64,000 nucleotides of DNA from a bacterium (lineage in GTDB: Bacteria; SZUA-79; Acidulodesulfobacterales; Acidulodesulfobacteraceae): positions 1 to 64,000 of the forward strand of contig JAJZBN010000008.1 of assembly GCA_021798875.1 (NCBI GenBank). Direction: 5' to 3'. A program made the translations under genes and the position numbers. Position 1 is the first letter of the stretch, and every line of letters starts with the position of its first letter. Positions 1 to 64,000 of this stretch are shown here, in pieces. The notes below the pieces were generated by a model that saw only the letters and a program-made list of their open reading frames with translations, searched no databases and was not told the DNA's origin.

Positions 1-267
1 ATGGAAAGCGCAGGCGTAACGCTTGTTAAGGGCGACTTAATGGGCATAGTCAGGGCAAGGCGCCTAAGCAGGGCGACTATGCGCAATATAAAGCAGAATC
101 TTTTCTTTGCTTTTATTTATAATACGGTAGGAATCCCTATTGCGGCGGGGGTGCTTTATCCCTTCTTCGGAATTCTACTCAGCCCCGCTATAGCGGCGGC
201 GGCGATGAGCTTCAGCTCTGTATCCGTGGTGAGCAATGCGCTAAGACTAAGAAGGTCTAAATTGTAA
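1..267 (+). CDS. copA: Copper-type P-ATPase, C-terminal fragment
   Basis: This is the last 88 residues of a P1B-type (copper-exporting) ATPase whose 5' part lies outside the window. It reads in frame from base 1. The fragment begins inside the hinge region after the phosphorylation domain ([11 protein letters not shown], then RARRLSR), runs through [11 protein letters not shown], and continues into the last two transmembrane helices, as in CopA proteins. In this family the enzyme pumps Cu(I) out of the cytosol using ATP. The metal-binding CPC helix is not visible here, so metal specificity rests on similarity of the tail. The family assignment is confident; the metal is less certain. Confidence 0.85.
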
Positions 268-310
268 AGTATATAAATAAATCTCTTCTTAATGTTAATG
301 CTAATATAAA

Positions 311-343
311 TTCACCCACTAAATTACGTTTATTTTCACCCAC
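311..343. repeat. Direct repeats at IS21 left end
   Basis: TTCACCCAC occurs twice, at 311-319 and 335-343, shortly before the istA-like pseudogene. IS21-family ends often carry several short repeats that bind the transposase, so these are probably remains of the left end. No matching right end was found downstream. Confidence 0.45.
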
Positions 344-400
344 CTAAAATGGTATATTCATCCATAAAATAATTTTTATATGGGAGGATATACTTAAAAA

Positions 401-893
401 ATGATAGGAGCGGATATGTTTAATTCAATCGTATCGATGTTAAAAATCGGAATACCGATTAGAAAGATAGCAAGGGACTTGAAAATAGACAGGAATACGG
501 TAAGAAGCGTGCAAAGAAGGATTACAGGCGGAGTTATAACTCCGCCTGTAATCCAGAGAAAAAGCTCTTTGGACGATTATGAAGAAAAAATGATAGAACT
601 ATTAAACGATAATTATTCGGTAAAAGCAGATTTATCTGGAACTCACAAAATTAGGCATTAAAATCTCATATCCTTCGGTGACTAGATTTTTAAAAAAGCA
701 TAAAGCTCCCGAGGCATTTGCGCCTATGGTCTCAAATCCTGGACAAGAAGAGCAAGTCGATTTCGGATATGTGGGTAGATTTTTAATAAATAATTCTATT
801 AAATCATGCTACGTTTTCTGTATGACTTTATCGCATTCCAGATACTCATACTACGAGATGGTAACCGACCAGACGACGCATACGTTCACTCCG
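401..893 (+). pseudogene. IS21-family transposase (istA), decayed
   Basis: The first part (401-661) reads as an IstA N-terminus with a helix-turn-helix (SMLKIGIPIRKIARDLKIDR, then NTVRSV). The reading frame is lost near 621-630. It continues in another frame, where QIYLELTKLGIKISYPSVTR joins the second part (678 onward), which holds the start of the DDE catalytic core (GQEEQVDFGYVG, YYEMVTDQTTHTFT). After about 893 transposase similarity stops, so most of the catalytic domain and the whole istB helper are missing. The result is a non-functional remnant with at least one frameshift and a 3' truncation. A good ribosome site (GGAGG, about 382-386) lies upstream. Confidence 0.8.
519..554. repeat. 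Perfect 36-bp palindrome inside istA remnant
   Basis: The half-site GGATTACAGGCGGAGTTA (519-536) is followed directly by its exact reverse complement (537-554). It lies in the coding part after the helix-turn-helix and encodes RITGGVITPPVIQ. A perfect palindrome of this length within a coding sequence could extrude as a cruciform or fold as a strong RNA hairpin. Confidence 0.9.
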
Positions 894-899
894 GGATAG

Positions 900-1022
900 C
901 ATGGAATACAGGGCAGATGGACGGGAAACAATAAAAGCGGAGATGAAATTATTTTCACGTTTTACTGGACGGATGCGGAAAAGTGGGAGAATAAGGATTT
1001 TTATGTTCAAATTAAAAATTAG
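900..1022 (+). pseudogene. Unrecognised C-terminal remnant in frame after the istA stop
   Basis: Directly after the TAG at 897-899, the same frame stays open for 40 codons to TAG at 1020-1022. It encodes a polar, aromatic tail containing GRWTGNNKSGDEIIF and YWTDAEKWENKDFYVQIKN. This does not look like transposase. The composition suggests the end of a beta-rich, perhaps secreted, protein whose 5' part was lost when the transposon end decayed. I do not recognise the family, and no start codon or ribosome site is evident. Confidence 0.4.
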
Positions 1023-1126
1023 CTAAAAATTGTCTGAAAAAACCGTCGTTTTACCATAATGCAATGTAGGTTTTCGGTTTGTTTTTTTATATAACAAGTA
1101 TTAAGTATAGTGTAAAGTCGAAAAAA

Positions 1127-1175
1127 TCGGATTTTATTTATATTTCTCTAATTAAAGACATTTAATAAAATCCGA
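1127..1175 (-). terminator. Intrinsic terminator of the DsrE-like gene
   Basis: The arms TCGGATTTTATT (1127-1138) and AATAAAATCCGA (1164-1175) pair perfectly over 12 bp. On the minus strand the stem is followed by six T (the A run at 1121-1126). It lies about 25 bp past the stop of the minus-strand gene ending at 1201. Confidence 0.75.
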
Positions 1176-1200
1176 CTTTTTCAAAAATAATCAAATTTGT

Positions 1201-1611
1201 TTAATATTGCATAAATATCGTGGCTTTTTCGGCTTTTTCTGTCAGAAACCAAGTCGCACCTACGATTCCGTCTGCTTCAGGAACTAAATCTTTTTGATAT
1301 ACTTCAAAAATTGCGGCGGCTAACGAACAGCCGTAAAAATGAACTTTGCCGGTTGCTTTTAATGCTTTGACTATTTCGTATAAATCGGTAGGAAGTCCTG
1401 CTTTAGTCAAATTTTCCTGAATTTTTTGAAGCGATGCATCCTGATGATCTAACTTAATTTTTACGCCTTCTTTTGAAAGAAGTTTGACCGCCCAGTTTAC
1501 GCATAAAATATCAACTTCATCGTAAACAGCCGTACCGAGATAAGCAAACGCTAAACCTGTTAAAATTAAATCATAAGCATCTTTCTGGATGATAATGGCC
1601 ATACTTTTCAT
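1201..1611 (-). CDS. DsrE/DsrF-like small sulfur-relay family protein
   Basis: The 136-residue cytosolic protein has the DsrE-like alpha/beta fold pattern: a start strand (MAIIIQKD), a long amphipathic helix, a Cys at 37 (ILCVNWAV), and a conserved Cys95 in the motif FYGCSLAAA. DsrE-type proteins bind or move sulfane sulfur through such a cysteine; whether this one does is inferred. The ATG start has a strong GGGGG ribosome site seven bases upstream. A palindromic operator at 1647-1662 lies 36 bp upstream of the start, and the same sequence precedes the TetR gene behind it. The gene is therefore probably a target of that repressor. A strong terminator follows. Confidence 0.75.
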   Translation of the reverse strand: MKSMAIIIQKDAYDLILTGLAFAYLGTAVYDEVDILCVNWAVKLLSKEGVKIKLDHQDASLQKIQENLTKAGLPTDLYEIVKALKATGKVHFYGCSLAAAIFEVYQKDLVPEADGIVGATWFLTEKAEKATIFMQY

Positions 1612-1646
1612 TGTAATACCCCCTTTTAACTATTAAGTTTTATAAA

Positions 1647-1662
1647 TACCGAACATTCGGTA
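1647..1662. promoter_or_regulatory. TetR operator O1 (upstream of DsrE-like gene)
   Basis: TACCGAACATTCGGTA has perfect 7-bp arms (TACCGAA/TTCGGTA) around a CA centre. It matches the site at 2291-2306 at 15 of 16 positions, and both copies continue with TGT on the right. Confidence 0.75.
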
Positions 1663-1690
1663 TGTAATTTAAAACAATAATATATCATAT

Positions 1691-2275
1691 TTATGGTTGA
1701 AGAGTCTTCCACACAGCTTCAAATATTTCTTCTTTATATATATCTAAATCCTTTTTTATGACGTTATCCCATTTAATTTGAATAAGTCTTACCGGTATTC
1801 CGGTAAGACATACGGTAGCAACATAACTGTCCATTTTTTTAATATTTCCTTTTTGCATTTCATTTTTTAAAAAAGTCCTTAGCATTTCAAAAGGACCGGA
1901 CGAACAGATGGGCTTTCCGTCCTTTATAATTTCTTTATGTTTAATGTTTAAAGCGAATTGAAGCGTTATTTTATCTTCCTCTGCAATCCTGATAAGATTG
2001 AATACCAATTCTTTAATTTTATATCTTGTTTCTTTCTTTGATTGTAAAGTTTCTTCAAATAAATTATTTAAAAACAAAATCGTATCATTGAATAGCTTAA
2101 CGGCTATTTCTTCTTTGCTGCTGAAATGATGATAAATAGCTCCAGTGCTGATGCCGCATTCTGCCGCTATATCCCTCAAAGACGTATTATGGTAACCTTT
2201 TATAACAAAAAGTTCCATTGATTTTTTAAAAATTAGTTTCTGGGTTAAAAGCGATCTTTCATCATTAATTTTCAT
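1691..2275 (-). CDS. TetR/AcrR-family transcriptional repressor
   Basis: This is a 194-residue regulator counted from the ATG at 2275; an in-frame TTG two codons earlier (2281) is less likely. The N-terminal helix-turn-helix is typical: TSLRDIAAECGISTGAIYHH followed by FSSKEEIAVKLF. The C-terminal ligand domain is divergent and gives no ligand clue. An operator lies just upstream of its own start (2291-2306), and a near-identical one lies before the co-directional DsrE-like gene, so autoregulation and control of that gene are likely. The inducer is unknown. A thiol, sulfur or metal stress signal is plausible from context only. Confidence 0.88.
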   Translation of the reverse strand: MKINDERSLLTQKLIFKKSMELFVIKGYHNTSLRDIAAECGISTGAIYHHFSSKEEIAVKLFNDTILFLNNLFEETLQSKKETRYKIKELVFNLIRIAEEDKITLQFALNIKHKEIIKDGKPICSSGPFEMLRTFLKNEMQKGNIKKMDSYVATVCLTGIPVRLIQIKWDNVIKKDLDIYKEEIFEAVWKTLQP

Positions 2276-2290
2276 AGTCAAATAAAAATA

Positions 2291-2306
2291 TAACGAACAT
2301 TCGGTA
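2291..2306. promoter_or_regulatory. TetR operator O2 (autoregulatory site)
   Basis: TAACGAACATTCGGTA differs from O1 at one position. It starts 15 bp upstream of the preferred tetR ATG. A TATATT-like -10 for the minus strand (2292-2287) abuts it, so bound repressor would block the promoter. Confidence 0.7.
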
Positions 2307-2424
2307 TGTTAAAATAATTATATAATATAATTATTTATATAGTCAATATATTTTTGGCAACATTATTAATTTTTTTGAAAGACAACTCAATTTTAGGCAA
2401 TTTGGTTATATTACATTAGACCAT

Positions 2425-2465
2425 AATTGACTGCAATAAAATAAGACGGTATTATTAAGTCAATT
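2425..2465 (+). promoter_or_regulatory. Promoter with flanking inverted repeat, efflux factor/adaptor genes
   Basis: TTGACT (2427-2432), a 17-bp spacer and TATTAT (2450-2455) form a good sigma-70-type promoter. The 8-bp inverted repeat AATTGACT (2425-2432) / AGTCAATT (2458-2465) covers the -35 box and the expected start site, as expected for a repressor site. It faces the genes at 2554-5189. Confidence 0.6.
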
Positions 2466-2553
2466 GGAGTACAGTAGAGATCAAAACAATAAGCAATCTT
2501 GATTTTTGTTATTATATATGGTAACATTATATGAAATTAAAAACTTATTTGCT

Positions 2554-3956
2554 ATGAGTAACAAAGAAAAAAAAATTTCGCTGGTTTTTTTTAGTCTATT
2601 GCCTTTTATCCTAACTATATTATTTCTTACTTACCCTAACGTGTCTTTAGCTTCCAAGAACTTAAAAAAAAACTTCATCACTCAATAATTAGAGATAAAA
2701 AAAATTTCAGCTCAGGTTTAAAACGCTCAAATAAAGTTTTGATTAATAAAAACCATAGTAAAAAACTGAAAAACATTTTATCATTGAAGCGGTTAATCAA
2801 AAATTCATTGAAAAATGATAATCTAAGGTCTTTAGAAATGAAAGCCGCAGCTTCTAAGGAAAATATTAAAATCGAAAAAAGTCTGCCTAATCCCAAAATA
2901 GCATTTGGTTATAACGATTCCGACGGTTTTAATAATTTTATGATAGGAAACAAAGAATACCAAGGAACTAAAGTTAGATTTACTTTTACTCAACTAATAC
3001 CTTTTCCGACCAAATTATTTTTAAGAAGCAAAATTGCAAAAAATTATTACTTTTATGATAAGGAAATTACCGAATCTGCAAGAGTTTCTACTGTTGCCGA
3101 CGTAAAAAACTATTATTACAGGCTTGCGCAGATAGAAAACGACATTGCTATTATAAAAAGCGATAATTCGCTGTTAAAGCTATTAGAAAAAAATACGGAT
3201 AATGGTTATGCCGTGGGAAAAACTAAAGAAACCGACGTAATTAGGATCGAACTTAAGATGATAGCGCTTAAAAACCAATTAACTGAATTGAAAAAAAATA
3301 AACTTGAGGTATTATACGAACTATCGAGATTTTCGGGATTGAAGCTTAATAAGTTGAAAGGAAAAGCCGTTATGCCGGATATAACAAAATTAAAACCTAA
3401 AAAATTAAAAAATATTATTTTGGATGCTTTTAAAAATAATCCCTTACTTAAAGCTATTAATTTTTTATTTAAAAATTCTAAGGATGAAAAAAAATTAGCC
3501 GATCAAGGATTATATCCAAATATTATTTTTCATGTTAAATACGGTTATAGATACGATATACAACCTGCTTTAGGAGGCTCGATAGGTCTTCAAATTCCCT
3601 TATATTTTAGTCAGAGGCAGTTTCCTGAAATAGATAAAGCAAAAAAAAATATGATTTCTACAATGTTTGCAAGAAGTTGGGAATATAGCGGAGTATCAAG
3701 AAAAATTTCGGCATATTTAACAAAAATTAAAAAATATTACAAACTTTATGAAACCGAAAAAAAGATTTACCTTCCTGAATCATCCTTTCTTTTAAAATTG
3801 TATATAAACAGATATATATTCGGAAAAACCTCCGCTTTTGAACTTCTTAACTCGTTTAAAAAAATGGTAAAAGCTGAATTGTTATCCAATAGCTATAAGT
3901 TAAATTTCTTAATAAGCAAAGACGATTTAAAGGCATCACTGGGGAAAATAAATTAA
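2554..3956 (+). CDS. TolC-family outer-membrane efflux protein, frameshifted at an A9 run
   Basis: The 5' frame (ATG 2554) encodes a signal peptide (MSNKEKKISLVFFS, hydrophobic core, cleavage region NVSLAS) and stops at 2686-2688. The main body lies in the frame one base back. That frame is open from 2640 but has no start codon before a TTG at 2739. The two frames meet at nine consecutive A (2664-2672). One extra A in the message, or a -1 ribosomal slip, would give one protein of about 467 residues, close to the 472 of the other TolC homologue in the window. The body has the paired helix-barrel repeats of this family. Such proteins form the outer-membrane exit duct of tripartite pumps. The adaptor gene follows 18 bp later. 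Confidence 0.75.
2664..2672 (+). promoter_or_regulatory. A9 slippage/frameshift site
   Basis: This is a run of nine A at the exact overlap between the signal-peptide frame and the efflux-protein frame. It could be a transcriptional slippage site, a phase-variable tract, a real inactivating indel, or a consensus error in the assembly. Confidence 0.6.
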
Positions 3957-3974
3957 AAGAATGAAATACATAAT

Positions 3975-5189
3975 ATGTTTAAAATAAAAAAAATTTTTAA
4001 CGGCGTTAAAACGACGATTGCTAAAAATAAATTAATTATTTCCGGGGTTTTAGTAGTAATAATTATAATGCTTTTTATTGCTTATAGATTTTTTATAATG
4101 CCGCTTGTTTACTATAATAAAAAATTCAACATTTATAATTATAGCATCGGTATTGGTAAAAGTAGTAAAATTAGCACATTAGAACTTAATAATATAAAAA
4201 AAATAAAGCCGTATTTTAGAACCGTTAAAATTATAAAAGTGTCACCGACAATACGGGCAAACGGCAGAACCACCTTTGCATCTCCTCTTGTAAGAATTGT
4301 TTCATTAAAATTTGGCGGCTACATATCTAAAATATATGCCGACAAAGATGGAATTAAAGTTCATAGGAACATGCCTCTGTTTTTGCTTTACAGCCCGTCT
4401 TTAATAGATGCAGAAAACGATTATATTCTTGCTTATAAAAACTACCTAAGGCTAAAAAATACTTCTTTTAAGTCGCAGGCAGAAACAATTTACTTATCCG
4501 CCGAAAAAAAACTTTTATTCTGGGGGATAAATAGATATCAGATTAGAAGAATTGAAAAAGAAAATAAAATTATAAAACAAATTCCTATATATTCGCCGAT
4601 AAACGGAATTGTAGTTAAAAAATTCATTGTTGACGGCGGTTACGTTAAGCCAAGCGCTAGACTTTACGAGTTAGCCGATATATCAAAATTATGGATGAAA
4701 ATATTTGTAAACGTTAGAGATTTAAAATTTATTCGTATTGGAAAGAGTGTTTCATTAAAATTTGCTTATTATAGAAATATGATTTTTCACGGCATAATCT
4801 CATATATTTATCCATATACTTTTAAAAAAGGAAAATTTATCAAGGTTAGAATATCTATAGATAACAGCAAGGATATCTTGAAAATTAATTCATACGGAAA
4901 TGTATATATAAAAATGCCATACAGCAAACGTTTGGCGGTTCCGGTATCTGCGGTAGCCCATATCTACCGTAAAGATGTTGTTCTTATTTATAATAAAAGT
5001 AAAAATCTTTTTCAGGCTAAAAGTATTATTGTCGGAACAAGATACGGAGGCTATTATTCCGTTATAGAGGGGTTAAAACCTAAGGAAACGGTTGTTAATC
5101 TAAACAATTTAAAAAAAGTAAGTGTAAACACAGCTGAAAAAATTTATCATTATCTTATTTTATCTTCCGTTAAAATAAAACCTTTATAA
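3975..5189 (+). CDS. Periplasmic adaptor (CusB/HlyD-like membrane fusion protein)
   Basis: The 404-residue protein has an N-terminal membrane anchor (about residues 20-40). A long hairpin region is bracketed by lipoyl-like halves (VSLKFGGYISKIYADKDG; IYSPINGIVVKKFIVDGG), followed by a beta-barrel domain. This layout and the YSPINGIV motif are typical of CusB-like adaptors, which join an inner-membrane RND pump to an outer-membrane duct. It lies 18 bp behind the TolC-like gene and probably shares its transcript. No RND gene follows; the next gene is on the other strand. The pair must borrow a pump encoded elsewhere, perhaps the one at 12.7-15.8 kb, or be a remnant. Confidence 0.82.
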   Translation: MFKIKKIFNGVKTTIAKNKLIISGVLVVIIIMLFIAYRFFIMPLVYYNKKFNIYNYSIGIGKSSKISTLELNNIKKIKPYFRTVKIIKVSPTIRANGRTTFASPLVRIVSLKFGGYISKIYADKDGIKVHRNMPLFLLYSPSLIDAENDYILAYKNYLRLKNTSFKSQAETIYLSAEKKLLFWGINRYQIRRIEKENKIIKQIPIYSPINGIVVKKFIVDGGYVKPSARLYELADISKLWMKIFVNVRDLKFIRIGKSVSLKFAYYRNMIFHGIISYIYPYTFKKGKFIKVRISIDNSKDILKINSYGNVYIKMPYSKRLAVPVSAVAHIYRKDVVLIYNKSKNLFQAKSIIVGTRYGGYYSVIEGLKPKETVVNLNNLKKVSVNTAEKIYHYLILSSVKIKPL

Positions 5190-5255
5190 ACAAACTGTCT
5201 TGTTATTATATTTTGAATTTTAAATACCGGCATTTATTTATTATTTGATTTCATA

Positions 5256-5322
5256 TTACGCGGAAACGACATATCTATGGGAATATTTATATTTAAATTT
5301 AGTTATCGTCATTTCCGCGTAA
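5256..5322. repeat. Inverted repeat with TTACGCGGAAA arms
   Basis: TTACGCGGAAACGAC (5256-5270) pairs with GTCATTTCCGCGTAA (5308-5322) at 14 of 15 positions across a 37-bp loop. TACGCGGAAA appears again at 6102-6111, on the other side of the secreted-protein gene. It may be a small mobile repeat or paired regulator sites. Confidence 0.6.
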
Positions 5323-5412
5323 ACTAATGCAAATTCACTCTATTTATGCAGAAAATAAATTTTCTTTTGGCAAAATTAAGCGGTAAACTTTAATATAACT
5401 TCTATATTATAA

Positions 5413-5943
5413 TTATATAAAAGATAGTCCGTTAATTTTATTGTTTTTAATTACCGTTTTAATATATATAAATCTTCCGCTTTTTAATAACAATTTCCAA
5501 ACATAAAATTTGACGCCTGATAGCTTTAACGCAGTCATATATTGAATATTATAACCGTTTTTTAATTGCAATTTATTATTTAAAGAGTTTGAAACTTTAT
5601 CAAAATTAGTTTTAGTTATATTTTTTTTAAACGATGATGAAGTAGTTTTAATAAATTTAGTGTAATTTTTTTTTGCCAAAGCATTGACGGCTTTTGATAC
5701 CACTTTTTTTACTGTCTTGATTTTAGCTGGACTTATATGTAATTTCACCGGCTTGTTTGTGTTTGCATAATAGTTATTTGAAGGCATAGTTGGGCGGGCC
5801 GCAGGGGCATCATATTGATTTGAAGAATTGTTGCGAGAAGCAGGCACATTAGATTGCCCCTGTGAATTTAACATAGCATTGGCATTTACTCCGCCAAATA
5901 CAAAAAACGACATTAAAGCAACTAAATAAACAAATAGTTTCAT
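5413..5943 (-). CDS. Secreted protein of unknown function
   Basis: The 176-residue product starts with a clear signal peptide (MKLFVYLVALMSFFVFGG, cleavage near NANA). An Asn/Ser/Pro-rich linker (about residues 25-65) follows. The C-terminal domain is lysine-rich, mixed alpha/beta, and cysteine-free. A strong AGGAGG ribosome site stands at the usual distance from the ATG. It stands alone, between two efflux genes facing it and a long intergenic region. I do not recognise a family. The C-terminal pattern could be a small NTF2- or DUF4878-like fold, but that is a guess. Confidence 0.7.
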   Translation of the reverse strand: MKLFVYLVALMSFFVFGGVNANAMLNSQGQSNVPASRNNSSNQYDAPAARPTMPSNNYYANTNKPVKLHISPAKIKTVKKVVSKAVNALAKKNYTKFIKTTSSSFKKNITKTNFDKVSNSLNNKLQLKNGYNIQYMTALKLSGVKFYVWKLLLKSGRFIYIKTVIKNNKINGLSFI

Positions 5944-6375
5944 TTTAACCTCCTTTAAATTAATTTGATTTAGGTTTATTTAATCTTAGCAGATACATAT
6001 TCCGCAAAGATATGTATGCGACAATATGTAATAATATAAATAAGTTTATTATTTTAGAAATTATTATTATTATATAGATGTTTAATCCGAATAAAACAAT
6101 ATACGCGGAAATTAACATTTAATTTTAGTTAAATGTTAATTTTAAAAGATTGATGAATGATATAAATAAAAATATAATAATCTACAATCAGTCTAACAAA
6201 ATTAATTATTAATTATAGGTTATCATAAAAATTATACAATGTCAAATGAAGGTCTGAAGGCCAGTCGCTGTCGCTGACATGGAAGAATCTTTAATATGAA
6301 AAACTAACATTTATTATGATATAATTTTAAATGAAATGTATTAAAAGGAACAATTAAAATTATTATTATCTATCT
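5944..6375. other. 432-bp intergenic region
   Basis: This very AT-rich stretch has no credible intact gene. It contains the ribosome site of the minus-strand gene (about 5949-5955), a third copy of TACGCGGAAA (6102-6111), and a long inverted repeat at 6109-6142. It ends in AT-rich DNA directly before the toxin-antitoxin remnant. Confidence 0.6.
6109..6142. repeat. 14-bp perfect inverted repeat
   Basis: AAATTAACATTTAA (6109-6122) and TTAAATGTTAATTT (6129-6142) pair perfectly around the loop TTTTAG. A few T follow on the plus strand. It may be a weak terminator or a regulator site; nothing decides between them. Confidence 0.6.
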
Positions 6376-6504
6376 ATGAGATTAAATGAATTAGAAAAAA
6401 GGGTCATAACGGATCTTTCCAAGAAATATTTCGGAGAAAGGGCAAGAGTATATCTTTCATTCTATTTATGAAACTGCAAAGAATGAAGGAATTCTTCTAT
6501 GTTG
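6376..6504 (+). pseudogene. MNT-type nucleotidyltransferase (antitoxin-like), internally deleted
   Basis: The first 31 codons (MRLNELEKRVITDL, then SKKYFGERARVYL) match the N-terminus of minimal nucleotidyltransferases, just before the expected FGSR active-site motif. The sequence then jumps, in another frame, to a typical C-terminus (SIYETAKNEGILLC, stop at 6502-6504). The catalytic middle is missing. Its end overlaps the ATG of the following remnant (6499), the gene arrangement usual in MNT/HEPN toxin-antitoxin pairs. Confidence 0.6.
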
Positions 6505-6621
6505 AAAGAAACCATAGACGCCGTAAATATAAATATAAAAAGAGCCAAAAGCGATTACGACGAAATAAAATCGTGGGATGATTTATTGCCTGAGTATATT
6601 ACGATATTTATTCAAATATAA
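6499..6621 (+). pseudogene. Truncated partner of the MNT remnant (possible HEPN/substrate-binding protein)
   Basis: A 40-codon frame starts with the ATG that overlaps the end of the MNT remnant. It encodes a charged helix (MLKETIDAVNINIKRAKSDY, then DEIKSWDD) and ends early. Position and helical character suggest the N-terminal helix of the HEPN-type partner. No conserved HEPN motif (RX4-6H) remains, so the assignment rests mainly on context. Confidence 0.4.
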
Positions 6622-6764
6622 TAAAGTATCTTAAAGAACGTAACGTTAAAATATGAAAATTTTATATTGAGTATATAATTTATATGTATATTAACTGAAT
6701 AATTACGGGAGTCAGGTCGGCTTCCCCATAAGAAAATTATCTGGGTTATACATAATTTACATTA

Positions 6765-6788
6765 TTTACATTTTGTAAAAAATGTAAA
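6765..6788. promoter_or_regulatory. 10-bp palindrome upstream of the TauE gene
   Basis: TTTACATTTT (6765-6774) and AAAATGTAAA (6779-6788) form a perfect inverted repeat around GTAA, 32 bp upstream of the tauE-like start. TTTACAT is repeated once more just upstream (6757-6763). This is a likely operator for the following gene cluster. Confidence 0.5.
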
Positions 6789-6819
6789 CTAAACTAACTT
6801 TTAATCTAAGGAGTAACTT

Positions 6820-7725
6820 ATGGGAACGCTGATTTATTATATATCCGGTTCTATATGGGGATTGTTTACGGGATTCGTATTTTCGACTGTCGGAGCCGCG
6901 GGAGGAATACTTGCAAGTTTCGGATTTATTACCGTTTTGCATATCCATGCCGCCAATTCCGTGAAAGTAATGAGCCAGATTCTTATTATCGTATCCCCTG
7001 TCGTAGCTCTTCCTTTATATTTAAGGCAGGACAGGGTTAAACAGATAAGAAGCGTCTTGTTTTATCTTGGTTTTATTATAGCCGCAGGCGCTATTCTTGG
7101 CGCTTTATCCGGCTCATGGTTTTCAAAGAGTTACCTTTCCGAACTTAAATCGTTTAAATATCTGTTCGGGTATCTGACATTTTTAGTCGTCGCTTTAATG
7201 GTTTACAATATTTTAAAGCAAAGAAAGAAAAAACCCGAGGAGTGTAAAAAAGAAGGCGTGGCGGATACCGCATCTGCTGCGGAAAACGGTAAGCTCAATA
7301 TTCCTTCGGTATTGAAATTTTCCGTTAAGAAAATAGATTTCAGGTGCATAAATAGAGATTACTCAGTTAAGCCTGCCGTTTTATTTGCGGCAGGGTTTTT
7401 TATAGCGGTAATATCGTCTATTTTCGGCGTAGGAGGCGGATTCTTAATCGTTCCGTTTCTGACGGACGTTATCGGCGTTCCCGTTTTTTTAGCAGCAGGA
7501 ATAAGCATTATGGTAGTTTTAATTTCATCGTTAACAAGCGTGTCTAATTATATAAGAATGGGAGTGCCGGTCATAGTTCCCGTTCTTTTGGCGACCTTAG
7601 CCGGCGTTATAATAGGTTCGATAGCAGGACCTAAAATTTCTCGGCATTTAAACGAAAAAATGTTAAAATACGTTCTTATGGTTTTATTAGTTTTTGTAGG
7701 CATATTTTACGTGTTTAAACCTTAA
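6820..7725 (+). CDS. TauE/SafE-family membrane exporter
   Basis: The 301-residue integral membrane protein has the internal duplication of this family: a degenerate glycine motif near the N-terminus (TVGAAGGILASFGF) and the classic second copy (SIFGVGGGFLIVPFL, about residue 205). A charged cytosolic linker (RKKKPEECKK and on) divides the two halves. TauE/SafE proteins are thought to export sulfite, sulfonates or related organosulfur anions; the substrate here is unknown. An AAGGAG ribosome site precedes the ATG and a palindrome lies upstream. The next gene follows after 28 bp, so it probably heads a three-gene transcript with a CX5C protein and a Cys-rich DUF5714 protein. Confidence 0.88.
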   Translation: MGTLIYYISGSIWGLFTGFVFSTVGAAGGILASFGFITVLHIHAANSVKVMSQILIIVSPVVALPLYLRQDRVKQIRSVLFYLGFIIAAGAILGALSGSWFSKSYLSELKSFKYLFGYLTFLVVALMVYNILKQRKKKPEECKKEGVADTASAAENGKLNIPSVLKFSVKKIDFRCINRDYSVKPAVLFAAGFFIAVISSIFGVGGGFLIVPFLTDVIGVPVFLAAGISIMVVLISSLTSVSNYIRMGVPVIVPVLLATLAGVIIGSIAGPKISRHLNEKMLKYVLMVLLVFVGIFYVFKP

Positions 7726-7753
7726 TTAAATAATTATAAAGGGAGGAAAAAAA

Positions 7754-8074
7754 ATGGAACCAGTCGAAATAAAAATTATTACAAAGTGTCCGCCGCACGG
7801 AAGATGCAAAATGTATTCTTCCGTCGTGTGGCTTATCATTTCCACTTTTAAAAACGTTAAAATTTCCATAATTCCATCGGAGTATAGAGATAAAAACGAC
7901 CCCGACGGACCTTGCGTTATAATAAAAGGAAAGATAGTAGAACCGTCGAATACCGTTTATGTTTCCGGCGAAGATTTTATAACGGCATTAAAGGAAGCGG
8001 GAGCCGTCGCATATGAAGGGATTAATCCCGACGTTTCCGCTTTCGACGAGATAATAGAAAAATGTATAAATTAA
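7754..8074 (+). CDS. Small CX5C protein, possible thioredoxin-like fold
   Basis: The 106-residue cytosolic protein opens with a strand (VEIKIIT) and then KCPPHGRCK, with Cys12 and Cys18 at the start of a long helix. A second strand, a PCVIIKGKIVEP hairpin and a C-terminal helix (DFITALKEAG) follow. The order strand-CxnC-helix-strand-hairpin-helix resembles small thioredoxin-like proteins with an unusual five-residue spacing. A redox or thiol role is inferred; I recognise no named family. It has a strong GGGAGG ribosome site and sits 28 bp after the TauE gene. Confidence 0.65.
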   Translation: MEPVEIKIITKCPPHGRCKMYSSVVWLIISTFKNVKISIIPSEYRDKNDPDGPCVIIKGKIVEPSNTVYVSGEDFITALKEAGAVAYEGINPDVSAFDEIIEKCIN

Positions 8075-8139
8075 ACTAAGTTAAGAAGTAATCGCAGCAT
8101 AAATTATTTTATTAAAAAAAATTTTAAAAGGAAATAGAA

Positions 8140-9048
8140 ATGAATAATATATCCGGCGTTTCTTGCGCCGAACATGAGCAGGAAACGGAACATAAATCCA
8201 ATTGCTTAATATGCGGACATCCCCTCGAATATCTGCCCTTAGCCGTCGAGCTGGCCTGTTTTTACTGCGGTAAAAAAGAAAAAGGGAATATCGTTTGTTC
8301 GTCGGATAGGTCTCATTACGTCTGCGACGACTGCCACAATCTATCCTCTTTTAATTATATAAAAGATTTTATATTATCTACGGAAGGCAAAAATCCTTTT
8401 GAAATTACGCTCGATATTTTAAATAATCCAAGCGTAACGGTGCCAATGCTTGGTTGCCACCATGCTTATATTTTAACGGGAGCGGTTTTAGCTTCGTTAA
8501 AAAACAGGGGATACGTGCATATTTCCGAAGCCGATATAGAAGAAGCGTTTTACAGGCTCTCGAAGCAGGCCGTAGGAGGTTACTGCGGCTTAAGCGGCGT
8601 TTGCGGCATAGTTCCTGCGGGCGGTATAGTATATTCGGTTTTGACCGGTTCAGTCTGCGGCAAGGATAAAGAACAAAAAATAACCATGAAGATTACGGCT
8701 CTTCTTTCCAAAGCAGTGTTTGATTTAACGGGACCTTCATGCTGTAAAGCTTATCTTTTTAAGTCGCTGGAGATACTCTCCGCATACCTCTATGAAGATT
8801 TTAACTTTCTTTTAATAGATAACGACGTTAATATTGCATGCAGTTTCAAGGATCTGCACCCGCACGGATGCATTGGGGAAAAATGCCCGTATTATGCCGG
8901 TTCTTATAACATTAGCGTTGAAAAGTTAAAAGAAAATTTGAAAGATACGGCTATAATATCTCATGAAACAGTTCCCGTTGAAATAAACTTAAAATTAGAT
9001 AAATCAAGCATTAAAAGCGTCGGTAATATACCCGCCGCCCCATGCTGA
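8140..9048 (+). CDS. DUF5714-like cysteine-rich protein
   Basis: The 302-residue soluble protein has many cysteines. Pairs at 22/25, 40/43 and 62/65 form a zinc-ribbon-like N-terminus (CLICG, CFYCG, CDDCH). A conserved alpha-helical domain follows with further motifs (MLGCHHAYI, GGYCGLSGVCG, GPSCCKAYL) and a late HGCIGEKCPYY cluster. This pattern matches DUF5714, whose function is not established and which occurs both alone and near radical-SAM or redox genes. A metal or Fe-S site is likely. It is the third gene of the TauE cluster, 65 bp after the CX5C gene. Confidence 0.75.
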   Translation: MNNISGVSCAEHEQETEHKSNCLICGHPLEYLPLAVELACFYCGKKEKGNIVCSSDRSHYVCDDCHNLSSFNYIKDFILSTEGKNPFEITLDILNNPSVTVPMLGCHHAYILTGAVLASLKNRGYVHISEADIEEAFYRLSKQAVGGYCGLSGVCGIVPAGGIVYSVLTGSVCGKDKEQKITMKITALLSKAVFDLTGPSCCKAYLFKSLEILSAYLYEDFNFLLIDNDVNIACSFKDLHPHGCIGEKCPYYAGSYNISVEKLKENLKDTAIISHETVPVEINLKLDKSSIKSVGNIPAAPC

Positions 9049-9057
9049 AAGTGATAT

Positions 9058-9074
9058 GCCTTAAGTTTTAAGGC
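9058..9074. terminator. Small hairpin between converging genes
   Basis: GCCTTAA (9058-9064) and TTAAGGC (9068-9074) pair perfectly around GTT, just past the DUF5714 stop. There is no clear T run, so this is a weak terminator candidate. Confidence 0.4.
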
Positions 9075-9091
9075 TGAAATGGAAATCTATC

Positions 9092-9319
9092 TCATTCTTC
9101 GATTACGACTATTTTATTTTTAGATTTTAAACCGGTTTTTATGGTAATTTTATTTTTAGGCTTATCGTAAATTTCGGCGATTTTTCTTATGATCGCTTCG
9201 TTTGCTTTATTCTCTACCGGACGTTCCTTTATTGAAATTTTCAGCGTTCCGTCGTCTAATATTTCGTAGCCTTCGGTTTTTGAACCTGTTTTTACCGCAA
9301 CCGAAATTTTTTTTTGCAT
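9092..9319 (-). CDS. YggU/DUF167-family protein
   Basis: The 75-residue protein carries the family signature: VKTGSK near the start, then LKISIKERPVENKANEAII, and a basic end (KSKNKIVVIEE). DUF167 proteins are small alpha/beta proteins of unknown biochemical role found across bacteria and eukaryotes. It is slightly shorter than the common 95-100 residues but looks complete. It lies 41 bp after the SHOCT gene on the same strand and may share its transcript. Confidence 0.85.
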   Translation of the reverse strand: MQKKISVAVKTGSKTEGYEILDDGTLKISIKERPVENKANEAIIRKIAEIYDKPKNKITIKTGLKSKNKIVVIEE

Positions 9320-9360
9320 AAAAATGCTGTATCTGACATAGTCTGGGTTAAAATATAGTG

Positions 9361-9636
9361 TTAGCCCGCTATATCTTTTTTCATCCGCTCAAATTCTTCT
9401 TTCGTTATTTCGCCTTTGGCGTATCTTTTGTTTAATATGTCCATTGCGGATTCCGAGCGGCTGTCCTTTGTATAATGCCTGTCGTCGTCATGGTAATACC
9501 GGTCATGCCCGTTTCCGCCACATCCGCCCATAAAGCCGCCGCGCCCGAAAATCATAAAGACTATAAACAACATAACTATTATCCCGATAATCGGAAATAT
9601 CCACATTCCGCTTCCCCAAAAAAAGTAAGGCATCAT
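9361..9636 (-). CDS. Small membrane protein with SHOCT domain
   Basis: The 91-residue protein has an N-terminal transmembrane helix (about residues 10-29), a Gly/His/Asp-rich linker (GGCGGNGHDRYYHDDDRHY) and a C-terminal SHOCT motif (MDILNKRYAKGEITKEEFER). SHOCT tails are short oligomerisation or interaction helices. The His/Asp linker may bind metal, but this is inference. It reads away from the divergent ArsR gene; the roughly 200-bp gap holds the ArsR promoter. Confidence 0.8.
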   Translation of the reverse strand: MMPYFFWGSGMWIFPIIGIIVMLFIVFMIFGRGGFMGGCGGNGHDRYYHDDDRHYTKDSRSESAMDILNKRYAKGEITKEEFERMKKDIAG

Positions 9637-9769
9637 ATTATTTTCTCCTCTAAGTATTACATTTTAGGCGGTTTTGCTCTTACTGCCCAGTATATTATAT
9701 AATACCATATTTCGGGGTTTTATCAAGATTAATCGACATAAAAAAAATTATATTTATGATAAATTTTGC

Positions 9770-9798
9770 TTGACATAATATTATTCAAGGTATATTAT
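9770..9798 (+). promoter_or_regulatory. Sigma-70-type promoter of the ArsR gene
   Basis: A consensus TTGACA (9770-9775), an exact 17-bp spacer and TATTAT (9793-9798) lie 46 bp upstream of the arsR start. Confidence 0.8.
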
Positions 9799-9812
9799 AT
9801 AAATAATGGTTT

Positions 9813-9832
9813 ATATAAGTTCTAATTTATAT
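9813..9832. promoter_or_regulatory. Likely ArsR operator
   Basis: ATATAA (9813-9818) and TTATAT (9827-9832) form an imperfect inverted repeat at and just after the expected transcription start. That position and its AT-rich 6-8-6 shape are typical of ArsR/SmtB operators. Confidence 0.5.
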
Positions 9833-9843
9833 GATAGGAGGTG

Positions 9844-10161
9844 ATGAATATTACGGAAAAAGTTTCTCAGGTTTTTAAACTATTGAGCGATACCAACAGG
9901 GTAAAGATATTATTTTCATTAGAAAGCGGCTCCCGCACGGTTTCCCAGATTATCGAAACTACGGGGATGTCGCAACCCTTAGTGTCGTTTCATCTTAGAG
10001 CGCTGCGCGAAGCCGGCTTTATTAAAACTTTGCGCAAATCTACATTTGTTATCAACGAATTGTGCGACGACGAATTGATTAATCTAATAAGAAAATTTGA
10101 AAAATACGGAAGCGGAAATAAAGAAAACACGGCTTCTAAGTTTCCTTGTCCTTGCGAATAA
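9844..10161 (+). CDS. ArsR/SmtB-family regulator
   Basis: The 105-residue winged-helix repressor has the core FKLLSDTNRVKILFSLESG and recognition helix MSQPLVSFHLRALREAGF. The classic ELCVCDL metal site on the recognition helix is absent. Cysteines occur at 74 and in a C-terminal PCPCE tail (102, 104), a possible metal or thiol-sensing site. The ribosome site AGGAGG is only two bases from this ATG, and the GTG one codon earlier overlaps it, so the true start is slightly uncertain. The neighbour downstream is a TusA-like gene, which suggests the regulator responds to a sulfur, thiol or metalloid signal. Confidence 0.85.
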   Translation: MNITEKVSQVFKLLSDTNRVKILFSLESGSRTVSQIIETTGMSQPLVSFHLRALREAGFIKTLRKSTFVINELCDDELINLIRKFEKYGSGNKENTASKFPCPCE

Positions 10162-10250
10162 TCGGATAATTATTAATTTAGAAAAAGAAATTCAATGCAT
10201 TAAAAATTAAACAAAGTTAAAAACTAATTTAAAATAAGGAGATAATTGAT

Positions 10251-10508
10251 ATGGTTAAAATAACGGAGGATATTAAACCCGTTGTAGTTGACATAAGGGG
10301 CGTATCATGCTGTATGCCGCCCGTGGGCGAATTTATAATAGAAATGAGGCGGCAGCCGGAAAATGCCGTTATCGAGCTATTGACGGATAAAAAGGAAGAA
10401 GTCGACGATGTTTTAGAATGGATAGGTAAAATTAATCAGAAAGTTTTGTCCGTTACCGAAGAGAACGGTTACTGGAAAGTATTAGCCAAAAAAATAAGCA
10501 ACTTGTAG
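10251..10508 (+). CDS. TusA/SirA-like sulfur-carrier protein
   Basis: The 85-residue protein shows the TusA pattern: a first strand ending VDIRGVSC, then a CMPPV turn and helix, then VIELLTDKKE and a C-terminal GYWKVLAKK strand. In TusA the CPxP cysteine carries a persulfide. Here Cys20 and Cys21 are adjacent (SCCMPPV), giving a CxPP variant rather than CPxP. It lies 89 bp behind the arsR gene with its own AAGGAG site. A sulfur-transfer or redox role under ArsR control is inferred. Confidence 0.75.
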   Translation: MVKITEDIKPVVVDIRGVSCCMPPVGEFIIEMRRQPENAVIELLTDKKEEVDDVLEWIGKINQKVLSVTEENGYWKVLAKKISNL

Positions 10509-10558
10509 AGTCGATATTTGATTATTTTTGTCGATATTTTGATAATCGAACGCCTATC

Positions 10559-10596
10559 GGAAGGAACTGCGGTATTATAACGCCGCAACTCCTTCC
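10559..10596. terminator. Hairpin between converging tusA-like and ccdA genes
   Basis: GGAAGGAACTGCGG (10559-10572) and CCGCAACTCCTTCC (10583-10596) pair at 12 of 14 positions around a 10-base loop. There is no strong T run on either side. Its position between convergent genes suggests a bidirectional terminator. Confidence 0.55.
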
Positions 10597-10703
10597 GTTA
10601 TATTGTATAAGTCCGATTATTATTTATACCGTGAGCAAAGATACTCATAAAAAAAATCAATGAACTTAAAAAATTTTTATTTAATATTAATATTAAATAA
10701 AGG

Positions 10704-11471
10704 CTATCCGTTATACGGTATATTGTAATGGAAAGCATTACCGAAGTATAAAGATATTACGGAGAGATAATTAAAAAATATAAGTATCCCGACTGCAATT
10801 AAAATTACCCCGCTTATTACCGATATAGTTTTTATAAAAGGTCTTATCCTTTTGAAAGCCGACAGAAATAAATTTAACGATACGGAACTTATAAAAAAAG
10901 GAACGGCAAGCCCCATAGCGTAAATAAATAGTAATTCTGCTCCAGCTGTCGTATTGTGCATAGTCGAAGCTATAAAAAGAATAGACGCCAAAATAGGACC
11001 TATGCACGGCGTCCAAGCGGCGGCGAACACAACGCCTACAAGGGCGGAGCCGATTAAACCTAACGGTTTATTTTTAATATTAATATTAGCGTCCGCGTTC
11101 ATAAACGACAGAAATTTTATTTTATTAAAAGCTCCGAGTATGAATAGCCCCATAAATATTATAAAAATACCCGCTATCCTCATAAGCCATATAGAATGCA
11201 ATAAAGAACCTACGGCGCTTGAAAATACTCCCAAAAGAACGAATACCGCCGTAAATCCCAGAATAAACATTAAAGAATGTTTGACGGCTATAAATTTAGC
11301 TTTAATCTTATCGTTTGCCGATTCGTCGCCAGTTAATTCTTTAACGGATAAACCGGATATATAAGACAGATAAGACGGTATTAACGGAAACACGCACGGG
11401 CTTATGAAAGAAAATAATCCCGCTAAAAAAGCTACTAAAAATGATACGTTAGGCGTAAAAAAAGAATTCAT
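10704..11471 (-). CDS. ccdA: CcdA/DsbD-type thiol electron transporter
   Basis: The 255-residue protein has about six to seven transmembrane helices. Paired redox cysteines sit in the conserved motifs SPCVFPLIPSYLSYISG (Cys26) and AWTPCIGP (Cys156). CcdA/DsbD proteins pass electrons from cytosolic thioredoxin across the membrane to periplasmic thiol proteins. The TlpA-type oxidoreductase gene lies directly upstream on the same strand (32 bp gap) and is the natural partner. The pair probably reduces periplasmic disulfides for haem, metal or sulfur proteins; the final target is not visible. A GGAGGT ribosome site precedes the ATG. Confidence 0.9.
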   Translation of the reverse strand: MNSFFTPNVSFLVAFLAGLFSFISPCVFPLIPSYLSYISGLSVKELTGDESANDKIKAKFIAVKHSLMFILGFTAVFVLLGVFSSAVGSLLHSIWLMRIAGIFIIFMGLFILGAFNKIKFLSFMNADANINIKNKPLGLIGSALVGVVFAAAWTPCIGPILASILFIASTMHNTTAGAELLFIYAMGLAVPFFISSVSLNLFLSAFKRIRPFIKTISVISGVILIAVGILIFFNYLSVISLYFGNAFHYNIPYNG

Positions 11472-11503
11472 ATATAAACTACCTCCAAATTGTATTGTAA
11501 TTA

Positions 11504-12097
11504 TTATTTATTATATCTTTTAAAGTAATAGCCTAAAACACCCGGCGGAAGTTCGCCTGTAAAATGCTCTACTATGCTGCCCTGTTTATCTATTATAAAA
11601 GATTGCGGTATCTCGTTTATTCCGCCGTAAGCTTGTTCAATTCCGTAATTGGCCATAGCTATAGGATATGTTATATGTCCGCCGTTAAAATGTTTAAAAA
11701 AATTAAGAACCGCTTCTGCCCCGCTATTATTAACCGAAAGCCCTATGACACGAAAGCCTTCGCTTTTATGAGCTTTATAAAATTTTTCAATCCCCGGCAT
11801 TTCAGCGCGGCATGGAGGACACCATGTTGCAAAAAAATTAACCAAGATAACGTGCCCCCTGTATTTTTTAAGAGATAAAATTTTATTCGGATAGTTGATG
11901 CTTTTAACCATAAATTGAGGTGCAAAAGTTTCATTGCCGGATTTATTTATTTTAAGAGCTTTGCCTGCAAGATGAAACCAGTCCGGATTTTTTATTATTA
12001 CTAAAGAACCGGCAAAAACAATCAGTATAACTGCCGAAATTATTATCCATAGTTTGTATTTATTAAACGATTTTACTTTATTAGGTTTATTTTTCAT
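11504..12097 (-). CDS. TlpA-family membrane-anchored thiol-disulfide oxidoreductase
   Basis: The 197-residue protein has a basic N-terminus, one membrane anchor (about residues 15-35) and a periplasmic thioredoxin domain. The active site is FFATWCPPCRAEMPG (Cys93, Cys96), and the cis-proline region NEIPQSFIID is present. ResA/TlpA-type proteins reduce specific periplasmic disulfides. It sits directly before ccdA and after the efflux operon on the same strand, so it probably takes electrons from CcdA. Confidence 0.9.
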   Translation of the reverse strand: MKNKPNKVKSFNKYKLWIIISAVILIVFAGSLVIIKNPDWFHLAGKALKINKSGNETFAPQFMVKSINYPNKILSLKKYRGHVILVNFFATWCPPCRAEMPGIEKFYKAHKSEGFRVIGLSVNNSGAEAVLNFFKHFNGGHITYPIAMANYGIEQAYGGINEIPQSFIIDKQGSIVEHFTGELPPGVLGYYFKRYNK

Positions 12098-12197
12098 AAC
12101 TAATACTCCTGTACATTATTTATTATTCAAGCATATATTAAATATTTAATTTTACTTTTAAAATCACAGTCCGATGCTCTATCGGATTTAAATAAAA

Positions 12198-12605
12198 TTA
12201 AATTATAAATTTGAAATAGCGGTAAAAAAATTTTGGAGGATGAACGATAGGAAAGATAAATAATGTTTTAAGAAAAATATAGATCATAGCAAATATAAAA
12301 ACTATCAGAAAATATCCGCTAATACTAAACAAAAATGCAGGAATATTTTGGCATTCCAAACAATTAGCAATTCCGGTATGCTTTAAAGAAGGATTTCGGG
12401 AACTTAATAGAAAAGAAGGCGATTTTTTAATTGTTAAAATACCGCTAAAATTTTGTACGAATAATGTTTTGCCGCAATATATTTTGCTGTGGTAATTACC
12501 GGCTGAAGATATATTGCAAAGATAATTCAAATCATGCATGCCGACAGATAATGAAATACTAAGAAAAGAAAGGAAAATAAAAATAACCTGTAAGTACTTA
12601 TTCAT
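12198..12605 (-). CDS. Membrane protein of unknown function, end of RND region
   Basis: The 135-residue protein has a signal-like N-terminus (about residues 5-22), a soluble stretch with four cysteines (LNYLCN, IYCGK, NCLECQ), and a second hydrophobic helix near residues 90-115. The end is basic and aromatic (PPKFFYRYFKFII). The layout resembles small, poorly conserved proteins found next to metal efflux genes, but I recognise no family. It lies between the RND pump gene and tlpA on the same strand. The CLEC motif could bind metal. Confidence 0.55.
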   Translation of the reverse strand: MNKYLQVIFIFLSFLSISLSVGMHDLNYLCNISSAGNYHSKIYCGKTLFVQNFSGILTIKKSPSFLLSSRNPSLKHTGIANCLECQNIPAFLFSISGYFLIVFIFAMIYIFLKTLFIFPIVHPPKFFYRYFKFII

Positions 12606-12706
12606 TATTTACTAATTTATTGTTGAAATTTTTAATTTTTATTTAAAATTATAAATATTAACTTATAATAACATAATTTTACAGGTTTTGTAACCCAAAA
12701 TAAAGT

Positions 12707-15700
12707 TTAATGAAATTTAATTCCGTCTCTACGGTTACTAAAAAGACCGGCGTATATTACGGGGGCAAGCCACAGGGACATAAAAACGGATATTAATAAT
12801 CCGCCCATAACCGCAACGGAAAGGGGTTTTAAAAGATCCGTGCCTCTTCCTATGCCGATAGCCAGCGGCAAAAAACCGAAAACGTCGGCAAGCATAGTCA
12901 TAAGTATCGGGCGGAGACGTTCTCTGGCGGCAAGAAAAACCGAAGAGGGGCTTGGGGACGAGTTAACTGCGCCGCTTATCTGCCTTGACCTTGCAAATAT
13001 AAGAATCGCATTATTCGTGGAAATAGCAAAAACTAAAAGAATTCCAAGAAATGCGGTGCTGTCGAGTTCGATACCGGTTATTAAAAGGGCGGCGAGTGCT
13101 CCTGCTCCAGACAGAGCAATAGCCGTCATCGAAGCTATTGCAGCGCGCTGGCTTGCGAACTGAAAACCGAAAAAGACGAATATAAGTATAAGCGCAAACG
13201 TAAGCATAACTGCCATCTGCTTAAAGCTTTTTACCTGCGAACGATAATATCCTCCGATAGAGGCGGTAACGGACGGCGGAAGATGCATAGAGTCGATAAC
13301 CTTGCGGGCTTTAGCCGCTCCGGCCGAAAGACCTTCGCCTTTTATCGGCTGAATGAAGATATAGGCATACGGAGCCATATTCTGGTGGGTTATAAAAGGA
13401 ACGGCTTTTTTGATGCGTATTTTAGAAATATAATCTAATCTCGTATGCGTTCCGTTTTTAAGCGTAAAAGGCCAGTTATTTAGTCCGGACACCGAGACAG
13501 ATTTCTTTTTAATAAATACGCGCACGGGAAGTACCTGTTCGCCATACAGCAAAAAGCCGGCTTTCTGTCCCCATAGGAGTCTTTTGACTTTATCCGCTAT
13601 TACGGGCGGAGATATGCCGTATGCAGCCGCATAATCCGTCGGCGTAAGAGTTATTTCCGGTCCTGCCGAAGGAGATTTAAAATTGACGTATTGGAAATTA
13701 CCGGTTTTTCTTAATTTATCCGCTAAAATTTTGCCGTATTTTCTGAGCGTATTAGAGCTTTTGCCGAAAAGCATGACTTCTAAAGGCGCATGGGAGCCAG
13801 ATAAAAACCCGAGACGGTTTACCATGAGTTGTTGAAAATTAAGGTCTATTAGGTCTGGATCTGCATTATGAAATTTATTATAAAGTTTTCTCATTATTTT
13901 TTCGGTAGTTTCTGTGCGGTTTCTTCTTAAAACTATCGTCAAATCGCCTTTGTTAGGCGTAGAATAGGGGTTGTCCAAACTCCTGCCTACTACCAATGAA
14001 ACCATTTTAACGTCAGGGTTTTTTTTAGCTATGCGCATAAGATATTTTCCGGTTCTTTCTGTGCCGGCAACGCTGCTTCCCACCGGAGTTCTGAACGGGA
14101 CGACAAAAATTCCCTCGTCCCATTTCGGCAGAAAAGCCGTCCGCAGGTAAAACAGTGAAAACGCAGCCGTAATTATTAAAACAAAAATTACAGGCAATGC
14201 AAGCCAAGGCGATTTCATGCCCTTAATCAGCATATATCCGTAAATTTTCCTAAGCCTGTTTTTTTTATAAATTTTACTTTTTTTCCCGCCGTTTTTTCTT
14301 TTTGTAAGAATTACGGTAAGTATCGGAGTAAGGGTTAAAGCGGTCAGCTGAGACGTTATGAGCGCTATAACTATCGAAAGAGCCATCTGCTTAAAAAGTA
14401 TGCCGAGAGTTCCATGTATAAAGATAAGGGGTATAAAAACAATAGAAGACGTAATTGTAGCAGCGGTCATAAGCGGAAGTATTTTGCCTACGCGCTCCAA
14501 TGCCGAGTCGCCGCCCGTTTCTTTCGCCAATCCTCCCTTCATCTTATGAAAGCCTCTTTCCACTATTACTATTGCATGGTCTATCATAGCTCCAATTGAC
14601 GCCGTTAATCCGCCGAGCGTCATAATATTGAGACCGAAACCTAAAGCATTAAGAATGATAACAGTCAAAGATACCGAGACGGGTATTACGGCAAGGGCTA
14701 TAAGAGCGCCGTCGAGCCGCTTTAAAAAAAGGAATACGACAAACAGCGCGATTAAACCGCCCATAATTAAGGCAATCCATACGTCTTTAAGATTGGAATG
14801 TATGAGCCTGCTTGTATTATAGACCGAGATTATTTTTAAGCCTTTCGGCAGGCGGTTGTTTAAAGATTTAATCCGCCTGCCGATGTTTCCGGCGACTTTA
14901 ACCGTATTTATATTTAGATCGGGCATAATATCGATAAGAAGGGCATGGCGGTATCCGCTTACCGCCGCTTCGCGGATTAATGGCGGAGAGATTATATTTA
15001 CTTTGCCTAAGGATTTTAAAGGCAGAAGAGTATGCTTTACCGGAATCATAAGATTTGACAGGTCTTTTATATCCGCCGGACGAGGAGTAGCCGCCACTAC
15101 GAACTGTTTATGATATTCATTCAGCACCCCCGAAAAAAAAGGCCCCTGATAAGACATCAGTATTTTAACTATATTTTCCGGACTTATATGATACTGGGCA
15201 AGACGGAGCGGATTTAAGTTTACGCCGATCTCCGGCCAGCCGCGTCCCGTTCCTTCTATCTGATAAATTCCTTTGACTGACAGTAAAGCGGGTCTTATCT
15301 TGTAAGCAAAAATCGACATCATATCTGAACTGCTATAATTTTTACGGTTAGAAACAAGGGCAAACTCTGCAAAAGGATATACGTTAGGCGACATCAGCCG
15401 GACGGTCATTTTGCTGCCCGGCGGCAGCGCCACCTGGCTTAAACGGGATTCAAGCATTAAATACGCTATGTGGGGTTTTACGTTAGATTGAAAATAAACG
15501 GTAATTTTAGATATACCGTTGCCGGTTTGCGAGCGGACAAGGCGGACGCCCTGTTCTCCTTCCGCCGCGGCTTCAAGAGGCTTGGTTGCCTGAACCAGCA
15601 TAAATTTTACGGGCAGTCTGCCGCTGTGTACTAAAACGGAAACTCTTGGAAAATTGACGTCGGGGAAAATGCTCTCCGGCATATTGCGGGTATAAAACCA

Positions 15701-15778
15701 ACCGACGCCTATAATCATTAAAGAAAGGAGAATTACCGAAAACTTATTTTTTAAAAGAAAATTAAGATATCTTTTCAA
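12707..15778 (-). CDS. RND-family efflux pump, inner-membrane permease
   Basis: The 1023-residue protein has the full RND layout: a first helix, a large periplasmic loop, helices 2-6, a duplicated second half, and a C-terminal helix set. In helix 4 the usual paired acids appear as IDHAIVIVE (Asp400, His401). In helix 10 the site of the usual lysine reads STNNAILIF (about 922-923). It groups by eye between the heavy-metal and drug/lipid branches, so the substrate is not decided. Its start overlaps the adaptor stop by 4 bp, forming an operon with tolC and the adaptor upstream. The pump would be driven by proton flow. Confidence 0.9.
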   Translation of the reverse strand: MKRYLNFLLKNKFSVILLSLMIIGVGWFYTRNMPESIFPDVNFPRVSVLVHSGRLPVKFMLVQATKPLEAAAEGEQGVRLVRSQTGNGISKITVYFQSNVKPHIAYLMLESRLSQVALPPGSKMTVRLMSPNVYPFAEFALVSNRKNYSSSDMMSIFAYKIRPALLSVKGIYQIEGTGRGWPEIGVNLNPLRLAQYHISPENIVKILMSYQGPFFSGVLNEYHKQFVVAATPRPADIKDLSNLMIPVKHTLLPLKSLGKVNIISPPLIREAAVSGYRHALLIDIMPDLNINTVKVAGNIGRRIKSLNNRLPKGLKIISVYNTSRLIHSNLKDVWIALIMGGLIALFVVFLFLKRLDGALIALAVIPVSVSLTVIILNALGFGLNIMTLGGLTASIGAMIDHAIVIVERGFHKMKGGLAKETGGDSALERVGKILPLMTAATITSSIVFIPLIFIHGTLGILFKQMALSIVIALITSQLTALTLTPILTVILTKRKNGGKKSKIYKKNRLRKIYGYMLIKGMKSPWLALPVIFVLIITAAFSLFYLRTAFLPKWDEGIFVVPFRTPVGSSVAGTERTGKYLMRIAKKNPDVKMVSLVVGRSLDNPYSTPNKGDLTIVLRRNRTETTEKIMRKLYNKFHNADPDLIDLNFQQLMVNRLGFLSGSHAPLEVMLFGKSSNTLRKYGKILADKLRKTGNFQYVNFKSPSAGPEITLTPTDYAAAYGISPPVIADKVKRLLWGQKAGFLLYGEQVLPVRVFIKKKSVSVSGLNNWPFTLKNGTHTRLDYISKIRIKKAVPFITHQNMAPYAYIFIQPIKGEGLSAGAAKARKVIDSMHLPPSVTASIGGYYRSQVKSFKQMAVMLTFALILIFVFFGFQFASQRAAIASMTAIALSGAGALAALLITGIELDSTAFLGILLVFAISTNNAILIFARSRQISGAVNSSPSPSSVFLAARERLRPILMTMLADVFGFLPLAIGIGRGTDLLKPLSVAVMGGLLISVFMSLWLAPVIYAGLFSNRRDGIKFH

Positions 15779-16788
15779 TGTTTTATCTCCACCGAGATGC
15801 CTGATTTAAGTCTTGTAACGGGATATATTATTACCGGTTCCCCGGGTTTAATTTGCCCTTTAACGTATGCTATGCCGTTTTTTTGCCTAACCACTTTCAC
15901 GCTGACCGCTTGCGCTTTTTTATTTACTACCGTGAATACCGCCGTTCCGCCATTATGTATAAAAACCGCTCTTTCGGGCAAAGAAAAGGCGGAGGCGGAA
16001 GATTCTTCAAATCGCAGTTTAACCCATTCGCCGGGAAATAATATAGAATTATTTTGCAGGCTTACATAAACCGGAATGAGTCCGTTATGAAACGCATTGC
16101 CGCCGATAGATATGATTTTGCCTGTTTCGCAGGTACGCCCTTTTTTTATTTTAACCGCCATATTTTTATAAAGATAAAAACTTCGGGAAGGCGTTACATA
16201 TGTTTTGACCCAGGGCAGGCCTTTTCCGTTTAGTACCGCTACGGGACTTCCAGCCGCGACGATAGCGCCGTTCGCCGCTATATAACGAACCGTTCCTTTT
16301 GAGCGCGAAACGATAAGACCTTCGCTGTTTATCGACTCTAAAGAACGAAGAGCATAGTACGCGTCGGACAGGCTTAAGGCAGCCGTCTCAACGTCTTTTT
16401 TTGCGGCTACGCCGTAATGAAATAAAAGCTTCTCCCTTTTAAACTTAATCTTTGCATACCTTACTTCGTCCTTTGCGGAAATTATCTTTGCGTATAAGCC
16501 CGGGCTTACGACTCTTGCAATAACGGTTCCGGCGGTTACTAATTTTGGAAAAGAAAAAGATTCTATCAGTCTTCCCGTAAAAGGAGCCGTAAAAACTTGT
16601 CTGCCGTTACTGATAACCTTTCCGATAGAAAAAATACTTTTTGCCGTGTAAGTTTTTTTAGCATAGGCGACTTTTACCGGCATTGCGGAACCGGCAAAGG
16701 CAAAGGGCATGCAGATACCGCAAAGGACGAACGAGATAAAAATTAAAATTGAAATCAAAATTACATTTTTCATAGTTTTCGGTCTCAT
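15775..16788 (-). CDS. RND periplasmic adaptor (membrane fusion protein)
   Basis: The 337-residue protein has a signal peptide (NVILISILIFISFVLCG, cleavage near AFAGS). A lipoyl-like half (FTAPFTGRLIESFSFPKLV), a short helical hairpin, the second half (SRSKGTVRYIAANGAIVAAG), a beta-barrel and a membrane-proximal domain follow. It links the RND permease to the TolC channel. It overlaps the tolC stop upstream and the permease start downstream by 4 bp each, so the three are translationally coupled. Confidence 0.87.
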   Translation of the reverse strand: MRPKTMKNVILISILIFISFVLCGICMPFAFAGSAMPVKVAYAKKTYTAKSIFSIGKVISNGRQVFTAPFTGRLIESFSFPKLVTAGTVIARVVSPGLYAKIISAKDEVRYAKIKFKREKLLFHYGVAAKKDVETAALSLSDAYYALRSLESINSEGLIVSRSKGTVRYIAANGAIVAAGSPVAVLNGKGLPWVKTYVTPSRSFYLYKNMAVKIKKGRTCETGKIISIGGNAFHNGLIPVYVSLQNNSILFPGEWVKLRFEESSASAFSLPERAVFIHNGGTAVFTVVNKKAQAVSVKVVRQKNGIAYVKGQIKPGEPVIIYPVTRLKSGISVEIKH

Positions 16789-18203
16789 AGTTTTCCGTCT
16801 CCGGAGGGGATTATTCCCATATCTATATCTAATTGAGAAACTGCCAAATAAAACCCGTTTACGGCTTCAGCAAGCTCTATGCGCGATTTTATCCAATTAT
16901 TCTGGGCTTCCTGCAATTCAAGGGCATTAAAAGCCCCTGCCAAATAAGCTTCTTTAGCCATCTTAAAAACTTCGCCGGATTTTTTGACTAAAACTTTTGC
17001 TCCGTAAATTTTCTTTTTTGAGGCAGACGCTCTGCCGTAATCTATCGTGAGCCTTTTTTTTACGGACAGTTTAACTGCGGATGCGGCGGATTTAAGCGCT
17101 ATAAGCCTTTCATTCGCCGCATCTATATAACCTTTATGAAGCCCGAAATTATAAATAGGAATGTTCAGCATGACGAAAAACTGCCACCCGAGATTAGGAG
17201 CGGCGAAAGAATTTACGGTGTCTTCTCCGTATGCGGCGCCGCCCTGAATGTTCGGGAGCCTTCCGGCTTTACTTATTGAAACGGATGATTTGGCGGATTT
17301 AATTTCCGCATCTGCTATTTTAATCAGCGGCTGTTTTTTTATAGCTTTGGAAATGAGGCTATTTAAAGGAGGCATCTTATAATTGAAACCGGCACTGTTC
17401 GGAGCGGGTATGCTCAAAGAAAGTTTTGCATGACGGACGCTGCCGTAAAATATCTCCATTAAGAACATCCGTTCAAACGATTTTACTTTTGATTTTAAAA
17501 TTTTTAAGTTAGTTTGTATGCCGGCAGTCATAAGCTCCGTTTGAACGACGTCGAAACGCGAAAGACTGCCGGCTTTATATCCTATTTTTGCGGCGGTTAA
17601 GATTTTTTTCGCGCCGCTTAGCGCCTTTCGCTCTATTTTTATTTCGTCTTTTAGCAGAATAAGTCCGTAAAAATATTGCGTTATACGGGCGGCCGTGAAA
17701 AGGCGCGCCAGACTAAGCCTGTATTCCGCAATCTTAAGATTATCTCCCGCAAGCGAAATTTCGCCGTATATTTTCGGGTCGAATATCGGAACGCTTAAAC
17801 TTATCTGACTTATTAATTCTCTCATTCCGTTGGCGGAAGCAAATACCGGATAGCCGTTTTTGGTCCTTGACCAGATACCCCCGGCGTTTACAGATATGTC
17901 AGGGAACAAAGCTGCGTCATAGGCTTTTTTTAAATCCATTTTTTCTGATATTATATGCTCGGCTTCCAAAATATTCCCCTGATTCGACAAAGCTCTTTTA
18001 ATAGCCGACGCTAAAGATATTTTTATGGTTCTATTCCTTGCCGAAGACGGAATTTTACCCGTTTTGCTTATTTTGAAATAGATGCCGGAGTTATGCGGAT
18101 TTGATGGTGTCTCGGCATATGCCGTTTTAAATGAATAAGCCGCATTTATGAAAAATAAAAATAAAAAAACCGTTCTTACCACCGTCGAATTTTTTTTTTG
18201 CAT
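16785..18203 (-). CDS. TolC-family outer-membrane channel
   Basis: The 472-residue protein starts with a signal peptide (VVRTVFLFLFFINAAYS, cleavage after AYA). Two outer-membrane-efflux repeats of long helices and short barrel strands follow (LASAIKRALSNQGNILEAEH; KPLIKIADAEIKSAKSS-like second repeat). It is the first gene of the efflux operon and forms the exit duct for the RND pump. A GGTAGG ribosome site precedes the ATG. The 118-bp gap to the divergent nuclease gene should hold both promoters. Confidence 0.88.
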   Translation of the reverse strand: MQKKNSTVVRTVFLFLFFINAAYSFKTAYAETPSNPHNSGIYFKISKTGKIPSSARNRTIKISLASAIKRALSNQGNILEAEHIISEKMDLKKAYDAALFPDISVNAGGIWSRTKNGYPVFASANGMRELISQISLSVPIFDPKIYGEISLAGDNLKIAEYRLSLARLFTAARITQYFYGLILLKDEIKIERKALSGAKKILTAAKIGYKAGSLSRFDVVQTELMTAGIQTNLKILKSKVKSFERMFLMEIFYGSVRHAKLSLSIPAPNSAGFNYKMPPLNSLISKAIKKQPLIKIADAEIKSAKSSVSISKAGRLPNIQGGAAYGEDTVNSFAAPNLGWQFFVMLNIPIYNFGLHKGYIDAANERLIALKSAASAVKLSVKKRLTIDYGRASASKKKIYGAKVLVKKSGEVFKMAKEAYLAGAFNALELQEAQNNWIKSRIELAEAVNGFYLAVSQLDIDMGIIPSGDGKL

Positions 18204-18321
18204 AAAAACCTACCGAAAGATATAATAATGCATAATATAATTTTATATGTATCGTATTGTATTATATATAATGCTTTTTGATTATGCAAATTACAGGAAT
18301 TAATCGATAGGAGGGTAAGGG

Positions 18322-19698
18322 ATGATAATAAAATCTTTTGGAGCTGCAAAAAATGTTACCGGAAGCTGCCACATGCTCATTGACGAGAAAGACGGTTCGA
18401 GCGTAATGATAGATTTCGGTTTGTTTCAGGAAAGAGAATTCGAAGACGAAAATTATAAATTAGATTTTGACCCTAAAAAAATAGACTATCTTATATTAAC
18501 GCATGCCCATATAGACCATTGCGGCAGGATTCCGTTTTTGGTTAAAAACGGATTTAATGGGCGGATTTTATGTACGAAGCCGACTTATCAGCTTGCGAAG
18601 GTATTGCTTTTAGACACAGGGAAAATAATGACCGAAGGTTACAGATACGAATTAAAAAAAGCATTGAGGAGAAACGAAGAGAAACCCCGTCTTTTATACG
18701 ACGAATCCGACGTTCTCGATTCTTTCGACTATTTCGACCCGGTTCTGGAATATGGAAAACCTTATGAATTAAAAAACGGCTTTGTCGTTTCGGCGCACGA
18801 TGCAGGGCATATCCTGGGGTCTTCTTTCGTAAAGATAAACAAAAACGGCAAATCCGCAATATTTTCTGGCGACCTTGGCAACAAAGAAAAACCCATAGTC
18901 AGAAATTTCGAATATCCGGACGATGCGGATATAGTATATACCGAAACGACTTACGGTGATAGAAACCACAGGAGTTTTCAAGAGTCTAGAGAAGAATTTT
19001 TAACTGCTATAACTGAGACTTTTAAAAATAACGGCAATGTTTTAATTCCAAGTTACGCTACAGAAAGAGCTCAAGATATACTTTATATGCTCAGAGAATT
19101 TTACGAACAGGGACTTTTGCCGAAATGCACGGTTTTTTTGGATTCCCCTCTTGCTCTTAACGTTACCAATATATTCGTTCAAAATTTTTCTTATTTTAAA
19201 GAAGACAATATTCCGCTTTTCAAAAAAGGAGATCCGTTTGATTTTCCATATCTTAATATAGTAAAAGATATAGAGGAATCGAAAAGCATAAATAAAGTAT
19301 CGGAAAGAGCGATTATAATAGCCGGAAGCGGCATGCTTCACGGAGGCAGGATTCTTCATCACCTTAAGCATAATATATGGAAAAAAGAAAACGCAGTAAT
19401 ATTCGTAGGTTATCAGGCAAAAGGGACGCTCGGAAGAAGAATAGTCGAAAAAGAAGAGAAAGTCCGTATTCTTGGCGAAAATTTTAAAGTCAATGCCAAA
19501 ATTTATACTATAAACGGCTTTTCGTCGCACGCAGACCAGAAAGAGCTTATGGAATGGATTGCCGCCTTAAAGTTCAAACCCCAAAAAGTTTGCCTCGTTC
19601 ACGGCGACGAAGACGTAATGAACGTTTATAAGGGTAAATTGGAAGAAAAAGGATTTAACGTTTATATACCCTCTTACGGAGAGGAAATAAATTTTTGA
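18322..19698 (+). CDS. Metallo-beta-lactamase/beta-CASP RNA nuclease
   Basis: The 458-residue enzyme has the zinc motif HAHIDH at 61-66, a later metal histidine (SAHDAGHILGSS), the Asp-containing SGDLG, the beta-CASP insert, and a C-terminal RMMBL region (NGFSSHADQKEL, VHGDE). This is the YSH1/CPSF73-like bacterial family of RNA endo/exonucleases; the exact substrate is unknown. A GGAGGG ribosome site precedes the ATG. The diguanylate cyclase gene follows after 25 bp. Confidence 0.9.
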   Translation: MIIKSFGAAKNVTGSCHMLIDEKDGSSVMIDFGLFQEREFEDENYKLDFDPKKIDYLILTHAHIDHCGRIPFLVKNGFNGRILCTKPTYQLAKVLLLDTGKIMTEGYRYELKKALRRNEEKPRLLYDESDVLDSFDYFDPVLEYGKPYELKNGFVVSAHDAGHILGSSFVKINKNGKSAIFSGDLGNKEKPIVRNFEYPDDADIVYTETTYGDRNHRSFQESREEFLTAITETFKNNGNVLIPSYATERAQDILYMLREFYEQGLLPKCTVFLDSPLALNVTNIFVQNFSYFKEDNIPLFKKGDPFDFPYLNIVKDIEESKSINKVSERAIIIAGSGMLHGGRILHHLKHNIWKKENAVIFVGYQAKGTLGRRIVEKEEKVRILGENFKVNAKIYTINGFSSHADQKELMEWIAALKFKPQKVCLVHGDEDVMNVYKGKLEEKGFNVYIPSYGEEINF

Positions 19699-19723
19699 CT
19701 AAATAAAAATATATAAGCGGCTT

Positions 19724-21661
19724 ATGGCGATTAATAGGTTTAATAAAAATAAAACGATAATTATAGTAGGAATAGCGGCTATAATTTTATGGATAATAAT
19801 AGCCGCCGTAACTTTCGACAGGACGTTTTTGCCTTTAAAAAGCTATATAGGCAAAAATTCAAAAATGATATTAGAAGTATCGGTAATTAACGACGATTTA
19901 ACCCGAACAGGCTCTTTAATAAAAAAGGTAATTTTTTACGAAACTTATAAGCCGGTTAACTATAAAAACAAAGTAAAAAAATATCTAAAAAAATTATCGC
20001 TTAGCGTAAATAAAACCGACGGGGATTATAGGAAATTATTTTTACTGCTAAACATTAAAACTCCCGTAAAATTAAAAAAAATATCGCTTTTCAACGCTAA
20101 GTATTTTTCCGCATTTGCCAAAAAGTCGTATTACCACTGGGAATACGTTTCTAAGCCTATAATAAAAAGATTCATTAAATATACAGTGTCTGTGCCTTTA
20201 AAATTTTCCGACAGAATGTTTCTCGAATATACCTTGAATAAGTCCATTTTGCCGACATATGCGTTTATCCGTAAAATATCCGCTGGTTTCGTATATTTAA
20301 TCCGTTTTGCCGCATTCGTATTTATTTTTGGAACAATAGTAATTATATTTCTGGGCATTCTCGTCATATATTATTTAAACAAATTTTTTAGAGAAATCTG
20401 GAAAAGCGAACAGAGATTTAGAACTATGTTTGACAGCAGTCCTGTAGCACATCTGGTTAAGGACATAGAAACGGGGAATATTATCGACGCTAATAAAACG
20501 GCGGAAAAGTTTTATGGTTATACAAGAAAAGAGTTAAAGGCTATGAATATTACCGATATTGCTTTAGTAAGCAAAGAAGAAGATAAACAGTTTAGAATGG
20601 AGGCGTCTAATAAAGGTATAGGAAACCCGATATCAAAAATATTTAATCATAAACTTAAAAATAACGACATAAAAAGAGTAGAAGTAACCCTCTCAAAAAT
20701 AGAAATTGACGGCAAAGAATATCTTATTAATTCGATTATAGATATAACGGAAAAAATACTTTACGAAAACTCTTTAAAGAAATCTGCAGAGTTTTTTAAA
20801 ATATTGAGCGAGAATATTCCATCAATACTAATATTATACCGCGAAAAAGTAATTTACATGAATTCATTCTGTTTAAAAGCTCTCGGTTACTCCATAGACG
20901 ATATTACCGATTTAAATCCGCTGGATTTAGTAGATGTGCGCGAAGAAGAAAAATTAAAATTGCTCGAAAATATGAAACGAAGGCTTGACGGCGAATCGTT
21001 CGACGAAAAATACACCTTAAAAGTAAAGAAAAAGAACGGCGAAACATTTTGGGGAGAAATAATTACCAGAACAGTTTTTTTTGAAAATAAATGGACGGGA
21101 CTCGTGATTATCACGGATGTCAGCGACAGGGTCGTCAAAGAACTAAATTTACAGAAAGAAAAAGATATCTTCAAAGAAATTTCGGAGTTAGACGACTTGA
21201 CGAATATTGCTAACAGAAGGTCGTTTGACGAAAGATTAGATAATTCTATAAGCGATGCTATGCTTAAAAATGCAAAATTTTCCTTGATAATGTTCGATAT
21301 AGACCGTTTCAAAGAAATTAACGATACATTTGGACATCAGGCGGGGGATGCGGTTCTTTCCGAGCTTGCGTTTTTAATTAAAGAGAATATAAGAAAAGAC
21401 GATTTTTTTGCAAGGTTCGGCGGCGAAGAGTTTATGATAATATCGAAAAATATCGGCGTCAAAGGCGCTGTCGAACTTGCCGAGAAATTGAGATTGAATA
21501 TAGAAACCAACGGCTTTTCTTCAAAAATTAACGTAAGGTGCAGTTTCGGAGTAACGGCTTATAAGCGGGATGACACCGCCGAAAACATAATAAAAAGGGT
21601 GGACGAAGCTTTATATAAGGCAAAAGAAAACGGCAGGAACAGAGTTGAAAGCGTAGAATAA
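19724..21661 (+). CDS. Membrane diguanylate cyclase with two PAS domains
   Basis: The 645-residue protein has transmembrane helices at about 11-31 and 190-216, enclosing a periplasmic sensor of unrecognised type. A PAS domain follows (about 225-345; FDSSPVAHLVKDIETGNIID), then a second PAS (about 355-480), then a GGDEF domain. The active site is GGEEF near residue 567, with the product-inhibition site RKDD five residues before it, so c-di-GMP synthesis with feedback inhibition is expected. It may affect pilus motility or biofilm growth, given the pilus genes downstream, but no direct link is shown. Confidence 0.92.
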   Translation: MAINRFNKNKTIIIVGIAAIILWIIIAAVTFDRTFLPLKSYIGKNSKMILEVSVINDDLTRTGSLIKKVIFYETYKPVNYKNKVKKYLKKLSLSVNKTDGDYRKLFLLLNIKTPVKLKKISLFNAKYFSAFAKKSYYHWEYVSKPIIKRFIKYTVSVPLKFSDRMFLEYTLNKSILPTYAFIRKISAGFVYLIRFAAFVFIFGTIVIIFLGILVIYYLNKFFREIWKSEQRFRTMFDSSPVAHLVKDIETGNIIDANKTAEKFYGYTRKELKAMNITDIALVSKEEDKQFRMEASNKGIGNPISKIFNHKLKNNDIKRVEVTLSKIEIDGKEYLINSIIDITEKILYENSLKKSAEFFKILSENIPSILILYREKVIYMNSFCLKALGYSIDDITDLNPLDLVDVREEEKLKLLENMKRRLDGESFDEKYTLKVKKKNGETFWGEIITRTVFFENKWTGLVIITDVSDRVVKELNLQKEKDIFKEISELDDLTNIANRRSFDERLDNSISDAMLKNAKFSLIMFDIDRFKEINDTFGHQAGDAVLSELAFLIKENIRKDDFFARFGGEEFMIISKNIGVKGAVELAEKLRLNIETNGFSSKINVRCSFGVTAYKRDDTAENIIKRVDEALYKAKENGRNRVESVE

Positions 21662-21764
21662 TAATGTGTAATTGTATATTGTATAAATATATGATATAAC
21701 TTAAAATATAAGTTTAATATTGATAAAATATGTTAATAAAATAATAAAAGCGGGATAAGTTTTT

Positions 21765-22331
21765 ATGGACGAAATGAACGGTTCAAATTTTCATTCCGAT
21801 TTCGATAGAATATTTGAAAGCGGCAGGAATAAAAATAATTTAGAATTAAATCCGTATTTTAAAATAGGAGTTTTTGTCTTTTTGATAATTTTTTTGTGGG
21901 CATTTATTATTTATTTATATATGTCTTATTTAAATAAGACCATTAAGTACGAAAAGGCTTTAGAAAATATAAATTACAAACTTAAAAACGATTCTCTAAA
22001 ACTTAAAAGACTAAACTCTAATCTTATATTTTTCAGAAAAGTCGCTAAAAATCAGGTTAATGTTTCTTATATATTATATATTTTGTCGCTCCACAGGTTT
22101 GGCGAAAGCAGGATAAAATCCCTTTCAGTCAATAAAGGCAAGGTCTCCGTTTCCGTTTTTTCATTTGAAAAAGGCTTTGCGAGAGCTTTGAACATTATGA
22201 ACGATTACTTACTTTATCTTAATATTTACGACATGAAAATGCATACCGGCAGATTTTATCTTAACGCGCTAAAAGGTAAAAATAAAGAAATAATAGGCAT
22301 TCTTTCTAGCAAAAGATTTTTTAATCTATAA
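21765..22331 (+). CDS. Bitopic membrane protein, PilN-like
   Basis: The 188-residue protein has a short cytosolic N-terminus, one transmembrane helix (about residues 33-55), a coiled-coil-like stretch (about 60-90) and a small alpha/beta domain (SLSVNKGKVSVSVFSFEKG). That order resembles PilN/GspL-type assembly proteins, yet the match is weak and it is far from the pilus block. Function is not assigned. Its last 11 bp overlap the end of the converging malate dehydrogenase gene. Confidence 0.55.
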   Translation: MDEMNGSNFHSDFDRIFESGRNKNNLELNPYFKIGVFVFLIIFLWAFIIYLYMSYLNKTIKYEKALENINYKLKNDSLKLKRLNSNLIFFRKVAKNQVNVSYILYILSLHRFGESRIKSLSVNKGKVSVSVFSFEKGFARALNIMNDYLLYLNIYDMKMHTGRFYLNALKGKNKEIIGILSSKRFFNL

Positions 22332-23253
22332 AGCCGGCTTCTTTAAGGTCTTTTATCGCATTTTGTATTACCGACGCCGAGCATTTTAATCCGTCTATTT
22401 CTTTCTGCGTCAAAGGGAGTTTGATAACGCTTTCTATGCCGTCTTTTGAAAGAATTGCCGGAACACCGGTATATATGCCGTTAATCCCGTAATAATCCTC
22501 AAGATAAACCGATAAAGGCATTATCTGTCTTCTGTCTTTAACCATAGACTCTATTATTTCAGCCATTACCACTGCGGGAGCGAATATCGTGCCGCCTTTT
22601 AAAGCTATTACTTCCGCTGCGCAAGTTCTTGAATATTCGGCAATCTGTTCAAGTTTTTCTGCATCGTAACCTGGAATAGAGCTTAATGGAACGCTGTTAA
22701 TGCTTGCAAGCGAAAAAACCGGCGTCATACTGTCGCCGTGTTCTCCCAAAAACATAATGTCTACGTCTTTAGGATTCAAGTCGAAAAACGTGCCCACCGC
22801 AGACCTTAATCTGGTGGTATCGAGCATCGTTCCCATTCCAAAGACCCTTTTTCTTTCAAAGCCGGATACTTTATATGCAACGTACGTCATTATATCTACC
22901 GGATTTGAAACGACGAAAAGAATAGCCGACCTGTTATATTTCGTAATATTGTTTACGATATCTTTTAATATGTGTACGTTTTTTTTATTTAAATCTAATC
23001 TCGATTCACCCGGTTTTCTAGGAATGCCCGCCGTAATAACGATTATATCGGCATCTTTGACCGAGTCGTAATCGGCTGTTTTTACCCTGGTATATCCGGT
23101 TAAAGACGTACCGTGCGAAATATCGAGCATTTCGCCCCTCGACAGATTATGATTTATATCTATAAGCGTAACTTCTCTTACGATGTCTTTCAGGGTAAGC
23201 GTATACGCCAAAGTCGCTCCGAGCCTGCCTGCGCCGATAATGCTTACTTTCAT
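22321..23253 (-). CDS. mdh: Malate dehydrogenase (LDH/MDH family)
   Basis: The 310-residue NAD-dependent enzyme has the nucleotide motif GAGRLG, substrate arginines in IPRKPGESR (Arg79, Arg85), LDTTRLR (Arg148) and the catalytic His172 in GEHGDS. Arg at the position that is Gln in lactate dehydrogenases favours malate/oxaloacetate. The loop otherwise resembles lactate dehydrogenases (ESRLDL), so the call is malate with a small doubt. It acts in the citric acid cycle. An AGGTT-type ribosome site is present, and the gene stands alone. Confidence 0.85.
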   Translation of the reverse strand: MKVSIIGAGRLGATLAYTLTLKDIVREVTLIDINHNLSRGEMLDISHGTSLTGYTRVKTADYDSVKDADIIVITAGIPRKPGESRLDLNKKNVHILKDIVNNITKYNRSAILFVVSNPVDIMTYVAYKVSGFERKRVFGMGTMLDTTRLRSAVGTFFDLNPKDVDIMFLGEHGDSMTPVFSLASINSVPLSSIPGYDAEKLEQIAEYSRTCAAEVIALKGGTIFAPAVVMAEIIESMVKDRRQIMPLSVYLEDYYGINGIYTGVPAILSKDGIESVIKLPLTQKEIDGLKCSASVIQNAIKDLKEAGFID

Positions 23254-23401
23254 TAAAAACCTCCGATTTAATAATAGTTTTATAATTAATTGATTTTTAA
23301 AATACAGATTTATTTATAAATTTAATTGAAAAAGAAAATTAGACGAAAATTATTATATTATATAGCGGCATAAAAAATCAATTAATATTTATCGCAATCC
23401 G

Positions 23402-23995
23402 TTATTTTTCTATTCCCGTCCTCGACGGTACATTATTATTATAATAATGTTTTATTTCTTTCATTTCGGTGACAAGATCGGCTATATCGATTATTTCCTG
23501 CGGGGCATTTCTTCCGGTAAGTATAAGTTCTAAATTTTTTCTTTTATTTTTTATTAAATCGATTATTTCTTCAGTTTTTATTATACCCAAATTCAAAGCT
23601 ACGTTAATTTCGTCTAGCACGAGAATTCCTACGCCGTTATCCGAACAGGCGGTTTCTAAGGCAAGAGACAAACCTTTTCGGTTAGATTCTATATCTTTTT
23701 CCCGCAGTTTGTCTTTATTTATAAAATAGGGGCTTCCCGCTTGATATATTTTAATCGAAGTAGGGCAAATCTCCAACGCTTTAACCTCTCCTGAATAAGA
23801 GCCGCCTTTTAAAAATTGTATTATTAACGATTTTATGTTATGTCCGCTCGCCCTTAATGCTTGACCGAGGGCCGCCGTCGTTTTGCCTTTTCCGTTTCCC
23901 GTATATACCTGAACCAATCCTATTTCTAAAAAACCGTCGGACGCCGATATTTCCTTGAACCAGTTATTGTGTTTGGATAAATTTTTATCGCTCAT
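23402..23995 (-). CDS. cobO: Cob(I)alamin adenosyltransferase, CobO/BtuR type
   Basis: The 197-residue enzyme has the P-loop variant TGNGKGKTTAALG (33-40 core), the acid motif LDEIN, and the typical TGRNAPQEII and ADLVTEM segments. It moves the adenosyl group of ATP to cob(I)alamin. This fold is also found in proteins with unknown corrinoid roles. Its start overlaps the end of the DUF3857 gene by 11 bp, so the two are co-transcribed. No other cobalamin genes or riboswitch are visible nearby. Confidence 0.88.
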   Translation of the reverse strand: MSDKNLSKHNNWFKEISASDGFLEIGLVQVYTGNGKGKTTAALGQALRASGHNIKSLIIQFLKGGSYSGEVKALEICPTSIKIYQAGSPYFINKDKLREKDIESNRKGLSLALETACSDNGVGILVLDEINVALNLGIIKTEEIIDLIKNKRKNLELILTGRNAPQEIIDIADLVTEMKEIKHYYNNNVPSRTGIEK

Positions 23996-25898
23996 TTAAT
24001 ATGATAACCTGAGATGCTAAAGTTTTAATAGTATAATTAAACAATTTTTTTGCCGCCGCATAATTTGCCGGTTTAATTTTATATCCGAATACAGAGAATA
24101 TTGAATTAAAAATCAGCGCTCCGTTTTTTATACTATAAGCAGTCTTGAAAGAGCCGACTTTATTTTTAAAGTTGACCGATTGCGGTATGTATATAATTTT
24201 GTAATTTTTTGGAAAGTTTATATTTACGGCAGTTTTTTCGGAAAAGTTATAGCCGAATTTTAATGAATATTTTCTTTTGTTTAAGGAGGTTATTTTTGCA
24301 AGTTCGTTCCGCGTCCTTAAAGGAATTCTTACCATTATTTTTTTGCCGTTTTTGCCTGCATATTTTTTTGCCGTAAACGAAAATTTTTCGATATACGGTT
24401 TATTCATGCTGTCGCCGTTTTCAAAAGAATAATTTATGAGTTTTGCATCCGGAGCTATAGACATTATGTTTTTTAATACCCCGTTTAGTTTCTTTTTTTC
24501 GGAAATAGAAGAATAAAGGTATCGTTTATACATATCGTATGCTCCGCCGTAATTTATAGCGGCTTTTACTTTAATGTCTCCATTAGTGAAAACCGATGCG
24601 TATTCTTTGTCGCTAATGTAGTTTTTTGACGGAGGAAATATAGGAGTTCTTGCTATTACAGCTTTTCCGCCTACTATTATCAATACATTTCTGCCCTGAT
24701 CCATAGGCGGCAGGTCTCCGAAAGTGGTAACGTTAGACGTAGTGTCCGCAAACATAAATTTTCCCGATTTTAACTTTATAGCCGTAATTTCGTGATCGAA
24801 TACGAAAGGCGTAGGTATATTAGGATTCATGTTAGGAATTTCGGTAGTCGGTATCAAAACGGGATATGCTTTAACCCCTATCTTATTTAGCATCGAAGCA
24901 AAAAGCGTAGCATGGTCTTTGCAGTCTCCCAGCCTGTTTTTAAAAATAGCGTTTACGTCGCTTGGTTTATATCCATCTATGCCGAATTCATATCCGACGT
25001 ATCTGATTTTTTTTGCTACAAAATTATAGATAGATTTTATTTTTGCTAATTTTGTTTTTTTTGATGCAGTTATTTTTTTTATAAAGTCGTCAAGCCGTTT
25101 ATTCGGTTTTATTATATCTTTCGTCAGTTTTGTATACCATTCGGCTACTTTATTCCATGATTTTACCGACGATATCATAACATGAGGCACTATAAAAGAT
25201 TCACCTGGACCCATTGGTTCTGGAGTTATCTTTTTTCTGTTCCATAAAGACCAGACAAGAGTGATATTTTTCGAATTTTTTATTATTTCGGGTTTTTCTT
25301 TAAAACCGTATTCGGCGTATCTATAATATACTCCGTCGGGTATAGTTAATTTATATACGGATTTTTTTAAAGGAGAGAGTCCTCCGAAATAGTCTTCCGT
25401 AAAAAAATTATTTTTCATATAAGGTTTTAATACTATAGATCTGAATTTATAGTCTAATATAGAGCCTTTAGAAAGATCTGGAATCTGTATGGTTTTTAGC
25501 AGCTGGTTCGAAAAAATAGGCGCTTCGGGATTAAAAGGAGCGGTTACGGTTTTTAAATTGCTTAAATTTATATGTATGATATTTCCGTCAGGCTGAATTA
25601 TTTTAATAAAATAAACTTTTAATTTTTGGTTTTTGCTTGAAAAAGGGAATGAAAGAGACGAGTATTTTTTGACACCTTTTTTATTTAATATTTTTATTAT
25701 TTCGTGCTCAGTCATAACGTCTTCAAAATTTCTTTTTATAGTTTCCGCTGTATAATCCAATAAAGTTTTCGACGAAGAAGCGGAGTAATTCCGAGTATAG
25801 GCGTAGCATTTTACAGAATTGAAATTAATCGGAATTAACGTCGTAATTATAGAAAACGTAAATAATGCGATCACAGTGGTAAATCTTTTATATTGCAT
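23985..25898 (-). CDS. Secreted DUF3857/transglutaminase-like protein
   Basis: The 637-residue protein has an N-terminal signal sequence (FTTVIALFTFSIITTLIPI), a DUF3857 beta domain (about 40-270), and a transglutaminase-like core. Its Cys-His-Asp set lies in GDCKDHATLFASM, VFDHEITAI and MFADTTS. A C-terminal beta domain follows (DUF2569/3858-like position). Proteins of this type are periplasmic or outer-membrane linked in Bacteroidota and Deltaproteobacteria; the reaction is unknown, possibly protease- or crosslinking-like. It is followed by cobO with an 11-bp overlap. Confidence 0.85.
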   Translation of the reverse strand: MQYKRFTTVIALFTFSIITTLIPINFNSVKCYAYTRNYSASSSKTLLDYTAETIKRNFEDVMTEHEIIKILNKKGVKKYSSLSFPFSSKNQKLKVYFIKIIQPDGNIIHINLSNLKTVTAPFNPEAPIFSNQLLKTIQIPDLSKGSILDYKFRSIVLKPYMKNNFFTEDYFGGLSPLKKSVYKLTIPDGVYYRYAEYGFKEKPEIIKNSKNITLVWSLWNRKKITPEPMGPGESFIVPHVMISSVKSWNKVAEWYTKLTKDIIKPNKRLDDFIKKITASKKTKLAKIKSIYNFVAKKIRYVGYEFGIDGYKPSDVNAIFKNRLGDCKDHATLFASMLNKIGVKAYPVLIPTTEIPNMNPNIPTPFVFDHEITAIKLKSGKFMFADTTSNVTTFGDLPPMDQGRNVLIIVGGKAVIARTPIFPPSKNYISDKEYASVFTNGDIKVKAAINYGGAYDMYKRYLYSSISEKKKLNGVLKNIMSIAPDAKLINYSFENGDSMNKPYIEKFSFTAKKYAGKNGKKIMVRIPLRTRNELAKITSLNKRKYSLKFGYNFSEKTAVNINFPKNYKIIYIPQSVNFKNKVGSFKTAYSIKNGALIFNSIFSVFGYKIKPANYAAAKKLFNYTIKTLASQVIILNER

Positions 25899-26003
25899 AA
25901 ATTCTCCGTATTTTATTAATATTTAATTATGTAAGCTATTTAAATTATTTTGTTTTATTGTTTTATTTTGAGCGGCGGTTATTGTCTATGCTTATTTTGT
26001 TAA

Positions 26004-26090
26004 TGGTGCCGGAAGGGGGAATCGAACCCCCACAAGATAAATCTTACACGGCCCTGAACCGTGCGCGTCTACCAGTTCCGCCATTCCGGC
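26004..26090 (-). tRNA. tRNA-Leu(CAG)
   Basis: Read on the minus strand, the 7-bp acceptor stem GCCGGAA/TTCCGGC, D-arm with GGTAGACG, anticodon stem CACGG/CCGTG with loop TTCAGGG (anticodon CAG), a class II variable arm, and the T-arm GGGGGTTCGATTCCCCC are all present. The terminal CCA is encoded (26004-26006). No integrase or attachment repeat is visible beside it. Confidence 0.95.
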
Positions 26091-26222
26091 AGATAAATTA
26101 AATAAAAAATAATTATAATGACAAAAAACATTACAGGTGCTATTATTATATATATTTCAAGTATATATTTTAATTTTTTAATAATTTTATCATATTTTAA
26201 AAATAAATAATACAAAAAACCG

Positions 26223-28430
26223 ATGAAAATCGTAACAAGAGAAGATATAATCTATCTGTTTTCCGGAAAATCCGACGTTCCGCTCTCTTTTGCCGATATT
26301 AAACACGGTTTAAACGTTAAATCTGCAAAAAATCTTTATACGGTAAAAAAAATCCTCGATTCAATGACGGCAGACGGAGATTTAATTTTTACTAAGGGCG
26401 AAAAATATATATTTTCTCAAAAACTTAATTTTATACACGGCACCGTCGTATTAAAAAAACGAAATTTCGCATTTGTAACGGATGAAACAACCGGAGGAAA
26501 AGATATTTTTGTTAAAAGTTCGGATCTTGCCGGAGCTATCCCTCAGGATACCGTCGTTATGCAGATTATGCCGGATAGCGCTTACTACTTAAAGAAAAAA
26601 CAAAAAAATAAAGATTCCGAAACTAAACGCGGAAGGGTAGTTAGAATAATCAAAAGAAATTTAAAAAACATCAAAGCAGTCGTTAAGGTCGAAAAAAATA
26701 TTGCGATTTTGACGCCCGTATCCCCTGAGTTTGACGACTTATTTTATTTCGATATGCATAAATTTAAAGAAAAGGGGAAATTAAAAAACGGCGTTATAGT
26801 AAACGCGGTTTTGCCCGAGACGGACGATTTTTCGTCGCGCATAGTATCGATAGATAAAATTTTGGGCGATATAGAAGAAAAAGATGCCGAGGAAGAAATA
26901 ATACTTAATAAATATAATATTTATAAGTCTTTTGGAGAAAAAGCGTTAAAAGAATTAGACGAATTTTCTTCGGATATAGAAGAATCGGACAAGAAAGAAA
27001 AAGAAAGAGTTGATTTGACGGCATTGCCTTTTATTACCATCGACGGGGAAGATGCGAAAGATTTCGACGATGCGGTTTATTTGCAGTCCGGAGGGAAAGC
27101 GAAAGCGGGGACGGCAAAACTTTACGTGGCTATAGCCGACGTTTCGTATTTCGTAAAATTCGGCAGCGCTATAGACGATGAAGCTTTTAAGAGGGGTAAT
27201 TCTACATATTTTCCAGGCAGCGTATATCCCATGCTTCCGGAAAAATTATCAAACGGATTATGCAGTCTTCTGCCGGAAAAAAAGCGTTTTGTTATGGTTT
27301 GCGAAATGGATATAGACTTAAAGACCGGCAGTATTAAAAAGAAAAAAATTTACAAAGGAGTTATAAAAACTTTCGGAAGGCTTACTTATAACGAAGTATA
27401 TAATTTTCTAAATGCGGTAGACGAAAACAAAGACGATGTTTTAAACGAAAAATTAACCCCTATAAAAGATATGCTTATAGGTATGAGAAATCTTTCTAAA
27501 ATATTAAGAAATAAGAGAGTCAAAAACGGCAGCTTAAATTTCGACCCCGTAAAAAGTAAAGTGGAACTCGACGAAAATAAAGAACCTATAAGCGTTGTTC
27601 CTGAGCCGAGAAATTTCGCCCATGATTTAATAGAAGATTTCATGATAACCGCAAACTGCGCCGTTGCCGAATTTATCGAATCGAAAAAAATACCTTCGAT
27701 ATACAGGGTGCATGAAAGACCGGACGAAGACAAGGTAAAAGATTTTTTTAAAATGTTAAAATATTTTAAAATATCCGTTCCAAACGTATCGACGGAAAAT
27801 CCTTCCGATTACCAAAAAATGCTAGACAAAATAAAAGGAACGCCGCTTTCGGCTTTTCTTGAACAGGCTTTTTTAAGGTCTATGAAAATAGCGGTTTATT
27901 CGCCGGTAAATATACGCCATTTCGGCCTTGCTTTGTCGTCTTACACGCATTTTACTTCGCCGATAAGAAGATATGCCGACCTTATAATACACAGAATACT
28001 TGCGTTTATAATTAGCAATGAAAAAAACGAAAATAAAGTTCCCGAATGGTTAAACGCTGAATATTTAAAATCGGTTTCAAATGCAATTTCAAGAAGGGAA
28101 AAACTTTCATCGGACGCAGAAAGGGAATATTTGGACTTTAAAAAAATGCAGTTTTTAAAGAAACACGAACAGGCTCTTTATGAAGGTTTTATTACCAACG
28201 TAGTGAATTTTGGTTTTTTCGTCGATATTAAAGGATTTTTTATTCAGGGATTTGTACATGTTTCCACGATAGCGGACGATTATTACGAATACAGCGATTA
28301 CTCGAAAATTCTTAAGGGAAGGCATACAAAAAAAATATTTAAGACTGGAGACGGCGTTTTGGTCAGCGTTTACTCTATAGACCTTTTAAAAAGAGAAATA
28401 GATCTTAGATTTGTTAAGTTTCAAAAATGA
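26223..28430 (+). CDS. rnr: Ribonuclease R
   Basis: The 735-residue 3'-5' exoribonuclease has an N-terminal winged-helix region (about 1-65), cold-shock domains, the RNB catalytic domain with its acid cluster (TIDGEDAKDFDDAVYLQ), the HFTSPIRRYADLIIHR motif, and a C-terminal S1 domain (EGFITNVVNFGFFVDI). It degrades structured RNA. No Shine-Dalgarno site is visible before the ATG. It leads a plus-strand run with ubiB, ribF and a two-component pair. Confidence 0.93.
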   Translation: MKIVTREDIIYLFSGKSDVPLSFADIKHGLNVKSAKNLYTVKKILDSMTADGDLIFTKGEKYIFSQKLNFIHGTVVLKKRNFAFVTDETTGGKDIFVKSSDLAGAIPQDTVVMQIMPDSAYYLKKKQKNKDSETKRGRVVRIIKRNLKNIKAVVKVEKNIAILTPVSPEFDDLFYFDMHKFKEKGKLKNGVIVNAVLPETDDFSSRIVSIDKILGDIEEKDAEEEIILNKYNIYKSFGEKALKELDEFSSDIEESDKKEKERVDLTALPFITIDGEDAKDFDDAVYLQSGGKAKAGTAKLYVAIADVSYFVKFGSAIDDEAFKRGNSTYFPGSVYPMLPEKLSNGLCSLLPEKKRFVMVCEMDIDLKTGSIKKKKIYKGVIKTFGRLTYNEVYNFLNAVDENKDDVLNEKLTPIKDMLIGMRNLSKILRNKRVKNGSLNFDPVKSKVELDENKEPISVVPEPRNFAHDLIEDFMITANCAVAEFIESKKIPSIYRVHERPDEDKVKDFFKMLKYFKISVPNVSTENPSDYQKMLDKIKGTPLSAFLEQAFLRSMKIAVYSPVNIRHFGLALSSYTHFTSPIRRYADLIIHRILAFIISNEKNENKVPEWLNAEYLKSVSNAISRREKLSSDAEREYLDFKKMQFLKKHEQALYEGFITNVVNFGFFVDIKGFFIQGFVHVSTIADDYYEYSDYSKILKGRHTKKIFKTGDGVLVSVYSIDLLKREIDLRFVKFQK

Positions 28431-28499
28431 AAAATATATAAAAAATATATAAATAATATAATATAATACATAAAATATGAATAAAAATAATTTATTACT

Positions 28500-30182
28500 A
28501 TGAAAATTGGCGACATATTAAGACTAATTAGAGCGATAAAGCGCATAAGGCAGGTTGTTTCTATATTTGCAAAACACGGTTTTTATCAGATTATAACCAA
28601 TATAGGACTGTCTAAATTTTTTATATTCAAAAAATATTTAAAAGCGGCTTATCCCGTCGACGACTATCTTAACGTTCCGCCGGAGATAAGACTGAGATAT
28701 GCCCTTGAAGAGCTTGGTCCTACTTTTATCAAGCTTGGACAGGTATTTTCTCAAGAAATAAGGACATTGCCGTTAAAATATATCGAAGAACTTAGAAAAC
28801 TTCAGGATGCAACACGTCCGGATTTTAACGACATAAAAGAAATAGGCGATATATTTAAAAACGAAACCGGCAAAAATATAGAAGACGTTTTTGAATCGTT
28901 TAACGAGATTCCGATTGCATCGGCTTCAATAGCGCAGGTACATAAAGCCGTTTTGAAAGACGGTACTACGGTTGCGGTAAAAATAAAAAAAAGAAACGTA
29001 GATAAAATTATAAAAAACGATATAGACGTTTTATATTTCATAGTAAATATAATCAAAGAACCCGTAAGAGAACTTTTATACATCGACAACGTCGAAGATT
29101 TATATAAAGAATTCACTAAAAGCATTATATCGGAACTCGATTTTATGGCTGAAGCAGGATATACCGAAAAAATAAGAAAATCCAATTTAGACAAAGAAGT
29201 CGTCGTAATTCCAAAAATTCATTGGCAATATTCGGCAAGATCCATATTGGTAGAAGACTTTATAGACGGCGTAAAAGTCAGCGATATAGACGAACTTTCT
29301 AAAAAAGGTTACGACAATAAAGTTATTCTTAAAATATTTCTGAATCATTTCTTTAAACAAATATTTGTAATAGGTTATTTTAATGCCGATCCTCATCCGG
29401 GAAACGTTTTTGTCATAGATCGGGAAAAAATAGGCATAATAGATTTCGGGTCGGTAGGAATAATTACAAAAGATTTGCGAAGAAAAATATTGAAATATTT
29501 TATAGAATTTTTTAACTCAAATTATGAAGAGGCGGCTTCTTTGTTCATAGAAATATGTATGGCAGATTTAACGGATAAAGAAGAACAGATTTTTAAATTT
29601 GAACTTATGGAATTCATCGAAAGTTTTTATAATAAACCTTTTAAAGATATTTACAGTTCCGAAATTTTATTGGAAACTTTAAGGATAGGACAAAAAAATA
29701 AATTAACTATACCGTCTGAACTTTCTTTGCTGTTTAAGGCTTTATTGCCCATAGAATCTATAGCTAAAATACTCGATCCGGATTTTTCTTTCGTCGATTC
29801 GGGTTTAAAATTTTTTGATTTTGACGTTTTAATCGATAAAAAAGAAAGAGTGAAAGAGATTAAAGAATCTTTAACCGATAAACTAAAAAATTATAAAGAT
29901 TTAATTAGCGGATTCCCTAAAAGAGCGGATAAAATACTTAAAAAAATGTCCGAGGATAATTTTTCCATAGATTTTATTCATAAAGGTTTAGATGGTCTTA
30001 TAGGAGAAATGGAAAAATCCAGTAAAAGAATGACGAACGGACTTTTAATAGCATCTTTAATAATTTCATCCGGCATTTTGGTTTTTATAGGAAGCGTTTA
30101 TTCGCATTTTTATATTTTGATTATGGGCATAGCCGGATGGGTAACGGGTTTATTATATATATTAATTTTATTGATTAAATAA
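28500..30182 (+). CDS. ubiB: UbiB/ABC1-family atypical kinase
   Basis: The 560-residue protein has the family KxGQ motif (FIKLGQVFSQE), the alanine-rich loop (PIASASIAQVHKA), the nucleotide-site ADPHPGN and IDFGSVG motifs, and two C-terminal membrane helices (about 510-555). UbiB proteins bind or hydrolyse ATP to support quinone or other isoprenoid lipid synthesis. It lies 69 bp after rnr with no ribosome site visible. No other quinone genes are close, although isoprenoid genes (dxs, ispA) are a few kb away. Confidence 0.92.
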   Translation: MKIGDILRLIRAIKRIRQVVSIFAKHGFYQIITNIGLSKFFIFKKYLKAAYPVDDYLNVPPEIRLRYALEELGPTFIKLGQVFSQEIRTLPLKYIEELRKLQDATRPDFNDIKEIGDIFKNETGKNIEDVFESFNEIPIASASIAQVHKAVLKDGTTVAVKIKKRNVDKIIKNDIDVLYFIVNIIKEPVRELLYIDNVEDLYKEFTKSIISELDFMAEAGYTEKIRKSNLDKEVVVIPKIHWQYSARSILVEDFIDGVKVSDIDELSKKGYDNKVILKIFLNHFFKQIFVIGYFNADPHPGNVFVIDREKIGIIDFGSVGIITKDLRRKILKYFIEFFNSNYEEAASLFIEICMADLTDKEEQIFKFELMEFIESFYNKPFKDIYSSEILLETLRIGQKNKLTIPSELSLLFKALLPIESIAKILDPDFSFVDSGLKFFDFDVLIDKKERVKEIKESLTDKLKNYKDLISGFPKRADKILKKMSEDNFSIDFIHKGLDGLIGEMEKSSKRMTNGLLIASLIISSGILVFIGSVYSHFYILIMGIAGWVTGLLYILILLIK

Positions 30183-30225
30183 TTTAATTATTATAAATAT
30201 TTATAAGTACGCGGAGGTGTAAATA

Positions 30226-31170
30226 TTGCAAGTCTTTGAGATAAACAGTGCGGAATTAGATTTTAAAAATTCGGTAATTACCATAGGAAGTTTTGACGGT
30301 ATTCATTTAGGACACAGAAGATTAATGGAAATGGCTAAAGATTCGGCCGCCGAGCTGAATTCGGTTTCCGTAGTCCTTACATTTCATCCGCATCCTTCCA
30401 GAATAATAAATCCAGAGGCTAAAATTAAACTTATAACTACTTTTGAAAAAAAAACAGAATTGATAGAAGAAATAGGCATGGACTACTTGGTATATATTAC
30501 GTTTACTCCAGAATTCGCCGCTATGCAGCCGGAAGATTTTATTAAAAACGTTATAGTAAAAAAATTAAATCCGTTAAAAATAATAGTGGGACACGATTTC
30601 GGATTCGGCGTTAATAAATCCGGCAATATTGCTTTATTAAATAAATTGTCAAACGAACTTGGCTTTAAACTTGAAGTCGTCGAACCCGTTATAATAGATA
30701 ACCAAATAGTTTCAAGCACCCTTATCAGGAGATTGGTTGTAACGGGCAAAGTTTGTGCGGTAAAAAGATTTTTGGGAAGAGACTATTCGGTTCACGGCAG
30801 GGTAGTTAAAGGCAGCGGCAGAGGAAAACAGCTTGGATATCCTACCGCAAATATTATTCCAGAGGAAGAATTATTTCCAAAAGACGGAGTTTACGTTACC
30901 AATGTAGAAATACAAGGAAAACTTTACGATTCGGTTACCAATGTAGGTTCAAACCCTACTTTTAGCGATATCGAAAGAAGAATCGAAACTTATATATTTG
31001 ATTTCGACGAGAGTCTATACGACAAAGAAATAGAGGTTTTTTTCCTTGAAAGATTAAGAGAAGAGATAAAGTTTGACAATATAAACGAACTTGAAGAAAG
31101 AATTAAAAAAGACATAGAACTTGCAGGTTTAATTCTAAAAAGAAGATATAAAAAAGGATACTGCCTTTGA
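30226..31170 (+). CDS. ribF: Bifunctional riboflavin kinase/FAD synthetase
   Basis: The 314-residue enzyme has an N-terminal FAD synthetase domain with the HxGH motif (SFDGIHLGHRR, His27/His30) and a C-terminal riboflavin kinase domain (GRGKQLGYPTANI, TNVGSNPTF). It makes FMN and then FAD. The start is TTG, chosen because the ribosome site GGAGGTG lies 8 bases upstream. It follows ubiB by 43 bp. Confidence 0.93.
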   Translation: MQVFEINSAELDFKNSVITIGSFDGIHLGHRRLMEMAKDSAAELNSVSVVLTFHPHPSRIINPEAKIKLITTFEKKTELIEEIGMDYLVYITFTPEFAAMQPEDFIKNVIVKKLNPLKIIVGHDFGFGVNKSGNIALLNKLSNELGFKLEVVEPVIIDNQIVSSTLIRRLVVTGKVCAVKRFLGRDYSVHGRVVKGSGRGKQLGYPTANIIPEEELFPKDGVYVTNVEIQGKLYDSVTNVGSNPTFSDIERRIETYIFDFDESLYDKEIEVFFLERLREEIKFDNINELEERIKKDIELAGLILKRRYKKGYCL

Positions 31171-31204
31171 TTTTTAATCTGAAATGTAATAAAATAAATA
31201 TATT

Positions 31205-32233
31205 ATGAAGCGGCAAAAATCAAAAAAAATTAAAATTTTTATTTTAAACGTTGTCTCCGCATTAATTATTTTAACTACTGTTTTTTTTGCATATGCGGCG
31301 ATAGACATGTTCGGCATGATCCATTCCAACACAACTGCAGGTACGACATATTCTTTAAAACAGTCAGGCATGGTTTTTTTTAACGGAAACGGCGGGATAA
31401 AACTTGCATATCCTTCATTGTCGAATAATTTCGGCGGAACCTTTTTTTATCTCGTTTTTATTTTAGCCGTTTTATTTTCCGCCGCCGCCATAATTTTTAT
31501 GTATGTATATTTTTACAGGCTGATAGAAGTTCAAGATAGTACGGAAAAATCGCTAAGGTCTTTAGAAAAAAATATTCTTGAAATACCTTCTACTATTATC
31601 CATGAGATTAAAGGCAACATAAATTCGATTATGATTAACTCCAGAATATTGACGGAAAAGATTAAAAATTCGGAATTTAATAAAAAAGACGATATTGCTA
31701 AAACGGGATATGTCATAGAAGACGAAATATCGAAAATAGCTTTTACTATTGACGGCATACTTAAGTTCACAAAAGATTTGGATTTAAATTTGGAAGAGGT
31801 TAACCTTTCCTCATTAATACTTGAAGCATATGATGCGGTTAAAAACGGATTTTCAATGAAAAAAATTAAATTTTCTTTATTTGTAGATAAAAACATAAAT
31901 ATCGTTATGGATAAAGATTTAATGATTCAAGTTTTTAAAAATTTAATATTAAATGCCGCAGAGTCTTACGGCGGCAAAAACGGAGAAGTTATAATAAATT
32001 CTTCTTATATCTTAAATAAAGTTTGTTTAACGGTCGAAGATTATGGGTGCGGTATTGAAAAAAAAGAGTTAAATAAAATTTTTGAACCTTTTTTTACGAC
32101 GAAAAAAAACGGCGTAGGACTTGGTCTAGCCCTTATAAAAAGAATAGCAGACGCGCATAAATTCGACATAAATATTACATCCCGAATAGGTTTTGGAACA
32201 AAAGTTACTTTAATTATGAAAGAAATTCAGTAA
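31205..32233 (+). CDS. Membrane sensor histidine kinase
   Basis: The 342-residue kinase has two transmembrane helices (about 10-31 and 80-103) around a short periplasmic loop, then a dimerisation helix with phospho-accepting His133 (IIHEIKGNINS) and an ATP-binding domain (NLILNAAES, DYGCGIE, GVGLGLALIKR). It lacks PAS or other sensor domains. The sigma-54 response regulator 33 bp downstream is the likely partner. The signal is unknown. Confidence 0.9.
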   Translation: MKRQKSKKIKIFILNVVSALIILTTVFFAYAAIDMFGMIHSNTTAGTTYSLKQSGMVFFNGNGGIKLAYPSLSNNFGGTFFYLVFILAVLFSAAAIIFMYVYFYRLIEVQDSTEKSLRSLEKNILEIPSTIIHEIKGNINSIMINSRILTEKIKNSEFNKKDDIAKTGYVIEDEISKIAFTIDGILKFTKDLDLNLEEVNLSSLILEAYDAVKNGFSMKKIKFSLFVDKNINIVMDKDLMIQVFKNLILNAAESYGGKNGEVIINSSYILNKVCLTVEDYGCGIEKKELNKIFEPFFTTKKNGVGLGLALIKRIADAHKFDINITSRIGFGTKVTLIMKEIQ

Positions 32234-32266
32234 AAAACTCTGCAAGCGGTAAATTAATCCTTATAA

Positions 32267-33676
32267 ATGAAACTGTCCGATAGAAAATCCGTCAATATAT
32301 TGATAGTAGAAGACGAGGATGCTTCGAGGAACGGTCTTGTCGAGTATTTCAATCTTAAAGGCTATAAAGTTTTTTCGGCCGACTGTCTCAAGTCTGCCTT
32401 TGAAATATTAAGTTCTTCAGCCGAATTAGAAAATAATAAAGATAAAATAGACATTATAATTACAGACCTCAAACTTCCTGACGGAACGGGATTGGAATTA
32501 TTAAAATCTATAAAAGAAGGCTTAAATCAAAATGCCGAAGTTATAATAGCAACCGGTTTCAGTTCGGTTAAAACGGCGGTAGAAGCTATTAAACTCGGAG
32601 CGTATGATTATATAACCAAACCGGTAAATCTTGAAGAATTAGATCTGCTGATAAATCGTATAATATCTAATAAAAACCTTATAGATGAATTAAATATTCT
32701 TAAAAACAGGCTTGACGAAAAATATAATTTCGGCAACCTTATAACGTCTTCAAGAAAAATGATCGAGATCGTCGATACTGCAATCTCGGTATCAGGTACT
32801 AATTCTACCGTTCTTATAGAAGGAGAATCCGGTACGGGCAAAGAACTCCTTGCCAACATAATAGTCAATAATTCCAAAAGAAAAAATAAACCGTTCGTTA
32901 AAGTAAATTGCGCAGCGCTTTCGGAGACCGTTTTGGAAAACGAGCTTTTCGGACACGAAAAAGGGGCATATACCGGCGCGGATTCTCTATATAAGGGGAG
33001 ATTTGAAACTGCCGACGGCGGAACTATATTTCTTGACGAAATAGGTGAAATTTCTTTAAAAACTCAGACTAAAATATTGCGGGTTTTACAGGAAAAAGAG
33101 TTTGAAAGAGTAGGAGGCAGTAAAACTATTAAAATAGATATAAGGATAATAGCCGCATCGCAGGATATAACAAAAAAGGTTTCTAACGGCGAATTCAGGA
33201 AAGATTTATATTACAGGCTTAACGTAATAAATCTTAACCTTATACCTTTAAGGGAAAGAAAGGAAGATATACCGCTTCTGATTAAGCGTTTCTTAAGCGA
33301 TTTTGCCGTGGAAAACGGAAAAAAAATTACTGGATTAAACAAAGATGTTTTAGATATTTTATTAAATTACGACTATCCCGGCAACGTCAGAGAGCTTAAA
33401 AATATTATAGAGTATATGACCGCTGTTTCTAAAAATTCGGTTATAGACGAATCATCCATACCCGGTTATTTAAAGAAAATAAATCAAAAAAATGAAACCG
33501 ATTCAAATTTAAGCGATAAAGATTTTATAAAAATTCCATTTGGAATCAGCTTAGAAGACGCCGAAAATATTATCATAAAAAAGACGCTTGAAATAAACGG
33601 ATTTAATAAGGTTAAAACCGCAAACGACTTAAAAATAGGTTTAAAAACCGTTTATAGGAAATTAGAAAAAATTTAA
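32267..33676 (+). CDS. NtrC-family sigma-54 response regulator
   Basis: The 469-residue regulator has a receiver domain with Asp67 (ITDLKLPDG), an AAA+ domain with Walker A GESGTGKE, the sigma-54 contact loop GAYTGA, Walker B TIFLDEIGE, and a C-terminal Fis-type helix-turn-helix (KTANDLKIGLKTVYRKLEK). It would drive sigma-54 promoters after phosphorylation by the kinase upstream. It ends one base before the converging TPR gene, with no terminator visible between them. Confidence 0.92.
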   Translation: MKLSDRKSVNILIVEDEDASRNGLVEYFNLKGYKVFSADCLKSAFEILSSSAELENNKDKIDIIITDLKLPDGTGLELLKSIKEGLNQNAEVIIATGFSSVKTAVEAIKLGAYDYITKPVNLEELDLLINRIISNKNLIDELNILKNRLDEKYNFGNLITSSRKMIEIVDTAISVSGTNSTVLIEGESGTGKELLANIIVNNSKRKNKPFVKVNCAALSETVLENELFGHEKGAYTGADSLYKGRFETADGGTIFLDEIGEISLKTQTKILRVLQEKEFERVGGSKTIKIDIRIIAASQDITKKVSNGEFRKDLYYRLNVINLNLIPLRERKEDIPLLIKRFLSDFAVENGKKITGLNKDVLDILLNYDYPGNVRELKNIIEYMTAVSKNSVIDESSIPGYLKKINQKNETDSNLSDKDFIKIPFGISLEDAENIIIKKTLEINGFNKVKTANDLKIGLKTVYRKLEKI

Positions 33677-33677
33677 T

Positions 33678-35396
33678 TTAATGAATTTTTTCTAATTCGT
33701 TTATATATTTTTTTACCTGCTCCGTTTTCTTTATTTTATATGATTCATTGAAATATTCCAGAGCTTTTTTATAATTTTTCAATTTTAAATAATCCATGCC
33801 GGTATGCTTTAAAACGGTCGGAGACTTGCCGAGTTTTTTAAGAGCTGTTTTGAATAATTTAAGCGCTTCCGCGTATTTCCCTTCCCTGTAATATACAAAT
33901 CCAAGACTGTCTATTATAAAAGGAGAGTTCTTATCATACGATAGCGCTTTTTTAATCAATTTTTCCGCCGTTTCGATATTCTTATTTTTGACAGCGAGGT
34001 AATATCCCAAATAGTTAAGAGCGGAAGCATCGTACGGGTTTATTTTTAATATTTTTTTCATAACGGCGATGGCTTTTTTATCCGCCTTAAGATAATGATA
34101 TGCCGAACCTAATTCATACAAAAGCGCTGTATTGTTTTTAAATTTAAATAAACCTTTTTCAATTACGAGTTTAGAAAATTTATAATCTTTTACTTCAGAT
34201 AGGGCTATTGCAGAAAAATAATAAAATTTCAAATTTTTTTTAATTACGTTATCGTTAAGCATTTTAGATACCGTCGAAATTATATACTTTTTATATTTCC
34301 TTTTATGAGTTTTTTTATAACGGTTAATATATATTTCCATAGTTTCAAGTTTGGCGTCTATATAATGTCTGCCTGGTTTGAGCATGCCCAGAAACGACAG
34401 GCCTTTTTTATATTTTTTTTCTAATATGTATGAAATTCCGATAAAAAAATATGCGTTATTTTTCAATCTGAAATTATTTTTAGCGGCGGCAGATACGCGT
34501 ATAAAATCTAAAAATCTTTTTCTTGCCTGCGGATATTTTTTTTGGGTGTATTCTAATATTGCAGACTGATACAGAGCCGTTTTTGAATAAGGGTTTATTT
34601 TTAAATATTTATCGAAAACGACTGTGGCTTTTTTTATTTTTCCGTCTAATATATAAAGAGCCGCAAGCCTAAAATATGCTTTTTTAAAATAAGGATCTAT
34701 ATTGATGAGACTTATAAGATTTTTTTCTGCTTTATTTTTTTTATTTAATACGGAATATATTTTTGAGAGCAGGTAATATGAATCTATATTGCCAGGATGC
34801 TGCATTTTTGCTATATTAAGATAAAAAGCCGCAGTTTTTAAATCGTTTTTATATATATAAATATTGGCAATGAATAGAAGTGCTTTTAAGTTATAAGGGT
34901 TTTTGTCTAAAATACTTTTAAGTATAGTTGCCGACCGTTTCATATTGTTATCGCCGGCTTCAATTTTTGCTTTTAAAATCAAATACTTAATATGAGATGC
35001 CCATAATTTTCCCGATCCGTTGATTTTATCTATTAATTTTAAAGCGGCATCTATATATTTTAATGCTTTTTTATATTGAAACTGCTTAAAGTATAAAAGC
35101 GCAGTTATATAATTTAAATACGGTTTTTGAAAATATGAAGAAGGTTCTTTTTTAAAATATTTGATGGCAGAGCGGTAATTTCCGCCGTAATAATTAATAT
35201 AACCTGCCGCGGCGTTAAATACCGTTTCGGATTTTAAACGCGCTTTTATAAATCCGGCGGCTTCGGTCTTATTAACAAAATATATTACGTTAAAAAGAAT
35301 GAAAAACAGCACAATACATAAATAAATCGCAGTTATCAAACGTTTTTTTTCAGCAATATAAAAAATTCCGTATTCCCTTTTTTCCCTTTTATGCAT
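33678..35396 (-). CDS. Membrane-anchored TPR-repeat protein
   Basis: The 572-residue product (from the ATG at 35396) has one N-terminal transmembrane helix followed by at least a dozen tetratricopeptide repeats (for example AIKYFKKEPSSYFQKPYLNY; AVMKKILKINPYDASALNYL; SPFIIDSLGFVYYREGKYAE). It is probably a periplasmic or membrane scaffold. I chose 35396 because a GGAG site lies upstream; an ATG at 35420 is also in frame but has none. Either start lies inside the end of tlyA (overlap 61 or 85 bp). It is the last gene of the xseB-ispA-dxs-tlyA operon. Confidence 0.85.
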   Translation of the reverse strand: MHKREKREYGIFYIAEKKRLITAIYLCIVLFFILFNVIYFVNKTEAAGFIKARLKSETVFNAAAGYINYYGGNYRSAIKYFKKEPSSYFQKPYLNYITALLYFKQFQYKKALKYIDAALKLIDKINGSGKLWASHIKYLILKAKIEAGDNNMKRSATILKSILDKNPYNLKALLFIANIYIYKNDLKTAAFYLNIAKMQHPGNIDSYYLLSKIYSVLNKKNKAEKNLISLINIDPYFKKAYFRLAALYILDGKIKKATVVFDKYLKINPYSKTALYQSAILEYTQKKYPQARKRFLDFIRVSAAAKNNFRLKNNAYFFIGISYILEKKYKKGLSFLGMLKPGRHYIDAKLETMEIYINRYKKTHKRKYKKYIISTVSKMLNDNVIKKNLKFYYFSAIALSEVKDYKFSKLVIEKGLFKFKNNTALLYELGSAYHYLKADKKAIAVMKKILKINPYDASALNYLGYYLAVKNKNIETAEKLIKKALSYDKNSPFIIDSLGFVYYREGKYAEALKLFKTALKKLGKSPTVLKHTGMDYLKLKNYKKALEYFNESYKIKKTEQVKKYINELEKIH

Positions 35397-36076
35397 GATT
35401 TTTTTACTCCTAATACGCATAGATTCAAATTTTTTGAAAAATCTATTATTTTATTAATGACGGATTCGTGTGTTTTATCGTCTTTTACTATACCTTTTTT
35501 AATATTTTTTTTATTTTCGGTTTCAAATTGCGGTTTTATTAAAAAAAGCATTATTCCGTCATCTTTTACGAATTTTAATATATACTGGATAATTTTAGTA
35601 AGCGACGTAAAAGAGGCATCGCATACCGCAATATCTACTTTCTCTCCTATTTTTTCAAAAGGAAGAGTTTTAATGTCGGTATTTTCCAAATTTTTAATTT
35701 TTGGATTTGTTCTTAAAGAATAATGAAGTTGTCCGTAACCTACATCGACGCAGAATACAAAATCGGCGCCTTCTTTCAGAAGACAGTCGGTAAAACCTCC
35801 CGTAGAAGCTCCTATATCTATTATTCTTTTACCCTTTACGTCCAATTTAAAATCGGACAGTGCGGCTTTCAGCTTTAATCCTCCGCGCGATACGTAAGGA
35901 TTGTTTTTTTTAATCTCAATTAAACTGTCTATGTCAACTTGAGTTCCGGGCTTGACGCATTTTAATCCGTTAACGCTTACCATTCCTTCCATTATAAGCG
36001 CCGCCGCTCTGGTTCTCGTTAAGTTGTATCCAGACGAGGGCTCAGCAAGAAGAATATCTAATCTTATTTTTTTCAC
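35336..36076 (-). CDS. tlyA: TlyA-family rRNA 2'-O-methyltransferase
   Basis: The 246-residue protein has an N-terminal S4 RNA-binding domain (RLDILLAEPS, GMVSVNGLKC) and an FtsJ-type SAM-dependent methyltransferase domain (VSRGGLKL, IDIGASTGGFTDCLL, VDVGYGQLH). TlyA proteins methylate cytidines in 16S and 23S rRNA; many homologues are labelled haemolysin. The start is GTG, just before the S4 motif. It overlaps dxs by 35 bp upstream and the TPR gene downstream. Confidence 0.9.
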   Translation of the reverse strand: MKKIRLDILLAEPSSGYNLTRTRAAALIMEGMVSVNGLKCVKPGTQVDIDSLIEIKKNNPYVSRGGLKLKAALSDFKLDVKGKRIIDIGASTGGFTDCLLKEGADFVFCVDVGYGQLHYSLRTNPKIKNLENTDIKTLPFEKIGEKVDIAVCDASFTSLTKIIQYILKFVKDDGIMLFLIKPQFETENKKNIKKGIVKDDKTHESVINKIIDFSKNLNLCVLGVKKSCIKGKKGNTEFFILLKKNV

Positions 36077-37988
36077 AATCCGAGATAAAAAAAGTTTTTA
36101 TCGTATTCGATAAACTTTCCTCCGAAAATCCTTTTAGGGCAAGAAGCTCTGACCGAGATCCGTGTTCTATGAAATCGGAGCCGAGAGATACTATTTGATA
36201 TTCCAATGAATTCAAATTAGTTTGCCGGCTCAACAAAGTTAAAAGTTTTGCTCCAAAACCTGAAAACTCTACGTTTTCTTCTACGGTCATTATTTTTTCC
36301 GCATTTTTAATTTTATTTATTAATTCGGCGGAAATAGGCGAAATAAACCTTGCATCTATAAGACTGATTAAATTTTCGGGAGTTTTAGCATTATTTTCGT
36401 TAAACGTTTTTAGTATTTTGTTTAATATTGAAGTATGCGGCGCACCGATACTTATTACTATGTTTTTAAAGTTACCGGCATCAAGCAATACCTCAAATTC
36501 CCCTTCGTTTATAACAGGAACGCTTTCTTTTTCGGGAAGTTCAAAATAAGGAGTTTCCGCTTTAGGATATCTTACGGCAGCAGGTTTTTCATATGTCAAA
36601 GAGCTTTTAATCATGCGCATAAGTTCATATTCGTTCCTCGGCGACATAAAAACTAGATTCGGTATGTAGTTTAAAAAAGATATGTCGAATATTCCCTGGT
36701 GGGTTGCGCCGTCTTCACCTGCAATTCCGGCCCTGTCTATACAGAAAACTACGGGAAGATTCTGCAGGCAGACATCGTGAATTATCTGGTCTAAAGAGCG
36801 CTGAAGAAACGTCGAATATATAAAAACAAACGGCTTTAATCCGATAGATGCGGCGCCTGCGGCAAACGTTACGGCATGTTCTTCGGCTATACCGACGTCA
36901 AAAAATCTGTCGGGAAAAAGTTTTGAAAATTTTGAAAGCCCTGTTCCATCCGGCATTGCTGCCGTTACGGCTATTATATCGGGGTTGTCCGATGCCATAT
37001 CTGCAAGAAAGTTGGAAGCCGTTTCGCCGTATGAAATGTTGCCGGATTTTTTTAAAGTTAAACCGGTTTTTTTATCAAAAGCCGAAATTCCGTGGAATAT
37101 TGACGGATTTTTTTCCGCAGGTTCGTAACCTTTACCTTTTTTTGTTATAACATGAAGCAGTATCGGCTTTTTCAATCTCTTTATGTTATCGAAAGAATCA
37201 AGCAGATGCTGGAAGTTATGTCCGTCAATAGGTCCTACATAAGTAAAACCTAGTTCTTCAAAAATAATACCAGGCGCTATAAGATTTTTAAAAGATTCTT
37301 CAAATTTAGATGCAAGTTTTGCAACTTGTAAGCCGAACAGAGGTATAGATTTCAGCATTTTTTCTATTTCTTTTCTTAAACCCTGGTAAAAATTACCGCT
37401 CATTATTTTATTCAGGTAATTAGAAATAGCTCCTACATTTTTAGATATCGACATTTCGTTGTCGTTAAGTATAACAATAACGTCTTTTTTTAATGAACCG
37501 GCGTTATTTAAGCCTTCTAGAGCCAGTCCGTTTGAAATTGAAGCGTCTCCGATAACGGCTATAATTCTTCCATCCTTTTCCGTATCGTTTTTTAAATCTT
37601 TTGCCACGCTCATGCCGAGAGCAGCGGAAATTGATGTACCGGCATGACCCGTGCCGAAATAATCGTATCTGCTTTCCGATATCGACGGAAAACCCGATAT
37701 ACCTCCCAATTTTCTTAAGGTATTGAATTTATCTTTCCTTCCAGTAAGAATCTTGTAAGGATAAGACTGATGTCCAACATCCCATATAATCTTGTCCGTG
37801 TTTTCGAAGTCGAAAGATTTTATAAGCGCAATCGTAAGTTCGACGACGCCGAGACTCGAGGCAATGTGTCCGCCGTTACCGGAGCATACCGAAATTATTT
37901 CTTTCCTAATTTCGTCCGAAAGCAGTTCGAGTTCATTTATATTTAAATCTTTTACGTCGTTCGGTTTTTTTATTTTTTCCAGTATCAT
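36042..37988 (-). CDS. dxs: 1-deoxy-D-xylulose-5-phosphate synthase
   Basis: The 648-residue thiamine-diphosphate enzyme has the cofactor motif GDASISNGLALEGLNNAG, the middle-domain DRAGIAGEDGATHQG motif and the C-terminal transketolase domain. It makes DXP, the entry to the MEP isoprenoid pathway, from pyruvate and glyceraldehyde-3-phosphate. It lies 31 bp after ispA and overlaps tlyA, the common deltaproteobacterial order. Confidence 0.96.
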   Translation of the reverse strand: MILEKIKKPNDVKDLNINELELLSDEIRKEIISVCSGNGGHIASSLGVVELTIALIKSFDFENTDKIIWDVGHQSYPYKILTGRKDKFNTLRKLGGISGFPSISESRYDYFGTGHAGTSISAALGMSVAKDLKNDTEKDGRIIAVIGDASISNGLALEGLNNAGSLKKDVIVILNDNEMSISKNVGAISNYLNKIMSGNFYQGLRKEIEKMLKSIPLFGLQVAKLASKFEESFKNLIAPGIIFEELGFTYVGPIDGHNFQHLLDSFDNIKRLKKPILLHVITKKGKGYEPAEKNPSIFHGISAFDKKTGLTLKKSGNISYGETASNFLADMASDNPDIIAVTAAMPDGTGLSKFSKLFPDRFFDVGIAEEHAVTFAAGAASIGLKPFVFIYSTFLQRSLDQIIHDVCLQNLPVVFCIDRAGIAGEDGATHQGIFDISFLNYIPNLVFMSPRNEYELMRMIKSSLTYEKPAAVRYPKAETPYFELPEKESVPVINEGEFEVLLDAGNFKNIVISIGAPHTSILNKILKTFNENNAKTPENLISLIDARFISPISAELINKIKNAEKIMTVEENVEFSGFGAKLLTLLSRQTNLNSLEYQIVSLGSDFIEHGSRSELLALKGFSEESLSNTIKTFFISDCEKNKIRYSSC

Positions 37989-38019
37989 ATTAAAGTTTTA
38001 TATATTTATTTAAATTAAT

Positions 38020-38934
38020 TTAATTTATTCTGTCCGTAAGATAATTTATTAATTCTATAAGCAGCGTCTTTTCTGCGCCTGTTTTTTCTATAGCCGACAG
38101 CGCTATACCGTTGTATTCTTTAATCAGCTCTTTGGTTTTTTCAATACCCATTTGTTCGGCGACGGTGGATTTTCGGTTTATTTTATCGATGCCCGCCGTT
38201 TTTCCTATAACCTCTTCATTTCCTAAAATACCTAGAATATCGTCCACGGCTTGAAAAGCTAATCCTAAATTTAATCCGAATATTTTAAATTCCGATACTA
38301 CCGATTCGTTTTTGCCAGACAAAATTGCGCCTACTGCGCAAGCAGCCGAAATAAGAGACGACGTTTTTTTTTCGTTTATGTATTCTATTTGTTCTTGATT
38401 TAAAGATTTACCGAAAGAATTGACGTCGTGAAACTGTCCTTCGACAATGCCTCCTGCTCCGGAAGCATATGCAACCTCCCTTATAATGCTTAACGTTTTT
38501 TCAGGTTCCAGCCATCCGCAGTAATTTTTATCGGAAAGCATAGCAAAAGCTTCGGTAAGAAGCGCATCGCCCGCAAGTATTGCCGATGCTTCGCCGAATA
38601 CTATGTGATTTGTAGGCTTCCCTCTCCTGATACTGTCGTTGTCCATCGAAGGCAGGTCGTCGTGTATTAAAGAATACGAATGGATAAGTTCAACAGAAGA
38701 TGCGAATGGAAGCAATTTGTTTTTATCTGAAAAACCTAAGCTCTCCGCAGTAAGCATAACCATAATAGGCCTTATCCGTTTACCCGGAGTACCAAGCGTA
38801 TATAACATTGTATCGGGAAGAGAAAATTTATTATGCGGAAATTTTTTTCCGTAACCCATTTTTTTAAAATGGTCTTGTATAAAGATATCTATTAATTTTT
38901 TATTGGTTTCTATATATAAAGGCAGGCCGGTCAT
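38020..38934 (-). CDS. ispA: Polyprenyl (farnesyl/geranyl-type) diphosphate synthase
   Basis: The 304-residue enzyme has the first Asp-rich motif DDLPSMDND (from about residue 92) and the second, DDILG, plus GKRIRPIMVM. The residues before the first motif and its two-residue insert fit short-chain farnesyl-type synthases. It joins DMAPP/IPP units. Its start overlaps the xseB stop by 4 bp, so translation is coupled. Confidence 0.93.
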   Translation of the reverse strand: MTGLPLYIETNKKLIDIFIQDHFKKMGYGKKFPHNKFSLPDTMLYTLGTPGKRIRPIMVMLTAESLGFSDKNKLLPFASSVELIHSYSLIHDDLPSMDNDSIRRGKPTNHIVFGEASAILAGDALLTEAFAMLSDKNYCGWLEPEKTLSIIREVAYASGAGGIVEGQFHDVNSFGKSLNQEQIEYINEKKTSSLISAACAVGAILSGKNESVVSEFKIFGLNLGLAFQAVDDILGILGNEEVIGKTAGIDKINRKSTVAEQMGIEKTKELIKEYNGIALSAIEKTGAEKTLLIELINYLTDRIN

Positions 38935-39194
38935 ATATTTAAATTTTCGATGCCGAAAGACTGTTTATCTTTTTCGCCGTTTTTTGCGCTTAATTCTTCA
39001 ATTCTTTTTTCTGCGGAATCAAGTCTTTGAAGAAGATAATCCGAATATTTTATTCCGTCTTCGTATATTTTTATGGATTCGTCCAAACCTATATCGCCTT
39101 TTTCAAGACTTAGGACGCTTTCCTCTAATTTTTTTAGCGCTTCTTCAAATGTCAAACCGTTTATTTTTTTTTCCGAAGTATTAATATTTTCCAT
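38931..39194 (-). CDS. xseB: Exodeoxyribonuclease VII small subunit
   Basis: The 87-residue protein is helical and carries the family motif (LTFEEALKKLEESVLSLEKG, then GIKYSDYLLQRLDSAEKRI). It forms the small subunit of exonuclease VII, which degrades single-stranded DNA. It is the first gene of the xseB-ispA-dxs-tlyA-TPR operon. The large subunit gene xseA begins at 63468 on the other strand, so the two subunits are encoded far apart. Confidence 0.92.
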   Translation of the reverse strand: MENINTSEKKINGLTFEEALKKLEESVLSLEKGDIGLDESIKIYEDGIKYSDYLLQRLDSAEKRIEELSAKNGEKDKQSFGIENLNI

Positions 39195-39328
39195 ATATTT
39201 TAATTATAAGAAAAATGAAAAAAAATATCAATCAAATTTAAAAGATTTTATTATTTATAAAAAAATATATTGAAAAAAATATATCTATTTTGTATTATTA
39301 AATTAATATTAATTTTCTAAATAACAAT

Positions 39329-39360
39329 GGGGCAGAATTCAATTCTGACACATCACAAAT
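39329..39360. repeat. GAATTCAATTC palindromic repeat, copy 1
   Basis: GGGGCAGAATTCAATTCTGA with the tail CATCACAAAT. The core CAGAATT-C-AATTCTG is a perfect 7-bp-arm palindrome. The copy lies between divergent genes, and its 3' edge runs into the ribosome-site region (ATGGAG) of the membrane protein gene at 39380. Confidence 0.85.
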
Positions 39361-39379
39361 TAAACAATGGAGAAATAAA

Positions 39380-39715
39380 ATGCCAAGTTTAAGTCATGCT
39401 TTAAGTTTTATGAATTTATTTTACGTGTTGGTAGTACTCGGCGCCATAATAATGTTTGCAAACATGATTATTGCGGCTTCCTTAAGGAAAAGAATACCGG
39501 GAGGGTTTGTGGGAAAATGGCTTGCTATCATGTGGGTTTTTATGTTTTTCTTTTTCCTGGCGGAGGCTGGAGCATTCTTTTTCATATCCTCTCTTAACAG
39601 TATAGACCTTTCATATTTTCTAATAGGGACCGTTCTGTTTTTCGGCTCAATATTCGTAGCCGTGGTAAACAGATTCATATTTCATTTAATTAGAGAACTT
39701 GAAATTCATAAGTGA
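39380..39715 (+). CDS. Small membrane protein with three helices
   Basis: The 111-residue protein consists of three hydrophobic helices (about 10-35, 46-72 and 78-100) with a basic loop (SLRKRIPGG) and a polar C-terminus (HLIRELEIHK). It resembles no family I can name. A GGAG ribosome site is formed in the sequence just after repeat copy 1. It is followed by the DUF4388 gene after 97 bp and may be co-transcribed with it. Confidence 0.65.
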   Translation: MPSLSHALSFMNLFYVLVVLGAIIMFANMIIAASLRKRIPGGFVGKWLAIMWVFMFFFFLAEAGAFFFISSLNSIDLSYFLIGTVLFFGSIFVAVVNRFIFHLIRELEIHK

Positions 39716-39812
39716 CAGTCTCTATAAATTTTTTTAAATTTTTATTGCTGTATTATAACCGTGATCCGATAAATTAGAAAATTAAATTTGAAATTATAAA
39801 AAGGCTGCTATT

Positions 39813-40766
39813 ATGGATATAAAAGGAAACATTACAAATCTGGAACTTTTCGATGTTTTGAAATTTCTGGAAATTTCAAAAAAAACGGGAGTATTGAATT
39901 TAAGATTCGAAAATTTTGCCGCTAAACTTTTTATTAAAGAAGGTAAGCTTTATTTTCTGTCGATTTCCGATAACAATATCCTCGAAAAATTAGCGGTAAA
40001 ACTTCTGGATATGGGCAAAAAAGACTATCTTCAGATATTAGAGAAATATCGTACTTATTATAAAACTACAGCAGGTTTCGACATATATTTTTTTAAATCG
40101 GAGTCTATTCCAAAAGCTAAAGAAAACGAATTTACGTCAAACTATATATCGGAGACTTTGAATTATATACTATTCTTAACCAACGGAGAATTTGCATTCG
40201 ATGAAAAGCCTTTGCCCGATATAATAAATTTTGCAAATCCTATGGATCTGTCTCCTATTTTAACCGAATGCAAAAAAAGGCGCGATGAATTATCCGTGAT
40301 TTCTAAAGTTATACCTTCTAAAAATTATATTCCTTCGGTAGTTACTAACAGGAGCGGAAATATAAGGCCGCTGTCTCTAACTCCCGCAGTATGGAACGTT
40401 CTTTCTTTGGTGGACGGAAAAAAAAGTATAAATCAAATCCTTTCTTTGACCGTAGAAAACGATTTTTTTGTTCTTAAAACCCTCTATAATTTACTGCAGA
40501 GCGGATATATAAAAGTTGATCCTCCCCATAACGAACATTTAAACAGGCAGGAATTAATAAATTCCGTTAAAAAGGTACTTAAGGAGCAGTTAGGAAATAA
40601 AGCAGAAAAAGTGCCCGTCGATTATAATGTCTTGAATAGCGGGGACAAACAAGCGCTGGCTAAAACTATTCAGGATATAGAAAGATACGTTTATATGTTT
40701 ATCGACGATAAGAAAGCGGCGAAAATAGACTATCTTTTAAAGCAGATGCTGATGAACTCAATATGA
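39813..40766 (+). CDS. DUF4388 protein
   Basis: The 317-residue soluble protein begins with a DUF4388 domain (MDIKGNITNLELFDVLKFLE, then GVLNLRFENFAAKLFIKEGK), seen in deltaproteobacterial regulators and often linked to gliding or pilus motility. The middle is a second, winged-helix-like part (WNVLSLVDGKKSINQIL). The C-terminus is helical. Its role is unknown, but a regulatory or adaptor function for the pilus block downstream is plausible. It overlaps the aroE start by 4 bp. Confidence 0.8.
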   Translation: MDIKGNITNLELFDVLKFLEISKKTGVLNLRFENFAAKLFIKEGKLYFLSISDNNILEKLAVKLLDMGKKDYLQILEKYRTYYKTTAGFDIYFFKSESIPKAKENEFTSNYISETLNYILFLTNGEFAFDEKPLPDIINFANPMDLSPILTECKKRRDELSVISKVIPSKNYIPSVVTNRSGNIRPLSLTPAVWNVLSLVDGKKSINQILSLTVENDFFVLKTLYNLLQSGYIKVDPPHNEHLNRQELINSVKKVLKEQLGNKAEKVPVDYNVLNSGDKQALAKTIQDIERYVYMFIDDKKAAKIDYLLKQMLMNSI

Positions 40767-41662
40767 AAATAAGTAAGGACTTTAACTTAAGTCTATGCGG
40801 TATTTTTGGATATAAAATAGATTACACTCTTTCCCCTTTAATTCACAATTCTATAGCTAAACTTCTCGATATAAATTTATGTTACGGTAAATTCGACGTT
40901 TCTCCTGAATTGCTCCCCGACGCGGTTAAGGGTTTCAAAGCTATGGGAATGAAAGGAGCAAATGTAACCCAGCCTTACAAAAGCAAAGTTTTAGAATATT
41001 TAGATTGTTTAGACGGTCAGGCCGAAACGGTAGGCGCAGTTAATACGATAAATTTAGAGCCGGACGGTTTTTACCGCGGATATAATACCGATATAACAGG
41101 TTTTATTAATGCGGTAAATTATGAATTTAACGAGGACGTAAGCGGTAAAGCAGTTATTCTGTTAGGAGCCGGAGGTGCGGCAAGAGCGGTATTGTATGCC
41201 TTAATAAAATCCAATGCTAAATATGTTCTGATAATAAACCGCAGTTTCTCTAATGCGGAAAAACTAAAAAAAGAAGCAGATTTATGGAAGCAGTCTTTAA
41301 ATTCTTTTACCGAAATTATTTGTGCCGATTTTAAATTTAACGGTATTTTGGAAAAAACCGATATTACCTTTACTAAAGATTGCGGTATATTAATCAATAC
41401 GGTAACTCCTTCGGACGGAAACAAAAATTTTGCCGACGACCTTTTAAACCGTTTTAAATTTTTTAAAAATAATTTTTTTTTTATGGATATATCTTATTCC
41501 GAAAAATCCTCTTTTCTTTCAAGCGGATTGGAAAAGAATTGCTTGAAATTTGCAAACGGACTGTCAATGCTTTTATTTCAAGCTATAGAAAGTTTTTATA
41601 TATGGACCGGCAGGAGAATCGAATTTTATCGTATTAAAGATTTTTTAAGCGGTATATTTTAA
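40763..41662 (+). CDS. aroE: Shikimate dehydrogenase
   Basis: The 299-residue enzyme has the substrate motif SPLIHNSIAK, the catalytic-lysine segment NVTQPYKSKV, the NADP motif LLGAGGAARAV followed by INRSFSNAEKL, and the C-terminal NGLSMLLFQA. It reduces 3-dehydroshikimate in aromatic amino-acid synthesis. It is coupled by a 4-bp overlap to the DUF4388 gene and precedes pilB by about 100 bp. Confidence 0.93.
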   Translation: MKISKDFNLSLCGIFGYKIDYTLSPLIHNSIAKLLDINLCYGKFDVSPELLPDAVKGFKAMGMKGANVTQPYKSKVLEYLDCLDGQAETVGAVNTINLEPDGFYRGYNTDITGFINAVNYEFNEDVSGKAVILLGAGGAARAVLYALIKSNAKYVLIINRSFSNAEKLKKEADLWKQSLNSFTEIICADFKFNGILEKTDITFTKDCGILINTVTPSDGNKNFADDLLNRFKFFKNNFFFMDISYSEKSSFLSSGLEKNCLKFANGLSMLLFQAIESFYIWTGRRIEFYRIKDFLSGIF

Positions 41663-41760
41663 AAAATAATCTTATGTGGTAAAATTAAACAAGCGGATTT
41701 TTTATTGATAATTAAAAAATTGCATGCTTATTATTATTTTATAATCGCGATGGTATAAAT

Positions 41761-43614
41761 ATGATGAATAACGATTTTATGACACCTTCTAATTTTACTA
41801 GCGATAAATTAGGCGAAATTTTAGTAAAGCACGGCGTCGCCAAAAAAGACGATATATCCAACGCTCTTCTGATGCAGGAGAGGATACGCAGCGGAATTTC
41901 TAAAGGGGAAAAGTTAAAGGATTTAAAACTCGGCGAAATTTTAGTTAAAAACGGCATAATAACGCCTGCCGAATTAAATTCCGCTTTGGAAGAACAAAAA
42001 CGTTACGGCGGCAGTATCGGCAGACAATTAACCAAGTTAGGCTTTATTAAAGATGCCGATCTTGTTTCTTTTCTTTCCAAAGAATTCGGGGCAGCTACGG
42101 TAAATCTCCTTGATAACGAAATTCCCGAAAGCGTAATAAAACTTATTCCTCCTGATTTAGCAGTGAAACTTCAGGTGATTCCTTTTAAAAGACAGGGCAA
42201 TACCCTGTATCTTGCGGTAGCAGATCCTACAAGAGTAGAAGCTTTAGACGATATAAAATTTTTAACGGGTTTAAATATAGAAGTCGTAGTAGCATCCGAA
42301 AACGAGATAGCCTCCGCTTTATCTAAATATTATAACGCTTCAAGTATTCTTACGGAAAATAAAGATTATCTTAATTCTATTGCCATAGAAGAAACCAATG
42401 AAGAATTAGATATATCGGAACTTCAAAGGTCGTCGTCGGAACAGCCTATTATAAGATTTGTAAATAAGGTTCTTTTAGACGCCGTAAAACTTAATGCAAG
42501 CGATATACATATAGAACCATATGAGGCTATCGTCAGGATTAGATATCGAATTGACGGTAAATTGATAGAACAGATGAAGATACCGGGGCAGTTAAAAAGT
42601 CCTATAACGTCCAGGCTTAAAATAATGGCGCAATTAGACATAGCGGAAAGAAGACTCCCCCAGGACGGAAGAATTAAAGCGAGGATGGACAATAAAGAAG
42701 TCGATATGAGAGTTTCATGCCTCCCGACGCTTTTCGGCGAAAAAATAGTCATAAGGTTGTTAGATAAAGCAAATTTACAACTTGATATGCGAAAACTGGG
42801 ATTTTCCGAACAGCAGTTAAAAGACTTCAAAAATGCTATACATAAGCCTTATGGTATGATTTTAGTTACAGGTCCTACGGGCTCTGGTAAAACCACCACG
42901 TTATACAGCGCTCTTTCGGACGTAAACAGACCCGACGTAAATATTTCTACGGCGGAAGATCCGGTCGAATATAATATTCAGGGTATTAATCAGGTTTTAG
43001 TCAACGAAGAAATAGGATTGACGTTTGCTTCGGCGTTAAGGTCGTTTTTGAGACAGGACCCCGATATAATAATGGTCGGTGAAATCAGGGATCTAGAAAC
43101 TGCCGAAATTGCTATAAAAGCTGCGCTAACCGGACATTTAGTGCTTTCGACCATTCATACGAACAGCGCCGCTTCCACAATCTCAAGGCTTATTAATATG
43201 AAAGTAGAACCTTTTTTAGTGGCTTCAAGTTTGAACCTAATTATAGCTCAGAGGCTTGTCAGAAAATTATGCAACGAGTGCAAGGAGCCTTATTATCCGG
43301 ATGCAAATGCTATATTGAAACTCGGATTCGATATGCAGGAACTTTCCGGCAAACGTTTTTATAAGGCAAAGGGATGTAACGCTTGCAATAAAACAGGATA
43401 CAAAGGAAGGATAGCAATATACGAAGTTTTGGATGTAAATGACGATATTAAAAATAAAATTTATGAAAATGCCAACGAATTCGAAATACATAAAACTGCC
43501 GTTAATAAAGGAATGAAAGCGCTGAGAGAATCGGCAAAAGAAAAATTTTTAGAAGGTATTACTTCATTGGAGGAAATAATTCAATATTTAGATTCTAATA
43601 ATATTGATATATAA
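41761..43614 (+). CDS. pilB: Type IV pilus assembly ATPase PilB
   Basis: The 617-residue ATPase has two N-terminal MshEN/GspE-N domains (LGEILVKNGIITPAELNSAL; LGFIKDADLVSFLSKEFG), a catalytic domain with Walker A GPTGSGKTT, the Asp box, MVGEIRDLETAEI, and a four-cysteine zinc motif (CNECKEPYY, CNACNKTGYKG) typical of extension ATPases. It powers pilus extension. No clear ribosome site precedes the ATG pair. It lies in the block pilB-pilT-pilC-pilS-pilR. Confidence 0.94.
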   Translation: MMNNDFMTPSNFTSDKLGEILVKHGVAKKDDISNALLMQERIRSGISKGEKLKDLKLGEILVKNGIITPAELNSALEEQKRYGGSIGRQLTKLGFIKDADLVSFLSKEFGAATVNLLDNEIPESVIKLIPPDLAVKLQVIPFKRQGNTLYLAVADPTRVEALDDIKFLTGLNIEVVVASENEIASALSKYYNASSILTENKDYLNSIAIEETNEELDISELQRSSSEQPIIRFVNKVLLDAVKLNASDIHIEPYEAIVRIRYRIDGKLIEQMKIPGQLKSPITSRLKIMAQLDIAERRLPQDGRIKARMDNKEVDMRVSCLPTLFGEKIVIRLLDKANLQLDMRKLGFSEQQLKDFKNAIHKPYGMILVTGPTGSGKTTTLYSALSDVNRPDVNISTAEDPVEYNIQGINQVLVNEEIGLTFASALRSFLRQDPDIIMVGEIRDLETAEIAIKAALTGHLVLSTIHTNSAASTISRLINMKVEPFLVASSLNLIIAQRLVRKLCNECKEPYYPDANAILKLGFDMQELSGKRFYKAKGCNACNKTGYKGRIAIYEVLDVNDDIKNKIYENANEFEIHKTAVNKGMKALRESAKEKFLEGITSLEEIIQYLDSNNIDI

Positions 43615-43624
43615 TTTGAAACGC

Positions 43625-43653
43625 TTGACATTAGTCAATAATATTATTATGCT
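43625..43653 (+). promoter_or_regulatory. Separate pilT promoter with palindrome at -35
   Basis: TTGACA (43625-43630), a 17-bp spacer and TATGCT (43648-43653) sit about 65 bp upstream of pilT. The palindrome TTGAC-ATTA-GTCAA (43625-43638) overlaps the -35 box, so the promoter may be repressible. Confidence 0.6.
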
Positions 43654-43718
43654 ATATATTATTGGTGAAAATATTAAATATAATTAAAATATATCGACGT
43701 TTATAAAAGGAGCCGCAT

Positions 43719-44906
43719 ATGCCTTCCATAGCAGATTTATTAAAAACTACGGTGGATCAGGGTGCTTCGGATCTTCATATAGCCGCAGGAACTCCTCCTC
43801 AGATAAGATTAAGGGGATCATTGGTTCCGTTAAATTTTCCGGTTCTCAGTCCCGCTGACACGCAGGGACTTTGTTACAGCATTATTACTGATCTTCAGAA
43901 GAAGAAATTCGAAGAAACCCATGAATTGGATTTTTCTTTCAGCCAGAAAGGCGTTTCGAGATTCAGGGGCAATTTATATTATGACAGGGGCGCGGTAGCC
44001 GGCGCATTCAGGGTTATACCTCATGAAATTCCATCTATAGATAATCTCGGTCTTCCCCCAATGGTTAAAGAAATTATTAAGGCGCCGAGAGGTCTCGTTC
44101 TGGTTACCGGTCCTACCGGTTCCGGTAAAACCACTACTCTTGCGGGAATGATAGACGCTATTAATCAGACGAGGCACGAACATATTATCACTATCGAGGA
44201 TCCTATAGAGTATGTTTTTCCGCATAAAGGATGTTTAGTCAATCAGAGAGAAATAGGTCAGGATTCAAGCAGTTTTTCTGAAGCATTAAGACATATTTTA
44301 AGGGAAGATCCCGATGTCGTTCTCGTCGGCGAAATTAGAGACATGGAGACTATGGAAGCCGCACTTACAATAGCGGAAACAGGACATCTTACGTTTGGTA
44401 CGCTTCATACAAACTCTGCCGTTCAAACTATAAGCAGAGTTATAGACATATTTCCTCCGAATCAGCAGCCCGAAGTAAGATCGTCGCTTTCCCTTTCGCT
44501 TGTCGCCGTTCTTTCCCAGACTCTTATTCCGCGAATTGATACTCCGGGCAGAATTCTGGCTGCAGAATTAATGATCCCCAATGCCGCTATTAGAAATTTA
44601 ATAAGAGAAAATAAAATACATCAAATATATTCGCAACTTCAATTAGGGCAGGAAAAATACGGCATGCAGACGCTTAACCAGGCTCTTGCGTCTTTGGTTA
44701 ATAAAAAAATAATAAGCGAAGAAGATGCATATAACAGGTCGTCCGATGCAGAGGAGTTAAAACAGGCTATAAATTCAGGACTAATGTCTAAAGGCGGATT
44801 GAATACGGCACCAAACAAGCCTTCTGACTCTCCTGGCGCTTCCCTCGGAAAAACGGGCATCGATGCAGACAATCCTTTTGCGGGAATAGATTTTAGTAAT
44901 TTATAA
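43719..44906 (+). CDS. pilT: Type IV pilus retraction ATPase PilT
   Basis: The 395-residue ATPase has the short PilT layout without the zinc motif: the PAS-like N-domain (GASDLHIAAGTPPQIRLRG), Walker A GPTGSGKTT, LVGEIRDMETMEAAL, and the retraction signature AIRNLIRENK. It powers pilus retraction. The C-terminal tail is about 40 residues longer than in many PilT proteins and rich in Ser/Pro/Gly. It has its own likely promoter and an AAGGAG ribosome site, followed closely by pilC. Confidence 0.94.
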   Translation: MPSIADLLKTTVDQGASDLHIAAGTPPQIRLRGSLVPLNFPVLSPADTQGLCYSIITDLQKKKFEETHELDFSFSQKGVSRFRGNLYYDRGAVAGAFRVIPHEIPSIDNLGLPPMVKEIIKAPRGLVLVTGPTGSGKTTTLAGMIDAINQTRHEHIITIEDPIEYVFPHKGCLVNQREIGQDSSSFSEALRHILREDPDVVLVGEIRDMETMEAALTIAETGHLTFGTLHTNSAVQTISRVIDIFPPNQQPEVRSSLSLSLVAVLSQTLIPRIDTPGRILAAELMIPNAAIRNLIRENKIHQIYSQLQLGQEKYGMQTLNQALASLVNKKIISEEDAYNRSSDAEELKQAINSGLMSKGGLNTAPNKPSDSPGASLGKTGIDADNPFAGIDFSNL

Positions 44907-44923
44907 TTGGAGAAATTTTTGAA

Positions 44924-46150
44924 ATGGCGACTTATCGGTGGAAAGGAAAAAAACATTCCGGAGAGTATGTCGGCGGCGAGATTACTGCGGATAACAACGA
45001 ACAGGTTATAGAAGCTATAAGAAAAATGGATGCTTATCCTATAAGCATAAAGAAAAAAAGCGATTTTTTTACTTTAAGCCTTCAGGGAAACAAAGAGATC
45101 AGTTCTAATACAAAAATAAGCGACAATAACTTAATAGTTTTTACGAGACAATTTTCATCGCTTATAGAATCTGGAGTTCCCATACTGCAAGGCCTTTCCA
45201 TAATGATTGAACAGCAGAAAAATAAAGATCTAAAGGGTATTCTTACGAAGATAAAAGAAGGAATAGAAAGCGGCGCTTCTTTATCGGACAGTCTGAGAAA
45301 ATTTCCGAAAGTTTTTAACGATCTTTACGTTAATTTAGTCGAATCAGGCGAAAAGGGAGGAGTATTAGATAGGGTTTTCAAAAGATTATCGGTTTATTTT
45401 GAAAAAATATTAAAATTAAAAAGAAAAATAAAAGGCGCAATGATATACCCTATAGTAGTTTTAAGCGTTGCGGTAGGCGTAATCATTATATTAATGACCT
45501 TCGTCATTCCTGTATTCGCCAATCTTTTTGCAAGCGTAGGCGCTAAACTGCCGACGTTGACAAGAGACGTAATAGATTTTTCTAATTTTATGAGAGCATA
45601 TATACTGTATATTATTATTGCACTGGGCATTTTAATATTTGCTTTTAAAGCATACGGAAAGAGAGAAAACGGAAAGCGCAATATCGACAGAATGATGCTT
45701 AAAATACCAGTTATAGGCATTCTGTTAAAAAAGGTTGCTATAGCAAGATTTGCAAGAACGCTTTCGACCATGGTAGAAAGCGGCGTGCCGATACTTGCCG
45801 GATTAGAAATAGTTTCTAAAACAAGCGGCAATAAGATAATCGAAGAATCTTTAATACGGACGAAAGACGAGGTTTCTTCAGGTTCTCCTTTAAGTGTGTC
45901 TTTAAACAAGACTAACCTTTTTCCTCCGCTTGTTATACAGATGATTACGGTAGGGGAAAAAACCGGAAATCTGGATGCTATGCTTGCAAAAGTAGCGGAT
46001 TACTATGATGAGGAGGTTGATAACGCGGTTAATAATCTTACGCAGATGTTGGAGCCTGCGCTTATCGTATTTCTGGGTATTGTGGTAGGCACGCTTGTAG
46101 TAGCCATGTATTTACCGATATTCAATCTGGGAAAAGCTATTAAAGGATGA
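44924..46150 (+). CDS. pilC: Type IV pilus platform protein PilC
   Basis: The 408-residue inner-membrane protein has two GspF domains (FTRQFSSLIESGVPILQGLS; FARTLSTMVESGVPILAGLE) separated by membrane helices near 170-200 and 220-240, and a C-terminal helix. It is the base on which PilB and PilT act. It lies 17 bp after pilT and overlaps the kinase start by 4 bp. Confidence 0.94.
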   Translation: MATYRWKGKKHSGEYVGGEITADNNEQVIEAIRKMDAYPISIKKKSDFFTLSLQGNKEISSNTKISDNNLIVFTRQFSSLIESGVPILQGLSIMIEQQKNKDLKGILTKIKEGIESGASLSDSLRKFPKVFNDLYVNLVESGEKGGVLDRVFKRLSVYFEKILKLKRKIKGAMIYPIVVLSVAVGVIIILMTFVIPVFANLFASVGAKLPTLTRDVIDFSNFMRAYILYIIIALGILIFAFKAYGKRENGKRNIDRMMLKIPVIGILLKKVAIARFARTLSTMVESGVPILAGLEIVSKTSGNKIIEESLIRTKDEVSSGSPLSVSLNKTNLFPPLVIQMITVGEKTGNLDAMLAKVADYYDEEVDNAVNNLTQMLEPALIVFLGIVVGTLVVAMYLPIFNLGKAIKG

Positions 46151-47874
46151 AAAAAATTAATGAAGGAGATTTTAAAAATTTATACAACAAATTAAAATTT
46201 GCAATAACTTTTAGAATTTTAGCATTTTCTTTGATCGTCCTGTCGTACGTTATTCTAAATTATAAAGATATAATTCGTTATTCCTTCGTTATATACTTCT
46301 TCACCTTTATAGTAATATTTATAACTATTCTTTATTATATAATTTTATTTTTTCTTAAAAAAAAAGAAAATTATAAATTTTTGCTTCTTTTTGGTTTTTT
46401 CCAATTATCTTTAGATTTTGCGGTTATATCGATATTAATCATATTAAGCAGCGGTTTAAACGATAAGTTTATTTTTTTATATTATCTCCTAATTCTTATA
46501 GCCGGATTTATTTTTTTAAAATCCGGAGTTTTAATATACGGTATTGCTTCGTCATTAGCCATTGGGCTGTCGGCAGATCTTCATTATTACTTTGACATAG
46601 GCAGTCATTATTATTTTTTATATAATCCAGATAAACTTTTATTCATTACGAGTACCAACATACTCGGCGTTTTAATATTTACATGGCTTTTTTACAGATT
46701 CTCCGGCGAGCTCGGCAATTTAAGCAATAAAATAATAGAAAAAGACGAATTTATAAAAAAATCGCAAAATTTTAACAGAGAACTTTTTAACTCTTTTTCT
46801 CAAGGTATTATAGTCACAGATGAAAATTTCAATGTAGTTTTTATAAATGAAGCGGCTGTTAGAATAGTCAATTTGGATTCCGAACGAAATTTTAAAAATA
46901 AAACAGGAATATTATTTGATTTTGACGTCAAAATAACCGATATTTTTGAAAATTTTCCCCTTAATTTATTTTTAAAAAAAGAAAAAATAGACGGAATAAG
47001 GTTTGAAATTAACCATAAAAATACCGTTTTAGGTTTTGCCGTTACCGAGCCTTCTGGGGATGTGCATAAAATAGGAAATTATATTCTGCTTTTCAAGGAT
47101 ATAACATATATAAAAGAATTGGAAGCTGAATCAAGAATCAACGAAAGCCTTAAAACCGCCGGTAAATTTGCAGGCTGGCTCGCCCACGAAATAAGAAATC
47201 CTCTTTCGGCTATAAATACTTCCGCTTACGTTCTAGATTCCGGATATTCGGATATTCAAGGAGCAGACCATAAAAGATTGATAAATATAATTAAAACCGA
47301 ATCCGAAAGACTTAATAATCTTGTAACGGATTTTTTGGGATTAATAAAAGTAAAATCAACGGGAGCAGCAGCGGCAAACGGCAATTTTGAAAATTTTAAT
47401 TTATATCGTCTTATAAATGAGATAATATTAAAGTATGCAGGCGGCACGGAAGTTAGAATTCATAACTCCGTCGGTAAAGAAGAAAAGATGTATTCGGAAA
47501 AAAATAGAATTATTCAGATATTTTCCAATTTAATTCAAAATGCTGTGCAATCGGTCGAAATAAGCATATCTAATTCAATAAAAAAAAATAACAAAATAGG
47601 AATAGTTAGGATAGGAGCTAAAAAAGAACAAAAAACGGAAGAAAAAAATCTCATTTCTATAACCGTGGCCGATAACGGAGAAGGAATGGACGATTTTATC
47701 CTAAGAAATGCTTTCAAACCTCTTTTTACCACTAAAGAAAACGGTTTTGGACTCGGATTGTCTATAGTTTATTCCATAACCGAAAGCCTTGGAGGAGAGG
47801 TAAGCATAGTCAGCAGAAAATCCGTAGGGACTTTAATCATAATAAATATACCGTTAATGCCTGTTAACAATTAA
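46147..47874 (+). CDS. pilS: PilS-like sensor histidine kinase
   Basis: The 575-residue kinase has about six N-terminal transmembrane helices (residues 17-185), a PAS-like domain (about 210-325; NRELFNSFSQGIIVTDENFN), the phospho-accepting His in WLAHEIRNPLSAI and an ATP-binding domain (LIQNAVQS, DNGEGMD, GFGLGLSIVYS). Multi-helix N-termini of this kind sense pilin levels in PilS. It is translationally coupled to pilC and lies 26 bp before the response regulator. Confidence 0.88.
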   Translation: MKKINEGDFKNLYNKLKFAITFRILAFSLIVLSYVILNYKDIIRYSFVIYFFTFIVIFITILYYIILFFLKKKENYKFLLLFGFFQLSLDFAVISILIILSSGLNDKFIFLYYLLILIAGFIFLKSGVLIYGIASSLAIGLSADLHYYFDIGSHYYFLYNPDKLLFITSTNILGVLIFTWLFYRFSGELGNLSNKIIEKDEFIKKSQNFNRELFNSFSQGIIVTDENFNVVFINEAAVRIVNLDSERNFKNKTGILFDFDVKITDIFENFPLNLFLKKEKIDGIRFEINHKNTVLGFAVTEPSGDVHKIGNYILLFKDITYIKELEAESRINESLKTAGKFAGWLAHEIRNPLSAINTSAYVLDSGYSDIQGADHKRLINIIKTESERLNNLVTDFLGLIKVKSTGAAAANGNFENFNLYRLINEIILKYAGGTEVRIHNSVGKEEKMYSEKNRIIQIFSNLIQNAVQSVEISISNSIKKNNKIGIVRIGAKKEQKTEEKNLISITVADNGEGMDDFILRNAFKPLFTTKENGFGLGLSIVYSITESLGGEVSIVSRKSVGTLIIINIPLMPVNN

Positions 47875-47900
47875 TTTATTATATAAATAAATGCGTTAAA

Positions 47901-49433
47901 ATGAAAAATAAACAAAGGATATTAATAGTTGACGACGAGAAATCTATTCTAGAATCTCTTTCTATACTTCTTTCAATGGACGGCTATGAGGTCTTTACGG
48001 CGCAGAGCGCAAATACTGCTATAAAACTTCTAAAAACCCAAATTTTTAATCTGGTAATATCGGACGTAAGAATGCCAGAGATGTCGGGAATAGATTTTAT
48101 AAAGCATATAAAAACGGAATACAAAGAATCTGCTTTAAATTACGGCAAAATTCCTGTTATATTAATGACTGCGTATTCCGATGTCAAAATAGGCATAGAA
48201 GCTATAAAAATAGGCGCTTTCGATTACCTTACCAAACCTTTGGACAATGAAGAGTTCAGAATAGTAATTAAAAATGCATTGGATTATTTTTCGGTTTTAG
48301 ACGAGCTTAACGATTTAAAAAAAACAGGATTTTTAAGAGGCGGCATTATAGGTTCTTCAAAAGCCATAAATTCGGTTCTTAACGATTTAAACCGCGTCTC
48401 TAAAGGTTTTACTACTATACTTCTCACCGGAGAGTCCGGAACAGGCAAAGAACTGGCGGCAAGATTAATTTACGAGATTTATTCTAAAAATTCTTACGAT
48501 TCAAAAAAAATACCTTTCGTTCCGGTAAATATTGCGGCAATTCCGGATAATCTGGTAGAAAGCGAATTGTTCGGTTATGCCAAAGGGACTTTTACCGGGG
48601 CTGAAACCGATAAAACAGGTTTAATAAAGTATGCCGACGGAGGCATACTTTTTCTGGACGAAATAGGCGATCTGCCTATGCAGGTTCAGGTTAAACTGCT
48701 GAGAATTCTGCAGGAAAAAACATACAGGAAATTAGGCTCTAATAAAGAAGAGTCGCTGAACGTTAAGATAATAGCCGCTACAAATAAAGATTTGCCGGCT
48801 TTAATATCGGAGGGAAAATTCAGGGAAGACCTTTATTACAGGTTGAACAAAATAAATATTTTAATGCCGCCTCTTAGAGCACATAAAGAAGATTTGCCGG
48901 AATTAATTCCGTATTTTATAAAAAAATATTCTAAATCAATAACTTCTATCTCGCAGGAAGCTCTTGCGCTTCTTGCGGAATATGATTATCCGGGCAATAT
49001 ACGCGAACTGGAAAACATAATAGAAAGAGCTTGTATTTACTGCGGCGGTTCGGATACGGAGGAAGAACCGTTATTAAATAAAGATAAAGAGATTGTTTTA
49101 GATTGCCTGCCGGATTATATTTTAGAAAAAAATAAACACGAAGGAAAAGAAAATTTTTCTCTACAGTTTAACAAAAATATTACGGATACGAATATCCGCA
49201 AAACGGAAAATATTAACATAGACGATTATATGTCGGAAATAGCCGGAATTTTTGAAAATTTAAATAAGCTATACGGGAAATTGACACTGCCGGAGTTTAT
49301 AAAAGAAATAGAAAAATATATAGTTACAGATAAGATAAAAAAAGAAAATTCTAAATTAGAAGCAGCTAAAGCTTTAGGTTTGTCTTTGAGGTCGCTAAGA
49401 TATATACTTTCTAAATGCGGTAACGACAGATAA
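47901..49433 (+). CDS. pilR: PilR-like sigma-54 response regulator
   Basis: The 510-residue regulator has a receiver domain with Asp55 (ISDVRMPEM), an AAA+ domain with Walker A GESGTGKE, Walker B GILFLDEIGD and a C-terminal Fis-type helix (AAKALGLSLRSLRYILSK). The sigma-54 contact loop reads GTFTGA rather than the common GAFTGA. A linker of about 110 residues separates the AAA+ and DNA-binding parts. It probably controls sigma-54-dependent pilin promoters, which are not in this window. No ribosome site is visible. Confidence 0.88.
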   Translation: MKNKQRILIVDDEKSILESLSILLSMDGYEVFTAQSANTAIKLLKTQIFNLVISDVRMPEMSGIDFIKHIKTEYKESALNYGKIPVILMTAYSDVKIGIEAIKIGAFDYLTKPLDNEEFRIVIKNALDYFSVLDELNDLKKTGFLRGGIIGSSKAINSVLNDLNRVSKGFTTILLTGESGTGKELAARLIYEIYSKNSYDSKKIPFVPVNIAAIPDNLVESELFGYAKGTFTGAETDKTGLIKYADGGILFLDEIGDLPMQVQVKLLRILQEKTYRKLGSNKEESLNVKIIAATNKDLPALISEGKFREDLYYRLNKINILMPPLRAHKEDLPELIPYFIKKYSKSITSISQEALALLAEYDYPGNIRELENIIERACIYCGGSDTEEEPLLNKDKEIVLDCLPDYILEKNKHEGKENFSLQFNKNITDTNIRKTENINIDDYMSEIAGIFENLNKLYGKLTLPEFIKEIEKYIVTDKIKKENSKLEAAKALGLSLRSLRYILSKCGNDR

Positions 49434-49453
49434 TACGATAAAATAACGGGCAA

Positions 49454-50224
49454 ATGAATTATTTAGCGGTTATTGAATATTGCGGAACTAATTACGAAGG
49501 ATGGCAGTCTCAAACCGGAACGGAAGGTCGCCGCGGCGGTAAAACCGTTGAAAACGAGATTAATAAAGCAATAAAGATATTTACCGGAACAGAGACAAAG
49601 TTGTTGGTTTCGGGAAGAACCGATGCGGGCGTTCATGCGTTAAATCAGGTTGCCAATTTCAAACTTCCTTTTTTTTACGATATTAATAAATTTAAAATAT
49701 CTTTAAACGGTATTCTTCCTGATGATATATCTATAAAAAATATAGAAATCGTTCACGATTCTTTCCATGCTACCCGCGATGTTATGTCAAAAACGTATCT
49801 TTATAAAATTAATTCAGGTTTTAGGAGTCCTTTATTGATTAACAGGTCGTGGTTTGTCAAAGAAGAATTAAATTTAGACCTCATGAATAGTTCGGCCTCG
49901 CTTTTTTTAGGAATGAACGATTTTTTTAATTTTACGAAAAAAGAAAGGAACGATAAAAATAAAAATTACAAAAGGTTTATAACTGAAATAAAAATATACA
50001 AAGAACCATATGGGTATGATATTTTTATAGAAGGAGGCGGTTTTTTGAGAAACATGGTTAGAAGAATAGTCGGAACATTAATTTTTTGCGGATCTGGGAA
50101 AACCGATATAGATTGTTTAAAGAGAATGCTGAAAGAAAGAAATTTTATCTGTAATTCCGTATGCGCTCCGCCTTGTGGTCTTTTTTTGCATTCCGTAAAA
50201 TATAAGCATAAAATTTATTGTTGA
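49454..50224 (+). CDS. truA: tRNA pseudouridine(38-40) synthase
   Basis: The 256-residue enzyme has the catalytic-Asp motif SGRTDAGVHA (Asp57), the N-terminal strand YLAVIEYCGTNYEGWQSQ, and the C-terminal GGGFLRNMVRRIVGTL motif. It modifies U38-40 in the tRNA anticodon arm. It follows pilR by 20 bp and closes this transcription block, ahead of a strong terminator at 50302. Confidence 0.93.
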   Translation: MNYLAVIEYCGTNYEGWQSQTGTEGRRGGKTVENEINKAIKIFTGTETKLLVSGRTDAGVHALNQVANFKLPFFYDINKFKISLNGILPDDISIKNIEIVHDSFHATRDVMSKTYLYKINSGFRSPLLINRSWFVKEELNLDLMNSSASLFLGMNDFFNFTKKERNDKNKNYKRFITEIKIYKEPYGYDIFIEGGGFLRNMVRRIVGTLIFCGSGKTDIDCLKRMLKERNFICNSVCAPPCGLFLHSVKYKHKIYC

Positions 50225-50301
50225 TATTTTATTCAATTTTCATTATAATTTTAATATCTAGTTGTATATAAAAAAGATTTACTTAATTTTGTTTTTTATA
50301 T

Positions 50302-50326
50302 AAAGTGGGTTTTACCCGCTTTTTTT
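50302..50326 (+). terminator. Intrinsic terminator directly before rimP
   Basis: AAAGTGGGT (50302-50310) and ACCCGCTTT (50314-50322) pair over nine positions (one G-T) around TTT, followed by a run of seven T (50320-50326). The T run ends 5 bp before the rimP ATG, so the element can end the upstream transcript or act as a leader attenuator for rimP-nusA-infB. Confidence 0.85.
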
Positions 50327-50331
50327 GTTTT

Positions 50332-50811
50332 ATGCACGAAAATTTAATTAATGATTTAGAAAGAATTATAGAAGATATAGTGCCTTATTACGGATGTTAT
50401 TTAGTCGGAGCCGTATTCTTTCCGGCGAAGAAAAACAGCGGAGCAATTTTAAGGGTTTACGTGGATTCCGAAAAAGGAGTCGATATATCGGTTTTATCGG
50501 AAATATCTAAGGAGATTGGAATGATTTTAGACGTAAAAGACATCGTTAAATTTAAATATACCCTTGAAGTTTCTTCTCCGGGCGTTAACAGGATACTTAT
50601 AAAGTTTAACGATTATAAAAAATTTGTCGGAAAAAGAGCAAAAATAGTTTTAAAAAATAAAACTGAAGGCAGGGTTAATCTTATCGGTATAATAACCGAT
50701 GTTTTTGGTGAAGATGAAAACAAAAATGTTTCAATTTTAGACGAAATAGAAAATAAAATCGTAAAAGTAGATTTTTACGATATAAAAAAAGGAAATCTTT
50801 TAGTAGTATAG
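50332..50811 (+). CDS. rimP: Ribosome maturation factor RimP
   Basis: The 159-residue protein has the RimP N-domain (LERIIEDIVPYYGCYLVG, GAILRVYVDSEKGVDIS) and the C-terminal SH3-like domain. It helps assemble the 30S subunit. I place the start at the ATG 50332, because an upstream in-frame GTG (50305) lies within the terminator hairpin. No ribosome site is visible at the ATG. It heads the block rimP-nusA-infB-rbfA. Confidence 0.88.
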   Translation: MHENLINDLERIIEDIVPYYGCYLVGAVFFPAKKNSGAILRVYVDSEKGVDISVLSEISKEIGMILDVKDIVKFKYTLEVSSPGVNRILIKFNDYKKFVGKRAKIVLKNKTEGRVNLIGIITDVFGEDENKNVSILDEIENKIVKVDFYDIKKGNLLVV

Positions 50812-50853
50812 TATATATTATAATATTAATTAATAAAATTAAGGAGTTTTAAG

Positions 50854-52149
50854 GTGCCCCAGATTATTATAAGCGATCTAAATCCTGTAATAGACCAGGT
50901 ATCTAAAGATAAGAACATCGAAAAAAAATTAGTCGTTGAAGCTTTAGAGCAGGCTATTTTAGCAATTGCCAGGAAAAATATAGGACAGGGATACGAACTT
51001 GAATCGCGTTTAACGGATGAAACCGGAGAGATAGAGGTTTTTATGTTTAAACGTGTTGTCGAAAACGTTAAAAACCCTAAAACGGAAATATCTATGGAAG
51101 AAGCTCTGAAAGCTGATCCTGGTGCGATTATGGGTGACAGTCTTGGATTAAAAGTCGAAAAAAATATATACGGCAGAATAGAAGCGCAAGTTGCAAAACA
51201 GATTATTTTTCAAAAAATAAAGGAAATAGAACATAAAAATATTTTTAATGAATTTAATGAGCGCAGAGGAGAAATAGTAAGCGGATTAGTAAGAAAAGTA
51301 GAAAAATCTATGATAATAGTCGATCTCGGAAAAACGGAAGCCATTTTACCGAGGCAGGAGCAAATATTCAGCGAAACATACAGACCGCATGACAGGATAA
51401 GAGCCGTTTTATCTAATATCAAGATGGAAAAAGGCGGACCAAAGCTTGTTCTTTCGCGTGCCTCGGACGAATTTTTAACTAAGCTTTTTGAGACTGAAGT
51501 TCCCGAAATATATGACGGCACGGTTAAAATTGTCAGGGTTGCAAGAGCGCCGGGCTTCAGGTCTAAAATAGCGGTTGCCACCACGAATAAAGATATAGAT
51601 CCTGTAGGCGCATGCGTCGGTATGAGAGGTATAAGGATACAAAGTATAACCAATGAACTAAGAGGCGAAAAAATTGATATTATACCTTATTCCGATAATA
51701 TTGCAAAGTTTGCCGTGAGTGCGTTAAGTTCGGTAGATGTTTCCAATATCACGGTAGATGAAACTTCAAAAACTATTACCGTTATAGTTCCTGACGACCA
51801 GCTTGCTCTTGCAATAGGCAAGCAAGGGCAGAACGTAAGGCTAGCTTCAAAACTTATAGGTTATAAATTGGACATCTTAAGTCAGTCTAAAATAGGCTCT
51901 AAAGATAAGAATGCCTATAAAGAACTAATGGAAATACCTGGAATAGGAGACATTACCGCTAAACTTCTCTATCAAAACGGTTATATTTCGATTGAAAATA
52001 TTGCAGGAGCCGATGCGGATAAATTAGCTAAGGATATTACCGTCGATAATAAAAAAGCAGAGAAGATTATAAATTCTGCTAAAGAATATTTGGAAAAAAT
52101 TAAAGCGGATTTAGAACTTAAGGAAAAAATAGAACAGGATACGATATAA
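50854..52149 (+). CDS. nusA: Transcription termination/antitermination factor NusA
   Basis: The 431-residue protein has the NusA N-domain, an S1 domain (GEIVSGLVRKVEKSMIIVDL), two KH domains (DPVGACVGMRGIRIQSITNEL; LAIGKQGQNVRLASKLIG), and a C-terminal helix-hairpin-helix stretch (LMEIPGIGDITAKLL). It controls pausing, termination and antitermination. The start is GTG with a good AAGGAG site upstream. It follows rimP by 42 bp. Confidence 0.95.
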   Translation: MPQIIISDLNPVIDQVSKDKNIEKKLVVEALEQAILAIARKNIGQGYELESRLTDETGEIEVFMFKRVVENVKNPKTEISMEEALKADPGAIMGDSLGLKVEKNIYGRIEAQVAKQIIFQKIKEIEHKNIFNEFNERRGEIVSGLVRKVEKSMIIVDLGKTEAILPRQEQIFSETYRPHDRIRAVLSNIKMEKGGPKLVLSRASDEFLTKLFETEVPEIYDGTVKIVRVARAPGFRSKIAVATTNKDIDPVGACVGMRGIRIQSITNELRGEKIDIIPYSDNIAKFAVSALSSVDVSNITVDETSKTITVIVPDDQLALAIGKQGQNVRLASKLIGYKLDILSQSKIGSKDKNAYKELMEIPGIGDITAKLLYQNGYISIENIAGADADKLAKDITVDNKKAEKIINSAKEYLEKIKADLELKEKIEQDTI

Positions 52150-52176
52150 ACATCTTTATCGACAAGGACAAAAATA

Positions 52177-54546
52177 ATGGAAGAAAGAAGAGTTTCCAAG
52201 GGAGTAATAAGAAGAAGGGCAAGCGTTGCAGAGCCGGAAGTATCTAAGATTAATTTGCCTGAATCAGTGTCATCAGGAGATGAGCATAAGGTTGAAACGA
52301 CCGAAAATATAGGAAAAACAATACCAGCTGCCGAAGTTCCAGCCGCGGCTGCTGTTTCCGTCGAAACCGAGAAAATCAATAAAGAGCAGGTAAAGTCTAA
52401 ACAACTGCAAGATGCCGTATTATCGGAAAAAAATTCTAAAGAAAAAGAAAAAACAGGAAAATTAAAAAAGGGAGCAAAAAACGAACCCGTTCAAAAACCG
52501 GACGTTCTTAGCGTAATAAAAACATTAGACGTATCGAAAGTTAAAGCATTAGCCGAAGAAACTGCAGATGTTTCCGGACATAAAAAACCGGTAAAAAAAG
52601 AAGAAACAAAGAAAGGATCTCAGTTAAAATTTTCTAAAAATGAGAAATTCATTGATACGTCTGAAGAAGGCGAATCTTTTGTTTTCAGGAAGCACAATAA
52701 TAAAAGAAAATTCGGCGGCAAGCACGGCAAACAGGTTAAACATGTCCAACAGATAATTCCGGAGAAAAAAGCTTCCAAAAAGGTAATAAAAATCAGCAGC
52801 GGTATTACCGTAAACGAGCTGTCGCAGGCTCTTGGAGTAAAAGCCGCAGAAGTTATAAAAAAACTAATGGATATCGGCATTATCGCTGCAATGAATCACG
52901 TAATAGACGTGGATACGGCATCCCTTATAGCATCTGAGTATGGATATACCGTCGAAAACGTCAGTTTTAACGAAGCAGTTGCCTTGGAAGAAGCCGTAGA
53001 TGCGGAAGAATCGCTTTTGCCGAGAGCTCCGGTAGTTACGGTAATGGGTCACGTAGATCACGGAAAAACTTCCCTGCTGGATGCCATAAGAAAGACAAAC
53101 GTAACGTCCAACGAAGCCGGCGGTATAACTCAGCATATCGGAGCCTACAGCGTCAAAATAGATGATTCCATGATAACTTTTTTAGATACTCCGGGTCATG
53201 AAGCTTTTACGGAAATGAGGGCAAGAGGGGCAGGTATAACAGATATCGTAGTTTTAGTCGTTGCTGCAGACGACGGAGTTATGCCTCAGACTATAGAAGC
53301 TATTAATCATGCTAAGGCGGCAAACGTACCTATTATAGTTGCGATAAATAAAATAGACAAGCCTGGAGCTAACCCCGCTAAAATTAAAAACAGTTTATTG
53401 GAATACGGCCTTGTTTCCGAAGAACTCGGCGGAACTACCCTTTATGCAGAAGTTTCCGCTAAAGCGGGTACCGGAATAAAAGAACTTTTGGAACTTATAA
53501 TTCTTCAAGCCGAAATATTGGAATTAAAAGCAAATCCAAATAAACCTGCAAGAGGAACCGTTATAGAGGCAAAGCTTGATAAAGGCAGGGGGCCGGTTGC
53601 CACGGTATTGATTCAAAGCGGAACGTTAAACGTTAACGACAGTGCAGTCTGCGGTTTATATTATGTTAAAGTCAGAGCTATGCTGGATTACAAGGGAAAT
53701 AAAATATTATCGGCCGGACCTTCTACACCGGTCGAGATATTCGGATTAGAAGGAGTTGCGTCTCCCGGCGATAATTTTATTGCGCTTAAAGACGAAAAAG
53801 AAGCAAAAAGAATAAGTTTGGAAAGACAATTGAAGCACAGAGAAACGGAACTTAATTCACATGCAAGATTAACTCTTGAAGGTTTGTATGAAAAGATTAA
53901 GACAGGCGACGTAAAAGAACTTAAGCTAATAGTCAAAACGGATGTTTACGGTTCTATGGAAGCTTTAATACAGTCGTTTAAAAAACTTTCAAATCCAAAA
54001 GTAAAGGTAAACGTTATTCACGGCGGCGCTTCCGCTATAACCGAAAGCGACGTTATGCTTGCAAAAGCTACTAATTCTATAATTATAGCGTTCAACGTCC
54101 GTCCTGAACCTAAAGCGTCGGCTTTAAGCGAAACGGAAGGAATAGAAATAAGGTATTACAGTGTAATTTACGATGCCGTAAAAGACATCAAAGACGCTAT
54201 GGAAGGTCTTCTTGCACCGATAGAAAACGAAAAAATCACGGGAAAAGCCGAAGTAAGAAATGTTTTTAACGTGCCAAAATTTGGAGCCGTTGCAGGTTCT
54301 TTTGTTTTGAACGGAATTATTAAAAGGTCTTCTAACGTAAGATTGCTTAGAGATAATGTGGTCGTATATACGGGGCACATAGATTCCCTCAAGAGATTCA
54401 AAGACGACGTTAAAGAGGTTCAGGCTAATTTTGAATGCGGTATTTTGCTTGAAAATTTTAACGATGTAAAAACGGGAGATATAATTGAGGCTTTCGATAT
54501 AGAATATATAAAACAGACTCTTGAATCTGCAGAGGGTAAAATATAA
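52177..54546 (+). CDS. infB: Translation initiation factor IF-2
   Basis: The 789-residue GTPase has a long, low-complexity, charged N-terminus (about 1-220), then an IF2-N module, the G-domain motifs [25 protein letters not shown] and [10 protein letters not shown], and the C-terminal domains. It places initiator tRNA on the ribosome. It follows nusA by 27 bp. Confidence 0.96.
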
Positions 54547-54570
54547 ACAATAAAAGAGGTTTTAGGCAAA

Positions 54571-54924
54571 TTGATAGAAAGAAATAAAAGAGTCGCAGAA
54601 CTTATAGCAAGAGAAGTTTCGTTATGTTTGGAATTTGAAGTAAACGATGCAAGGCTAAAAAATGTTACTATTATAAATGCCGAAATATCTAAAGACTTGA
54701 AATTTTGTAAAATATTCTTCAGCGTTATGGGTTCCGAAAAAGAAATTAAAAAGGCATTGAACGGTTTTGAAAGTTCTAAAAATTTTATTAAAAAAATAGT
54801 TTTTTCAAAGGTGCTTTTAAGAGTGGTTCCTGAAATAAGATTTGAATATTACGACGGATTAAAACAGGCATTTGAAATTAGCAATATAATAAACAATTAT
54901 AAAATTAATAAATTAAACAAATAA
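54571..54924 (+). CDS. rbfA: Ribosome-binding factor A
   Basis: The 117-residue KH-type protein carries RNKRVAELIAREVSLCL and KDLKFCKIFFSVMGSEKEIK, with PEIRFEYYDG near the end. It helps 16S 5' end maturation. The start is TTG, chosen by the family N-terminus. It lies 24 bp after infB. Confidence 0.9.
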   Translation: MIERNKRVAELIAREVSLCLEFEVNDARLKNVTIINAEISKDLKFCKIFFSVMGSEKEIKKALNGFESSKNFIKKIVFSKVLLRVVPEIRFEYYDGLKQAFEISNIINNYKINKLNK

Positions 54925-54945
54925 AACAAAAAAGCGTATAAATTT

Positions 54946-56073
54946 ATGATATCTCTAAAGAAAGATTATTCGGTCTCTGATTTAAACGGCTTTAAAAATA
55001 CCGTTAACGAGATATTCCGCATAATAGAAACGTCAAAAAAAATTATGATTTCTACTCATGAAAATCCTGAAGGAGATGCTATAAGTTCTGCTATAGCGAT
55101 TGGATTATTTCTGAAATCTTTAGATAAAGAAGTATATCTGTACGAAAAAGATCAGATACCGGCTAATTTGAAATTTTTACCCGACTCCGATAAATTTTTA
55201 AACGAATTTCCAAAAGAGCCGATAGATCTTCTTATTGTAGTGGATTGCGGCGAATTTTCCAGAATCGGTTCAAATTACGAACAACTTTCCGGAATAAATA
55301 GAATAATTAATATAGACCATCATTTTACCAATACATATTTCGGGCATGCAAATCTTGTCCTGCCCGATGCAAGTTCTGCCGGAGAAGTTCTGTTTTACCT
55401 TTTTCTTGCATACGGAGCATATATAAACAATATTAAATACTCGCCGTTCGATAATTTTCTCGGAGATAAATTTACGGAACCTTTGCCCTGCGATAAAGAA
55501 GAGCGTGCTAAAATATTGGCTTTTATAAATGACGGCATAGCGCTTTCTTTATACACGTCTATTCTAACGGATACAGGCTCTTTTCATTATTCTTCCGCAA
55601 ATAAGAGATCATTCTATATATGTTCGGTGTTAAACGAATACAATCTTGATCCTTCCGCAATAGCAACCGAACTTTTTGAGACTAAACCCGCGGAGATGTA
55701 TTTTTTGCTTGGAAAGAGCCTTAATACTTTGGAATTTTCGTCAGGCGGAAAAGTTGCGTCTATGGTCGGCACCAAAAAAATGATAGAAGACGTTCTAAAG
55801 GAATCCGATTCTGGAAAAATTAACGGACTGTATGAAAATTTCGTTAATTATCCAAGGTCTATTCAGGGAGTAGAAATTGCTATATTTTTTAGGGAAACTG
55901 GTTTCAACCAGTACAGGTTGAATTTCAGGTCTAAAAGTTATGCAAACGTTGCATATGTTGCCGAAAAGTTTGGGGGAGGCGGACATAAATTTGCAGCCGG
56001 ATGTAAAGTAAACGGTGATATAAATGAAATAAAAAAAGAAGTATATAAATATTGCAACGATATATTAAATTAA
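54946..56073 (+). CDS. nrnA: DHH-family oligoribonuclease/pAp phosphatase (NrnA type)
   Basis: The 375-residue enzyme has the DHH domain motifs (THENPEGDAISSA, VDCGEF, NIDHHFTN, LTDTGSFHYSS) and the DHHA1 part (FRSKSYANVAYVAEKFGGGGH, then AAGC). These enzymes degrade short RNAs and pAp. The central part contains an insert (about 160-190) longer than usual. It lies 21 bp after rbfA. Confidence 0.9.
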   Translation: MISLKKDYSVSDLNGFKNTVNEIFRIIETSKKIMISTHENPEGDAISSAIAIGLFLKSLDKEVYLYEKDQIPANLKFLPDSDKFLNEFPKEPIDLLIVVDCGEFSRIGSNYEQLSGINRIINIDHHFTNTYFGHANLVLPDASSAGEVLFYLFLAYGAYINNIKYSPFDNFLGDKFTEPLPCDKEERAKILAFINDGIALSLYTSILTDTGSFHYSSANKRSFYICSVLNEYNLDPSAIATELFETKPAEMYFLLGKSLNTLEFSSGGKVASMVGTKKMIEDVLKESDSGKINGLYENFVNYPRSIQGVEIAIFFRETGFNQYRLNFRSKSYANVAYVAEKFGGGGHKFAAGCKVNGDINEIKKEVYKYCNDILN

Positions 56074-56087
56074 AAAGCATAAAAAAT

Positions 56088-56843
56088 ATGAAAATATACG
56101 ATAAAAGCTTAAACGGAGTTTTGGTTATAGATAAGCCGGAAAATATGACCTCGTTTAATGTAGATCGTCATATAAAAAAACGTCTTAATTGCTCTAAAGT
56201 AGGTCATGCCGGTACGCTTGATCCTTTTGCTACGGGAGTTTTACCAATCCTTATAAATAATGCGACCAAACTTCAGGATCGTTTGGTTAATATGCCTAAA
56301 TCTTACGAAGGAACTTTTAGGCTCGGAATAAGCACGGATACCCTTGATATTACAGGCAGTCAAAACGGTTTCAGTGAAGTGTCGGATATTGAAGCCGAAA
56401 GCATAGCCGCTTATTTGAAAAATATATCGGGAGATTTTATTCAGAAGATACCTGCTTTCAGCGCGCGAAAATATAAGGGCGTACCTCTATATAAGTATGC
56501 GAGAAAGAATATAGACGTAGTTACCGATAATCCTACTTCGGTCGTTAAAATATATAATTTTGAAATAAAATACGTCGACAATCCTTTTATAAGTTTTAAA
56601 TGCACCGTTTCTAAAGGAACGTATATAAGAGCTATCGCTCAGGAAATAATGGATAAATTCGATATTCCTGCTCAACTTTACAGTCTCAGAAGAACAAGCG
56701 CCGGCGGTTTTGATGTTTCCGATGCCTTACCTCAGGATTTCATTGAAAAAGACGCGGATTTTTTGATTAAAAATATTATACCCGCCGGCAATATTAATAT
56801 TAATGGGGCGGAATTCAATTCCGACCCATCACAAATTGGATAA
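56088..56843 (+). CDS. truB: tRNA pseudouridine(55) synthase with repeat-derived C-terminus
   Basis: The 251-residue enzyme has the catalytic Asp45 in VGHAGTLDPFATGVLP, the FSARKYKGVPLYKYAR segment, and KCTVSKGTYIRAIAQ. It forms pseudouridine at position 55 of tRNA. I chose the ATG at 56088; an in-frame TTG at 56052 lies inside nrnA. The final 13 codons (NGAEFNSDPSQIG and the stop) are supplied by repeat copy 2, so the native end of the protein has been replaced. Confidence 0.9.
   Translation: MKIYDKSLNGVLVIDKPENMTSFNVDRHIKKRLNCSKVGHAGTLDPFATGVLPILINNATKLQDRLVNMPKSYEGTFRLGISTDTLDITGSQNGFSEVSDIEAESIAAYLKNISGDFIQKIPAFSARKYKGVPLYKYARKNIDVVTDNPTSVVKIYNFEIKYVDNPFISFKCTVSKGTYIRAIAQEIMDKFDIPAQLYSLRRTSAGGFDVSDALPQDFIEKDADFLIKNIIPAGNININGAEFNSDPSQIG
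56805..56837. repeat. GAATTCAATTC palindromic repeat, copy 2 (inside truB)
   Basis: GGGGCGGAATTCAATTCCGA with the tail CCCATCACAAATT. It reads in frame through the end of truB, which stops at 56841-56843 just past the copy. Confidence 0.9.
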
Positions 56844-56846
56844 AAA

Positions 56847-56879
56847 GGGCGGAATTCAATTCCGACTAAATAACAAATT
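56847..56879. repeat. GAATTCAATTC palindromic repeat, copy 3
   Basis: GGGCGGAATTCAATTCCGAC with the tail TAAATAACAAATT, in tandem with copy 2 (cores 41 bp apart). It lies in the gap before rpsO. Confidence 0.9.
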
Positions 56880-56913
56880 AAAATTAAATATATCCTTAAG
56901 GGGGTTCAATTAA

Positions 56914-57183
56914 ATGGCTATTTCTAAAGAAGAAAAAACTACTATTATCGACAAATTTAAAACACACGAACATGATTCAGGTTCGGTTGAAGTTCAGGTG
57001 TCGCTGCTTACCTACAGAATTAATTTATTGTCGGAGCATTTTAAAAAATTTGCAAAGGATCATCATTCCAGAAGAGGCCTTCTTAAGATGGTAGCAAGAA
57101 GAAGGCATCTCTTGGATTATTTAAAAAATAAAGACGAAGCAAGATATAAAGCTCTTATTGAAGCGCTTGACCTTCGCAAATAA
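56914..57183 (+). CDS. rpsO: 30S ribosomal protein S15
   Basis: The 89-residue protein is a full-length S15, with [19 protein letters not shown] and [21 protein letters not shown]. It binds the central domain of 16S rRNA. A strong AAGGGGG ribosome site precedes the ATG. It is followed by pnp after 62 bp, the common bacterial pair. Confidence 0.97.
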
Positions 57184-57245
57184 AAACGGTATTTATATTT
57201 TTTGCAAGAGCAGGTTAAACTGTTTATAATTTTATAGGAGACTAA

Positions 57246-59315
57246 ATGACAAGTAAAACAATAATGTTCGACGGTAAAAAAATAACCGTAGAAACGGGTA
57301 GGCTTGCAAAGCAGGCATCCGGAAGCGCATTGATTACTATAGGAGACACAAAAGTTCTCGTTACTACGTGTTTAAATAAAAATATTAAAGAAGGAACGGA
57401 TTTTTTGCCTCTTACCGTTAACTATGTCGAAAAATATTATGCTGCTGGAAAAATACCAGGCGGTTTTTTTAAAAGGGAAGCAAGACCCAGCGAAAAAGAG
57501 GTTTTGACTTCAAGGTTTTTAGACAGGCCCATAAGGCCTCTTTTTCCCGATAATTATTTTTTGGATACACAGATTATAGCTACGGTTATATCCATGGACA
57601 GCGAAAACGATCCCGATATGGCCGCAATGATAGGCGTTTCATTTTCTTTGATGGTATCCGAAGCTCCTTTTAACGGACCTACTGCAGGTGTCAGAGTAGC
57701 CAGAATAAACGGTAATTTTATCGCCAATCCTACATACAAAGAACTTGAGGAAAGCGACACTTTTCTTATAGTCGCCGGTTCTAAAGATGCCATAACTATG
57801 GTTGAGGGAAGTTTTAACGAGTTAGACGAAGAAGAGCTTATTTCCGCTATAGAGTTTGCTCACGGCAAAATTAAGGAACTAATCGAATTTCAGAATAGTA
57901 TTTTATCGGAAATAGATGTTAAAAAAGTATCTATCGAAAAAATTAAATTGCCTGACGGATTATATGAAAGAGTAAAAGAGCTTGCGTTCGACGATTTATC
58001 CGATGCCCTTAGAATTCCGGCAAAACTTGAAAGAAACGAAAGAGTCGAAAGTTTAAACAATAAAATTATTGAACTCCTTAAAGAATCTTATCCGGAAAAT
58101 GAAACAGCTATACTGCATATTATGGAATCGATACAGAAAGACATATTGAGGAATAATATAATAAAAGACGGTTTAAGAATTGACGGGAGAGGACTTAAAG
58201 ATATAAGACCTATAACTTGTTCCGTCGGCGAATTGCCTATGGCACATGGGAGTGCGGTTTTTACGAGGGGCGAAACGCAGGCCTTGGTTGCCGCGACTCT
58301 TGGTACTAAGTTCGACGAACAAATAATAGATGCTCCCGAGAAAGAATCCGTTAAAAGATTTATGCTTCATTATAACTTTCCTCCTTTTTCGGTCGGCGAA
58401 GTGGCGCCGCTAAGGTCTCCGGGTAGAAGAGAAATAGGTCACGGTTCGCTGGGCGAAAAAGCATTAAGATATATAATACCGTCCGCTGAAAAATTTCCCT
58501 ACACTATAAGGCTTGTTTCCGAAATTTTAGAATCTAACGGTTCTTCCTCGCAGGCAACGATATGCGGCGGCACTTTAGCCTTAATGGATGCAGGCGTTCC
58601 GATAAAAGCTCCGGTTGCCGGAATAGCTATGGGACTCATAAAAGAAGGCGACAGTATAGCTATACTGTCGGACATTCTGGGCGATGAAGATCATCTCGGC
58701 GATATGGACTTTAAAGTTGCAGGGACGTCTAAAGGTGTTACCGCTTTGCAGATGGATATAAAAATTTCCGGCGTTACGAGCGAAATTTTAAGAAATGCGC
58801 TATCGCAGGCAAAAGAAGGACGCTTGCACATACTAAACATAATGCTTCAGTCTATTGCGGAACCCAGAAAAGATATGGCACAAAACGCTCCGAGAATAGT
58901 CACCGTTAACGTAAAACCCGAAAAAGTTAGGGAAGTAATCGGTTCAGGCGGAAAAGTCATAAAAGGAATCATAGAAAAAACGGGAGCAAAAGTAGATATC
59001 GAAGATTCGGGAAAAGTGACTATTTCTTCAAATAACGGAGAGTCTCTTAAAATGGCGATAGCCATGATAAACGACATTACGCAGGAAGCCGAAATAGGCA
59101 AAATTTATCTCGGTAAAGTAAGAAAAATAATGGACTTTGGCGCTTTCGTCGAGATATTCCCAGGCACAGACGGTTTAGTTCATATTTCTCAAATAGATAA
59201 TAAAAGAGTAGAAAAAGTTTCCGACGTACTAAAAGAAGGTGACGAAGTAAAAGTTAAAGTTCTCGATGTAGATAAGGCCGGAAAAATAAAACTGTCTATT
59301 AAAGAAGCTTTATGA
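57246..59315 (+). CDS. pnp: Polynucleotide phosphorylase
   Basis: The 689-residue enzyme has two RNase PH-like domains (GGFFKREARPSEKEVLTSR; LRIDGRGLKDIRPI), a KH domain (REVIGSGGKVIKGIIEKTG) and an S1 domain (GKVRKIMDFGAFVEIFPG). It degrades RNA by phosphorolysis. It has an AGGAG site and overlaps the peptidase start by 4 bp. Confidence 0.97.
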   Translation: MTSKTIMFDGKKITVETGRLAKQASGSALITIGDTKVLVTTCLNKNIKEGTDFLPLTVNYVEKYYAAGKIPGGFFKREARPSEKEVLTSRFLDRPIRPLFPDNYFLDTQIIATVISMDSENDPDMAAMIGVSFSLMVSEAPFNGPTAGVRVARINGNFIANPTYKELEESDTFLIVAGSKDAITMVEGSFNELDEEELISAIEFAHGKIKELIEFQNSILSEIDVKKVSIEKIKLPDGLYERVKELAFDDLSDALRIPAKLERNERVESLNNKIIELLKESYPENETAILHIMESIQKDILRNNIIKDGLRIDGRGLKDIRPITCSVGELPMAHGSAVFTRGETQALVAATLGTKFDEQIIDAPEKESVKRFMLHYNFPPFSVGEVAPLRSPGRREIGHGSLGEKALRYIIPSAEKFPYTIRLVSEILESNGSSSQATICGGTLALMDAGVPIKAPVAGIAMGLIKEGDSIAILSDILGDEDHLGDMDFKVAGTSKGVTALQMDIKISGVTSEILRNALSQAKEGRLHILNIMLQSIAEPRKDMAQNAPRIVTVNVKPEKVREVIGSGGKVIKGIIEKTGAKVDIEDSGKVTISSNNGESLKMAIAMINDITQEAEIGKIYLGKVRKIMDFGAFVEIFPGTDGLVHISQIDNKRVEKVSDVLKEGDEVKVKVLDVDKAGKIKLSIKEAL

Positions 59316-60553
59316 GAAACTTTAAGAAAGAAGTTTTAGAATCGGGCGTTACTTTAATAACCGAAAAAAAAAATTATTTTAGTTCGGTAAGCATAGGATT
59401 GTGGGTTAAAACCGGTTCCGTTTGCGAACCGGCGGAACTTAACGGAATATCCCACTTCATAGAGCATCTTTTTTTTAAAGGAACCGCAAACAGGTCGTAT
59501 AAAGATATAAACAGGGAAATAGACTTGATGGGCGGAGCCTTAAACGCTTTTACCGGAAACGAATTAACCTGCATATATACTAAAGTTTTATATAAAAATT
59601 ATGATAACGCATTAAATCTCCTTATAGATTTAATGTTTAATTCTTTATTTCCGGAAGAGGAAATAGAAAAAGAAAAAGGAGTTATACTACAGGAAATATC
59701 CGGCGTTCAAGATGATCCTTCGGATTATTCCATGGAGTTGTTTCATAAAAATTTATACGGAAATTCTTCTTATGCTTTGCCTATACTTGGAACGGAAGAT
59801 ACTATAGGCGGTTTTAACAGAAAAAAAATACTGGATTATTATGCATCCCGTTATAATCCTAAAAATGTGGTAATTTCGGCGGCAGGCAACTTAGAACACG
59901 ATAAAATTGCAGATGCCGTTAACCGTTATATGAATAAGATAACATCAAAATTCAATGATGTAAAAACTGATAAAAAATTAGTTACCGACAAATTTTTCGG
60001 TGATTTTGTTCATGAAAAAGATCTGGAGCAGACTCATTTTATAATCGGATTAGAAGGAGTAAGCAGATTGGACAAAGATTTTTTCTCGGTTGAAGTTCTT
60101 AATGCAATCTTAGGCGGCTCCGTAAGTTCAAGGCTTTTTCAGGAAGTAAGGGAAAACAAAGGTCTTGCGTATTCTATCTATTCTAATTCCGTTTTTCATA
60201 AATTCGACGGATTTTTTTATATATACGCAGGAGTTTCCCCTAAAAAATTTACGTTGTCCAAAAGATTGATATTTGAAATTATAGACGAAATAGTTTCGGG
60301 AAATATAAGCGACGATGAAATATCCAACGCAAAAAAACACATATACGACGGTTTTCTTTTAGGCATGGAATCTACAAGCCAAATAATGAACCGCAATGCA
60401 ATTAATGAAATTTATGAGGGTAAATATATACCGAAAACTCAGGTTCTTAAAGACATAGAAAAAGTTGACAGGCATGCCGTAAAACAGGCAGCCGACCGCT
60501 TATTTTTAAACAAAGCCGACAGAAATATTTCAGTTCTCGGTAAAATCAAATAG
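59312..60553 (+). CDS. M16-family zinc peptidase
   Basis: The 413-residue protein has the inverted zinc motif HFIEH (48-52) with the downstream acidic part (LNAFTGNELTCIYTKV), and the C-terminal M16 domain (GGSVSSRLFQEVRENKGLAYS). Such single-domain peptidases lie after pnp in many bacteria and probably act on signal or processing peptides. It is translationally coupled to pnp. Confidence 0.93.
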   Translation: MRNFKKEVLESGVTLITEKKNYFSSVSIGLWVKTGSVCEPAELNGISHFIEHLFFKGTANRSYKDINREIDLMGGALNAFTGNELTCIYTKVLYKNYDNALNLLIDLMFNSLFPEEEIEKEKGVILQEISGVQDDPSDYSMELFHKNLYGNSSYALPILGTEDTIGGFNRKKILDYYASRYNPKNVVISAAGNLEHDKIADAVNRYMNKITSKFNDVKTDKKLVTDKFFGDFVHEKDLEQTHFIIGLEGVSRLDKDFFSVEVLNAILGGSVSSRLFQEVRENKGLAYSIYSNSVFHKFDGFFYIYAGVSPKKFTLSKRLIFEIIDEIVSGNISDDEISNAKKHIYDGFLLGMESTSQIMNRNAINEIYEGKYIPKTQVLKDIEKVDRHAVKQAADRLFLNKADRNISVLGKIK

Positions 60554-60555
60554 AT

Positions 60556-60584
60556 ATGGTGCCGGAATTCAATTCGGGCACCAT
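60556..60584. repeat. GAATTCAATTC palindromic repeat, copy 4
   Basis: GGTGCCGGAATTCAATTC followed by GGGCACCATCAC. The outer arms ATGGTGCC/GGCACCAT extend the palindrome. The copy starts 3 bp after the peptidase stop. Confidence 0.9.
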
Positions 60585-60594
60585 CACAAAATGT

Positions 60595-60618
60595 AGGGAC
60601 AGAATTCAATTCTGTCCC
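60595..60618. repeat. GAATTCAATTC palindromic repeat, copy 5
   Basis: GGGACAGAATT-C-AATTCTGTCCC is a perfect 11-bp-arm palindrome, in tandem with copy 4 (cores 37 bp apart), with the tail CGTAACAAAATGG. It lies just before the ribosome site of the gene at 60642. Confidence 0.9.
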
Positions 60619-60641
60619 CGTAACAAAATGGAAGCGAACAA

Positions 60642-61202
60642 ATGGAAACTGAAGTTTATTATCCAAAATTATATGACGTTATATACAGGTCGGGTTACGT
60701 TATAGGATTTATCGGCACGGCTTTATTTGTTTTTTCTTATATTTTTCTTAATAACGTTTCAAGCGGCATTGTATTGTTTTATATCGCTTTTTTTATGTTT
60801 TATGCCGGTTCTTTAATATCTTCCTTATTTCTTTTGGTATGGAAAAAAGAAATAAAAATATTTATACTGTCCTGCGTAACTTTGGGTATTATAAGCGGGA
60901 TTATATATATTTTCGTTAAAAATCCCGAGATATTAGTTATATCGGCGGGTCTTGTTCTTGCCGGACTTTCAGGGCTTTATGGAAAAGAAGCGCACTGTTT
61001 TCATTTTTTTGAAGGCTGGATTCTAATGTGGTCTTTTCCGTTAATAGTATTTTCTAATATGTTAATTTATGGACTAAACGCGCAAAATAATGCAACGGAA
61101 CATTTTGTTTTTTCGGTTGTTTATGTTATAATTGCCGTAATGTCGTTTTCTTTTTTGATTAAAAAATTAAAACAGCCTTTAATGCAGTTTTGCCAAAATT
61201 AA
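60642..61202 (+). CDS. DUF2301-like membrane protein
   Basis: The 186-residue protein has about six transmembrane helices. The GLYGKEAHCFHFFEGW motif near residue 110-125 resembles the KEAxCF motif of DUF2301 proteins, whose function is unknown. The ribosome site (GGAAG) lies in the tail of repeat copy 5. It ends 55 bp before the TetR gene. Confidence 0.65.
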   Translation: METEVYYPKLYDVIYRSGYVIGFIGTALFVFSYIFLNNVSSGIVLFYIAFFMFYAGSLISSLFLLVWKKEIKIFILSCVTLGIISGIIYIFVKNPEILVISAGLVLAGLSGLYGKEAHCFHFFEGWILMWSFPLIVFSNMLIYGLNAQNNATEHFVFSVVYVIIAVMSFSFLIKKLKQPLMQFCQN

Positions 61203-61222
61203 ATTATAAATAAATTTTTTTA

Positions 61223-61251
61223 TTGAATTATGACTATTAAGTCATTATAAT
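61223..61251 (+). promoter_or_regulatory. Promoter of the TetR gene with palindromic spacer
   Basis: TTGAAT (61223-61228), a 17-bp spacer and TATAAT (61246-61251). The expected start site is at or next to the ATG (61258), giving a leaderless message. The palindrome ATGACT-ATTA-AGTCAT (61230-61245) fills the spacer and is a likely TetR operator. Confidence 0.7.
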
Positions 61252-61257
61252 GTATGT

Positions 61258-61863
61258 ATGACTGAAATTCAAGATAAATATGAATTAATTTTATCGTCGT
61301 CCAGAAAACTTATAGAAGAAATAGGTTTTTCTGCATTGACTATGGACAAAGTGGCCCAAAAAGCGGGTATAGCCAAAGGGACGGTTTATCTTTATTTTAA
61401 AGACAAAGACGAACTGCTGGAAAAAGTTTTATCTTCGGGATTTGAAAAAATGTTTGAAAGAATAAAAACAAGGGTCGGCAATGAAAGCGGCGCGTTTAAT
61501 AAGTTGAAATCTTTAATTAATGAAAATTTAAAGCATATTTACGAAAACAGATATTTTTTTAAAACGATATTTTTGGATGAAGTAAATGTAGTGTTTTTGA
61601 AAAAAAAATCAAAGGAATCTTATAATTTGAGACGAAAAAGATACACGGACTATATTGGCGATATTATTAAATCCGGAATTGAATCCGGAGAATTCAGAAA
61701 AGATATTGATTATTCAAAAACCGCTTATATGCTTGTCGCTTTAATAAAAACCGGCGCTATATACAATTTTCTTAACGGCATGTTTGATTTAACCTCCGAA
61801 ATGATCGAAAAAGATACCGAAGAAATATTAAAATTATTTATGCGCGGTATTTCCGTAAAATAG
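61258..61863 (+). CDS. TetR/AcrR-family regulator of the adjacent exporter
   Basis: The 201-residue repressor has the helix-turn-helix LTMDKVAQKAGIAKGTVYLY followed by FKDKDELLEKV, and a divergent ligand domain. It lies 12 bp before a DHA2 exporter gene on the same strand, so it probably represses both. No ribosome site is present, which agrees with a leaderless start. Confidence 0.9.
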   Translation: MTEIQDKYELILSSSRKLIEEIGFSALTMDKVAQKAGIAKGTVYLYFKDKDELLEKVLSSGFEKMFERIKTRVGNESGAFNKLKSLINENLKHIYENRYFFKTIFLDEVNVVFLKKKSKESYNLRRKRYTDYIGDIIKSGIESGEFRKDIDYSKTAYMLVALIKTGAIYNFLNGMFDLTSEMIEKDTEEILKLFMRGISVK

Positions 61864-61875
61864 CTTACAATAATT

Positions 61876-63423
61876 ATGGTCGAAAAATCCCACGAAAGTT
61901 ATAAATGGATAGTTCTTGCCCTTGTCGTTGTTTCTTCCTTTATGGCTATACTCGACGTAAACATCGTAACGGTCGGAATCCCAAAAATGATGTCGCATTT
62001 CGGCATAAACGTTACTGATGCCGAATGGGTTATGATAGCTTATACGATAGCCTATTCCATAGTAATTCTTCCGATGGCATATATAAGACGAAGATGGGGA
62101 ATTAAGTATCCGTTTATTATTTCAATAATAGTTTTCGTAATAGGTTCCGCTTTATGCGGAGTTTCTCCGTCTTTTAGCGACCTTGTCATTTTTAGGGTAA
62201 TTCAGGCTATAGGCGGCGCAGGACTTACTCCTACCGGATTAACTCTTTTGGCTGAAGTTTTTCCTCCGGACGAAAGAGGCGAGGCAATGGGAATATGGTC
62301 TATAGGAGCAATGCTAGCGCCTGCGGTAGGTCCTGCTTTAGGGGGATATTTAGTTGATTACGTAGATTGGAGATGGATATTTTACGTTAACGTGCCTATA
62401 GGAATTATTTCGGTTTTAGGAGCAATAGCCATTCTTACTCACGATATACCGGTTAAAAAATATATTAAAAAATTTGATTTTCTGGGTTTTCTTTTCATGT
62501 CGTTATCAATGGCTTCTTTATTATACGCTCTAAATGAAGGGCAGACGCTCGGATGGCACGCTCCTATAATAATTCAGTCGGAAGTAATAAGCGGTTTTTC
62601 GTGCGTTTTTTTTATAATAACCGAACTATTTGTCAAAACACCTCTTCTCAATTTGGATATTTTTAAAAATTATAATTTCGTTATTGCATTTATAGTAAAT
62701 ATGGTAAGAGCCGTAGGGATTTTCGGAGCTATGTTTCTTTTGCCGCTTTTTATAGAAAACGTTATGAACTATAATGCTATGCACGCTGGCATTCTTATGG
62801 CTCCTACCGCTATTGCCGTGGCTATAGTGTCTCCATTTTCAGGAAAAATATCCGATAGGATAGGTCCTAGATACCCGTTATTTGCCGGATTATTAATTGT
62901 GGCTTATTCAATGTTCCTGTTCGATAATCTTTCATTGAATACAAGCATTTACGACATAATTGTAAATCAGCTTATAAGAGGCGTAGGTATCGGACTTTTG
63001 AATGCTCCGGTTATGAGCGCCGCTTTAAATTCGGTAAAAAAAGAGCTTATACCGGAAGCGTCGGGGTTAATTCCCGTTTCGCTGCAGGTTGGAGCATCAT
63101 TTGGAATTGCGTATATAGGCAATGAGCTTGTCGTCAGACAGACCTATCATTTAAATCAGTATGCAAGAGATATAAAATACAATTCAAATGCTTATAACAA
63201 TGTGATGCATTTTATTAACGGAGATTTAGTTTCAAGGGCAGCCGGTTATTTCAGGCCTGGAACGATATATCCCGGTCCTGCGCACGGTTTTTTTGACGAA
63301 ATCGTTCAAATGCTTGCTTCAGTGGCTTCCTACGGAGATTCTTTCGCAATACTGGGATATATAACGCTCGGCGGAGCGGCAGTAGCTTTTTTTATTAAAA
63401 ATAAAAGGTATAATAATAAATAA
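61876..63423 (+). CDS. DHA2-family (EmrB/QacA-type) MFS exporter
   Basis: The 515-residue transporter has about 14 transmembrane helices and the family motifs (FMAILDVNIVTVGIPKMM; RVIQAIGGAGLTPTGLTLL; GAMLAPAVGPALGGYL). It would export drugs or other hydrophobic compounds by proton antiport. EmrA-type adaptor genes are not beside it. It is probably co-transcribed with the TetR gene upstream. Confidence 0.92.
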   Translation: MVEKSHESYKWIVLALVVVSSFMAILDVNIVTVGIPKMMSHFGINVTDAEWVMIAYTIAYSIVILPMAYIRRRWGIKYPFIISIIVFVIGSALCGVSPSFSDLVIFRVIQAIGGAGLTPTGLTLLAEVFPPDERGEAMGIWSIGAMLAPAVGPALGGYLVDYVDWRWIFYVNVPIGIISVLGAIAILTHDIPVKKYIKKFDFLGFLFMSLSMASLLYALNEGQTLGWHAPIIIQSEVISGFSCVFFIITELFVKTPLLNLDIFKNYNFVIAFIVNMVRAVGIFGAMFLLPLFIENVMNYNAMHAGILMAPTAIAVAIVSPFSGKISDRIGPRYPLFAGLLIVAYSMFLFDNLSLNTSIYDIIVNQLIRGVGIGLLNAPVMSAALNSVKKELIPEASGLIPVSLQVGASFGIAYIGNELVVRQTYHLNQYARDIKYNSNAYNNVMHFINGDLVSRAAGYFRPGTIYPGPAHGFFDEIVQMLASVASYGDSFAILGYITLGGAAVAFFIKNKRYNNK

Positions 63424-63467
63424 CTAAATTAAATCAATAAATAAACACGTTAATTAATATAAAAAAC

Positions 63468-64000
63468 ATGGAAGACATACAAAAAAACAATTTGGTTTTT
63501 ACAGTTTCGGAACTTTCTCGTCTGATAAAGTCAGCGCTTGAAGATAATTTTTATAATATAAAAGTTAAAGGCGAGGTTTCCGGTTTAAAAACTAACTATG
63601 CGTCGGGTTATTATTTCGATATAAAAGACGAATTTGCAAAGCTAAAATGCATAATATTTAAAAGCGATTTGCGCAAAATAAAATGCGACTTAAAAGAAGG
63701 TATGTCCGTAACTGTTTACGGCAGGCTTAACCTGTACGAACCGAGAGGCGAATATAGTTTTATAGTATCTGAAATAGAACCTTTTGGTTACGGCGAACTT
63801 TATGTAATGTTTGAACGTTTAAAAGAAAAATTGAAACAAGAAGGACTTTTTGAAGAATCAAGAAAAAGAGCAATTCCTTTTTTGCCGGAAACTATAGGTA
63901 TAGTTACTTCAAAAAGCGGCGCCGTGCTTCATGATATGCTGAAAATAATATTTAATAGATTTAATAACGCATCCGTAATTTTTGCAAACGCCTCTGTCCA
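63468..64000 (+). CDS. xseA: Exodeoxyribonuclease VII large subunit, N-terminal part
   Basis: From the ATG at 63468 the frame is open to the window edge (177 codons seen). The N-terminal OB-fold nucleic-acid-binding domain matches XseA: FTVSELSRLIKSALEDNF, VKGEVSGLK, GYYFDIKDE, then YGRLNLYEPRGEYSF and the junction KRAIPFLPETIGIVTSKSGA. With XseB (39 kb) it forms exonuclease VII. The C-terminal catalytic part lies beyond the window. Confidence 0.93.
   Translation, partial: MEDIQKNNLVFTVSELSRLIKSALEDNFYNIKVKGEVSGLKTNYASGYYFDIKDEFAKLKCIIFKSDLRKIKCDLKEGMSVTVYGRLNLYEPRGEYSFIVSEIEPFGYGELYVMFERLKEKLKQEGLFEESRKRAIPFLPETIGIVTSKSGAVLHDMLKIIFNRFNNASVIFANASV

Follow-up and report, generated by a model that had tools for sequence, protein, structure and literature searches.

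Transcriptional slippage on homopolymeric runs has direct precedents in bacteria, namely Thermus dnaX with a run of nine A (50%), Citrobacter tssM1 with A11 (20–25%) and Shigella mxiE (PMC1088944, PMC4256274). Against these stand the transcriptomes of Escherichia coli and Buchnera, in which insertions rise with run length and rescue of a reading frame was never found (PMC5574713). In many bacteria, depletion from genes marks the run length that is prone to slippage (Baranov et al., PMC1088944). Here, we describe a gene for an outer-membrane efflux channel that is split at a run of nine A residues (A9) in the window, a stretch of 64 000 nucleotides from the 2.5 Mb metagenome-assembled genome (G000) of an uncultured acidophilic bacterium. 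Rather than being dead or mis-assembled, the split gene probably still works, with slippage at A9 restoring its frame.

The signal-peptide frame (2554–2688, forward strand) opens with ATG at 2554 and closes with TAA at 2686–2688, five codons past a run of exactly nine A residues at 2664–2672. Its product, MSNKEKKISLVFFSLLPFILTILFLTYPNVSLASKNLKKNFITQ*, contains an n-region, a hydrophobic core and an SLA-like cleavage site followed by the residues KNLKK. At the A-run it parts from the frame of the mature TolC/OEP protein (2640–3956, forward strand), which is open from 2640 onwards, its nearest upstream stop being the TAA at 2637, and which has neither a start nor a signal peptide of its own. Two slippery heptamers, A_AAA_AAA (2664–2670) and A_AAA_AAC (2667–2673), are in phase at this junction. 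The earliest start-like codons of the OEP frame are TTG at 2739, 2784 and 2808 and ATG at 2838, located at +75, +120, +144 and +174 from the tract, and a signal peptide follows from none of them. A separate start for the channel frame is ruled out, as there is no start ahead of the fold that is common to all alleles and no export signal.

Changing from one frame to the other requires one extra A, or a −1 slip of the ribosome, inside the segment in which the two frames can be joined. In G000 this segment extends only from −24 to +22 nt of the tract and in G019/G022 only from −6 to +19. Four of the six split alleles have a joining segment of less than 50 nt, with A9 as the sole long homopolymer inside it. 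The preliminary description had placed the meeting point of the two frames at 2664–2672, had found no ATG or GTG start for the downstream frame before TTG 2739 and had predicted a protein of about 467 residues upon addition of one A. The sequence confirms the first two points, the first ATG lying at 2838 with no GTG upstream of it, and a natural intact allele of 467 amino acids is present in G014 (L036:8307–9710). The proposed closeness to the second TolC homologue (16785–18203) holds for length (472 amino acids) but not for sequence, with an identity of only ∼25%; the nearest paralogue of the channel is found on another contig and is 36% identical.

The tract was then compared among 30 genomes of the order, in which orthologues of the channel at an identity of at least 79% occur at seven loci. 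A9 and the identical frame break are present in six of these, four from one genus (G000, G002, G005 and G011) and two from another (G019 and G022). The seventh allele, that of G014, has A10 and a single unbroken frame, and lengths of nine and ten are the only ones seen. The comparison of relatives that had been proposed at the outset thus finds A9 and the split recurring across two genera, and the objection that relatives might be intact without a tract does not apply, since they retain it. Between genera the channel is 79–80% identical, PNPase 83–84% and UbiB 72%, and the intermediate value of the channel is compatible with vertical descent.

The contigs of G005 (A9) and G014 (A10) are 99% identical across 11 kb, yet the PNPase of G005 is only 85% identical to that of the window, compared with 97% for G014. 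The G005 contig (C73, L034) is therefore either mis-binned or recently transferred, the remainder of G005 belonging to a more distant species. Whichever of the two applies, the pair shows both tract lengths, A9 and A10, within sequences that are almost the same. G007 is doubtful as an intact-frame orthologue. Its OEP is 64% identical though its PNPase reaches 89%, and it is probably a paralogue or a transferred copy. In this divergent OEP (L039:200–1546, G007:C103) an A9 directly follows the signal peptide in frame, and slippage there would truncate the protein.

Selection was assessed as dN/dS by the Nei–Gojobori method, separately for the channel half and the signal-peptide half. For the channel half the ratio is 0.04–0.12 wherever dS could be measured, also for pairs in which both members carry A9 (G000–G011, 0.12; G002–G005, 0.04; G019–G022, 0.11; G000–G019, 0.12 at a dS of 0.98); between genera dS is 0.93–1.27. 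As judged from these ratios, the mature channel half is under strong purifying selection. The signal-peptide half comprises 36 codons without indels in the seven orthologues, and its dN/dS is 0.23–0.52 between genera; within a genus the values are noisy, reaching up to ∼1 on few sites. The OEP is better conserved than the intact adaptor encoded beside it, at 93–94% versus 85–87% identity within a genus and 79–80% versus 70% between genera. No extra stops are found in any of the six A9 alleles, and both halves are open.

Within the two-gene unit, the tract at 2664 is the sole A/T run of at least nine that is kept in all seven orthologues. Two further A9 runs, at 2567–2575 (inside the channel gene and in frame) and at 3641, are not conserved. 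The adaptor gene contains an A8 (4504–4511) that is in frame and kept in 7/7 orthologues. Purity of AAA codons was considered as a sign of selection and is not unusual, as 28 of 46 Lys columns are all-AAA in the seven orthologues. The argument from conservation is that neither the length nor the frame has altered across a divergence at which a run of nine, given the general instability of homopolymers, should have changed many times.

The OEP frame matches PF02321 with E = 1.3 × 10−19 (71.2 bits, curated cut-off 22), and its score for the TolC subfamily TIGR01844 is below threshold (32.5 bits against a cut-off of 225). A sequence search of solved structures gave no match for the channel, and fold comparison was used. 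The mature half as modelled by AlphaFold2 (pLDDT 81) shows a full TolC fold with two helix–strand–strand–helix repeats, and Foldseek matches it to TolC, OprM and CusC with E values of 10−17 to 10−14 (TolC, PDB entry 1ek9, E = 8.6 × 10−16; CusC, PDB entry 3pik, E = 8.7 × 10−15). The tract lies at the start of a linker that connects the signal peptide to the channel fold (2664–2768, forward strand), which is variable in the orthologue alignment and predicted to be disordered, with pLDDT below 50 over residues 1–35 of the mature frame. On this model, the linker should tolerate the extra Lys encoded by the tract.

The channel gene is followed in 7/7 orthologous loci by the gene for a periplasmic adaptor, an intact operon partner at 3975–5189 (forward strand) of the CusB/CzcB-type membrane fusion protein family (PF16576, E = 3.3 × 10−48; under the cut-off for TIGR00999). 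None of the seven loci has a gene for an inner-membrane pump next to the pair. Two further outer-membrane/adaptor/RND pump operons are located at 12707–18203 (reverse strand) and on another contig (G000:C25, L040), besides the pump-less pair at 2554–5189. A divergent TetR-family regulator is encoded at 1691–2281 (reverse strand; PF00440, E = 3.2 × 10−17), and a homologue of 92% identity occurs within the G011 stretch, but away from the pair. On the other side, the pair adjoins a gene for a secreted-looking protein of 176 amino acids (5413–5943, reverse strand) without a match in Pfam or NCBIfam. Such proteins of 176–182 amino acids recur near the OEP–adaptor pair in the genera g1 and g2 (L041, L043, L044 and L046) and are 57–62% identical between them. 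Further upstream, at 401–899, a pair of ORFs that do not share a frame (86 and 73 amino acids) look like the remnant of a broken transposase or integrase. A promoter scan gave no surplus over shuffled sequences, and a search of viral contigs for relatives found none.

The behaviour of A-runs was surveyed in 845 kb of G000 (34% of the genome), with split genes called by an open-frame test; a codon-usage frame scorer misses the signal peptide of 36 codons. Open frames in these 845 kb contain about 50 coding-strand A9/A10 tracts, and only that at 2664–2672 splits a gene. Relative to synonymous shuffling, the observed-to-expected ratio of coding A-runs is 1.36 for A8, 0.67 for A9 and 0.23 for A10, and runs of A11 or longer are absent from coding sequence where 13 are expected. 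Runs up to A8 are in excess, and nine is the shortest depleted length, which agrees with the signature of Baranov et al. for proneness to slippage (PMC1088944). The depletion of runs of nine and more from genes can also stem from replication slippage. MutS (PF00488) and MutL (PF01119) are absent from 30/30 genomes of the order, with 11 of 14 controls positive, and the order is apparently free of mismatch repair as far as these genomes tell. Homopolymers should therefore be unstable and replication slippage frequent. No tRNA-Lys was seen in the stretches scanned.

That the gene is alive is well supported by an A9 split present in two genera, with both halves open and a dN/dS of about 0.1 for the channel: the split is kept although selection on the protein is strong. 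As in genes that depend on slippage, a run of at least nine A stands at the junction, a slip restores the frame, and the split is conserved together with purifying selection. It is moderately likely that part of the mRNA is brought into frame by RNA polymerase slipping on A9. On DNA, A9 breaks the channel gene where the Sec signal peptide gives way to the mature TolC-type channel. While transcribing, RNA polymerase would slip on the run and add one A to part of the transcripts. Only these A10 mRNAs would encode the preprotein of 467 residues (signal peptide, KKK linker and channel), and A9 transcripts would give a signal-peptide stub of 44 residues. Slippage by RNA polymerase would need nothing beyond A9 and, by analogy, has the precedents given above; the allele of G014, which is already in frame, speaks against it. 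That the slip takes place in RNA, and not in DNA or during translation, is our inference, as are its efficiency and any regulatory use. The preliminary description had favoured a slippage or phase-variable control point over a dead gene. A living slippage or phase-variable site agrees with the data, whereas the word 'control' is unsupported.

Replication slippage could instead toggle the DNA from A9 (off) to A10 (on) and back, with the gene being kept as some cells are always on. Switches of this kind classically consist of a repeat beside the signal peptide of an outer-membrane protein, unstable homopolymers are expected where MutS and MutL are missing in all 30 genomes, and the contigs of G005 and G014 indicate a very recent change of length. 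We nevertheless regard phase variation as rather unlikely, as six of the seven alleles are in the 'off' state and only two lengths are seen, yet the dN/dS of the channel is about 0.1. In addition, G000 has about 50 further coding A9/A10 tracts that stay in frame, and A9 is under the cut-off of 11 for phase-variable T tracts in Neisseria (PMC5953494). A combination of both processes, in which A9 cells obtain a low constitutive dose of channel through transcriptional slippage, A10 cells the full dose, and the population passes between these two levels by replication slippage that goes uncorrected, is a tentative idea of similarly low probability.

Programmed −1 ribosomal frameshifting on A_AAA_AAA or A_AAA_AAC would produce the same protein from a uniform A9 mRNA. 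Both heptamers are phased with the signal-peptide frame and conserved in 6/6 A9 alleles, and the zero-frame stop follows a few codons past the tract, but the usual stimulators are not seen: there is no stable structure in the 80 nt 3′ of the tract (−4.8 kcal mol−1, z = 0.33), the consensus structure (−1.0 kcal mol−1) is without compensatory pairs or covariation, and no Shine–Dalgarno-like sequence lies close 5′ of the tract. Since these heptamers are moreover far less shifty in E. coli than A_AAA_AAG (PMC5009743), we consider this mechanism improbable. That a genuine frameshift, inherited or repeated, has killed the gene and left a young pseudogene is very unlikely: standard decoding of the A9 alleles cannot yield an exported channel, but the split is common to two genera at a synonymous divergence of ∼1 with dN/dS of ∼0.1, no further stops have accumulated in 6/6 A9 alleles and the channel has diverged less than the adaptor of its operon. 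An assembly or base-calling error that hides a true A10 everywhere, which the A10 of G014 might suggest and which had been anticipated as an objection, can practically be dismissed because A9 recurs across several projects and samples, in assemblies that are SPAdes-style by their record titles and have 9× to 477× coverage, and because the G000 assembly holds its other coding A9/A10 tracts in frame.

In most of these genomes, standard annotation would label the channel gene as a pseudogene. The locus resembles Shigella mxiE, Citrobacter rodentium tssM1 and the slippage-dependent IS transposases, where an A/T run of at least nine joins two frames and, if the analogy holds, slippage would make the long functional product. 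It differs from them in that the junction coincides with the boundary of Sec signal peptide and mature channel, the unslipped product being a 44-residue stub. With TolC and CusC, and the CusB/CzcB-type adaptor, it shares the OEP domain, the full TolC fold and the adjoining adaptor gene, but identity to TolC is ∼14% and no inner-membrane pump gene is found beside the pair. The homopolymer near the signal peptide recalls the phase-variable outer-membrane proteins of Neisseria and Helicobacter, here in an order without MutS and MutL, which makes the setting more informative; unlike at those loci, the tract is short (A9/A10), nearly constant across species and mostly in the nominal off state. As in the pseudo-pseudogenes of Blochmannia and Buchnera (PMC3017870 and work cited there), a poly-A frameshift is kept between species without decay. 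The host here is not a reduced endosymbiont but an apparently free-living organism with a 2.5 Mb metagenome-assembled genome, and instead of many genes a single one is affected among about 50 coding A9/A10 tracts. If our reading is correct, slippage has been required for a membrane channel of an environmental organism with a non-reduced genome from a time before the two genera diverged, and the question of whether frameshifts conserved at homopolymers are tolerated noise or selected dose control becomes testable beyond endosymbionts and pathogens, with the natural A9 and A10 alleles as a pair.
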